Shown: piece after piece, positions 1-37,244 of the stretch
How the letters are laid out: each line of letters starts with the position of its first letter
Numbering within the stretch: position 1 is the stretch's first letter
Source of the DNA: a virus
Virus record (IMG/VR): IMGVR_UViG_3300031382_000008
Coordinates: 1 to 37,244 of that record
Length of the DNA: 37,244 nucleotides
Strand: one strand, 5' to 3'
Notes under the pieces: model-generated
Database searches by the model: none
What the model was told of the DNA's origin: nothing
What the model saw: only the letters and a program-made list of their open reading frames with translations
Made by a program: the position numbers and the translations under genes

Positions 1-127
1 ATTAATAAACAGTATGTTACATAGATATGAGTGATAGATATTGCATGGCGTTTAAACAGCTCGTTTACACACACACCACCATGCCGCGCCGTTTAAACGC
101 ATTTAATTTAATGTATTTTTTTTTTTT
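1..127. repeat. Terminal direct repeat, left copy (right copy 37117..37243)
   Basis: The first 127 bases are identical to 37117..37243. At the next position the left copy has C (128) and the right copy has T (37244), because the T run is 12 long on the left and at least 13 on the right. Each copy holds two GTTTAAAC octamers 41 bp apart and a CA-rich stretch. Either this is a short direct terminal repeat like that of T7-type phages, or it is the end overlap left when an assembler closes a circular graph. The length 127 is a common assembler k-mer, so the second reading is at least as likely. The position just upstream of the terminase genes suits a packaging end in both cases. Confidence 0.9.
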
Positions 128-239
128 CATACCCCCCAAAAACTTTTTTGAAACGGAGGAACTTGTACCGGTCCCCATCCACAGCCATAAATTTCAGATT
201 TTGTTTTATAGGCGTTATACATTTAGTTAATAAAATTTT

Positions 240-268
240 TTGGACTTTTCCTAGATAGGTGTTATATT
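240..268 (+). promoter_or_regulatory. Putative promoter before the packaging genes
   Basis: A TTGGAC box (240..245) is followed after 17 bases by TATATT (263..268), five of six matches to the -10 consensus. The -35 match is only three of six. It lies about 35 bases upstream of the small terminase start. The region 128..301 has no credible gene. It is AT-rich and otherwise shows only a homopyrimidine run. Confidence 0.35.
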
Positions 269-301
269 CTTTATATCCGGTTGCACCTACTAAGGAAACC
301 A

Positions 302-868
302 ATGACACATAGTGTACCGACAGAACTGATGCTTAAAAAAGAAATGGAACTTTATCAAGATGATGATTTTGATTTGCCAGAGCTTGAAGACTCAGTTTAT
401 AACCCCGCTAACGACGAGTTTAAACGCACAGTTGTCGCGCTTCAGCGTAAAATACACAGCCTGTCCAATATTATGCGTCCTAGATATGCGATGATTGCCC
501 GTCTTTCGTTAAGCCCGTACACTAATGTTGAAATTGGAATAAAGACGCGTTTTACCGCTTCCACAGTTGGTAAGGTGTTAAAAAATGAAGATGTGCAAAC
601 ATTACGCCGCGCACTTATTCAACTAAGAAATTTATTATCTGGTGTTTCTGCTATTGAGCGTGAACAGATGCTATGGCGCATTGCGCTCAATAATGAAGAA
701 TTTAACCCTCGCACCGCCATCGCCGCAGTGAGTGAAATAAACTCCATGAAAATTGACCACGCCGCCGCCAAAGAAAAGTCTAAGCAGAACACGCTTATAT
801 CGCAACAACCCCAAGTTATTATTCAATTAGCAGACGCAAGGCTAGTGCCTACTAAGCTAGACGTATGA
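302..868 (+). CDS. Terminase small subunit (probable)
   Basis: This 188-residue protein sits directly before the large terminase and overlaps it by an ATGA, the usual place for the DNA-recognition subunit of the packaging motor. The sequence has an acidic N-terminal third (about residues 10 to 35). A basic helical segment at about 55 to 105 could be a helix-turn-helix ("NVEIGIKTRFTASTVGKVL"), and helices follow towards the C terminus. The ATG at 302 was chosen over the TTG at 281 because AAGGAA lies eight bases before it. The family assignment rests mainly on context, size and the HTH-like segment. No catalytic motif is expected. Confidence 0.75.
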   Translation: MTHSVPTELMLKKEMELYQDDDFDLPELEDSVYNPANDEFKRTVVALQRKIHSLSNIMRPRYAMIARLSLSPYTNVEIGIKTRFTASTVGKVLKNEDVQTLRRALIQLRNLLSGVSAIEREQMLWRIALNNEEFNPRTAIAAVSEINSMKIDHAAAKEKSKQNTLISQQPQVIIQLADARLVPTKLDV

Positions 869-2268
869 GTATATTCGACCATTTAGGTGATGATGCCGAC
901 GAGTTTGAAGAAGGTCAAAACCCAAACAAGCCTAAAAACGGCGCTATACAGCTAGATTATGAACCTCGAGACCAGTTTATTGACTTCCACCAGAGGAACG
1001 AACGGTTTGCGGCAATGGTCGTTCATAGACGAGCCGGTAAAACAGTTGCCGCAATACATGACATTGTTATAAAAGCGTTACGAACCACTAAAAAGAACCC
1101 GAGGTATGCGTATGTTGCTCCGTTTTATTCGCAAGCTAAGTCAATCGCATGGAACTATCTTAAAGACGCCGCGAGAGGGTTCGCCGTTGAAATGCGAGAA
1201 TCGGAACTCTCCGTTAAATTACCCAATGGCGCTCTTATTCGTCTATTTGGTGCTGACAATCCTGACACTCTTAGGGGTTTGTATTTCGATGGGATTGTCT
1301 TGGACGAATTTGGAGACTTTCGCCCTAAATTGTATGGAGAAGTCATATTGCCAACCATTGCCGATAGGCAAGGTTGGTTACTAGCGATTGGAACGCCCAA
1401 GGGTAAGAACAACGCGTTTTATCAGATATGCCAACGTGCTAAATATAGCGAAGATTGGTATTTCAAAGAATTAAAAGCAAGTACGTCCGGTTTACTTCCT
1501 CAATCAGAACTTGATTTGATGAAGGCACAAATGTCAGCAGAACAGTATGAACAGGAATTTGAGATATCATTTAGCGCCGCGCTAATCGGTACCTACTACT
1601 CAACGCAGATAGCCAATGCAGAGAAAGAAGGTAGAATTAACGAAAAGTACGACTATGACCCAAACTTCCCCGTTTACACGGCTTCGGATTTAGGTATAAC
1701 AGATTCTACGGTGTTTTGGTTTTGGCAACCTAGACCTGACGGCATTTGTGTATTCGATATGGAATATAATAGTGGGGAGCCGATACAGCATTACACCGAT
1801 ATGCTCAAGCACAAACCTTACGAATATGAAACTGTGTGGCTGCCGCATGATGCTAGAGCAAAAACGCTGCAAACAGGTAAATCCACAGTAGAGCTAGTTT
1901 TAAATGCAGGGCTACCCTGCCAGATTGTGCCAATGCTAAAAGTTCAGCATGGTATAGATGCGGTAAGGGCTACGTTCCCCAATATCTACATGCACCCTAG
2001 AGTAGAATATGGAATTGAAGCGCTTAGGGTATACCGTCGTAAATACGATGATGTGAACAAAGTATTTTTAAATAAACCACTGCATGATTGGGCGAGTGAC
2101 TTTGCAGATGCGTTCCGGTATATGTGTTTAGTTGCTAACGCAAAAGACCCTACAGCGGTAAGCCAACAAGAACCTGTTGTAATACAGTCTAAAAAACATA
2201 CACTAGGTGAACTTTTTGAACAAAACGAAGCAAGCGTATCCCGTGTTGCTTCACGAATGAGGATTTAG
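865..2268 (+). CDS. terL: Terminase large subunit, ATPase and nuclease
   Basis: This 467-residue protein is the packaging motor that cuts concatemeric DNA and pumps it through the portal. The N-terminal ATPase shows a Walker A-type motif VHRRAGKT at residues 53 to 60. The Walker B IVLDEFG at 144 to 150 has D147 and the catalytic E148, and a coupling motif IGTPKG lies at 175 to 180. The C-terminal RNase H-like nuclease shows acidic residues in the expected order: D275 in ASDLGITD, D329 in LPHDAR, and D412/D415 in SDFADAFRY. The length is normal for phage TerL. It starts inside the stop codon of the small subunit, which suggests translational coupling. Confidence 0.97.
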   Translation: MSIFDHLGDDADEFEEGQNPNKPKNGAIQLDYEPRDQFIDFHQRNERFAAMVVHRRAGKTVAAIHDIVIKALRTTKKNPRYAYVAPFYSQAKSIAWNYLKDAARGFAVEMRESELSVKLPNGALIRLFGADNPDTLRGLYFDGIVLDEFGDFRPKLYGEVILPTIADRQGWLLAIGTPKGKNNAFYQICQRAKYSEDWYFKELKASTSGLLPQSELDLMKAQMSAEQYEQEFEISFSAALIGTYYSTQIANAEKEGRINEKYDYDPNFPVYTASDLGITDSTVFWFWQPRPDGICVFDMEYNSGEPIQHYTDMLKHKPYEYETVWLPHDARAKTLQTGKSTVELVLNAGLPCQIVPMLKVQHGIDAVRATFPNIYMHPRVEYGIEALRVYRRKYDDVNKVFLNKPLHDWASDFADAFRYMCLVANAKDPTAVSQQEPVVIQSKKHTLGELFEQNEASVSRVASRMRI

Positions 2269-2272
2269 ACTG

Positions 2273-4414
2273 ATGAGCGAAGATTACGTAATACCAACGA
2301 GCGAAGATGAAGAAGCGCCGGACAACGAGTATAAACATGACGGCGCGTATTGGAGCGATGAAATAAAAGCCTCAGAAAAACGCTTAGAAAAATGGCACAA
2401 AACCGCTGATAGAATTGTAGACCGTTATAAAGCCGAAGAAGCTGAAGCGCAGGGGTCGTCTAATGACCGAATGCGTTTAAACTTGTTCTACTCAAACGTG
2501 CAAACGCTAGAGTCTATGTTATATGGGTCAGTACCAAAAATCGACGTTAGCCGCAGATACGCAGATGCTAACGACGACAAAAGCCGAGTAGCGGCAGAGA
2601 TAATGCAACGTCTGTTAAATGAAGATGTTCAAGTTAACGGTAAAGAGATTGACAACGTGCTTAGGTCAGCATTGCAGGACAGATTACTAGCCGGACTAGG
2701 AACCGCTAAAGTTCGCTATACTTACCAGACCGAAACAGATGCAGACGGTAACGAGGTAGCTGTTAATGAAAAAGTGCCTATTGATTATTATTATTGGGGT
2801 GACATACTTTGGGGTTGGTCTAGGAATTTTGCTGACATTCCGTGGATAGGGTTTAGAAATTATTTAAGCAAAGAAGAAGCCGGTAAACGCTTTGGTGAAG
2901 ATATTGCTAAGAATTTAGAGTATAACGTGAGAACTTCAAATGTTAGCGAAGACGCTACTGATGAAGACCAAAAATCTGAAAGCAAACAGTGTGAGATTTG
3001 GGAAATTTGGTGCATGGAAAAGCGCACGGTGTACTGGTACGACAAACACAGTAAAAAAGTGTTAGAAGAAAAGGAAGACCCACTTAAATTAAAAGGGTTC
3101 TATCCTTGCCCACCGTTTTTAATGGCTAACCCAACAACTAAGTTATATATGCCAACGCCAGATTTTAAAATGGCTGAAGACCAGTACAATGAAATTGATT
3201 TGCTACAAACACGCATTTCTATTTTAACTGAAGCGGTAAAAGCAGTCGGCGTTTACGATAAAAACGCAGATGGCGTACAGCGCATGTTCACTGAGGGGAC
3301 TGATAACACGTTAATACCGGTAGACTCTTGGGCGGCGTTTTCTGAAAATGGAGGTTTACGCGGTGCAGTAGACTGGATGCCTATAGAAGCAGTTACCAAT
3401 GCTATAGACCGTTTAACCGCCCTTAGAAATGATTCAATTGAATTGCTACAGCAAATTACCGGAATGGCAGACGTCATGCGCGGGCAGTTGCAAAATCAAT
3501 ATGAAGGTGTTGGGCAAACTAAACAAAAAGCTAAATTTGGGTCCGTACGAGTGCAAGCATTGCAACAACAGTTTGCTACTTTTGCCAGTGATATTATGCA
3601 GCTAAAAGCGGAAGTTATTAGCCGTTTCTTTTCACCTGAAACCATTATGCGCCAATCAAATATGATGGAAAGCTTTGATAAAGAAATGGTGCCTGAAGCA
3701 GTAAATTTAATAAAACAATTTGACCGAGCTAACCTATCTATTGTTATTAGACCAGAATCAGTAGCAATGATTGACTACAGTGAAATGCGCTCAGAACGTA
3801 TGGGGTACCTTGAAGCCATATCTGGATTTATGACGGCAGTTACGCCTATTATTCAGCAACGTCCTGAATCTGAATCGTTCATGCTTCAGCTAATGCAGTG
3901 GGGTTTAGCAGGGTTTAAAGGTTCTCAGCAAATTGAATCTTTGTTAGACCGAACAATTGAAGCGTCTAAAAAAGAACAGGAGAATCCGAATCAAGAGCCT
4001 TCACCAGAACAACAGGCAGCGCAGGCAGCGCAACAAGCGCAACAAGCAGCAACGCAGGCAGAAATGCAGAAAATAAAGGCTAAAGCAGACGCAGATATGC
4101 AAGTGCGTCAACAAGACATGCAAGCGGATATACAAACAGCGCAGCGCCAACACATGTATAAAATGCAGGAAATTGAAGCTAATGCGTTAGCTAAACAGAT
4201 GGAATCGCAAGGTAAGCATCAGCAACGTATGACCGAACAAGTTAATGACGCCGAAGCTAACATTTCACAAAGCAACGCGGCGGCTGAAGCTGACTTAATC
4301 AAAACCGACTATAAGACCGAATCTAAGCTGCGGGAGTTAGTTACCAAGGCAGAGTTAGAAGCGGAGCTTAAACAACAAGAAAGAAGGGATGCAAAAAATG
4401 ACGATGAAAACTAA
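2273..4414 (+). CDS. Portal protein
   Basis: This 713-residue protein should form the dodecameric ring through which DNA enters and leaves the capsid. It lies between the terminase and scaffold genes, the classic portal position. The length is close to that of podovirus portals such as P22 (about 725). The core contains the proline-aromatic stretch GFYPCPPFLMANP followed by long helices. The last 150 or so residues are very rich in Q, A, E and K and look like a coiled coil, consistent with a C-terminal barrel or whisker. GAGG about 10 bases upstream of ATG 2273 fits a ribosome binding site. The family is inferred from size, context and composition. Confidence 0.88.
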   Translation: MSEDYVIPTSEDEEAPDNEYKHDGAYWSDEIKASEKRLEKWHKTADRIVDRYKAEEAEAQGSSNDRMRLNLFYSNVQTLESMLYGSVPKIDVSRRYADANDDKSRVAAEIMQRLLNEDVQVNGKEIDNVLRSALQDRLLAGLGTAKVRYTYQTETDADGNEVAVNEKVPIDYYYWGDILWGWSRNFADIPWIGFRNYLSKEEAGKRFGEDIAKNLEYNVRTSNVSEDATDEDQKSESKQCEIWEIWCMEKRTVYWYDKHSKKVLEEKEDPLKLKGFYPCPPFLMANPTTKLYMPTPDFKMAEDQYNEIDLLQTRISILTEAVKAVGVYDKNADGVQRMFTEGTDNTLIPVDSWAAFSENGGLRGAVDWMPIEAVTNAIDRLTALRNDSIELLQQITGMADVMRGQLQNQYEGVGQTKQKAKFGSVRVQALQQQFATFASDIMQLKAEVISRFFSPETIMRQSNMMESFDKEMVPEAVNLIKQFDRANLSIVIRPESVAMIDYSEMRSERMGYLEAISGFMTAVTPIIQQRPESESFMLQLMQWGLAGFKGSQQIESLLDRTIEASKKEQENPNQEPSPEQQAAQAAQQAQQAATQAEMQKIKAKADADMQVRQQDMQADIQTAQRQHMYKMQEIEANALAKQMESQGKHQQRMTEQVNDAEANISQSNAAAEADLIKTDYKTESKLRELVTKAELEAELKQQERRDAKNDDEN

Positions 4415-4811
4415 ACCAAGCACAAAGCAATTTAACAGCAACTTTGAAAAAATATTTGGGTCTGAAGAAGAACGCCAAAAAAAGCGGGAAGGTGAAAAAA
4501 TAGAAGCTGAAAAAAATTGGCGTTATTGGCAAACAGCTAGCGCCGAAACTAGCAACAAGTCAGCTAGTGTTCAGAAAAACTTGAAGGAGTTTAAATCTCC
4601 TATTGACGGTTCTATTATTTCTTGCCATTCACAATTGCGCGACCACAACAAAAAACATGGCGTAACGGACATACGCGACTACGAAAATCAGCATTTTGAA
4701 ACTCGAGGTAAAGAAATGTACAAAGAAAAAATAGGGGATAACCCGCAAGCAAAAAAAGAAAGACAGCAGTTAATCGAACACAACTTATATAAATATGGGG
4801 TATTAAAATGA
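4398..4811 (+). CDS. Small basic phage protein beside the portal, unknown function
   Basis: This 137-residue, strongly charged protein overlaps the end of the portal gene. The first half is Lys/Glu-rich and probably helical. The middle carries FKSPIDGSIISCHSQLRDHN, which resembles a short conserved motif (F/Y-K/R-S-x-I-x-G-x-x-I followed by an HK-rich helix) often seen in small portal-adjacent phage proteins. Three in-frame ATGs exist (4389, 4398, 4404). The one at 4398 has AAGGG nine bases upstream, while 4389 abuts that motif directly. Its stop overlaps the next start as ATGA. No function is proposed. Confidence 0.7.
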   Translation: MTMKTKPSTKQFNSNFEKIFGSEEERQKKREGEKIEAEKNWRYWQTASAETSNKSASVQKNLKEFKSPIDGSIISCHSQLRDHNKKHGVTDIRDYENQHFETRGKEMYKEKIGDNPQAKKERQQLIEHNLYKYGVLK

Positions 4812-5113
4812 ATGAAGATAAATTAGAAAAAGAAATCCAAGCAAAAGGTTTAACCTTTCCGCGTTTAACGCCAAAAATAATTAACGAGTGCATAGCATCG
4901 AATCAGTTCCATGTGTTTAAAGACTCATGTTTAACGGTTTGTTGTCTAACTCTTTCTAACGGTTACACAGTAACAGGGGAAAGCGCGTGCGCTAGCCCTG
5001 AAAATTTTAACGCTGAAATTGGCGAAAAAATAGCTTTTGATAATGCAAGAGCTAAAATATGGGCGCTTGAAGGTTATTTACTAAAGCAAAAACTAAGTGA
5101 AAACGGGTATTAA
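4808..5113 (+). CDS. N4 gp49 / Sf6 gene 66 family protein
   Basis: This 101-residue protein matches the small family Pfam calls Phage_Gp49 (phage N4 gp49 and Sf6 gene 66). The hallmark is a central strand-rich block, LTLSNGYTVTGESACASPEN, followed by FNAEIGEKIAFDNARAKIW and a final LEGYLL. The function of the family is not known. It is widespread in phages and is often found near structural or early genes. The ATG overlaps the previous stop (ATGA), so the two are probably co-translated. Confidence 0.85.
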   Translation: MNEDKLEKEIQAKGLTFPRLTPKIINECIASNQFHVFKDSCLTVCCLTLSNGYTVTGESACASPENFNAEIGEKIAFDNARAKIWALEGYLLKQKLSENGY

Positions 5114-5114
5114 A

Positions 5115-5402
5115 ATGAATAAAACACAAGCAGTAACACAACCAACAACCGGTTCAGGGGATACGACAAAAGCAGAACAAATACTGGACACCATAGAAAA
5201 CTTAAACTGGACTTACTTAAGGTTAAGCAGGTTGCTTGACAAAATAATAGGTCAGGATGCTGTCGACGGGAGCTGCGAAAAAACCCCAAGGGCGGAACCT
5301 AGTTTGCAACATTTATTAATTAATGGCGCAGATTTAATTAATGATAAAATGGAAATTATAAACGCTAGAATTACCGACCTCGAGTCAATTCTTACTACGT
5401 AA
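5115..5402 (+). CDS. Small helical protein, unknown function
   Basis: This 95-residue protein has a Thr/Gln-rich N terminus and two amphipathic helical stretches (about residues 20 to 45 and 60 to 90). An in-frame GTG at 5097 would extend it into the previous gene, but the ATG at 5115 is the simpler start. The ribosome binding site is weak, so it may depend on coupling to the preceding gene. Its place between the portal and the scaffold suggests a head-assembly accessory, but nothing in the sequence proves this. Confidence 0.6.
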   Translation: MNKTQAVTQPTTGSGDTTKAEQILDTIENLNWTYLRLSRLLDKIIGQDAVDGSCEKTPRAEPSLQHLLINGADLINDKMEIINARITDLESILTT

Positions 5403-5436
5403 ATATTAACGCAACATTTGGTCAGGAGTACTAAAA

Positions 5437-6507
5437 ATGAGCGAACTTAGAGCAGCGCTAGAGCAGGCAATGTCAGGCGGCGACGATGAGGGCAAGGAAA
5501 ACATAGAATCTGTAATAGCCCCGCCTGAAAATTTAAACGTAGAATCTTCAGAAATAAAGCCTGCGGAAACGGATTCGTTAGAATCAAAAGATTTTAACAA
5601 ACCTAACGAAGATGAAAACGAGTCGAAAAATAAAGAAGGGGCTGAAGCGTATAAAAATTCTAGCGACCCAAACCACGAAAAGAAAGAAGACCCAAGCAGT
5701 AAAGTCGAAAAGCCACCCGTAGGTTGGACGCCAGAAAGTAGGGAACACTGGACAAAATTGCCAGATAATGTTCGTAAGCAGATTAGCAAGCGAGAAGTAG
5801 AAGTCAACAAACTTTTGCAAGATACTTCCAATGCGAGACGTTTACACCATGAGTTTAATAGGACCGTAGAGCCTTACAAAGCTTTAATGGCGTCCCAAGG
5901 TGTAAACAACCCGCTAGAAGCGGTAAACGGTTTGCTAGAAACAGCCGCCGCTTTGTCAATGGGAAATCAAACTCAAAAAGCACAGCGGTTAGCAGGGCTT
6001 ATTAAACATTACGGCATAGATATTGAAACGCTAGACGGCGTGTTGGCGGGTGAAGCACCGCAGCCAAATCAAAATCAAAATCAAATGAGTCCAGACATTG
6101 AGCATCTAATAAACCAACGCCTTGCGCCGTATGAGCAAGAACGGACCCGCGCCGCGCAACAGCAAGATTACGAAATAAAGCAGCGGGCGGCAAGCAGTGT
6201 AAGCGCGATAGCTAACAAGGAGTTTTTCAATGACGTCCGCATGGATATGGCAGATATTGTAGAAATGTCAACTAAACGCGGTCAGCACATAACAATGGAA
6301 CAAGCTTATGAAAGAGCAGTTTCAATGAACGAAAACATACAAAAAGTAGTTCGCGGCAGAAATAGCAGTTCTGACCTCAGCCAAAAACAAAATGCGGCAG
6401 TTGGTATACGCGGAAATAGGTCTAACGTGCCGACCGGTTCAGGTAATTTAGATTTACGTTCGCAACTAGAAGAAAACTGGAATACCGCGTCAACCGGAAG
6501 AACTTGA
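5437..6507 (+). CDS. Capsid scaffolding protein (probable)
   Basis: This 356-residue protein lies immediately before the major capsid gene. About the first 90 residues are very acidic and disordered (rich in E, D, N, S, K). A conserved-looking segment PPVGWTPESREHWTKLP follows, then a long run of charged helices with Gln-rich linkers. This matches the scaffolds of podoviruses, which guide procapsid assembly and then leave or are degraded. AGGAGT nine bases upstream supports the ATG at 5437. The C terminus (about 320 to 356) is basic and polar, as in scaffolds that contact coat protein. Low complexity makes the family call dependent on context. Confidence 0.82.
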   Translation: MSELRAALEQAMSGGDDEGKENIESVIAPPENLNVESSEIKPAETDSLESKDFNKPNEDENESKNKEGAEAYKNSSDPNHEKKEDPSSKVEKPPVGWTPESREHWTKLPDNVRKQISKREVEVNKLLQDTSNARRLHHEFNRTVEPYKALMASQGVNNPLEAVNGLLETAAALSMGNQTQKAQRLAGLIKHYGIDIETLDGVLAGEAPQPNQNQNQMSPDIEHLINQRLAPYEQERTRAAQQQDYEIKQRAASSVSAIANKEFFNDVRMDMADIVEMSTKRGQHITMEQAYERAVSMNENIQKVVRGRNSSSDLSQKQNAAVGIRGNRSNVPTGSGNLDLRSQLEENWNTASTGRT

Positions 6508-6532
6508 CACCGTTTAAACACTAAGCTAGGCT
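6504..6532 (+). promoter_or_regulatory. Weak putative promoter before the capsid gene
   Basis: A perfect TTGACA (6504..6509) is followed after 17 bases by TAGGCT (6527..6532), a poor -10 box. The GTTTAAAC octamer at 6512 sits in the spacer. Transcription from here would start inside the foldable element at 6530..6619 and disrupt its outer stem, so promoter and structure are competing readings. Confidence 0.25.
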
Positions 6533-6619
6533 AAGGGTAACATAACCAGAAATAGACTATATCTGCCACCTGTTAAAAGGACAGTCCATTAAGTCTCAAT
6601 TTCGGTTCAAACCCTTAGC
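6530..6619 (+). other. Long foldable RNA element in the capsid gene leader
   Basis: The 189-base gap before the capsid gene contains nested inverted repeats. GCTAAGGGT (6530..6538) pairs with ACCCTTAGC (6611..6619), nine perfect pairs. Inside this, AACC (6544..6547) pairs with GGTT (6604..6607), GAAAT (6549..6553) with ATTTC (6599..6603), and AGACT (6554..6558) with AGTCT (6592..6596). An apical CTGT/ACAG hairpin (6570..6573 with 6581..6584) has a seven-base loop. That is about 27 pairs in 90 bases. No T run follows, so it is not a simple terminator, and it does not fit tRNA arms. An RNase III site or a stability or translation control element is a reasonable inference. Confidence 0.65.
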
Positions 6620-6696
6620 TATTTGCCCACTCTTAGGAGAGCAAAAATACAGCGCAGGAAAAACAGACCTTAATTTTAACCTAATGGAGAGCTAAA

Positions 6697-7692
6697 ATGC
6701 CTTTTGCAAACCCTAATATCAGCGATATTATGGCGACTACGATTGAAAACCGTAGTAAGAAAATCGCTGATAACGTAACAAATAACAACGCGCTACTTAA
6801 ACGCCTAAGCACAAAGGGCAAAATCAAAACTGTCTCTGGTGGTACTTACATCATGCAAGAGCTTTCTTTCGCAGAAAACTCTAATGCAGGTTGGTATTCA
6901 GGTTACGACATTCTACCTACTGGTGTCACTGATGTACTTTCAGCCGCGCAGTATGATTGGAAACAAGCTGCTGTACCCGTTGTAATCTCAGGTCTTGAGC
7001 AACTACAAAACTCCGGTAAAGAAGCAATGATTGACTTGATGGAATCTCGTCTATCGGTAGCTGAATCGACTCTAGCCAACCTTATTACTGGCGGTCTGTA
7101 TTCAGACGGCACAGGCGCAGGCGGTAAAGAGATTGACGGTTTAGACGCTGCATTACCAGTAGACCCAACAGCCGCGCCGTATGGCGGTATTGATGGGGAC
7201 ACGTTTAGTTTCTGGCGTAACGCAGTAAGCGACCAATCAGCCGCTAATGGTTTAGACCCAACGAAAATTCAAGGGTTCTGGAACCAGTTATGGGCTAGCC
7301 TTGTTCGTGGTCAAGAGCGCCCTGATTTAATCATGGCAGATACCCAAGTATGGAATGCTTATATCGATTCTCTACAAGCGCAGCAACGCTTTACAAACAC
7401 ACAGTCGGCAGATGCAGGCTTTATGTCAGTTAAATTTATGGATGCAGACGTTGTACTTGACGGCGGTATTTACAATGGTTCAAACGGAACAGGCGCACCA
7501 ACCGGTACGGCTTATTTCTTGAATAGTAAGTATCTACATTATCGCCCTCACAAAGACCGTAACATGGTTCCACTGTCTCCAAACCGTCGTTATGCGACCA
7601 ACCAAGATGCTGAAGTTCAAATCATCGGTTGGGCGGGTAATATGACTTGTTCTGGTCGTCAGTTCCATGGACGTTACGACGCTAACGGTTAA
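6697..7692 (+). CDS. Major capsid protein, HK97-fold type
   Basis: This 331-residue protein directly follows the scaffold gene and has its own strong ribosome binding site (GGAGAG before ATG 6697). The N-terminal part is a charged helix followed by strands, as in the N-arm and E-loop of HK97-type coats. The segment TYIMQELSFAENSNAGWYSG and the C-terminal strand-rich end (VQIIGWAGNMTCSGRQFHG) resemble coat proteins of several podovirus groups. It is flanked by a structured leader upstream and a strong terminator downstream, which fits the most abundant product of the genome. There is no sign of a fused protease or scaffold. Confidence 0.9.
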   Translation: MPFANPNISDIMATTIENRSKKIADNVTNNNALLKRLSTKGKIKTVSGGTYIMQELSFAENSNAGWYSGYDILPTGVTDVLSAAQYDWKQAAVPVVISGLEQLQNSGKEAMIDLMESRLSVAESTLANLITGGLYSDGTGAGGKEIDGLDAALPVDPTAAPYGGIDGDTFSFWRNAVSDQSAANGLDPTKIQGFWNQLWASLVRGQERPDLIMADTQVWNAYIDSLQAQQRFTNTQSADAGFMSVKFMDADVVLDGGIYNGSNGTGAPTGTAYFLNSKYLHYRPHKDRNMVPLSPNRRYATNQDAEVQIIGWAGNMTCSGRQFHGRYDANG

Positions 7693-7719
7693 TAGTAAAA
7701 CCGTTTAAACATTCACAAG

Positions 7720-7750
7720 CCCTGTTTCGCTTTTGCGGCGGGGTTTTTTT
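7720..7750 (+). terminator. Rho-independent terminator after the capsid gene
   Basis: CCCTG with TCGC, a TTTT loop, then GCGG with CGGGG gives an interrupted stem of about nine pairs including wobbles. Seven Ts follow (7744..7750). It lies 28 bases after the capsid stop, with a GTTTAAAC octamer between (7703..7710). It should raise capsid transcripts relative to downstream tail genes. Confidence 0.8.
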
Positions 7751-7777
7751 ATTTAAAAAAGTAGAGGATTTTATATC

Positions 7778-8191
7778 ATGTCTCAAAATTTTCCAACATA
7801 CAGCTTAAACCCAGTAGCAGTAGCGGCGCTAGACGGTAACTATGCGGACGGCGCTTTTGTCGGAGGTTGCAATCTCGGTTCATGCAGCCAAGGTATCGGC
7901 ATTGCAACTACCATCATAAACCCTAAGGATACTGACTTTAGCCAAATCCAAGACACAGCCCCACATGCTACGCAGCATATAGGTGGTAACGGCATTGGTG
8001 CAGGCGCGGCAACGGATTTCCCTATAAATACTGTTCAAGGTTCTGACTTAAATAACAGGGTTGCATTTGTTGAAGCAGACGGCGCAGTTTCAGTAGACGC
8101 AGAAATTGACTCCACAACCGGCGCGGTTAACAAAACTGGCGTAGCACTTGTGGATGGTGATTGGGTGTGGGGTGTAATCCCAGTAGCCTAA
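7778..8191 (+). CDS. Putative head decoration or accessory protein
   Basis: This 137-residue protein follows the capsid gene and terminator and has AGAGGA before its ATG. It is rich in Gly, Ala, Val, Asn and Asp with short alternating strands and almost no Lys or Arg, the composition of small beta-rich virion proteins. Genes in this position often encode decoration or head-stabilising proteins, so that role is inferred from place and composition only. No specific family was recognised. Confidence 0.55.
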   Translation: MSQNFPTYSLNPVAVAALDGNYADGAFVGGCNLGSCSQGIGIATTIINPKDTDFSQIQDTAPHATQHIGGNGIGAGAATDFPINTVQGSDLNNRVAFVEADGAVSVDAEIDSTTGAVNKTGVALVDGDWVWGVIPVA

Positions 8192-8194
8192 TAG

Positions 8195-8223
8195 TTGTTA
8201 AAATTTGATAGGTGGCATATACT
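8195..8223 (+). promoter_or_regulatory. Putative promoter before the tail genes
   Basis: TTGTTA (8195..8200) and TATACT (8218..8223) are separated by exactly 17 bases. They match the sigma-70 boxes at four and five of six positions. The boxes fall in the 61-base gap before the next gene, downstream of the capsid terminator, where a restart of transcription would make sense. Confidence 0.45.
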
Positions 8224-8252
8224 ATAAATTCATTCAAACAGGAGTTATACAA

Positions 8253-8936
8253 ATGCAACAAGCAGATTTTGACCACACACTATTTGAAAGCGGCAACAAC
8301 GCAGGTGATGCCGCTTTATTAGTTAAATTTTTTATGAAAACAATGCCCGACAAAGAAGCTACACAAAAAGAGTCGCGAGCGATATTTAAAGACGTCGAAT
8401 ACGTTGATATTCGTGTTGCGGGCAACCGTAGTTCTAACGTTTGCCGACCTGCTAGACCGCATGATATTTCGCGGTTCCCTAGGCATTACGAAGCGTTTAA
8501 ACAACGTAAAGAAGTGCCGCTTGAGGGTACGCCGTTAGTTGAATGGACTTTAATTAGTCGTTCACAAGCTGAAGAACTGTCGTTTCTTAATGTTAAAACA
8601 GTTGAACAGCTAGCGGCAATGTCGGATAACTACGCGTCGCAACGTATGGGCGGGTACGATTTAAAGGCGAAAGCTCTTAGTTGGCTTGAAGCCGCTAGAG
8701 GTGCAAACTCACCATTGCAAATGGTTGAACAGATACGTGTTGCTGAAGAACGAGCAGATGCAGCGGAAGAAAAAGTGAATACTTTAGAATCTAGCTTGCA
8801 ACAATTGGAAGCGCGTTTAAACAGTATGACTACAAGCCAACCAACGGAAGAACTTTCATCGGGTGGTATTGTTGAAGAAGTAGAAATAAGTGAAGAAATA
8901 AAACCTCGTTCAAAAAGACGCGTCACTAAGGATTAA
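8253..8936 (+). CDS. Conserved phage structural-region protein with C-terminal coiled coil
   Basis: This 227-residue protein has a conserved-looking N-terminal half with PARPHDISRFPRHYEAFKQ, then GTPLVEWTLISRSQAEELSF and a TVEQLAAMSD segment. This arrangement is common in proteins encoded near the coat gene of many tailed phages. The last 80 residues form a Glu-rich coiled coil ending in a basic tail. AGGAG eight bases before ATG 8253 marks the start. The upstream in-frame start at 8205 lacks this signal and would add 16 residues. The molecular role is not known to me. A capsid or neck accessory role is an inference from position. Confidence 0.65.
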   Translation: MQQADFDHTLFESGNNAGDAALLVKFFMKTMPDKEATQKESRAIFKDVEYVDIRVAGNRSSNVCRPARPHDISRFPRHYEAFKQRKEVPLEGTPLVEWTLISRSQAEELSFLNVKTVEQLAAMSDNYASQRMGGYDLKAKALSWLEAARGANSPLQMVEQIRVAEERADAAEEKVNTLESSLQQLEARLNSMTTSQPTEELSSGGIVEEVEISEEIKPRSKRRVTKD

Positions 8937-8938
8937 AA

Positions 8939-9664
8939 ATGACAAGCCAAACTTCAGAAACAGCTAATGAAATTATTAACACGGTTGCGGCTGAAGTCGG
9001 GCTAACCCCATCGGTTGATGCGTATGCGGACGCCGATGCTAACTTTGTTCAGATGCGTTTTCTTCTAAACAGTTGTATAAAAGAGTTAGTTCGCTCTTAC
9101 AACTGGGAATTTTTAGTTAGAGAGCATCTAATTACTGTAACAGCAGGCGGCGCTAGCGAATTTGCGCTACCTTCTGATTTCATGCGAATGATTGACCAAA
9201 CAGGTTGGGAACGAACCAACCGTAATCCTTTGCAATCACTTTCCGCACAAGAATGGCAGTACCTAAAAGGGCGCGACCTTGTTTCAGAAACGGTTTACGT
9301 AAAATTTAGGATACAACAAAACAAATTCACCATTTACCCCACTCCCAGTTCTAATTTGCAGATTGCTTATGAATACATATCTAACTTATCGGTATTAAAT
9401 GCAAGCAGTGTGTTAGTTAAATCAGTAACGGAAAGTGGCGACACCCCTCAGTTCGATGCCTTCTTACTTTCGCGCATGGTAAAGGTTAAGTTTTTACAAG
9501 GTAAAGGGCTTGACTCGAGCAACGCTGAAACAGATTTAATTGAAGTTTACGAGCAAATAACCGCAGGGGATAAAACCGCGCCGATACTTAATGCCGGTCG
9601 TTGTGGTCTTGGGGTTCCGCTATTAAACTCATTCAGCACAAGCGATACAAATTTTGGCTCTTAG
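8939..9664 (+). CDS. Head-to-tail adaptor, tail tubular protein A type
   Basis: This 241-residue protein resembles short-tail adaptors such as T7 gp11 and P22 gp4 in its layout. An N-terminal helical part contains ANEIINTVAAEVGL and a LLNSCIKELVRSYNWEFL helix. A beta domain follows with FALPSDFMRMI and FTIYPTPSSN, a pattern typical of this family. The protein should sit below the portal ring and connect it to the nozzle encoded next. Its end overlaps the following TTG start by 11 bases. The assignment rests on motif pattern and gene order. Confidence 0.72.
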   Translation: MTSQTSETANEIINTVAAEVGLTPSVDAYADADANFVQMRFLLNSCIKELVRSYNWEFLVREHLITVTAGGASEFALPSDFMRMIDQTGWERTNRNPLQSLSAQEWQYLKGRDLVSETVYVKFRIQQNKFTIYPTPSSNLQIAYEYISNLSVLNASSVLVKSVTESGDTPQFDAFLLSRMVKVKFLQGKGLDSSNAETDLIEVYEQITAGDKTAPILNAGRCGLGVPLLNSFSTSDTNFGS

Positions 9665-11288
9665 ACGCAGTTCAAAGGGTAAAAAGCCCAAAGGTAGCGC
9701 CCAATCTACTTCTATGCGCGCAGCGCATGGCGGTATGGATGGGCGTGTTGGTTTAGCAGACTACAACCCTAACATCGCTGTGTACTCTTACAACCTCATA
9801 GCAGACGAATACGGTATGAAGGTTCGCGATGGTTACGGGGAGCATTGTATAGGCTTAGACTTGGGCACATCGACTCTGACAGGGGTAAAAACTTTAATAC
9901 CTTTTGAATCAGCCACAGGTATTCCGTCAGACGACCGTTTGTTTGCAGCTACTAATGAAAGTATTTGGAACGTTACAACCTATGACGACCCATCAAATGA
10001 GCTTAATTTTGCAAGCGCAGGCGGGGATTCAGGGAACGGCGTTTTTACTCAATATATTAACGATGCCGGTGCAGAGCTTACTTTTTACGCAGACCCCGAA
10101 AATGGCTTATTTACTTACACTGCTTCAACCGGTGTGTGGGCGCAGACCCCTAACTTTACAGGATTACTAGCAACTGATGTGTCCGGTATTACGGTGCATA
10201 AGCAAAGAATTTGGCTAGTTAAGAAAAATTCAGGCGACGCGTATTATTTAGAAATTGGCGCGTCTTCAGGTGCGGCGACTAAGTTTCAATTCGGTAGCAA
10301 GTTTCAGTACGGCGGCAAGCTAGTTGGTTTGTTTAACTGGACTATAGACGGCGGTACCGGAGTAGACGACTATTTAGTTGGCATAAGTTCGGCAGGCGAT
10401 GTAATACCGTATCAAGGCGAAGACCCTGAAGCTACAGGCGCTAACGTTTGGGAGCAACGCGGGGTTTACTACGTAGGTAACGTAGCAGGCGGGGCTAAAT
10501 GCGCTAGCGAATTTGGCGGTGATTTACACATACTATCCTCTTTTGGGGTTACGCCACTTTCAACACTTATAAAAGGGCTTGATGCTGCTACTACAAGCGA
10601 AGGCTTAGGAGCAAAAACAGCTTACTATCTACGTCCTGACGTTCGCAAAAACATACGCGGCGTAGGTTGGGGAGTGACATTTTTACCGTCTCAAGGGTAT
10701 GTAGTTATAGGCACGCCGGTACGCTCAAACGGCACATACATTCAGTACGCTTACGACGTTAACCGTGAAACTTTTGGTTGGTGGCGGGGCGTGCCTGCGC
10801 TGTGCTTTACTGAGTGGCAGAATACAACTTACTTCGGTACTCTGGACGGTAAAGTCTCCACGCTAAATCAAGAATTAGACGATAGGCGTATAACACCAGT
10901 AACCCCAAACAACGGATTACCAATAGAATTTTCAAACCTGTTTGCCTTTAGCCCTTTAGAGAGTAGCGGGAAGTTTAAACAGGGTGGCATGATTAGACCT
11001 GATTTTGTCTCGCAACGCCCCTTGGCTTTTCAAGCAAAATTTGCTTACGACTACGAGCTAGCTAGCTTTTCAACTTCGGTTTCTCAAAATGAAACCGAAG
11101 GTGGTTTATGGGATATTGCGGTATGGGATTTGGCTTTGTGGGGTTCACAAACAATTACTAACCGCAGCCAAGTTATAGGCGGCACGGGTATAGGTCGAAC
11201 ATTAGCGGTAGCTATACAAGGCACCGCCACATCAGAAACTTACTTAATGAGTTATGACGTTATCTGGAATACCGGTGGAATACTTTGA
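9654..11288 (+). CDS. Tail nozzle or stopper, tail tubular protein B type
   Basis: This 544-residue beta-rich protein follows the adaptor. The first 20 residues are basic (RRSSKGKKPKGS), then comes RAAHGGMDGRVGLADYNPN. That segment corresponds to the conserved start of many podovirus nozzle or stopper proteins (Gly-rich followed by L-A-D). The remainder alternates strands, turns and aromatic residues, as expected for a propeller-like tail hub. The TTG at 9654 overlaps the previous gene by 11 bases and has no clear ribosome binding site. An ATG at 9717 is possible but would cut the basic N terminus. P22 gp10-like and T7 gp12-like roles cannot be separated by eye. Confidence 0.68.
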   Translation: MALRRSSKGKKPKGSAQSTSMRAAHGGMDGRVGLADYNPNIAVYSYNLIADEYGMKVRDGYGEHCIGLDLGTSTLTGVKTLIPFESATGIPSDDRLFAATNESIWNVTTYDDPSNELNFASAGGDSGNGVFTQYINDAGAELTFYADPENGLFTYTASTGVWAQTPNFTGLLATDVSGITVHKQRIWLVKKNSGDAYYLEIGASSGAATKFQFGSKFQYGGKLVGLFNWTIDGGTGVDDYLVGISSAGDVIPYQGEDPEATGANVWEQRGVYYVGNVAGGAKCASEFGGDLHILSSFGVTPLSTLIKGLDAATTSEGLGAKTAYYLRPDVRKNIRGVGWGVTFLPSQGYVVIGTPVRSNGTYIQYAYDVNRETFGWWRGVPALCFTEWQNTTYFGTLDGKVSTLNQELDDRRITPVTPNNGLPIEFSNLFAFSPLESSGKFKQGGMIRPDFVSQRPLAFQAKFAYDYELASFSTSVSQNETEGGLWDIAVWDLALWGSQTITNRSQVIGGTGIGRTLAVAIQGTATSETYLMSYDVIWNTGGIL

Positions 11289-11713
11289 AGGTTAGCTTTA
11301 GAAAAATTAGTTGCGAAGCTGATTGGGATTGGTTTACGTGCAGAAATAACATAAAGCTGCTACCTGATATGACTAGTATATTAGCCTATAACGTAGATAC
11401 TGGGGCAATACTAGCAGGGTGTGTCATGGACACATGGACAGAAAGTAGCTGCCAGATACATTTTTGCATTGATAACCCGTTAGTTATACGGCATAAATAT
11501 TTTGAAGAGATATCAAAATTTGTATACGACACGGCAGGTAGAGTGGTTATGTTTGGTCTTGTACCCTCTGACAACAGCAAAGCTTTGGCGGTCGATAAAA
11601 AAATCGGCTTCAGAGAAGTGACAAGACTAAAGGATGCGTTTAAACTGGGTGTAGATTATGTCCTTTTAGAAATGCGTAAAGAAGATTGCAATTATTATAG
11701 TGAGGAATCCTAA
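11285..11713 (+). CDS. GNAT-like acetyltransferase fold protein
   Basis: This 142-residue protein has the strand-helix order of the GNAT fold. There are N-terminal strands, a central strand pair (SILAYNVDTGAILAGCVMD), a helix at about residues 75 to 90, and a late VMFGLVPSDNSKALAVDKKIGF. The last resembles the C-terminal helix and "x-x-x-GF" motif of GNAT proteins. The acetyl-CoA P-loop (Q/R-x-x-G-x-A) is not obvious, so activity is uncertain. Proteins of this kind are found among tail genes of several podoviruses. It starts with TTG in a TTGA overlap, with GGTGG upstream. Confidence 0.6.
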   Translation: MKVSFRKISCEADWDWFTCRNNIKLLPDMTSILAYNVDTGAILAGCVMDTWTESSCQIHFCIDNPLVIRHKYFEEISKFVYDTAGRVVMFGLVPSDNSKALAVDKKIGFREVTRLKDAFKLGVDYVLLEMRKEDCNYYSEES

Positions 11714-12273
11714 TGGGTAAGTCAGCACCAGACGCACCAGATTATACAGCGGCGGCAGAACAAACCGGAGCATCTAACAAAGAAGCAATCCGCGACCAAA
11801 CTTGGGCTAATCGCGTAGACCAATACAACCCATGGGGCAGTATTACTTTTGATACGGCGCAAGAAATGGACCCTGCTACCGGTGAAATGGTCACTAAATG
11901 GTCCCAAAATCAAGAATTAAATCCCGAAGCTCAAGCAGCGCTAGACTCGCAATTGGGCATCGACCGTGCTAAAAGTGAATTTGCTAGCCGTCTTATGGGT
12001 AAGGCAGGTAACACACTTTTGCAAGATACTGATTACAGTAAATTTCAAAGTTATGGCGGTGTACCGCAAATGACAGAACGTGAATACGGTGTACCTCAAT
12101 ACGGTAATCAAGGCGGCGGCAATCAAGGGCAGCCCATGAACCCGCCACCTCAAAACGACGTCATGCCCCCGCCTAGTGTAAACGGTATGAAGCCCCCATC
12201 ACAAAAACAACTAGAAATGAGTTTATTGCGTGGGAAAAGAAGTAATGATGTAATGCCTAAGGATTACATGTAA
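11713..12273 (+). CDS. Virion or ejection-module protein, Pro/Gln-rich
   Basis: This 186-residue protein begins MGKSAPDAPDYTAAAEQTGA and continues with NRVDQYNPWGSITF. This start is familiar from small internal virion proteins encoded before the large ejection proteins of podoviruses. The second half is disordered and rich in Pro, Gln, Gly and Asn. It shares start and stop bases with both neighbours (one-base overlaps), which suggests translation as a set. An internal virion role is inferred; no enzyme motif is present. Confidence 0.6.
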   Translation: MGKSAPDAPDYTAAAEQTGASNKEAIRDQTWANRVDQYNPWGSITFDTAQEMDPATGEMVTKWSQNQELNPEAQAALDSQLGIDRAKSEFASRLMGKAGNTLLQDTDYSKFQSYGGVPQMTEREYGVPQYGNQGGGNQGQPMNPPPQNDVMPPPSVNGMKPPSQKQLEMSLLRGKRSNDVMPKDYM

Positions 12274-14759
12274 TGGCTAAACAAACGCAAAACGGCGGGG
12301 CACCGCAGTACGGGAATCCAAGCGGGGCAAACCCGCAAACTTTTCAGTCGGGTATGATGACACCTCCGCCTAGTAACCCATCTGTTAATCCAATGGCTCA
12401 ACCAATGGATGATGGAAACGTTGGGTTTGGCACTGACATGCAAACAATGGGCGGCAGCCAAGGCAACCGTTTTGACTTTCGTATGCCTTTCAATGTGGGC
12501 GGCGCAGGCGGTTACACACCTCCAAATGGTAGCTTTGACTACTGGAATAAAACTCCGGCTGCGCCAGAACCAAACAGACCCCAAAGGCAGGCTGATTCTA
12601 GTACCTACGACGGTATAATGGATGATTTTAATGCTACCAGTAACTACCAACAACAAGATTTAAGCAACAACGGTGGTGGTACCCAACAAGGGCGTGGAGG
12701 TAATCAGCAAGCAGGCGGGTACCTACCTGAGTTAGATAACATTAACGAAGCTACAAACGGGGCTAATTCTGTTCAAGGTACCGGTAACTACAGCCAAAAT
12801 ATGGGTAGCGCAGGGAACCAAGAAGCAGGTATGTTCGGTCAATTGCAAAATCCAAACGAAGCCAGAGACGGCGGTAATTTTGATTCTCGCTTTGGTGAAT
12901 TTAATAGCACCGGTGCCCAAGACTCAAGCCGTTTTAACGATTCAAACTTTGGGCAACAAGGTAGTCAATTAAACAGTAATTTTGACCGTAACGAGTTTGG
13001 GCAAGATTCAGGCGGTGTAAACAGTCGCTTTGGGTCTGACAATTTTGGCGACAATAGCCAATTTAACGACGGCAACTTTAATGCTGACCCCCGCGTAAAT
13101 AACGAAAGATTTATGCAAGGTAGCCTTGAAAATGACAGCCGAGCGCAAAGCAGGTACAACGAAGGTGCAGCCACAGGAGGTCAAAATAACGCGTTTGACG
13201 CTGATTTAAACGATTTAAGTACCGCCCAAGAAGGGCGTTCACGCGCTGAAAATAGCATGTACGATAAGTTTGCTTCTCGCTTAGACCCTAGGTTCGAAAA
13301 CGAAGAAAAGCAAATGCAGATTGATTTGCGCAATCGTGGGTTACGTGAAGGCGACGCGGCTTATGACTCTGCTATGGACACGTTTAACCGTGATAAGACA
13401 GACGCATATCAGCAAGCTAGCCTTGACTCTGTTAACAACGCGGGTGCTGAGTCTGAGCGTGATTTTGGTATGAATTCGCAACGTAGAGAGCAATTATTTG
13501 GTGAAGACACGCAAACGTCTCAAGATGATATAAGCCGTAGAGGGTTAGATTTACAAGGGCAAGGTCAAAACTTTAATCAAACTTCGCAAGAGTCTGACGA
13601 CGAATTTAGACGCCAAGGTATGCAAATGGATGCGCGGGGTCAGATGTTTAATGAAGACCAAGCCGTTGCAAACAACGAAAGACAAAACTTTAACACCAAT
13701 CAGCAGGCGCAGAACCAAGCGTTTAACCAAACTCGGGGCATGTCAGAAGACGACAGAGCCAATGCGAAATTGGCTATGCAAGGCAATAACCAAGCATTTA
13801 ATCAACAGCAAGGTATGAATCAAGACGAATTGCAACGTGCGCAGTTTAACCAAAGCACAAAGCAACAAGCGTTTAACCAAACGCAAGGTATGTCGCAAGA
13901 TGATTTAGCCCGTAGGTCACAGGATATGCAGGCGCAAGACCAAGCATTCGCGCAACAAATAGGAATGTCACAAGACGAAATGAGCCGTATCGGTACTGAT
14001 TTGAAGTCTCGAGCGTCCGCGTTTGGTGAAAAAATGGGGTTATCTCAGGATGAAATTACCCGTTTAGGTGTTGATTTAGAAGGTCGGGCGCAAGAATTTG
14101 GCGAGCAAATGGGTATGTCACAAGACGAAATAAAGCGTCTAGGCACCGATATGCAGCGTCAAGAGTTAATTCAACGCCGTGCGGGAGCAGACCAAGACCT
14201 AGCCATCCAAGACCAAAATCTAATGATGCGTGGTGACAGCCAAAACTTTAACCAACAAATGACCCAATCGCAGTTTCAAAATCAGATGCGTCAACAGCAA
14301 ATATCTGAAGAAATGATGCGTCGTAACCAATCTTTAAATGAGCTAAACGCGTTACAGACGGGTTCACAAGTAGCGCCGCCGCAGTTTAACGGCTACAATC
14401 AAGCAGGTAACGCAGGTGGGGTGGATTACAGCGGTGCGGCGAACAGCCAGTACCAAGCAAATGTAGACCAATCCAACTTTAGACAAGGACAGTTTAATCA
14501 GGCTATGCAAGGAGGTGCAAGCATGGCAGGTATGTTCAGCGATGAACGTTTAAAGTCTGACATAAAGAAAGTAGGTCAGTATAACGGTTTCAACCTGTAC
14601 GAATGGACTTGGAACGAACTAATGCCTGAAGTGTTTAAACGCGGTAAATCAGGCTTTGGCGTATTAGCTCAAGAGATAGAAAAGTTAATGCCTAGTGCAG
14701 TCATAGAAGATGCAAGCGGGTTTAAGAAAGTTAATTACCAACAAGTATTTAAATACTAA
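12273..14759 (+). CDS. Large Gln/Asn-rich virion protein with C-terminal S74-like chaperone domain
   Basis: This 828-residue protein has three parts. Residues 1 to about 300 are disordered, with many Asn, Gln, Gly, Phe and short FG/NF-type repeats. About 300 to 640 is helical and ends in nine tandem 25-residue repeats (414 to 638). Residues 756 to 828 form a peptidase S74-like intramolecular chaperone segment. That segment shows SDERLK with S756 and K761 in the Ser-x4-Lys spacing of self-cleaving fibre chaperones, then FGVLAQEIEKLMP. This domain normally ends tail spikes, yet here it ends a protein lying among ejection-type genes and is about 25 residues shorter than the copy on the fibre. 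A role in ejection or as a tail appendage is uncertain. Confidence 0.7.
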   Translation: MAKQTQNGGAPQYGNPSGANPQTFQSGMMTPPPSNPSVNPMAQPMDDGNVGFGTDMQTMGGSQGNRFDFRMPFNVGGAGGYTPPNGSFDYWNKTPAAPEPNRPQRQADSSTYDGIMDDFNATSNYQQQDLSNNGGGTQQGRGGNQQAGGYLPELDNINEATNGANSVQGTGNYSQNMGSAGNQEAGMFGQLQNPNEARDGGNFDSRFGEFNSTGAQDSSRFNDSNFGQQGSQLNSNFDRNEFGQDSGGVNSRFGSDNFGDNSQFNDGNFNADPRVNNERFMQGSLENDSRAQSRYNEGAATGGQNNAFDADLNDLSTAQEGRSRAENSMYDKFASRLDPRFENEEKQMQIDLRNRGLREGDAAYDSAMDTFNRDKTDAYQQASLDSVNNAGAESERDFGMNSQRREQLFGEDTQTSQDDISRRGLDLQGQGQNFNQTSQESDDEFRRQGMQMDARGQMFNEDQAVANNERQNFNTNQQAQNQAFNQTRGMSEDDRANAKLAMQGNNQAFNQQQGMNQDELQRAQFNQSTKQQAFNQTQGMSQDDLARRSQDMQAQDQAFAQQIGMSQDEMSRIGTDLKSRASAFGEKMGLSQDEITRLGVDLEGRAQEFGEQMGMSQDEIKRLGTDMQRQELIQRRAGADQDLAIQDQNLMMRGDSQNFNQQMTQSQFQNQMRQQQISEEMMRRNQSLNELNALQTGSQVAPPQFNGYNQAGNAGGVDYSGAANSQYQANVDQSNFRQGQFNQAMQGGASMAGMFSDERLKSDIKKVGQYNGFNLYEWTWNELMPEVFKRGKSGFGVLAQEIEKLMPSAVIEDASGFKKVNYQQVFKY
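13512..14186 (+). repeat. Nine tandem 75-bp (25-residue) repeats
   Basis: Units start at residue 414 and recur every 25 residues with no gaps. The later units read G-M/L-S-Q-D-E/D at positions 1 to 6, with F at position 21 and Q/E near the end. The first three units have drifted most. The even 25-residue period suggests a coiled-coil or helical-repeat rod. Confidence 0.85.
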
Positions 14760-14768
14760 GGAAAAATT

Positions 14769-15236
14769 ATGCCAAATCCAATGGGACCACCAGCACAGCC
14801 AATGGGTCAACCGCAGCAGCCGCAACAGCCAATGGGTCAACAGCCAATGGGTCAACCGCAGCAGCCGCAACAGCCACAACAAGCCGGTGTTCAAGGAACT
14901 GGAATGGGTATGGGGCAAGTGATGCAGTATATCCAAAGCTTACCAGAACCAGAACGCACGCAAGCTTTAGAAGCGTTAAGCAAAAACTATGGTGGTGTAA
15001 GCGAGGGGTTAAATGAGCAGTTAGAATCTGCTAAAATGCTGCGTGATGGTGCCAGTACTGACGGCGTTCAAGCAGGTAATGTGTACGTTGCCGGAAATCC
15101 ACTTTCACACATTGCAGACGGTATGCAAAAGTACCAGAGTAGAGAAGACATTAAACGCCTTCGCGGTGAAAAAGACGATTTAAACGACCAGTATCAACAA
15201 GGTATTCGCGGCGTACAAAACGCCATGTTGGGGTAG
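14769..15236 (+). CDS. Small Pro/Gln-rich virion-module protein
   Basis: This 155-residue protein has a low-complexity N terminus of repeated PMGQ and QPQQ units (about residues 4 to 40). The folded part that follows is helical, with YIQSLPEPERTQALEALSKNYGG and a charged C-terminal helix. AAGGA nine bases upstream supports ATG 14769. At DNA level a 37-bp exact direct repeat (14795..14831 and 14840..14876) lies in the start of the gene and could change copy number by slippage. It lies between two ejection-type genes, so a virion role is likely, but the function is unknown. Confidence 0.55.
   Translation: MPNPMGPPAQPMGQPQQPQQPMGQQPMGQPQQPQQPQQAGVQGTGMGMGQVMQYIQSLPEPERTQALEALSKNYGGVSEGLNEQLESAKMLRDGASTDGVQAGNVYVAGNPLSHIADGMQKYQSREDIKRLRGEKDDLNDQYQQGIRGVQNAMLG
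14795..14876 (+). repeat. 37-bp exact direct repeat, period 45 bp
   Basis: The 37 bases from 14795 recur from 14840. Both copies encode Pro-Met-Gly-Gln-Pro-Gln-rich sequence and the offset is a multiple of three, so gain or loss of a unit keeps the frame. Confidence 0.85.
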
Positions 15237-15239
15237 AAA

Positions 15240-16400
15240 ATGAGAGCAGACGAAATTAGCGCACTTATGGGCGCTCAAAATATGCCGCAAGACGCCGAAG
15301 CAAAAGCGATGGCGCAGGCTTTACGCGGTCAATTAAACGACGCTAATTTTTTAAGCATGTCAACTATTGACCCACTTTCTAACTTCGGTCAAGCACAACG
15401 TAAAAGTACGTTAGGTACCGCTGAAAAGCGAGGTAATTTAAACAGGTCGTTAGCTAAAGAAGCCCGGGACCGTGAAATAAAATTAGCTGATTTACAAGAT
15501 AAACGCCGGTATACGGAAGAACGAGAAGTTGCCACTCGAGACGCCGAGTTTGCACAATCTGAATTGGAAGCTAAAAACCAACGCAGGCGCGGAAACAGAG
15601 AAGGTAAAACGTTTATCGACCCGCAGGGTAAAGAAGTAATGTATGACGTAGATAACCAATCAGGGCGAATATACCCGCAAGGGTCGGGGTTTGATGCAGA
15701 GCCTATAAACCCCCAAGGGCTTACCGAAAAAGAAAAGGTGGGGCGGTCAGCATACGACGGACGCAACACAGGCTATATGAAGTCCAAGGAAATACGAAGC
15801 TTTGAAGAAGCATCGGAAGATTATATGGGCAGCATGTATGCGTTTGATGCGTATAAACCAGACTTTTCAGAAAGCCAAGTACTTGGCGTAAATACTACAG
15901 GTTTACCCGCTGTTAACAGCATTGAAAATTTTGCGGCGCGAAATATACCTGCGGTTATGAATGACTCGGAAAAAGAAAAAGCCCAGTGGTGGCAAGATTA
16001 TGAATTTTTCTTCAAGTTACCTGAACGGCATAAACTATTCGGCGCAGCACTGACCGAAGGTGAAAGGAAATCGTGGGATGCGGCTAACATAACTAAATCT
16101 ATGACGCCAAAACAGGTGCAAAAAAACTTAACTATTTTGCGTTCAATAGCCCAAGAAAAAATGTCTAAAATGGCTAAAAATGTTTCTTTAAAAGGTGGTT
16201 CGCAAGAGTACATAGACAATAACTTAGACCCGTTAATGACAGAAGGCGGCGGGTATGCACCTATGGAAAGTGAAGGGTTTAGACAGGATACTAAATACGA
16301 AGTAACTGGCGATACTGTCACTGTAACAATGGCTGAACTTCAAAGTCTAGGCATATCCAGAGAAGAAGCCGAGCAAGACGGAATGAGGGTGGAAAACTAA
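15240..16400 (+). CDS. Ejection or internal virion protein
   Basis: This 386-residue protein is strongly charged and helical in its first 130 residues, including a long Arg/Glu-rich coiled coil (about 55 to 120). Its central block contains WWQDYEFFFKLPERHKLFG and LTEGERKSWDAANIT. Such Trp/Phe-rich segments followed by "aLT..E...w" are usual in DNA-ejection proteins of podoviruses. The start at 15240 follows the previous stop by three bases, with GGGG upstream. The one-base TAATG overlap with the next gene suggests co-translation. Confidence 0.65.
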   Translation: MRADEISALMGAQNMPQDAEAKAMAQALRGQLNDANFLSMSTIDPLSNFGQAQRKSTLGTAEKRGNLNRSLAKEARDREIKLADLQDKRRYTEEREVATRDAEFAQSELEAKNQRRRGNREGKTFIDPQGKEVMYDVDNQSGRIYPQGSGFDAEPINPQGLTEKEKVGRSAYDGRNTGYMKSKEIRSFEEASEDYMGSMYAFDAYKPDFSESQVLGVNTTGLPAVNSIENFAARNIPAVMNDSEKEKAQWWQDYEFFFKLPERHKLFGAALTEGERKSWDAANITKSMTPKQVQKNLTILRSIAQEKMSKMAKNVSLKGGSQEYIDNNLDPLMTEGGGYAPMESEGFRQDTKYEVTGDTVTVTMAELQSLGISREEAEQDGMRVEN

Positions 16401-18628
16401 TGACACCAACAGAAAGAGTTCTTGCGGCGCGTGAAGGGCAACAAGCAAATATGACGCCAACAGAGAGGGTGCTTGCCTCTCGTCAAACGCAACCTGAAGC
16501 CGCTTATCCGACTAGCCGCGAAGAAATAATGAAAATGCCTGCGGGTCCGAAACGCTCGCAGGTATTGCAACAAATAAAGAAAAAAGAAGGTAATTGGTAT
16601 GACGCCCCACGTGCGGTACTTGAAGGTGCGACGTTTGGTTTTGCCGATGAAATAGGCTCGGGCGTGTCGGCGGCGCTAACCGCACCGTTTGACGATAGGG
16701 GCGTGGGCGAAATTTACGATGATAACCAACGTAATGCACGTAACGCCAGTAGAAACTTTCGGGATGAAAACCCGCTTAGTACGCTTGGTTTAAACGTCGC
16801 CGGAGGTATAGCAAGCGGCACTGGTGCGTATAAAGCATTAGGCGCGTTAGGCAAAGCCGGTGCAACTGCCGTAAATTCTACTAGAGCAGGTAGCGCCTTA
16901 GCGCAGACCGCCGGTAAGGTTGCAGGAGCAACGCCTAGACTTTCCAGAGCGTTAGCCGCAGGAACCAAACTAGGTGCTGTTGGCGCTATAGACGGCGGAT
17001 TATCAGGCGCAGGGTTAGCTGAAGATATGGCTAGCGTACCTGAAGGGGTGAAGCGCGGCGCTACAACTGGGGCGCTTGCCTCCGTTGCTTTAGGGTCAGC
17101 GGGTAAGGTTCTTGGGGGTTTAGGCAGGACGTTAACAAAACGCAGGGTGGCTCAACCGCTAGACCAAGCAGACGGTAGTTTTTTGGATTTAAACTACGCG
17201 GCTAAAGAGTCTCCAGACCTACAAAACTTTTATCAAAAAATGGTCGCACCTTCTTTTGGTGGCGGCGCACTCCGCGACAGAGGGCGAACTCGACTTGCCA
17301 AAGCAACCGAAGCATTACAGCGCAAAAGTAAGGTAATAGAAGATACGCAAATAGACGCAGTGCGTTTAAACACTAAGGTAGACGACGCTAAAATGCTGAA
17401 AAACGCTAAAGTGTCTGAATTAGACATAGCCAAAGCTAACCAAGCTGACGTACCGTTAGTGGACTATATAGCCGCTGACACTAAATTGCGAACGCAAATA
17501 CGCGACTTAGCAATACCTTCTGGCACACCGCCGCAGTTAGCGGAAATGATTAAACGCTCAGATGGTGCAACCGCCAACGACTTAATACAAGAAGCGTGGC
17601 AGGGTTACGGATTTCAGTCAGTTAAAAATGCAAAAGTAAACGTAAACCTAGACGAACTGACAAACAAAATATTAACTAAGTACGGCGCTAATTTAGACAA
17701 AGCAGGCGTTGACAAGGTGCGTGGGCTACTAAAAAGTGAGTTTGACAACGTGCGCATGCCTCAGTCACCTAACGGGCTTATGAACAGGCAGACAGGTGAA
17801 GTGTCGGGCAGTGTACTTATGGACGCTAGAAACGCGCTACGGGTGCGTGCAAACGAAATGTCAGACGGCGGTAAATCGTCTTTAGAAGCCTACGTGTTAA
17901 AAGATGCGGCGAAAGAAATAGACGATTACATGCTACAAAAGCTACCGCCTAACATTGCTGATGCTTTTGATGCAGACAAAGCGGCTTACGCGGCGCGAGA
18001 AACTTTCAGGGGCGCTACCGAAAAAGCCGGTAGAACTGGCGGAGGTTTTGCGAATACCGACCAGTTGTTAGCTGAACGTATTAGCTCGCAAGGGCGTGAA
18101 GTAGGGCGTGGGAACGACGCTTTAGCTAACAGTGCGCAACAGGTGCAAAAAGAAAAAGCAGGTATGTTAGGTAAAGCAGTCGCCGCACGTAAAGCGGCAG
18201 AAGCGGAGGTTAAAAAATCCGATGCAGGCATTGCAGACGCTCGCAGAATTGCCGATGTTAATAAGGCAACATTGCCACTAGCTCAACGCGCCAAAGCACG
18301 CGAGCAAGAAGCGTTTAACGAAGTTAAGAAGTTGACGCCTAACCTAAGCCCTGCGGCATTTGAAAAATTCTTTGCCACTGGCGCTATGGGGTCTTGGGTA
18401 AGCGCAGTGCTAGGACAAACATTTAACGCAAGTAGCTTGTTAAGCGGCGGTGCTACCGCTAAAATTGCAGGGAGTAAAGGCGTTCAACGCGCTATAGCAG
18501 GGCAAACTAATAAGCAAGAAGTTGCTAGAGAGTTGTTTAAACAACTTGGCGAAGCAGGCGTACCGGATAAAACAATCAGCGCACTTAACCGCGCTATAGT
18601 GATGAATAGTGCAGAGGATGAAAAGTAA
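16400..18628 (+). CDS. DNA ejection protein with Gly/Ala-rich hydrophobic region
   Basis: This 742-residue protein starts with a duplicated peptide, MTPTERVLA at residues 1 and 18. NWYDAPRAVLEGATFGFADE follows (about 64 to 83), a signature seen at the N terminus of many phage injection proteins. Residues 125 to 240 are Gly/Ala-rich and moderately hydrophobic and could insert in membranes. The rest is long charged helices. This matches proteins expelled from the capsid to form a channel across the cell envelope ahead of the DNA. No lytic enzyme motif was found in it. Confidence 0.7.
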   Translation: MTPTERVLAAREGQQANMTPTERVLASRQTQPEAAYPTSREEIMKMPAGPKRSQVLQQIKKKEGNWYDAPRAVLEGATFGFADEIGSGVSAALTAPFDDRGVGEIYDDNQRNARNASRNFRDENPLSTLGLNVAGGIASGTGAYKALGALGKAGATAVNSTRAGSALAQTAGKVAGATPRLSRALAAGTKLGAVGAIDGGLSGAGLAEDMASVPEGVKRGATTGALASVALGSAGKVLGGLGRTLTKRRVAQPLDQADGSFLDLNYAAKESPDLQNFYQKMVAPSFGGGALRDRGRTRLAKATEALQRKSKVIEDTQIDAVRLNTKVDDAKMLKNAKVSELDIAKANQADVPLVDYIAADTKLRTQIRDLAIPSGTPPQLAEMIKRSDGATANDLIQEAWQGYGFQSVKNAKVNVNLDELTNKILTKYGANLDKAGVDKVRGLLKSEFDNVRMPQSPNGLMNRQTGEVSGSVLMDARNALRVRANEMSDGGKSSLEAYVLKDAAKEIDDYMLQKLPPNIADAFDADKAAYAARETFRGATEKAGRTGGGFANTDQLLAERISSQGREVGRGNDALANSAQQVQKEKAGMLGKAVAARKAAEAEVKKSDAGIADARRIADVNKATLPLAQRAKAREQEAFNEVKKLTPNLSPAAFEKFFATGAMGSWVSAVLGQTFNASSLLSGGATAKIAGSKGVQRAIAGQTNKQEVARELFKQLGEAGVPDKTISALNRAIVMNSAEDEK

Positions 18629-21603
18629 TGAGTAGAGACGCAAACGGCAATTATACCCTACCAACGGGAAACCCTGTTATCACAGGTAACACTATAGATA
18701 GCTCATGGGCTAACGACACTATGGTTGATATTGGTACGGAGCTAACTAACTCACTTGACCGTTTCGGAAAAGGCGGCATGGCGGCTCCTTTACGGCTAAC
18801 CGACGGTTCCGTAACTGTACCCGCAATGTCGTTTGCTAACTCTACTAACAGTGGTTTTTACCGCGCCGGTTTAGGCGATATTAGGCTTTCTATTCGCGGT
18901 GTTGATGCGGTTAAAGTATTAGAGGGTGCTGAACTTCTTGTTGAAGAAGGTGTTTACACGTTTTCAGGTGACGGGCTGTTTCAGTCGGGTGCTGAACTTT
19001 ACATTGGCGCTGACGCTTCCGCACCTAGAGTATTAAACGACGTAAACATGGACGCCATACTTAATACTGCCACACCCATTACTGATGCTCAAGCCGACAT
19101 AATCACAAACGCCAATGCCATAACAGCTAACGCCAATGCCATTGATGCAACTGAAGCAGACATAATAACAAACGCCAATGCCATAACAGCTAACGCCAAT
19201 GCCATTGATGCAACTGAAGCAGACATAGTCACGAATACTAATGCCATAGCAACGAATGCTTCGGATATTGACGATTTGGAAGCCTTTGATGCTACGTTAG
19301 GCACTGCGGCTTTGCTTGACGCTGATACTATGGGCACTATAGGCGTTGAAAATGGTAGCGCAACCGCGCCTTCCCTAAACAACACAGGCGATGACAACAC
19401 AGGATTATTTTTCCCTGCGCAAGATGCTATTGCAATTACTTGCGGCGGCACTGAAAGAGTGCGCGTTGATGGCAACGGTAACGTTGGCATAGGCACAACT
19501 TCGCCTAATAGGACATTACAGGTAACTGGTATACTAGCCGCGACAGACGCAGGTAACACGGCGTCTGTTTTAATAGTTCCTACAGCCACAAAGAACGAAA
19601 TATTTTCAAGAGCGTCTGATTCTAGTTCCACCGCAGTGCCACTAACTTTTAAAATAGGAAATTCTGAAAGAGTGCGCATTGATTCTGCTGGTAACGTCGG
19701 AATAGGCACTAACAACCCAAGTGCTAAGCTAGAAGTAAGCAGCGATGCGATTGTACATGGATTAACTCTTGGGCGCGGCGCTAGTAGCGTTTCCACAAAC
19801 ACTGCGCTCGGCGATTCCGTACTTAGGGAAAACACAACTGGCGGCGACAACACTTCTGTCGGGTTTCGCGCTTTAAGGGAAAACACAACTGGCGACCTAA
19901 ACTCCGCGTTTGGTACGAACGCGCTTTTATTTAATACAACTGGTAATAATAACACAGCAAGCGGCTTTCGCGCTCTTACAAGTAATACCACTGGCGACAA
20001 CAACACAGCGCTTGGTATAAACTCAGGGCAACTTATAACCACAGGCTCTAAGAATACAATATTAGGCGGCTTTAACGGTAATCAAAACGGATTAGATATA
20101 AGAACTGCTGATAATTTCATAGTCATTGCAGACGGTGATGGCGTTCCTAGAATGGTGGTTGACGACAGCGGCAACGTCGGAATAGGAACTGTATCACCAG
20201 CCCAAGAGCTTCACGTTTCAGGGTCAGGAAATTATGTTTCTATTTTTGAATCCAGCGGTTCGAATTGCGATGTCGTTTTTAGAACTTCAGATTCGACAGG
20301 GGATAACATAAGAATAGGAGTGCAGGGCGATGCTCTTGCATTTAGAACCGATAACGCAGAAAGAATGCGAATTGCTGACGATGGCAATGTCGGAATAGGA
20401 ACTGAATCGCCAGACGCCCTCTTGAGCGTAAGAAAGGATGATTCAGGAAACATCGCTGACGTAGTTGTCTTAGGTAATGAACACTCAGGCGTTACTGGTA
20501 GCGGGGCAAGAATATTATTCACAGGTTCCTCGTCTAGCTCTCGTGGCGCATCTATACAAGCCGCCGTTCTTAACTCAGGCAACGGCCATTATCTATCATT
20601 TTCAACTAGCTCTTCAGGGTCAGCCCCATCAGAAAGAATGCGGATTGATGACGATGGCAATGTCGGAATAGGAACCGATGACCCATTAGCCAAATTACAC
20701 GTGGGTGGCGATATTAATGTAAATGATATTGTTATTGGACGCGGCGGCGGTAACGTTTCAAACAATACCGCTGTGGGTGAATCCGCGCTTACGAGTAATA
20801 CAAGCGGAGACCGAAACGTTGCATTTGGCGCAAATACACTTCAAAACAATACCGAAGGCTTGAATAACACCGCGCTCGGCTACAATTCACTTCCTAATAA
20901 CACCACAGGCGATGACAACGTTGCGATAGGTCGCGACGCAATGGAGGATAATACAACTGGGCAATCTAACACCGCAGTCGGTCAAGGCGCACTTGATAAG
21001 AACACCACTGGCGACGTATCAGTTGCAGTTGGTGTAAACGCACTTGGTAAGAACACCACTGGCGGTAATAACACTGCAATCGGCGCTGTGGCACTTTTCG
21101 AAAGCACAGACGGTACGGAAAATGTCGCGGTCGGCTATAGGGCGCTTCAAAACGTCACTACCGGAAGTGGAAACACAGCTATAAACCCTATGACTGCTGC
21201 GGGTTCTTACGCACCAGTGGTAGACCCAACCACCATTGACAATCGTTTTTGCATGGGTTCAACCGCAGTTACCAACGCGTACATACAAGTAGCTTGGACA
21301 GTCGTATCAGACGAACGTGATAAAACGGATTTTGCACCTGTTCCGCACGGTCTTGACTTTGTGAACAAATTAAATCCAACAGCGTACAAATATAAAGCAG
21401 ACCGTGAAGATACGGAAGGTCACGGGTCGTTGCGATATGGTTTCAAGGCTCAAGACGTCCTTGCGATTGAAGGCGACAACCCAGTAATAGTAGACAATGA
21501 GGATTCTGAAAAACTTAGAATGGTAGAAACCTCGCTGATACCTGTGTTGGTTAATGCCATCAAAGAATTAACCGCGAGAATTGCTGTGCTTGAGGGCAAG
21601 TAA
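18628..21603 (+). CDS. Tail fibre with self-cleaving S74 chaperone tip
   Basis: This 991-residue protein is the likely receptor-binding fibre. Residues 1 to about 150 include the probable virion-attachment part. At 150 to 215 there is a heptad-like Asn/Ala/Ile repeat from a 63-bp DNA duplication. Five VGIGT units mark beta repeats, and twelve or so 17-residue NTTG/ALGxxAL units resemble the YadA-head type trimeric beta rolls. The C terminus is a peptidase S74 intramolecular chaperone with SDERDK (S894, K899, the Ser-Lys pair needed for self-cleavage) and AQDVLAIEGDNPVIVD. Cleavage before S894 should release the chaperone after trimer folding. It is the only gene in which a GGCC was seen. Confidence 0.9.
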   Translation: MSRDANGNYTLPTGNPVITGNTIDSSWANDTMVDIGTELTNSLDRFGKGGMAAPLRLTDGSVTVPAMSFANSTNSGFYRAGLGDIRLSIRGVDAVKVLEGAELLVEEGVYTFSGDGLFQSGAELYIGADASAPRVLNDVNMDAILNTATPITDAQADIITNANAITANANAIDATEADIITNANAITANANAIDATEADIVTNTNAIATNASDIDDLEAFDATLGTAALLDADTMGTIGVENGSATAPSLNNTGDDNTGLFFPAQDAIAITCGGTERVRVDGNGNVGIGTTSPNRTLQVTGILAATDAGNTASVLIVPTATKNEIFSRASDSSSTAVPLTFKIGNSERVRIDSAGNVGIGTNNPSAKLEVSSDAIVHGLTLGRGASSVSTNTALGDSVLRENTTGGDNTSVGFRALRENTTGDLNSAFGTNALLFNTTGNNNTASGFRALTSNTTGDNNTALGINSGQLITTGSKNTILGGFNGNQNGLDIRTADNFIVIADGDGVPRMVVDDSGNVGIGTVSPAQELHVSGSGNYVSIFESSGSNCDVVFRTSDSTGDNIRIGVQGDALAFRTDNAERMRIADDGNVGIGTESPDALLSVRKDDSGNIADVVVLGNEHSGVTGSGARILFTGSSSSSRGASIQAAVLNSGNGHYLSFSTSSSGSAPSERMRIDDDGNVGIGTDDPLAKLHVGGDINVNDIVIGRGGGNVSNNTAVGESALTSNTSGDRNVAFGANTLQNNTEGLNNTALGYNSLPNNTTGDDNVAIGRDAMEDNTTGQSNTAVGQGALDKNTTGDVSVAVGVNALGKNTTGGNNTAIGAVALFESTDGTENVAVGYRALQNVTTGSGNTAINPMTAAGSYAPVVDPTTIDNRFCMGSTAVTNAYIQVAWTVVSDERDKTDFAPVPHGLDFVNKLNPTAYKYKADREDTEGHGSLRYGFKAQDVLAIEGDNPVIVDNEDSEKLRMVETSLIPVLVNAIKELTARIAVLEGK
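19093..19218 (+). repeat. 63-bp tandem duplication in the fibre gene
   Basis: Two copies of a 63-bp unit start at 19093 and 19156 and are nearly identical; the only clear difference near the start is ATC versus ATA. A third, diverged partial copy starts at 19219. Each unit encodes 21 residues, three heptads of a coiled coil. Confidence 0.85.
19798..21190 (+). repeat. 51-bp / 17-residue repeats of the fibre shaft
   Basis: Two blocks, about 19798..20045 and 20758..21190, consist of 17-residue units with N-T-T/S-G at the start and A-x-G-x-x-A-L near the end, four in the first and eight in the second. Between them are VGIGT units. The DNA of adjacent units has diverged, but some carry near-identical 20-base stretches, so recombination between units is plausible. 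Confidence 0.75.
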
Positions 21604-21915
21604 ATGAAACTTAATCAAGACAACAGGAAGGTAGATTTAATGGAATTGCTAAAGAGCTATTTATTTCCCGCAGTAATAGCCGCAGTGTCAGCGTACATGG
21701 CAGTAGTCGTAACTTTAAGCACAATAAAAGCGGATGTTAGGTACATTAAGCAGGATATGGATAAGCAAGAGAAATGGCTTTCTCAGGTCACTGATAACCA
21801 AATAAGGCTAACAGCTATCACCGCTAACATGGCGAATAATGACAGGCGGTACGAATCCCAAGATGATGAAATTGTGCGGCTTAAAGACCGCGTTAGAACA
21901 TTGGAGAAATTATGA
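21604..21915 (+). CDS. Membrane protein with coiled coil, possible inner-membrane spanin
   Basis: This 103-residue protein has one hydrophobic segment (about residues 17 to 40, SYLFPAVIAAVSAYMAVVVT), then a charged helix predicted to coil (about 45 to 103). An N-terminal anchor with a periplasmic coiled coil is the plan of inner-membrane spanins, but small holin-like or tail-linked membrane proteins can look the same. No partner lipoprotein gene was recognised in any frame nearby. It starts directly after the fibre stop, at the head of the lysis cluster. Confidence 0.55.
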   Translation: MKLNQDNRKVDLMELLKSYLFPAVIAAVSAYMAVVVTLSTIKADVRYIKQDMDKQEKWLSQVTDNQIRLTAITANMANNDRRYESQDDEIVRLKDRVRTLEKL

Positions 21916-22559
21916 TTAAACTTATTATTCGAGCAGCGTTAATGCTAATTATGGCACCTTTGCTAATACCTGTTACCTTGTACGCACGTTTAAACGACCT
22001 TGAAAGGCTGCCGTGGGGTTTTGAGTACATCAGTGGCAATCGTGAAGACAACTGGGATGGCTGCGGCGGGGCAAAAGTTCAACGCAAACTGTGGCTATTT
22101 GACGGCACTGTCGATGTTGAAAACGGAACACATGGTTCATGGCAACAATATTTATATGGGAAAGGCATAGTATGGGACTCATTAGGGTTTTTGCGCCGGT
22201 GGTGGTATTCGTATAAGTGGTGTGCCATTCGAAACCCTGTTTGGAACGTGCGCTACATACCATGGCTAAGTACTTCATGCAATAAACCAAATGTGCTAAT
22301 GTTTCAAAATGCGGGAAACTGTGAAGCAGTGGATAAAACTTCAGACGTCAATTTAAGATACGACTTTAAATTCAGGAACGCTGACGGGAACTTCACCGGA
22401 CACTACCGGCACATTAAAATATTCGGCAAGTATTATTTATCTATACGTTGGGGTTGGAAAGTATACCCGAGCTTGTTTAAACTTTCTAAAACACCACTGT
22501 TTAAACAACGCAGCGTTCCCATTATTAATTTTGAAATAGTCAACATAGAGAAGCAGTAA
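21912..22559 (+). CDS. Membrane-anchored protein in the lysis cluster, possible DUF7338
   Basis: This 215-residue protein starts with a hydrophobic signal or anchor (residues 3 to 25). The remainder is rich in Trp, Tyr, Arg and Asn with NPVWNVRYIPW and a late KIFGKYYLSIRWGWKVYP. I associate this pattern with phage proteins of unknown function called DUF7338, but that is from memory and not certain. Four Cys residues in the middle may pair if exported. It overlaps the upstream gene by ATGA and the downstream gene by one base, so it is part of the lysis transcript. A role in host lysis or envelope change is inferred from place. Confidence 0.5.
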   Translation: MIKLIIRAALMLIMAPLLIPVTLYARLNDLERLPWGFEYISGNREDNWDGCGGAKVQRKLWLFDGTVDVENGTHGSWQQYLYGKGIVWDSLGFLRRWWYSYKWCAIRNPVWNVRYIPWLSTSCNKPNVLMFQNAGNCEAVDKTSDVNLRYDFKFRNADGNFTGHYRHIKIFGKYYLSIRWGWKVYPSLFKLSKTPLFKQRSVPIINFEIVNIEKQ

Positions 22560-22897
22560 TGAAAATTAAACGGAATGACCATCTGCACGATAGAACGCTA
22601 GGTATTTCTATTCTTCCAGACGGGCGTGAATTTCCTACTATGGAATTGCCATGGAACGACAACAAGGTAGGTGAGAGTTGCATACCGACGGGCATGTACA
22701 AATTTAAAGTTGATTTATACGGTCGCTTCCAGTGGTTTAAGGTGTTAAACGTGGATAAGCGTACCCACATTGAAATGCACCTCGGCACTCATCCTTCACA
22801 TAGTCTTGGCTGTATTCTTATGACTATAGAAGGTTTGCGAGCGATGCAAGAATTTTATAACGACCCTGAACTAGAATACGTATTGGAGGTAACATGA
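22559..22897 (+). CDS. DUF5675 family protein, candidate cell-wall lytic enzyme
   Basis: This 112-residue protein matches the DUF5675 layout. An early LGISILPDG strand is followed by MELPWNDNKVGESCIPTGMY, then NVDKRTHIEMHLG and a late SLGCIL. The conserved His (EMHLG) and Cys (GCI) resemble the His/Cys arrangement of L,D-transpeptidase-type active sites, though the two families are not known here to be related. No lysozyme, amidase or transglycosylase gene was recognised elsewhere in the window. Lying between membrane proteins and the holin, this gene is the best candidate for the endolysin. Enzyme activity is an inference. Confidence 0.6.
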   Translation: MKIKRNDHLHDRTLGISILPDGREFPTMELPWNDNKVGESCIPTGMYKFKVDLYGRFQWFKVLNVDKRTHIEMHLGTHPSHSLGCILMTIEGLRAMQEFYNDPELEYVLEVT

Positions 22898-23292
22898 TAA
22901 ATCCTGTTTCGGCAATTATTGGCGCAGTCGGCGGATTCTTTGGTAAACGTGAAGAACGTAAAGCCATAGAAAAAACAATTGACGGCAAAATTACAATGCA
23001 AAAGCAAAGGGGTGAAACTCAAGTTGTATTTAATGAGCAAGAGATTGACGTCATATCTAAGCGCAATGAGGGTGAAACGTGGAAGGATGAATACATAACA
23101 ATTATAATGACGATGCCGCTTGTTACTTTATTTTTTGCTGTATTTGTCGGGACTTTATTGGGTAGACCTGAATTAATAGCTGCGGCTATAGAAGCTAACG
23201 CTGCCGTTAAAGAGCTAGTCCCGAACTATCAAGAACTACTGGCTTTAACAATAACAGCGGCATTAGGCGTCAGAGCTTGGAAGAAGCGCTGA
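22894..23292 (+). CDS. Holin, GTA_holin_3TM-like (probable)
   Basis: This 132-residue protein has a Gly-rich N terminus, a charged middle with ETWKDEYITIIMTMPLVTLF, one clear membrane segment (about residues 68 to 90) and a second hydrophobic one near 110 to 127 ending in a basic tail. The "W-K-D-E-Y" before the membrane helix and the overall plan recall the 3TM holin family of gene transfer agents. It closes the lysis cluster, overlapping the previous gene by ATGA. The first short hydrophobic stretch (PVSAIIGAVGGFFG) may be the third membrane element. Confidence 0.65.
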   Translation: MINPVSAIIGAVGGFFGKREERKAIEKTIDGKITMQKQRGETQVVFNEQEIDVISKRNEGETWKDEYITIIMTMPLVTLFFAVFVGTLLGRPELIAAAIEANAAVKELVPNYQELLALTITAALGVRAWKKR

Positions 23293-23300
23293 ACTAGCGC
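23286..23300. other. Small hairpin at the convergent gene junction
   Basis: GCGCT (23286..23290) and AGCGC (23296..23300) form a five-pair stem that contains the stop codons of both converging genes. Neither side has a good T run, so termination here is likely weak. Confidence 0.4.
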
Positions 23301-23458
23301 CGTTGTTTACTTTCATATTTACCACTGCGCATTTCAGAAGATATGCGCTTCAGGGCATCTACGTATTTTTCCGGTACCCACACGTTTACACGCCTTTGCC
23401 CCTCCCGTATGTTTTTCTCAGTGTATCTTTTTTGTGCTTCATAAATGCTAGATTTCAT
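23294..23458 (-). CDS. Small ribbon-helix-helix candidate DNA-binding protein
   Basis: This 54-residue protein is read from ATG at 23458 to TAG at 23294..23296. After a charged N-terminal helix it has RRVNVWVPEKYVDALKRISS, a strand followed by a helix, as in Arc/MetJ-type repressors. A second helix (residues 38 to 50) ends in a basic tail. It is the last gene of the replication block. AGGCGAG precedes the start, and its AGG is the end of a 20-bp palindrome (23468..23487), so self-repression by blocking translation or transcription is plausible. The RHH call is from pattern only. Confidence 0.6.
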   Translation of the reverse strand: MKSSIYEAQKRYTEKNIREGQRRVNVWVPEKYVDALKRISSEMRSGKYESKQRR

Positions 23459-23467
23459 TTGCTCTCG

Positions 23468-23487
23468 CCTAATTTTTCAAATTTAGG
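23468..23487. promoter_or_regulatory. 20-bp imperfect palindrome, possible RHH operator
   Basis: CCTAATTTTTCAAATTTAGG pairs with itself at 8 of 10 positions. It lies nine bases upstream of the RHH start codon on the - strand and contains part of its ribosome binding site. It fits an operator for the adjacent protein. An RNA hairpin is an alternative. Confidence 0.45.
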
Positions 23488-23502
23488 AAAATAGTACACC
23501 TA

Positions 23503-25971
23503 CTAAAGCTGCTCGTCAACTAACCTGTTAATCTCGATTATTAAAGCATGGTCATTCACAAGTCGCCCCTTTATACCCTCTATGAAGGCAACTGCGTACT
23601 TACTAAGCTTTTCTTCGTCAGTGTTTCCGTAGCTTTTATCTAGTTTTGGGAGTACTGATATTGCAACCCTTATACGGGTGTTTCTACCGTTAATTTTCTT
23701 TTGTATATCTAGCGGAACACTGGCATTTTTTATTATTTTTGCGACCACTTTACAGCGCATATCCGCATCTTTATCACCGCGCATTTCAAGTACGCCTAAT
23801 GCTATTTCTTCAATAAAGCCAGTCGGTATTACGCCGCTAAACAAATCACTCATAACAGTCGCAAGCGTATCGTATACGCTCGTTGTTTCGTCAATCATAG
23901 TTTGCTTGGCTTTTGTCGTTGGTGCCGGTGAATTAAGTAGCGCTAAGTCAGGTTCTAAAGTCTGCAACCACCGCCAAATGCTCTCTGCCCACTTAGGCTG
24001 CCCCTTGCTGTTCTTTACGTCTAACCACTCGTTAAGCTTAACGAAATACTCTGGCGTTTCTGCCACCCTAGTATTTTGCACTACGTAGACTCGCCTATCA
24101 CCGCCCAAGTGTCCCACAGCATCAGTATGGTTGGTAAGCAACAAGTAACTAGTATAAACGGTGCTATGCCGCTGACTCCCATATTTTGTGTTTACCAATA
24201 CGGTTTTAGGTCTTGGGTCGAACAGGTCTTTCATCGTTTCGTAGACCCTGTGTTTGTTGCTAGTGTCTGACATAATTTCATCACAGGTTACAATTAGGGC
24301 TTCTTGCCAATCGTTGTATGAGCCTGCTTCACTCGCGCCGCACAACTGCGGAAACGTCACCTTCTTTACGTTTTCTTGCGAAAAGAGTACAGCCATCATG
24401 TCAGTTAACGTTGTTCTACCGGTACCCTGAGTAGGCGCAACCATAAGAACTGCCGCACCTTTAAATATTGGCGTTTGCGCTTTAGCCGCCAACCATTGCA
24501 ACCAGTAGTCGCGTTCGTCTTTTTCAGGTATTAGGTAGGCTAAGAAGTCGTTAAAACGCTTTACGTCCGCGTAGTCAAAAGTTCCTTTACCCCAAGTGGG
24601 AGCCGCGTATATATTTAAGTATTTCAAGCCGTCATGTTCAATTATAGATTCAGGATTTGCAGGGTATAACATGGTCCCCTGTACCGATAATCTATTTGGT
24701 GCCGTTAACCATAATGAATGCTCGTTAACCATTTTTATTTTCCCGTCTATATCATGCACCGCAACTTTTTTAGGGTGTAAGTTTTTAAACGCGCTAATCT
24801 TAACGCCAACAGGTTTCTTAACGCCACGCATACGGTATGCAGAGTCCTCAGAAGCAACGTATGCGTAGTCAGCAACCAAGTCAGCTACGTTATCTATCTT
24901 AGGAACCCTAGGAGCGCCAACAGTAGCCGCCCATTGCAAAAAGTCGTCAGCTTTGCGGTCTTTACAGTGGTCGTGGAAGCAGTTGAAGTTTCTCATGTTA
25001 GAATAATCACCGCCGCGCCCAACTGGTGAGTATCCCGCAGTGTCCGCGCCGTCGCTATGTTCATCAGCCCACGGGCATCGTATTGTCACAAACTGCCCGT
25101 TATCATTAGTCACTAAATCTTGCTCATAAAGCCATTCCAACAGAGGGTCTACGACACCGTTTAAACTACCTGCTGTGGATTTTATCGGGGACCAACTGCT
25201 TGTCCCCGTCATAGCGGCAGACTTACCGCGTTTAGCAATGTTAACGTCTTTCTGTACGTCAGCCCAAGATACCCCAACGTCCATGACCTCAAGTAGCTCG
25301 TCCGGTGTCCAATATTCGTCGTTAAGTTCAATAAGTTTTACCCTGAAGCTACCTTTTTCACCCTTCTTGCCGTTGATGCCGGTTGGTAATCTAACTACTT
25401 TAGTCGGCATTTTACCACCACCATCGGAATAGCCGGAGGTATAAACAAGATGCACTAACGCTTCGGCTAGCTCTAGGTTGTCTATAGGCTCATCTAATAT
25501 GTAACCATATTGAAAATTGCCTTTGCTTGTCTCAATAATGTAGTTTGGTTTCAGGTCTTCAGGAAGTATTTCAAATGGGATTTTAGTGCCGATATCATCT
25601 AGTACAACAACGTGTAAACGGTCGAAGTTTGACTTTCGGTTATACAGCTTACCGTCTACGTCTTCAACTACGGTTGAAGTCCCAAAATAAAAAGTCCTTG
25701 GTAGATTAGTTCTTTCTAATACGCCCATAGTTTTACTAAGCTTTTTTGGGAATGACGGTGTGTTAGCTTTTTGATACCAAGTTAATATTTCCTCGTCCTC
25801 TATTAAATCGTGAAACACGGTGTCTATGAATTTTGATACTTCTTTTGCATCGTAGTCGATGATGCCTTTATCTTTTAGGTTGACAACATTAGGATTTGAT
25901 GGAACAGGGGGTTGTTTTAAGTCCTTTATTGGGGTATTCTTTTCCTCATCATGTGCGTTCGGTTTACTCAT
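23503..25971 (-). CDS. Primase-helicase, RepB-like primase plus DUF5906/SF3-type helicase
   Basis: This 822-residue protein should lay primers and unwind DNA at the phage fork. Residues 118 to 160 (HVVVLDDIGTK, then YIIETSKGNFQYGY) fit a RepB/AEP-type primase core. Residues 299 to 336 carry C299, H305, C331, H333 and C336, likely a zinc site. The helicase has a P-loop-like TQGTGRTT (514 to 521), Walker B LIVTCDEI (559 to 566) and a sensor motif YLLLTNH (609 to 615). The P-loop has Arg519 where Lys is usual. AAGGAAGG before ATG 25971 supports the start. A terminator for the opposite strand lies upstream, between it and the polymerase gene. Confidence 0.82.
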   Translation of the reverse strand: MSKPNAHDEEKNTPIKDLKQPPVPSNPNVVNLKDKGIIDYDAKEVSKFIDTVFHDLIEDEEILTWYQKANTPSFPKKLSKTMGVLERTNLPRTFYFGTSTVVEDVDGKLYNRKSNFDRLHVVVLDDIGTKIPFEILPEDLKPNYIIETSKGNFQYGYILDEPIDNLELAEALVHLVYTSGYSDGGGKMPTKVVRLPTGINGKKGEKGSFRVKLIELNDEYWTPDELLEVMDVGVSWADVQKDVNIAKRGKSAAMTGTSSWSPIKSTAGSLNGVVDPLLEWLYEQDLVTNDNGQFVTIRCPWADEHSDGADTAGYSPVGRGGDYSNMRNFNCFHDHCKDRKADDFLQWAATVGAPRVPKIDNVADLVADYAYVASEDSAYRMRGVKKPVGVKISAFKNLHPKKVAVHDIDGKIKMVNEHSLWLTAPNRLSVQGTMLYPANPESIIEHDGLKYLNIYAAPTWGKGTFDYADVKRFNDFLAYLIPEKDERDYWLQWLAAKAQTPIFKGAAVLMVAPTQGTGRTTLTDMMAVLFSQENVKKVTFPQLCGASEAGSYNDWQEALIVTCDEIMSDTSNKHRVYETMKDLFDPRPKTVLVNTKYGSQRHSTVYTSYLLLTNHTDAVGHLGGDRRVYVVQNTRVAETPEYFVKLNEWLDVKNSKGQPKWAESIWRWLQTLEPDLALLNSPAPTTKAKQTMIDETTSVYDTLATVMSDLFSGVIPTGFIEEIALGVLEMRGDKDADMRCKVVAKIIKNASVPLDIQKKINGRNTRIRVAISVLPKLDKSYGNTDEEKLSKYAVAFIEGIKGRLVNDHALIIEINRLVDEQL

Positions 25972-26012
25972 CTGATACCTTCCTTATATTTATTGATTGT
26001 TGTAGTGTGGTT

Positions 26013-26043
26013 AAAGCCCTGTTTAGTCCACAGGGCTTTTTTT
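26013..26043 (+). terminator. Strong + strand terminator between two - strand genes
   Basis: AAAGCCCTGT (26013..26022) and ACAGGGCTTT (26030..26039) pair perfectly over ten bases with a seven-base loop. A seven-T run ends at 26043. On the - strand only three Ts follow, so the main direction is +. It would stop transcripts running antisense through the primase gene from the late block. Confidence 0.85.
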
Positions 26044-26081
26044 GTTTGGTCTTAAAGCATACTTATTTTTTACCCTTTAAT

Positions 26082-28091
26082 CTAGTGGTTTCCGTATCTA
26101 TCTAGGATAATCGGGTCGGCTTTTAACGGTAAGCCTTGTGCATACTCGGGCACGCTCTCCATAACCTCCTTCAGCAGTTTTTTATCACGGTACGCGTAAA
26201 TCTCGGCTGTCTCTAATATTATTTCATCGTGTACATGAGCAACAACTGGTAAATCTAACCAGTCGCAATCCCTTAGCTTATCGCGTAACAATGCCGCGCA
26301 GAATGCTTGTGTAACGTTCTCAGATAGCAAACCACCCCATAATCTTACCACACCCCAATGGTGCTTACTGGTGTCGCCTGCTTTTGGCTTTATACCTGCT
26401 TTTAAGCAAACTAAGTTGTCACCTCTATCACTATGCTCTATTGAGCAAAACGGGTATTGAATACCGGTACCATCTGGCAACACGCAAATTAAAGTGCCGC
26501 CTAGCAGGTTAGGCGCAAACGTGTAAACGACCTTACCGGCTTTGAAACTCTTTGTACCCCTAGCTCGTACTGCTTTTTTAGCCGCCGACTCTAATGAGTG
26601 CCAAAAGGTAGCAGCCCACGGATTTGCATTGCGCCACGACACAACTATTTTCTTGACTTCATAGTCTGGTTTTATAACACCGTAGTTTTTAGCCATTGAA
26701 GCAAACGCTCCTACTGCACCGCCATACCCTAAAGCCAATTCCGCAACTTTGCCAACTTGCCTTTCGCCAAGACCTAAATCTTTCGCCGCTTCAATGTAAA
26801 CGTCTATGCCGCGCCTAAACATGTTTAATTTACGTTCGGCTCTGACGTCTCCTGAAAGCCATGGTAACGCCCTTGCTTCAATGGCAGACCAATCGCCTAC
26901 CACGTACTTGTTACCCTTGTCAGGAACTAGCGCAGGGCGCAGAAGTTTAGATAATGATTGCATAACGTCCGGTACTGGCTCATTGCGCATCATTACTTCT
27001 TTCATTGCAATCGCTTCTTCAGAATCGTAGCAATTCCGTTTCATGTTGTGAAGCTGAAGACCTTTACTAGAAAACCTGTGCGTCTGCGCAGCACCGGCAT
27101 GTATAAACGCCCCGCGTACTCTATCATCTTCAGGGTCCGCCATTGTCAGCATCTTGCCAAACTTAGCCACGCTTGATGCACTGGCGTCATGCAACAACCT
27201 TATTAAGTCTTCTACGTCTTCAAATAAATGTAAGTTGTCTGCATCTATCGACGTAATTATTGACTCTCGTATATCTCTATCAAGGCTGAGTTTCTTATGG
27301 TCGTTTTTATGTGTTGTCATTAGTTTAAGCAACTTACGGTCGTTTTCGTCGTCCTCCATGCTACCTAAAATATACTCTTTAATACGTTGGTATTGAGTCG
27401 GCTTAGTTATCAATCCGTCAGTAAGCGCCGTCAACTTAGCCCCTATCTCGCTTTGTTCTGCGGCGGCGTATTTAGTCGCGGCTAATGCTAAATCACGGTC
27501 TATCTTTACGCCGCGTGTATTCATGCGCTCATTGATTAGCCAATCGTTATGCTCTACCTGTGTCATTGAGCGAGTAGCACGCCATAAATCAACTGTAGCA
27601 ATCACATCACTTTTGCAGTACTCCAACATTTCTTTTCGTAAATCCAATGACTCCATAAAGGTGCCGTCTTCTTGCGGTATAGATAACAGTTTTATTAGCT
27701 GTTTCCCCCGCTGACTTTTCTTATTAGGTACTTTGGCGGCTCGAGCTGCATCATCCAAGTTTGATGGCAGCGCGTTTACACGGCATTGCGCCGCTATGCA
27801 GTACCATTTATAATCTGGTATTTCTGGAAAACTATAGTCCGGTACGCCAATTAAGTCGTGTATTTCTCGGTCGAATGCCGCATTCATTGCGCCTACTAAA
27901 GTGGCTGCTTTAAGTTTCATCCTCCACACCATAGGCATGCACTTAGGCATTAAAAACCCGCAAGAAGTATCGTCGTCAGTGTCGTACATAAACAGGCATA
28001 TAATGTCTGTGCTGAAGTCACTAGCGTAAACGTGCAACCCACTCGCCGGTAAATCAACTTTACTTCTGGTTTCGTAGTCAAGAATTATCAT
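26082..28091 (-). CDS. DNA polymerase, family A with 3'-5' exonuclease
   Basis: This 669-residue replicative polymerase has a DEDDy exonuclease: D5 and E7 in LDYETRS, D74 in NAAFDREI, and Y158/D162 in YCKSD. The polymerase motifs follow: motif A GDWSAIEARAL (D400), the O-helix RQVGKVAELALGYGG (R444, K448, Y456, G457) and motif C HVHDEIILE (D622, E623). In the O-helix the residue matching Phe762 of E. coli Pol I is Leu452. No 5'-3' exonuclease domain is present, as usual for phage enzymes. GGGGGT lies before ATG 28091. A - strand terminator just upstream should lower its expression relative to the SSB-like gene. Confidence 0.97.
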   Translation of the reverse strand: MIILDYETRSKVDLPASGLHVYASDFSTDIICLFMYDTDDDTSCGFLMPKCMPMVWRMKLKAATLVGAMNAAFDREIHDLIGVPDYSFPEIPDYKWYCIAAQCRVNALPSNLDDAARAAKVPNKKSQRGKQLIKLLSIPQEDGTFMESLDLRKEMLEYCKSDVIATVDLWRATRSMTQVEHNDWLINERMNTRGVKIDRDLALAATKYAAAEQSEIGAKLTALTDGLITKPTQYQRIKEYILGSMEDDENDRKLLKLMTTHKNDHKKLSLDRDIRESIITSIDADNLHLFEDVEDLIRLLHDASASSVAKFGKMLTMADPEDDRVRGAFIHAGAAQTHRFSSKGLQLHNMKRNCYDSEEAIAMKEVMMRNEPVPDVMQSLSKLLRPALVPDKGNKYVVGDWSAIEARALPWLSGDVRAERKLNMFRRGIDVYIEAAKDLGLGERQVGKVAELALGYGGAVGAFASMAKNYGVIKPDYEVKKIVVSWRNANPWAATFWHSLESAAKKAVRARGTKSFKAGKVVYTFAPNLLGGTLICVLPDGTGIQYPFCSIEHSDRGDNLVCLKAGIKPKAGDTSKHHWGVVRLWGGLLSENVTQAFCAALLRDKLRDCDWLDLPVVAHVHDEIILETAEIYAYRDKKLLKEVMESVPEYAQGLPLKADPIILDRYGNH

Positions 28092-28106
28092 AATTACCCC
28101 CTATTA

Positions 28107-28130
28107 AAAAAGGCTACCTGAGTAGCCTTG
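28107..28130 (-). terminator. Rho-independent terminator between the SSB-like and polymerase genes
   Basis: On the - strand, AAGGCTAC, a four-base loop and GTAGCCTT form an eight-pair stem followed by a run of six Ts (complement of 28107..28112). It lies 17 bases after the upstream stop and 16 bases before the polymerase start. Confidence 0.8.
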
Positions 28131-28147
28131 AAAATTTTACTGTGTAA

Positions 28148-28885
28148 CTACGCTCCGCGTCTTCGACGTCTTCTAGTCGTGGGCTCCGGCTCCGGCTCCG
28201 GCTCCGGCTCGGGTTCAGCTTCTACTTCTTCTACTTCTTCCACTTTTTCCACTGCTTCAGGTTCAGTCTTAGGTTTAGCCCTTGCTTTGGGTTTCTCAAC
28301 TGGGTCGTCTTCTTTTTCTACTTCATCAGCAACCCAGTCTATACACTCTAAAACTGGCGTGTATATTTTACCATATTGCTTGTGCTTGTAGCTGTCATGT
28401 CCAAGCTCAACTACAGGGATTAATCGCCCATCATGTTTACCACCCCTAACTCTAGCTACTAACTCCTTCATCAACGTGTTAACCGCTTTTATACCGCCTT
28501 TGCTAGTAGTGGTGTAAATAACTTGAACGCCTTTGTTACCCCCATCAATGCAAACTAGGTTAACGCCTATTAACGCCTTGTAAGGTGCGCCAACGTCCGG
28601 CAACTGAGATTTAACAACAGGTGGCTCCGTCACTAACGCCGTTTCCTCCCCTACTAACTCACCATCATCCCACGCTTGAAAGCCAACACAAAATGATGCT
28701 GTATCGACTGCCCAATCACTATTACTTTCTACTTCAGTATCATCAGCGCCAAAAACCCATTCACCGGCTTTTGTCATTTTTAAAAATGTGGATTCCGCAG
28801 AACTAGCGGCTGTGATTGCAGTAGTGGTTTTATCTAACGCGTTAATAAGGTCGTTCATGTTGGCAGGTAAATTTTTTGTAGTCAT
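28148..28885 (-). CDS. Replication-module protein, possible ssDNA-binding protein, with acidic then Arg-rich tail
   Basis: This 245-residue protein resembles a set of phage proteins encoded between a Cas4-like nuclease and the polymerase. Blocks include FLKMTKAGEWVFGADDTEVE, FCVGFQAWDDGELVGEE and a late YGKIYTPVLECIDWV. The body is strand-rich, which fits an OB-fold or similar ssDNA-binding fold, but I know of no proof of function. The C terminus is odd: an E/V/A-rich acidic stretch, six Glu-Pro repeats, then six Arg in a row. Typical SSBs end in an acidic tip, so a terminal Arg block is unusual. AGAAAGAG precedes ATG 28885. Confidence 0.6.
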   Translation of the reverse strand: MTTKNLPANMNDLINALDKTTTAITAASSAESTFLKMTKAGEWVFGADDTEVESNSDWAVDTASFCVGFQAWDDGELVGEETALVTEPPVVKSQLPDVGAPYKALIGVNLVCIDGGNKGVQVIYTTTSKGGIKAVNTLMKELVARVRGGKHDGRLIPVVELGHDSYKHKQYGKIYTPVLECIDWVADEVEKEDDPVEKPKARAKPKTEPEAVEKVEEVEEVEAEPEPEPEPEPEPTTRRRRRRGA

Positions 28886-28913
28886 AATAATAATACTCTT
28901 TCTAGGTTTAAAT

Positions 28914-30071
28914 TTATTCGCTAATCGAATTGATTGTAGCGGCTATTGCCTTAATACTAATCGCTTCGGGTCGTTTGTCAGTGTCGGATACTAAGGTAGT
29001 ACCGCTGCTGACCATGCTAATATAGGCGTCATACTTTTTAAAGTCAAGACCTTTCTTTTTAAATAATTTCTCTAGTTGAGGTGCCGTTTTTAACTTAACG
29101 TCGGTCGCTTCATCCAGTGTAACTTTCTTCGCTCTGCGCACCATTTCAAGAACTGTTGATTCCTCGGTCCACTTGCGCATAGCTCGTTTATCGACAAGTT
29201 TATACCCGTCTATGCGCAAGCCTTGTTCCGCTTGCTCATGCGCAAATGACTGAACTGACTTAGCCCATTCTATAACTTCATCAGCCATACCTAACGCGCT
29301 CGCTAATACCGCCGCGTCTTCACTTTTTGGTTTTATCATCAGCGCTTGTCTAGCCGCGCCCGTTTTAACAGGGCAAACAACCATAGCGGGGCAGTACTTG
29401 CAATGTTCTCCCGCAACTGGCTTAGTTTCGTCTTGGCTTTCTAACGCTCTTAGGTATTCGTCTGCAAACTCGTTTAAACGTTCTGGCGTAGTCTCCCATA
29501 CTTGCACTATATCCATACCCTGTTCGCCATATTGCGGTTGAACTATGAATATAACAATTTTAGTACGCCCTTCAAAAAGCTGTGAAAGCCCTTCGGTTTC
29601 GGTACCGCACATAGCATAGAATAAGCCTTGCGCATTTTCATCTGGCGATACAAGATTGAAGCCAAACTTAAAATCACCTATAAAAACAGTGTCGCTATTG
29701 CAAGCTATTATGTCAGCGGTTCCTCCGACTTCATCGTCAATGAAAACTTCCGACTCTGATAATTCCAAGTCGAAAGTGTTAGTATCCGCAAAATCGCTAT
29801 ACGCTTCAAATGCAGGTATAACGGCGTCGTCTATCATTTCTTGGTCAACAATTTGCATTTTGTACGCCATACCAATGAGTTCGGGAAAGTCCATATCAGG
29901 ATTTTCAATGAGGGTTTCCATGCAGTTATGCAATAACGTCCCTCGGTCTGCAAACTCATTGGTGCCACCTTCTCTCGACTTAGGCATTTTCTTTGATAGC
30001 TCAACCCATGCAGGGCAACCCAACGTTCTAGCGGCGGTTGAACCGCCATACTTATAGTGTTTATTTGGCAT
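28914..30071 (-). CDS. DUF2800 family Cas4/RecB-like nuclease
   Basis: This 385-residue protein has a PD-(D/E)XK core: GGTADIIACNSDTVFIGDFK, with the Asp of TADI and the D-F-K of the next strand as metal-binding residues. One Cys near the N terminus (TLGCPAW) and three in HCKYCPAMVVCP match the four-Cys iron-sulphur cluster of Cas4 and AddB type nucleases. The layout corresponds to Pfam DUF2800, often part of phage recombination or replication modules. ATG 30071 has AGGATTGAG upstream; an in-frame TTG at 30083 is possible. Its start overlaps a tiny membrane protein gene. It likely processes DNA ends during replication. Confidence 0.82.
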   Translation of the reverse strand: MPNKHYKYGGSTAARTLGCPAWVELSKKMPKSREGGTNEFADRGTLLHNCMETLIENPDMDFPELIGMAYKMQIVDQEMIDDAVIPAFEAYSDFADTNTFDLELSESEVFIDDEVGGTADIIACNSDTVFIGDFKFGFNLVSPDENAQGLFYAMCGTETEGLSQLFEGRTKIVIFIVQPQYGEQGMDIVQVWETTPERLNEFADEYLRALESQDETKPVAGEHCKYCPAMVVCPVKTGAARQALMIKPKSEDAAVLASALGMADEVIEWAKSVQSFAHEQAEQGLRIDGYKLVDKRAMRKWTEESTVLEMVRRAKKVTLDEATDVKLKTAPQLEKLFKKKGLDFKKYDAYISMVSSGTTLVSDTDKRPEAISIKAIAATINSISE

Positions 30072-30180
30072 TATAATTCTCAATCCTAATTTTTATAACC
30101 ATGGCGGCAGGTATAAGCATGATACTCACCAATGCAAAAACGCCTACCCAATGAGCTAGCTCAAATACTAAACTACTCAC
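30061..30180 (-). CDS. 39-residue membrane protein with GTG start
   Basis: Reading from GTG at 30180 gives VSSLVFELAHWVGVFALVSI and then a short hydrophobic stretch ending in a basic IKIRIE tail. This is one membrane helix with positive residues on the C side. Its start overlaps the stop of the upstream gene and its end overlaps the start of the nuclease gene, so it may couple their translation. The alternative is a chance reading frame; no ribosome binding site is clear. Confidence 0.4.
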   Translation of the reverse strand: MSSLVFELAHWVGVFALVSIMLIPAAMVIKIRIENYNAK

Positions 30181-30472
30181 CGGATTTCATTGCTTCAGCC
30201 ATAGCATCCAGTTCGGACGCCACCCATTGAGGGTACTCTGCATCCTCAGGGATTAGGCTATCAAGCTCAAATATTATTTTTTGCAATCGTTTAAACGTTT
30301 CGCTACTTCCTTTCGCGTGATTAATTAACTCACTGACAACCCAAACCATACGGCTTGAATTGTCACTGGCTGTTTTCTTAATCCACTCATGGTCAGCAGC
30401 ATTAACGTATACCTGTCTTAAATCGCTTTTACCGCCTGAGGGTTCAAATTCTTTAAAATTTAGTATAGGCAT
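30173..30472 (-). CDS. Small helical protein, unknown function
   Basis: This 99-residue protein starts MPILNFKEFEPSGGKSDLRQ, followed by VYVNAADHEWIKKTASDNSS. The strand-then-helix order hints at a regulator-like or DNA-binding fold, but there is no firm match. AAGGATAA precedes its ATG. It is the second gene of the replication transcript. No function is assigned. Confidence 0.6.
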   Translation of the reverse strand: MPILNFKEFEPSGGKSDLRQVYVNAADHEWIKKTASDNSSRMVWVVSELINHAKGSSETFKRLQKIIFELDSLIPEDAEYPQWVASELDAMAEAMKSGE

Positions 30473-30478
30473 TTTATA

Positions 30479-30922
30479 TTATCCTTGTTCGCAATCTTCT
30501 ATTGCCGATGCAAGTCCGGCTAACTCGGTCACATGCTCTGCCGTGTGACGTAATGATGCAACCAACTTTAACAACTGGCTTTTACTGGGTAGCATCCCTA
30601 AAAACTCATTGGGGTCGCCTTCTTTGGCTTCTCTTTGAAACTGTCTATATAAAGCTAACGATTCGCCTAACATAGAAAAACCGTACGGGTCTAAATCAGT
30701 CGCGACAACAGATGAGCTTATATTGGGCATTTTTTTTACGATTACTATAACATCCACAAAATAACTGGTTTCAATGTCGTACCGTTTTGCAACTGAATCC
30801 ACACCTTCCACAAACTGCGTGACTAGTGGTTGAATGCCCGTGCTAAACTCTTTTAGTTGAGTTTTTTTAACTTCGTCTTCAGTTAAGTTATTTAGTAATT
30901 CTTTTGTTGTAAAATCTCTCAT
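30479..30922 (-). CDS. First gene of the replication transcript, unknown function
   Basis: This 147-residue, mostly helical protein has an acidic-basic mix and no recognised motif. AAAGGA lies ten bases before ATG 30922, and the leader AACCCACTATAAAGGA resembles that of five other - strand genes. It lies about 45 bases downstream of a good sigma-70-like promoter, so it should be made first and strongly. Early regulator or host-takeover roles are possible but unproven. Confidence 0.6.
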   Translation of the reverse strand: MRDFTTKELLNNLTEDEVKKTQLKEFSTGIQPLVTQFVEGVDSVAKRYDIETSYFVDVIVIVKKMPNISSSVVATDLDPYGFSMLGESLALYRQFQREAKEGDPNEFLGMLPSKSQLLKLVASLRHTAEHVTELAGLASAIEDCEQG

Positions 30923-30971
30923 TAGTATTTTCCTTTATAGTGGGTTTTTGTTTCATTTAAGTTGATAAACT

Positions 30972-31001
30972 ATCATAGTACGCATATACTAGTTAAGTCA
31001 A
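30972..31001 (-). promoter_or_regulatory. Putative promoter of the replication block
   Basis: On the - strand, TTGACT (complement of 30996..31001) and TATGAT (complement of 30972..30977) are 18 bases apart, each matching five of six consensus bases. The spacer contains TAGTA and TACTA arms (30978..30993), a possible operator. It lies in the gap between divergent genes at 30922 and 31037. Confidence 0.65.
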
Positions 31002-31036
31002 ACAATATTTATAAAATAAACTGAAAGGAAAAGACG

Positions 31037-31219
31037 ATGGATGAACTAAAAACGCTAGAAAGTATTATTGAACAAGAACCTGATGATATGTGGACTCATT
31101 GTAATGATATTGATTACTTTAGACATATAAAGCAACATTCTTGGCTGATATACAACGATGTAACTGGCTGTTGGCAACAAATGAAAACCACAGGAATAAT
31201 ACATGAAAAAAAACATTAG
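31037..31219 (+). CDS. Small acidic protein, unknown function
   Basis: This 60-residue protein has an acidic N-terminal helix and an aromatic middle (Trp, Tyr and Phe in DIDYFRHIKQHSWLIYND). AAAGGA lies before ATG 31037. It opens the + strand block leading to the VRR-NUC nuclease and helicase. The length and character suit an early or anti-host protein, but that is speculation. AT-rich DNA upstream has TAAAAT at 31012..31017 without a clear -35 box. Confidence 0.55.
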   Translation: MDELKTLESIIEQEPDDMWTHCNDIDYFRHIKQHSWLIYNDVTGCWQQMKTTGIIHEKKH

Positions 31220-31502
31220 AAATAAGAAAGACATACAAAAACAAATAGACCAGTTGAAAGAGATTGAAAGGCTTAACACGTTTAGCAGTAACCTAAGTTT
31301 TTTATACGAAGGAAAGTTTACCAAGGTTGAGTTCCTTAAAGAGCAGTTAGCTAGTGCAAACCTAGAAACCACTAGAAAAGGATTTTGGTTAGGCTTTGAA
31401 GATGCAAGATGTCACCCCCAAGAAAATAATATTTTAATGCAGTGGGAAAAAACTTTAGTCTTTAATAAAACAAAACAACTAGAGGGCAAAAACAATGAGT
31501 AG
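31203..31502 (+). CDS. Small basic helical protein, unknown function
   Basis: This 99-residue protein is Lys/Gln/Glu-rich in its first 30 residues and helical throughout, with a C-terminal segment containing GFWLGFEDARCHPQENN. AGGA lies eight to ten bases before ATG 31203, which overlaps the end of the previous gene by 17 bases. The stop also overlaps the next start. No family was recognised. Confidence 0.55.
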   Translation: MKKNIRNKKDIQKQIDQLKEIERLNTFSSNLSFLYEGKFTKVEFLKEQLASANLETTRKGFWLGFEDARCHPQENNILMQWEKTLVFNKTKQLEGKNNE

Positions 31503-31833
31503 AATTGAATTTTTTGGTAAAGCGACTAGAACTGAATCGCAGTTAGAGAAGGCGTTTAAACAAGCCCTCATAAAAAGGGGGTTTTTGTGCTATAAATTTT
31601 CAAGCCCTGCCAAGCGTGCCGTACCTGATGCAATAGTAGTGGCACCTAATGGCTTTGTGGCTTTTATTGAGTTTAAAAACCCAGTTGATAAAAGCAAGTT
31701 AACTAAGCTGCAACAAATTGAAGTTGAAAAACTAAAGCTGCATAAAGCAAACGTTTACGTTGTTCATAGCGGCGATGAAGCCGAAAAGGTTTTTTTAACC
31801 TTACTTAGCAAAAGTGGGTATGTTAAATGCTGA
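31495..31833 (+). CDS. VRR-NUC domain nuclease
   Basis: This 112-residue protein is a minimal VRR-NUC type PD-(D/E)XK nuclease. E14 lies in the first helix (TRTESQLEKAF). P44-D45 in RAVPDAIVVA and E59-x-K61 in FIEFK supply the metal site, and a KLTKLQQIEVEKLK helix follows with the usual Gln. Members act on branched DNA and are frequent in phages, often beside an SNF2-like helicase as here. The start has AGAGGG upstream and overlaps the prior gene; the stop overlaps the helicase start by seven bases. It probably resolves or trims replication intermediates. Confidence 0.87.
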   Translation: MSRIEFFGKATRTESQLEKAFKQALIKRGFLCYKFSSPAKRAVPDAIVVAPNGFVAFIEFKNPVDKSKLTKLQQIEVEKLKLHKANVYVVHSGDEAEKVFLTLLSKSGYVKC

Positions 31834-33167
31834 ATTATAACTTACTAGATGAGGACCAACTGAAGTTAATAGACCGCATATATGAAAACGATGTGAATTT
31901 TATATACGCGACAATGGGCGCGGGTAAAACTGTATGCGCCTTAACTGCCGTTGATGAATTGCTTGCAAAGGGTATTGTTAGCCGTGTTCTTATTGTCGCG
32001 CCGTTAAGACCTGCAAAAGAAGTGTGGGCAACGGAGCATAAAAAGTGGTCGCACCTTACCCATTTAGATGTTGCGGTTGCCTGCGGCACACCTAAACAAA
32101 GATTAGACGCCATTAAAAGCGATGCTAAGATTGTTGTCATAAACATAGAAAACTTGGTATGGTTCTTTGATACGTTTAAACACGGTCACGGGTTTGATTG
32201 TCTAGTAATTGATGAGCTTAGTAAGTTTGGTAGTAATGGTGCAAAATGCGTAAAGAAACTAAAAACATATACTAATGATTTTACCCATAGGACCGGCTTA
32301 ACGGCATCACCTACACATGAAGGTTTCGACCGATTGTTTGCGCAAACTCTGGTATTGGATGGAGGTGCTAGATTTGGTCGGAACAAGCAGAAGTTTTTAG
32401 AAACTTTTTTCTTTTCTACTGACTACGAACAACGGAATTGGGAGTTGATACCTAATATGGAACCAATACTAATGAGCAAAATAGAAAGTATATTTTACTC
32501 AATGCCTGATTACACCCATACACTCCCATTGTTGGCGGAAAAACACGTACACTTTGAATTAACTGAAGCGGGTAAAAAGCAATATAGTGAGTTTAAAAAT
32601 CACAGTGTACTTGAACTCGGCTTATATACTATTGTCGCCGATAACGCGGCGGTACTATCTGGCAAACTAGAACAATTAACAAGCGGCTTTGTATACTGCG
32701 ATGATGATGTATATGACTTATGCGTTGGGTTGCCTAGAAAAGACTTGTTTGTTTCTTTACGTATGCGCCTAGCCAATACTAAATGCTTAATTTTTTATAC
32801 GCTTGAAGAAGAAAAAGAACAGATAAAGTCAGCTTTGATGGGTAACTGTAGTTTTATTAATGATAACGGCGTAATTGACCGGTGGAACAAAGGCGAAATC
32901 GATAACTTGGTACTACATCCTAAATCAGCTAGTCACGGTTTGAACTTGGCAAGCGGTGGGCATACAATTATATGCTATTCGCCAATCTGGTCTAACGACG
33001 CGTTTAAACAGCTTGTGGCAAGAGTATGGCGACGAGGGCAAGTGCATGATGTTTCTGTTTTTACATTAGTTTGCGATGGTACTGTTGACGAGGTGAAAGT
33101 TAAACGGATAACTGATAAGGAAGAATACGACAAGTTATTAAGGGCGCATATAAAAGGGCGTGGTTAA
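31827..33167 (+). CDS. SNF2-like / DEAD-type superfamily 2 helicase
   Basis: This 446-residue protein has Walker A YATMGAGKTVCAL (28 to 40), motif Ia VLIVAPL, motif II LVIDELSKF (126 to 134, DELS in place of DEAH) and motif III GLTASPT. Late motifs are HGLNLASGGHTIICYSPIWS and QLVARVWRRGQVHDV. The last is the SNF2-type motif VI. Its length is that of compact phage SNF2-like helicases. Coupling to the VRR-NUC gene suggests they act together on branched DNA. Its stop codon lies in the loop of a bidirectional terminator. Confidence 0.9.
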   Translation: MLNYNLLDEDQLKLIDRIYENDVNFIYATMGAGKTVCALTAVDELLAKGIVSRVLIVAPLRPAKEVWATEHKKWSHLTHLDVAVACGTPKQRLDAIKSDAKIVVINIENLVWFFDTFKHGHGFDCLVIDELSKFGSNGAKCVKKLKTYTNDFTHRTGLTASPTHEGFDRLFAQTLVLDGGARFGRNKQKFLETFFFSTDYEQRNWELIPNMEPILMSKIESIFYSMPDYTHTLPLLAEKHVHFELTEAGKKQYSEFKNHSVLELGLYTIVADNAAVLSGKLEQLTSGFVYCDDDVYDLCVGLPRKDLFVSLRMRLANTKCLIFYTLEEEKEQIKSALMGNCSFINDNGVIDRWNKGEIDNLVLHPKSASHGLNLASGGHTIICYSPIWSNDAFKQLVARVWRRGQVHDVSVFTLVCDGTVDEVKVKRITDKEEYDKLLRAHIKGRG

Positions 33168-33180
33168 CGCCCTTGTTTAT
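33155..33180. terminator. Bidirectional terminator between convergent genes
   Basis: AAGGGCGT (33155..33162) and ACGCCCTT (33168..33175) form an eight-pair stem with a five-base loop. Both sides are T-rich in their own direction (GTTTATTTT on +, TTTTAT on -). It separates the helicase stop from the converging gene. Confidence 0.75.
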
Positions 33181-33181
33181 T

Positions 33182-33490
33182 TTACTTCTCTTGTATATAT
33201 GCGCTAACACCTAAATTAAAGTTTATCTCATACGTTTGTAGGTATCTTGGCACGCCTTTTCTAAACTTCATCAACGCATCAAAAGTCGCCAATTTTGCAG
33301 TGTCATAATCAGTAACTTTTATATATTCAGTGTATAGAATGTGCGCTGCTTGTTTACCTTTCAAGTGTGCCTTTTCTGCCGCATTGTTTAAACGCGGTCG
33401 TCTATCCGGTGGTAGATTACAATACCCATCAACGTCGCGGCTAGTCATTTCAAACTTGTTATAATTTGGTCTACGCCTAGTTACTTTCAT
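33182..33490 (-). CDS. Small basic protein, unknown function
   Basis: This 102-residue protein begins MKVTRRRPNYNKFEMTSRDV and has many Arg, Lys and Tyr. The middle is helical (AAEKAHLKGKQAAHILYTEY). The ATG at 33490 follows AGGTGG by five bases and lies one base after the upstream stop. The GTG at 33499 lacks such a signal. A nucleic-acid-binding role would fit its charge but nothing proves it. It is the last gene of the SprT/CobS block. Confidence 0.6.
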   Translation of the reverse strand: MKVTRRRPNYNKFEMTSRDVDGYCNLPPDRRPRLNNAAEKAHLKGKQAAHILYTEYIKVTDYDTAKLATFDALMKFRKGVPRYLQTYEINFNLGVSAYIQEK

Positions 33491-33491
33491 A

Positions 33492-33632
33492 TTAACCACC
33501 TACAAAAAATGTTATTAACTGATACATTAAAAAGCCAATCGCGCCTACTAACGCAAGTTTACCCATAAGGTGCCAAAAACCATCCACTAGGGTTAACATG
33601 AGCAAACCCATTACTCCTATAAAACTAAGCAT
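33492..33632 (-). CDS. 46-residue double-hydrophobic membrane protein
   Basis: Reading from ATG 33632, the protein has two hydrophobic stretches, residues 3 to 18 (SFIGVMGLLMLTLV) and 26 to 44 (LALVGAIGFLMYQLITFF), joined by DGFWHLMGK. The AGGAGT ribosome binding site is made by the last codons of the upstream gene. Small membrane proteins in early phage blocks often alter the host envelope, block superinfection or act as toxins; which applies here is unknown. Confidence 0.6.
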   Translation of the reverse strand: MLSFIGVMGLLMLTLVDGFWHLMGKLALVGAIGFLMYQLITFFVGG

Positions 33633-33633
33633 A

Positions 33634-33789
33634 TTAACTCCTTACAATAGTGGTTATTTTTGCACCCGTACCGGCATACAATGCTTTATAAAAAGCGACA
33701 ACGCCCTTAACGTGATGTTTTCCGCTATTTGTGCGTTTGTAATGGTATTCTGCTAGTCTCTTATCGTTTTTTAATACGGTGATAGTCAT
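33634..33789 (-). CDS. 51-residue basic protein, unknown function
   Basis: From ATG 33789 the protein reads MTITVLKNDKRLAEYHYKRT, then a Gly/His/Lys turn and a short helix with VVAFYKALYAGTGAK. It is basic and possibly strand-helix in form. AAAGGA lies 11 bases upstream in the leader AACCACCACACAAAGGA, shared with other - strand genes. A hairpin (33820..33837, GGGCGC with GCGCCC) without a T run separates it from the upstream gene. Confidence 0.6.
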   Translation of the reverse strand: MTITVLKNDKRLAEYHYKRTNSGKHHVKGVVAFYKALYAGTGAKITTIVRS

Positions 33790-33819
33790 AATATTTTAAT
33801 CCTTTGTGTGGTGGTTTGA

Positions 33820-33837
33820 GGGCGCTTTATTGCGCCC
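33820..33837. other. Intergenic GC hairpin in the SprT/CobS block
   Basis: GGGCGC (33820..33825) and GCGCCC (33832..33837) form six perfect G-C pairs with a six-base loop. No T run follows in either direction. It is more likely an RNA stability or processing element than a terminator. Confidence 0.55.
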
Positions 33838-33844
33838 GTTATGT

Positions 33845-34690
33845 TTAGCCTGCTATTGCTTTATTGATTTGCTTTTGTACGTAGTCCGCGCCCTGTTCTT
33901 GGTCCTTGAAGTTTTGCATCTGCGGGTCCGCGTTTAATATGATTAATTCTTCCTGTTCGAATTGCGTACCTTTCAAGTCGGCTTTCGTTATTGAACAAGT
34001 CGAACCATGCTCACTTTGCATATAGTGTTCACGTATGGCGAAGCCGACCGTCCTTAGTGTCGCCGCGGCAGTAAACATATTAATCAAGTCGGCTTCATTC
34101 AATTCATTTTGAGGCTGTTTTGCGATAATCGTTTGTACGTGCCTATTTATGCGCTCATCGTCTTGCGTTGATTGATTTGTAGTGCAAGCACTATACCCAA
34201 CGATACCCACTGATATATCTTGTGCTTGCAAGTACTTAACAGCGCGAATAAGCGCGATTCCGCGATTGCAAAATTGGCTATCTTCGACGCCGCTAGTTGC
34301 GCCGAATGAGCAAGCAATCCAAACGGCGCGTTTTCCCACTTCCTGAATGCCTAGGTTTATCATGCAATGTTCTTCACCCATCGTATATGCTGTAACGTCG
34401 CAAGTTACGCCATATTCATCATGGTATAGGTTTATTTCCGGTTGCGTGGTTATGTGAGTACGCGCGGTTACTGCTAGTGCATCGCGCACCTTTTCTTTCA
34501 CGTTATCCGGTGCGGTATTGTTTTTAAATCTGCGTTCTAAGTCTTTGCCAGAACAGTTACCGTTAAAGTGATTAGGGCGGCTTTTAAAGTATGCTGCATT
34601 ACTTGCGCTTGCTATGCCTAGCCATTCGCTTACACCGTCAAAATGATTCATTAAAGTTTTGTTTTCTTTCGTGTAGTTTGTAACTATCAT
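33845..34690 (-). CDS. DUF7192-like protein paired with the CobS-like ATPase
   Basis: This 281-residue protein has a helical N terminus that includes WLGIASASNAAYFKSRPNHF. A central domain carries CDVTAYTMGEEHCMINLG, then KRAVWIACSFGATSGV, an RG-x-AL helix and ISVGIVGYSACT. This D-V..GE..CM.....V......RG.AL pattern matches what I recall as DUF7192, a VWA-like fold that phages often encode beside an AAA+ ATPase. It lacks an evident DxSxS metal site. The leader holds CCACAATAGGA before ATG 34690. The likely role is substrate adaptor for the neighbouring ATPase, by analogy with CobT and CobS. Confidence 0.6.
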   Translation of the reverse strand: MIVTNYTKENKTLMNHFDGVSEWLGIASASNAAYFKSRPNHFNGNCSGKDLERRFKNNTAPDNVKEKVRDALAVTARTHITTQPEINLYHDEYGVTCDVTAYTMGEEHCMINLGIQEVGKRAVWIACSFGATSGVEDSQFCNRGIALIRAVKYLQAQDISVGIVGYSACTTNQSTQDDERINRHVQTIIAKQPQNELNEADLINMFTAAATLRTVGFAIREHYMQSEHGSTCSITKADLKGTQFEQEELIILNADPQMQNFKDQEQGADYVQKQINKAIAG

Positions 34691-34718
34691 AATATCTATA
34701 TTCCTATTGTGGATGCGT

Positions 34719-35951
34719 TTAAACAGCGTTAGCTAGTGATTGAGTCATGGCGGTAATTGTTGGCGCATTAACTTTTAATAATACGCTGCTGTATTCACCC
34801 GGCGTCATACCTTGTTTCACGGTATCCGCTATCATCGCGAGCTTGGCATCAACTGGTAGATTGCTCGATGCTATTTTACCGGCTTGTTTTATTGTGCGCG
34901 GCGTTATATCGGAACCGTGTATGCCCTTATTTGTGATTACTTGGCGCAAGGCGCGCATATAGTTAACTATTGGTTCACTAGCTAAACTATTCTCAATGTT
35001 AGCGCTGTAGTCATGCTCAATGCGAATGAAGCGATTTAGCGTAGCCTTGTCTAATCTAGCACGTCCGTTATAGTCACTACTTGCACCGGCACCGGTAGTA
35101 TTCGCGGTAACAATAACGCGGTGGTTATCGGTGCGCTTTTTGGTTTCACCGTCGGGAAATGTCAGTTCACCGGCTAAGTCAAAAATCGCCATGATAGTAA
35201 CAAGGGCGCGAGGGCATGAAGCGTCAATCTCATCAATGCAAAGTATCCCGCCGTCACTATCTAACCACTTGCGTACGATGCTTGCAACATAGCCGCTAGG
35301 CAACAATGCACCCAGTACTTCAAACTTGCTTAAAATCGCGCCCATTGTAAATATGGGTAAATCTAGCCCTTTTGCTATTTGCGTCGCGGTTGTAGATTTA
35401 CCGGCACCGGTGCGACCGTAAAAATACAAATCATTGCCTACTGATATATGGTTAAGCGCGTTCGTGTAACACTCATGCGTTACGCCAACAACATTACTAG
35501 ATACCGCGCCGCTTGCCTTGGTCAAGGCTACTTCGACAACGGTTGGCGCTTTTGAGTGTTGACCTATCAATTCAAGTACTCTTTTTTCATCAAGCGGGGC
35601 AGTTTTGGCGCCTGCCATTTTAAGCAATAACTCAGATAGTAAATCGGCATCGGTTTTAGTAGTCGTTGGTGTTTGTTCCTTTATAGGGTTGTTTGTTGGT
35701 TCCGGCGTTGGTTCCGGCGTTGGTTCCGGCGTTGGTTCCGGCGTTGGTTCCGGCGTTGGTTCCGGCGTTGGTTCCGGCGTTGGTTCCGGTGTGCTGTTCA
35801 ATTCTAATTGATAGCCGGTGAACTGTTCACGCGTCATTAGGTCAAAATTGTACGCAAGGTTAACCACTTCAGCATTGCTCATGCCGCGGGTTGGCTTGCT
35901 ATGTTGAGTCATTAGCGCGGTCTTATATGCTTGGATTGTTGAGTTATTCAT
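34719..35951 (-). CDS. CobS/MoxR-like AAA+ ATPase with TPEP repeat
   Basis: This 410-residue protein has an N-terminal helix-rich part (1 to 53), eight TPEP repeats (54 to 85) and a Thr-rich linker. The AAA+ module follows: Walker A YGRTGAGKSTT (178 to 188), Walker B GILCIDEID (235 to 243), sensor 1 VTANT (281 to 285), and an Arg-containing LNRFIRIEHDY at about 305 to 315. It resembles the CobS/MoxR branch, which works with VWA-type partners to remodel proteins or insert metals. The gene next to it is DUF7192-like and the upstream gene is an SprT-like protease. The final Val codon and TAA stop lie inside a GTTTAAAC octamer. Confidence 0.85.
   Translation of the reverse strand: MNNSTIQAYKTALMTQHSKPTRGMSNAEVVNLAYNFDLMTREQFTGYQLELNSTPEPTPEPTPEPTPEPTPEPTPEPTPEPTPEPTNNPIKEQTPTTTKTDADLLSELLLKMAGAKTAPLDEKRVLELIGQHSKAPTVVEVALTKASGAVSSNVVGVTHECYTNALNHISVGNDLYFYGRTGAGKSTTATQIAKGLDLPIFTMGAILSKFEVLGALLPSGYVASIVRKWLDSDGGILCIDEIDASCPRALVTIMAIFDLAGELTFPDGETKKRTDNHRVIVTANTTGAGASSDYNGRARLDKATLNRFIRIEHDYSANIENSLASEPIVNYMRALRQVITNKGIHGSDITPRTIKQAGKIASSNLPVDAKLAMIADTVKQGMTPGEYSSVLLKVNAPTITAMTQSLANAV
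35701..35796. repeat. 12-bp tandem repeat (TPEP coding)
   Basis: The unit TCCGGCGTTGGT occurs seven times exactly from 35701 to 35784, followed by one altered unit (35785..35796). On the - strand each unit encodes Thr-Pro-Glu-Pro. Changes in copy number keep the frame, so linker length may vary between isolates. Confidence 0.95.
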
Positions 35952-35978
35952 ATTGTATTGGTCCTATATGGTGGTTAT

Positions 35979-36000
35979 GGGGGCGCGTTTAAACACCCCC
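35979..36000. other. G5/C5 inverted repeat with GTTTAAAC in its loop
   Basis: GGGGG (35979..35983) can pair with CCCCC (35996..36000) around a 12-base loop holding the octamer at 35987..35994. It lies between the SprT-like stop and the CobS-like start. There is no T run. Confidence 0.5.
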
Positions 36001-36006
36001 TGTAGT

Positions 36007-36636
36007 TTATGCGTGAAGTTGGTCTGCAATGGCGTTGCTAGTGTCGTTAGCGCAACACGGGCAAACGGCTTCGCCTTCAAAGGCTTGTAATAGTTGGGTG
36101 CGACTGGCGCGGTATGTGAACTTGCAGTAAGTGCATTCGACTTTGAGCATTCTAGCAGTTTGCTTTTTCTTGCCACTGTTAGCGGCATTCAGTGCTGAAT
36201 GCGGTATCTCGCCAATTGCGTCCACTATATCAAGTAATTTTTCTTGTAGTGCATCGCCCGCGACGGTCGCGGTTAGCTTGCCCACTAAACCAACTTTTCG
36301 CGCTGTTCTTGCAAAAAAATTCTTATGCCCTGATTCGCAGTCGTCCGCGGCATGTATTAGCTCATGTAGTAGCACATCAAGAATGCGGGTTGAGCTGTTT
36401 TCTGTCGGTGTAATAAATATGTGAGAAGTGATAAGGTCTTCACTTGCCGCTTTTTTCCAGCATTCACCGATGCTGTTCTTACTTTTAGGATGCCCAATAG
36501 ATACGACGTATTTAAGCGGCATCATACCACCGTCACCCTGTTTAACTATGGCAGGTAGTAGAATGCTAGTGGATAGAATGTTAGCGGCTTCGATAAGCCA
36601 TTGTTCGCGGTTTGCTGTATTGGTTTCAATAGTCAT
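36007..36636 (-). CDS. SprT-like zinc metalloprotease
   Basis: This 209-residue protein carries HELIHAADDCESGH, with H91, E92 and H95 of the HExxH site and H104 as a likely third ligand, the SprT arrangement. A C-terminal zinc ribbon follows: C-x2-C in CTYCKF and CPCC near residue 195. SprT/Spartan proteins cut proteins cross-linked to DNA in cellular organisms; the phage role is unknown. ATG 36636 has AGGA eight bases upstream in the leader AACCACACAGGA. The longer frame from 36714 has no such signal. It is the first gene of the block with the CobS-like ATPase. Confidence 0.87.
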   Translation of the reverse strand: MTIETNTANREQWLIEAANILSTSILLPAIVKQGDGGMMPLKYVVSIGHPKSKNSIGECWKKAASEDLITSHIFITPTENSSTRILDVLLHELIHAADDCESGHKNFFARTARKVGLVGKLTATVAGDALQEKLLDIVDAIGEIPHSALNAANSGKKKQTARMLKVECTYCKFTYRASRTQLLQAFEGEAVCPCCANDTSNAIADQLHA

Positions 36637-37116
36637 TTGCTTAGTCCTGTGTGGTTTAAATGCGCGGTTTTGCGTCAAGTGGTAATAGTAACAGGGTATT
36701 GCATCTATATGCAACGTTTAAATGCAATATATATGCAGACTATGCGGTGGCTGATTGGGACCGTTTTGTTACTTTGTTTGGGACCGTTTTGTTACCTGCT
36801 AAGTGTCTGTTATATAAAGGCTAAAAACAAAAGGTAACAAAGGTAACAGTTTTATAAACTTATAGGATTGTATAAAAGTGATTTTTTCAGTGGGCTTATA
36901 TGTTTTCGCTGAAAGTCTTTTAAATCCTGTTACTTTGTTACCTTTTGGGACCAGTAGCGATACAGCCCGCGCCCCGCCTGCATTCTTCAGGGTAACAAAA
37001 CGGATTCATTCTGTTACCTTTCTAAACGGCGCTGTATGACATGGTAAGCGCATGTAACATGTATCTAGTACATATCCATAGATAGCAGGCGAAGTCTATA
37101 AATCAGGAATCGTTTA
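36637..37116. other. Gene-free region rich in GTTAC repeats, origin or control region candidate
   Basis: No credible gene was found in these 480 bases. An 18-bp sequence, TTGGGACCGTTTTGTTAC, occurs at 36755..36772 and 36778..36795 (period 23 bp). Its core returns inverted at 36991..37003. Further GTTAC or GTAAC boxes lie at about 36833, 36842, 36929, 36937, 37013 and 37053. The pair at 36831..36848 and the pair at 36927..36944 are mirror copies and could form a long stem. A palindrome lies at 36699. Repeated short boxes and AT-rich flanks suggest a replication origin or repressor array. Confidence 0.6.
36699..36714. promoter_or_regulatory. Perfect 6+4+6 palindrome upstream of the SprT-like gene
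   Basis: TTGCATCTATATGCAA has two six-base arms around CTAT. A second, looser TGCA..TGCA copy lies at about 36722..36737. On the - strand the first arm could overlap a weak -35 (TTGCAT) with TACTAT 18 bases on. Together they look like an operator for the SprT/CobS transcript. Confidence 0.45.
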
Positions 37117-37244
37117 ATTAATAAACAGTATGTTACATAGATATGAGTGATAGATATTGCATGGCGTTTAAACAGCTCGTTTACACACACACCACCATGC
37201 CGCGCCGTTTAAACGCATTTAATTTAATGTATTTTTTTTTTTTT
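37117..37244. repeat. Terminal direct repeat, right copy
   Basis: This repeats positions 1..127 exactly and then adds one more T. The sequence just before it (37054..37116) is non-coding and belongs to the GTTAC-rich region. The unique genome is therefore about 37,116 to 37,117 bp. Confidence 0.9.

Follow-up and report, generated by a model that had tools for sequence, protein, structure and literature searches.

What is the function of the structured RNA that precedes the capsid gene in the phage genome held as IMG/VR record IMGVR_UViG_3300031382_000008? The DNA analysed (the window) is the whole stretch of 37,244 nucleotides. Its first and last 128 bases (1-128 and 37117-37244) form a direct terminal repeat, in which 127 of 128 positions are identical. 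Because a direct repeat with one mismatch stands at both ends, the window is taken as a near-complete and probably complete phage genome of about 37.1 kb. The gene order is terminase, portal, small genes, putative scaffold, leader and major capsid protein (Table 1). A first-pass annotation, made by a model from the letters and a list of open reading frames, had placed the structure between a scaffold and a capsid gene. The identity of the capsid gene is supported by its profile match. The product of the upstream gene had no PHROGs or Pfam match, and the name scaffold, given by position and composition, stays putative. Homologs of this gene were present in 21 of 22 relatives searched and in all eight of a second set. 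By capsid, the closest cultured relatives are Stenotrophomonas phage BUCT555 (65%) and the Myxococcus phages Mx9 and Mx8 (about 60%). The search for relatives at the DNA level in the phage collection yielded nothing beyond one stretch of a neighbouring gene.

Table 1. Features of the capsid leader and of the two flanking genes, in window coordinates.
Feature	Position	Strand	Basis or detail
Putative scaffold gene, 356 aa	5437-6507	+	between portal and capsid; charged composition
Whole leader	6508-6696	+	ORF boundaries: putative scaffold stop codon to capsid start codon
Irregular long hairpin, helices of 9, 4, 5, 4-5, 3 and 3 bp	6530-6619	+	fold and close relatives
Outer helix, 9 bp	6530-6538 with 6611-6619	+	MFE fold
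Helix, 4 bp	6544-6547/6604-6607	+	MFE fold
Helix, 5 bp	6549-6553/6599-6603	+	MFE fold
Helix, 4-5 bp	6554/5-6558 with 6592-6595/6	+	MFE fold
Tip, two 3-bp helices	6563-6565/6582-6584 and 6569-6571/6578-6580	+	around CCA/A internal loop
Module copy A, tip of long hairpin	6563-6584	+	CUG.CCA.CCU-GUUAAA-AGG.A.CAG; descriptor match
Module copy B, a hairpin of its own on the 3' side of the long hairpin	6622-6645	+	UUUGC.CCA.CUC-UUAG-GAG.A.GCAAA; descriptor match
Possible third, weaker copy, permuted	6549-6603	+	GAAAU.A.GAC ... GUC.UCA.AUUUC; A6554 facing U6596-A6598
Shine-Dalgarno GGAG of the capsid gene	6686-6689	+	sequence
Major capsid protein gene, 331 aa	6697-7692	+	phrog_9953 major head protein, E 3.6e-110

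Fold and conservation of the long hairpin

The first-pass annotation described five nested helices of 9, 4, 5, 5 and 4 pairs at 6530-6619, ordered beyond chance. Folding against shuffled controls bears out the order. The minimum free energy (MFE) is -27.9 kcal/mol, compared with a shuffled mean of -13.0 (sd 2.5; z = -5.9), and none of 200 dinucleotide shuffles folds as well. The helices of 9, 4 and 5 pairs were recovered and the next has 4-5 pairs; in place of the last four-pair helix, two 3-bp helices enclose an internal loop, CCA facing A. The stem comprises about 28 irregular pairs. The structure sits where it had been placed, within a span that was drawn too narrowly, as a second hairpin with the same loop lies at 6622-6645. 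Sliding 90-nt segments over both strands scored below -5.9 in 3 of 2478 cases, two of which are one overlapping structure at 35671-35820. This is the strongest fold of the window (+ strand, z down to -10.7). It lies opposite a low-complexity part of an AAA ATPase gene (34719-35951, minus strand) and is probably a repeat effect.

Compensatory changes were found in five close relatives (capsid 90-93% identical). Standard pairs fill 94.1% of the cells, compared with 23-51% in slid controls, and six pairs are changed on both sides (shuffled mean 2.1), both figures covering 6530-6619 plus the next hairpin (copy B). Two of the six changes are located in the outer stem, two in copy A and two in the copy B hairpin. 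The middle helices are invariant in the close relatives and therefore uninformative on covariation, and the outer 9-bp stem is kept in the closest clade only.

Rfam 15 gave no family match at gathering score anywhere in the window, and on 6300-6900 nothing but a chance 12-bit lncRNA match. ARAGORN detected no tRNA or tmRNA genes in the window, and no intrinsic-terminator-like or sigma-70-like site was found within 6400-6720. Both results agree with the earlier statements that the element is not a tRNA and lacks a T run. A small RNA released from the late transcript, which had been offered as one function, finds no support, as neither a promoter nor a terminator signal was found in the region.

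Independently of the fold, the palindrome GTTTAAAC occurs at 28 sites in the window, within and between genes (e.g. 50, 91, 418, 2475, 6512, 7703, 22475, 22499, 37207), with one copy at the start of the capsid leader. Base composition predicts 0.9 sites and a high-order Markov estimate 20. The relative G005 has 28 copies as well, the other genomes compared 0-7.

The CCA/A module in capsid leaders

The conserved feature, overlooked in the first-pass annotation, is a recurrent CCA/A module. It consists of a helix, CCA facing a single A, and a second helix, in the order helix-CCA-helix-loop-helix-A-helix. Homologs of copy A in relatives have the outer helices AGUG/CACU, ACUG/CAGU and UCUG/CAGA, and the inner CCU/AGG is changed to CCC/GGG. 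For copy B, the relatives have UCGC.CCA.CUGU-UUAA-ACAG.A.GCGA and UCGC.CCA.CUC-GCAA-GAG.A.GCGA. The candidate third copy can just as well be read as an A-U pair and a CA bulge, and its invariance in the close relatives leaves it with no covariation. Among the 1x3 loops of leaders A/UCA ranks second (12), yet close to background; UCA/A was rejected as a full variant, being barely above background, and is kept as a possible one. Among the cultured phages, the leader of Mx9 carries ggc.CCA.ccc-UCU-ggg.A.gcc and that of Mx8 agcgag.A.gc-CUCG-gc.CCA.cucgcu, each together with further copies, while the leader of BUCT555 has no module by the descriptor used.

Capsid homologs were collected from IMG/VR with four protein queries and complemented by pattern-found loci and by loci from prokaryote genomes. 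Each leader was taken to run from the end of the long reading frame before it to the start of the capsid gene. The non-redundant set comprised 144 cases, 128 of them with a leader of at least 60 nt (60-445 nt), the limits being set by reading frames and perhaps wrong in some cases (a few exceed 300 nt). The module was present in at least one orientation in 98 of the 128 leaders, a count that stems from a rigid descriptor and therefore misses cases and includes some chance matches (about 7 leaders expected), and from related loci, so that counts are not independent (the tree and the variety of helices reduce the effect of kinship and do not remove it). Dinucleotide shuffles gave 6.8 leaders (sd 2.5, maximum 14), and capsid coding stretches of equal length contained the module in 3 of 128 cases.

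The loop is specific. In a survey of all 64 x 4 loops of the 3x1 type in either orientation, CCA/A occurred in 98 leaders, and no other class in more than 15. When CCA lies on the 5' arm, 88 matches compare with 11 for the next class, and in the permuted orientation 51 with 12. Descriptor-free MFE folds contained 49 CCA/A loops (29 and 20 in the two orientations) and at most two of each other 3x1 or 1x3 class. The antisense strand of the leaders yielded 4 and 4 matches versus 88 and 51 on the sense strand, and a reading at the level of double-stranded DNA is rejected on this background value; G-U versus A-C pairs (17 versus 9 extra matches) point, weakly, in the same direction. The density is 4.9 modules per kb inside the leader and 0.12 per kb in the surrounding DNA, with one to four copies per leader.

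The helices are free. Instances were also picked without regard to the outer helix, by CCA, apical stem and A alone. Their outer positions 1-4 were paired (Watson-Crick or G-U) in 92, 92, 76 and 59%, compared with 27-33% in coding controls, and every pair type was represented. In a blind IMG/VR scan with CCAGCCNCGGTAGCA, matches in capsid leaders extended into a helix, pairing at least 3 bases; matches outside capsid leaders did so at about the chance rate. Six matches outside leaders with pairing flanks (L106, L107, L150, L162, L165, L170) fit that rate and were discarded. As read from these sequences, the flanking helices covary fully while the CCA/A loop stays invariant. Most module hairpins are short, with 3-7 plus 2-3 bp and 5-10 pairs in total.

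One part of the capsid tree has CCA on the 5' arm, another has it on the 3' arm; some leaders have both. In the permuted topology the internal loop is unchanged and the hairpin loop closes its opposite end. The internal loop is thus the conserved entity, and since it is kept through permutation while the helices and hairpin loops are free, recognition of the loop itself is indicated. On the capsid tree, presence or absence changes about 20 times and orientation about 8 times, rough counts because the FastTree topology has many weak branches. The module may have been repeatedly gained and lost, as a rough picture, or may lie below detection in places. By the descriptor, 30 of the 128 long leaders, about a quarter, are without it; some of these have the loop in a larger hairpin or UCA for CCA (L062, L058). 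None of the 16 short leaders (<60 nt) has a module. Homologous capsid and (mostly) scaffold genes are present in the module-free short-leader clade.

Leaders L037, L212, L214, L216, L050 and L384 share another recurrent hairpin, stem-NNUCA(A/C)GC-stem, the stems of which are free. It reaches three copies per capsid leader, occurs mostly where CCA/A is absent, and is possibly a replacement module.

Leader architecture and proposed role

Whole leaders fold better than shuffles (mean z -2.9) and tend towards three parts: a stable 5' hairpin, the modules in mid-leader (their centre at a median of 47%), and a 3' part prone to pairing with the ribosome-binding site (RBS). Between the modules and the capsid start codon downstream lie about 40-170 nt, with a median of 81 nt from the module 3' end to that codon. 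A perfect stem of at least 10 bp is found in 39 of 126 leaders compared with 6.6% of shuffles. These stems centre at 19% of the leader, and a T run follows the long stem in 2 of 126. Across 119 leaders, the Shine-Dalgarno accessibility is 0.19 compared with 0.27 in shuffles (Wilcoxon p = 1.4e-5). In the window, the predicted probability that the Shine-Dalgarno bases are unpaired is 0.31 (shuffles 0.21), so they are not specially sequestered.

Long perfect hairpins without a T run directly follow the scaffold stop codon in many leaders (e.g. L018, L025, L031, L038). The 5' long perfect hairpins are candidates for processing or stability elements. In the window, hairpin B carries (6634-6642) TTAGGAGAGC, which resembles the capsid RBS AATGGAGAGC (6683-6692) and has no start codon after it. 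The CUC arm of this hairpin, the partner of TTAGGAGAGC, could in principle pair with the real RBS AATGGAGAGC.

A translation switch for the capsid gene, one of the functions suggested at first, fits best, because the element is leader-specific, strand-specific and multicopy and the RBS is less accessible family-wide; the unhidden RBS of the window itself does not share in this. With somewhat better than even confidence, the element is regarded as a cis-acting protein-binding module in a regulatory capsid-gene leader, most likely a translational operator. The recognition unit would consist of a 5'-CCA-3' opposite one A, with a helix of arbitrary sequence on either side. Each leader would display one to four such modules, in either topology, between the 5' hairpin and the RBS-pairing region, and a protein that binds them would thereby set access to the capsid RBS. 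The translation of the capsid gene could thus be tuned relative to the preceding scaffold gene by an autogenous or assembly-coupled operator, and capsid synthesis would be coupled to the assembly state. Structure, covariation, the invariance of the loop, the restriction to one strand and one place, copy number and permutation were observed here; protein binding, the translational effect and a virion protein (capsid or scaffold) as partner are what we infer. At the median distance of the modules from the start codon, repression would need a long-range or cooperative effect. The window RBS, no more hidden than in shuffles, the module-free leaders, BUCT555 and the short-leader clade also count against an operator. 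The operator has more support than a reading as RNase III site, tRNA-like element, terminator or small RNA.

The window genes were compared between module-bearing and module-lacking genomes. The genes detectably shared by the module-bearing phages compared, Mx8 included, belong almost entirely to the virion and packaging block (terminase and portal, putative scaffold and capsid, and several other late genes; a few contigs miss single genes), and the replication genes differ among the module-bearing genomes compared. No window gene was both present in every module-bearing phage and restricted to such phages. As nearly all shared genes are virion or packaging genes, a phage-encoded partner would be a virion or assembly protein, unless a host protein takes this part; this elimination, combined with sequence search, could miss a fast-evolving small protein. 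By position, capsid or scaffold would be the natural candidates. That, in a large group of tailed dsDNA phages, the capsid protein or the scaffold protein regulates its own synthesis via CCA/A is a tentative proposal, rather less than probable. The partner could just as well be a host protein or RNA polymerase.

It is unlikely, as the best-placed of the other explanations, that the leader serves mRNA processing or stability. A cut by RNase III or another nuclease would yield a capsid mRNA with a protective 5' hairpin, and CCA/A would be part of a nuclease or protector site. The capsid gene is the one most in need of a longer-lived or separate message, and the perfect stems of at least 10 bp lie mostly near the 5' end. 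The long irregular stem of the window has an outline like phage RNase III sites, and the RNase III site originally suggested stays conceivable for this stem and for the 5' perfect hairpins. The conserved module hairpins are mostly far too short for RNase III, which is therefore not favoured for the conserved part, and a fixed CCA/A loop is not required by this enzyme.

Rather improbable is an operator for a host protein (e.g. a ribosomal protein) or a ribosome-recruiting enhancer of capsid translation. Several short hairpins in the leader of a presumably very highly expressed gene would suit this explanation, as would the lack of a module-specific phage gene. The same descriptor applied to 16S, 23S and 5S rRNA of E. 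coli found no CCA/A hairpin, and mimicry of an rRNA site, as in a ribosomal-protein operator, was rejected for E. coli.

Still more doubtful is an element that would act in cis on RNA polymerase to bring about antitermination or pausing, like the HK022 put RNA, a likeness judged via Rfam only. Strand-specific short hairpins in an operon leader are in line with it, and no accessory gene is detectably tied to the module, as expected for a partner in the host machinery. Against it, the element lies midway along the late operon rather than at the beginning, and the search for terminator-like sites in 6400-6720 found none. Chance structure without function is refuted for the module, with hardly any probability left: other structured stretches exist in the window, but neither the 98 of 128 leaders (6.8 expected) nor covarying helices around an invariant loop agree with it.

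Related systems and meaning for tailed phages

The coat operators of the RNA phages MS2, Q-beta and PP7 are short mRNA hairpins with an unpaired A in the stem that are tied to virion protein synthesis; they bind coat protein at the replicase start codon. The capsid-leader element shares with them the short phage mRNA hairpin whose stem is interrupted by an unpaired A. It differs in belonging to tailed dsDNA phages, in its CCA/A loop, in its multiple copies upstream of the capsid gene and in a ligand that is only presumed. Post-transcriptional control of a head-assembly gene of a tailed phage is represented by the autoregulation of the P22 scaffolding gene. There the control acts on the scaffold gene, whereas here the element precedes the capsid gene, and we know of no CCA/A element in the P22 system. 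T7 RNase III sites are similar as irregular stem-loops between late genes, but what is conserved here is a particular loop within short hairpins and not a long duplex. Bacteria and RNA phages offer well-known cases of regulatory leaders in which protein-binding hairpins are repeated. To our knowledge, no such conserved element has been known for the capsid gene of tailed dsDNA phages.

A role of a CCA bulge has been indicated for the phi29 prohead RNA (pRNA) (Zhao et al., 2008, as cited in PMC6765105). As far as that citation goes, the likeness lies in a head-related phage RNA that carries a CCA bulge, and extends to three letters only. The pRNA is a separate packaging RNA with one fixed fold, whereas the CCA/A element has the form of a 3x1 loop with an A opposite and recurs within an mRNA leader. 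The C-loop is a recurrent asymmetric internal loop among RNA 3D motifs (PMC8570644). Its hallmark is a characteristic set of non-Watson-Crick pairs in three dimensions. CCA/A resembles it as a recurrent asymmetric internal loop and is known here from sequence alone. The literature searched, with subscription papers largely outside its coverage, held no usable sequence consensus for the C-loop and no earlier description of such an element. The CCA/A capsid-leader element is thus apparently undescribed.

If control by the capsid or scaffold protein is true, head proteins of tailed phages or their scaffold would be specific RNA-binding regulators. The signal that keeps the proportion of shell and scaffold becomes directly testable, partly in Mx8 and Mx9, which are in culture. 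With their invariant loop, free helices and two topologies, the roughly 140 natural copies represent a ready mutational data set for a small RNA recognition module, and the CCA/A module would be useful as a tag or switch if the partner is found.
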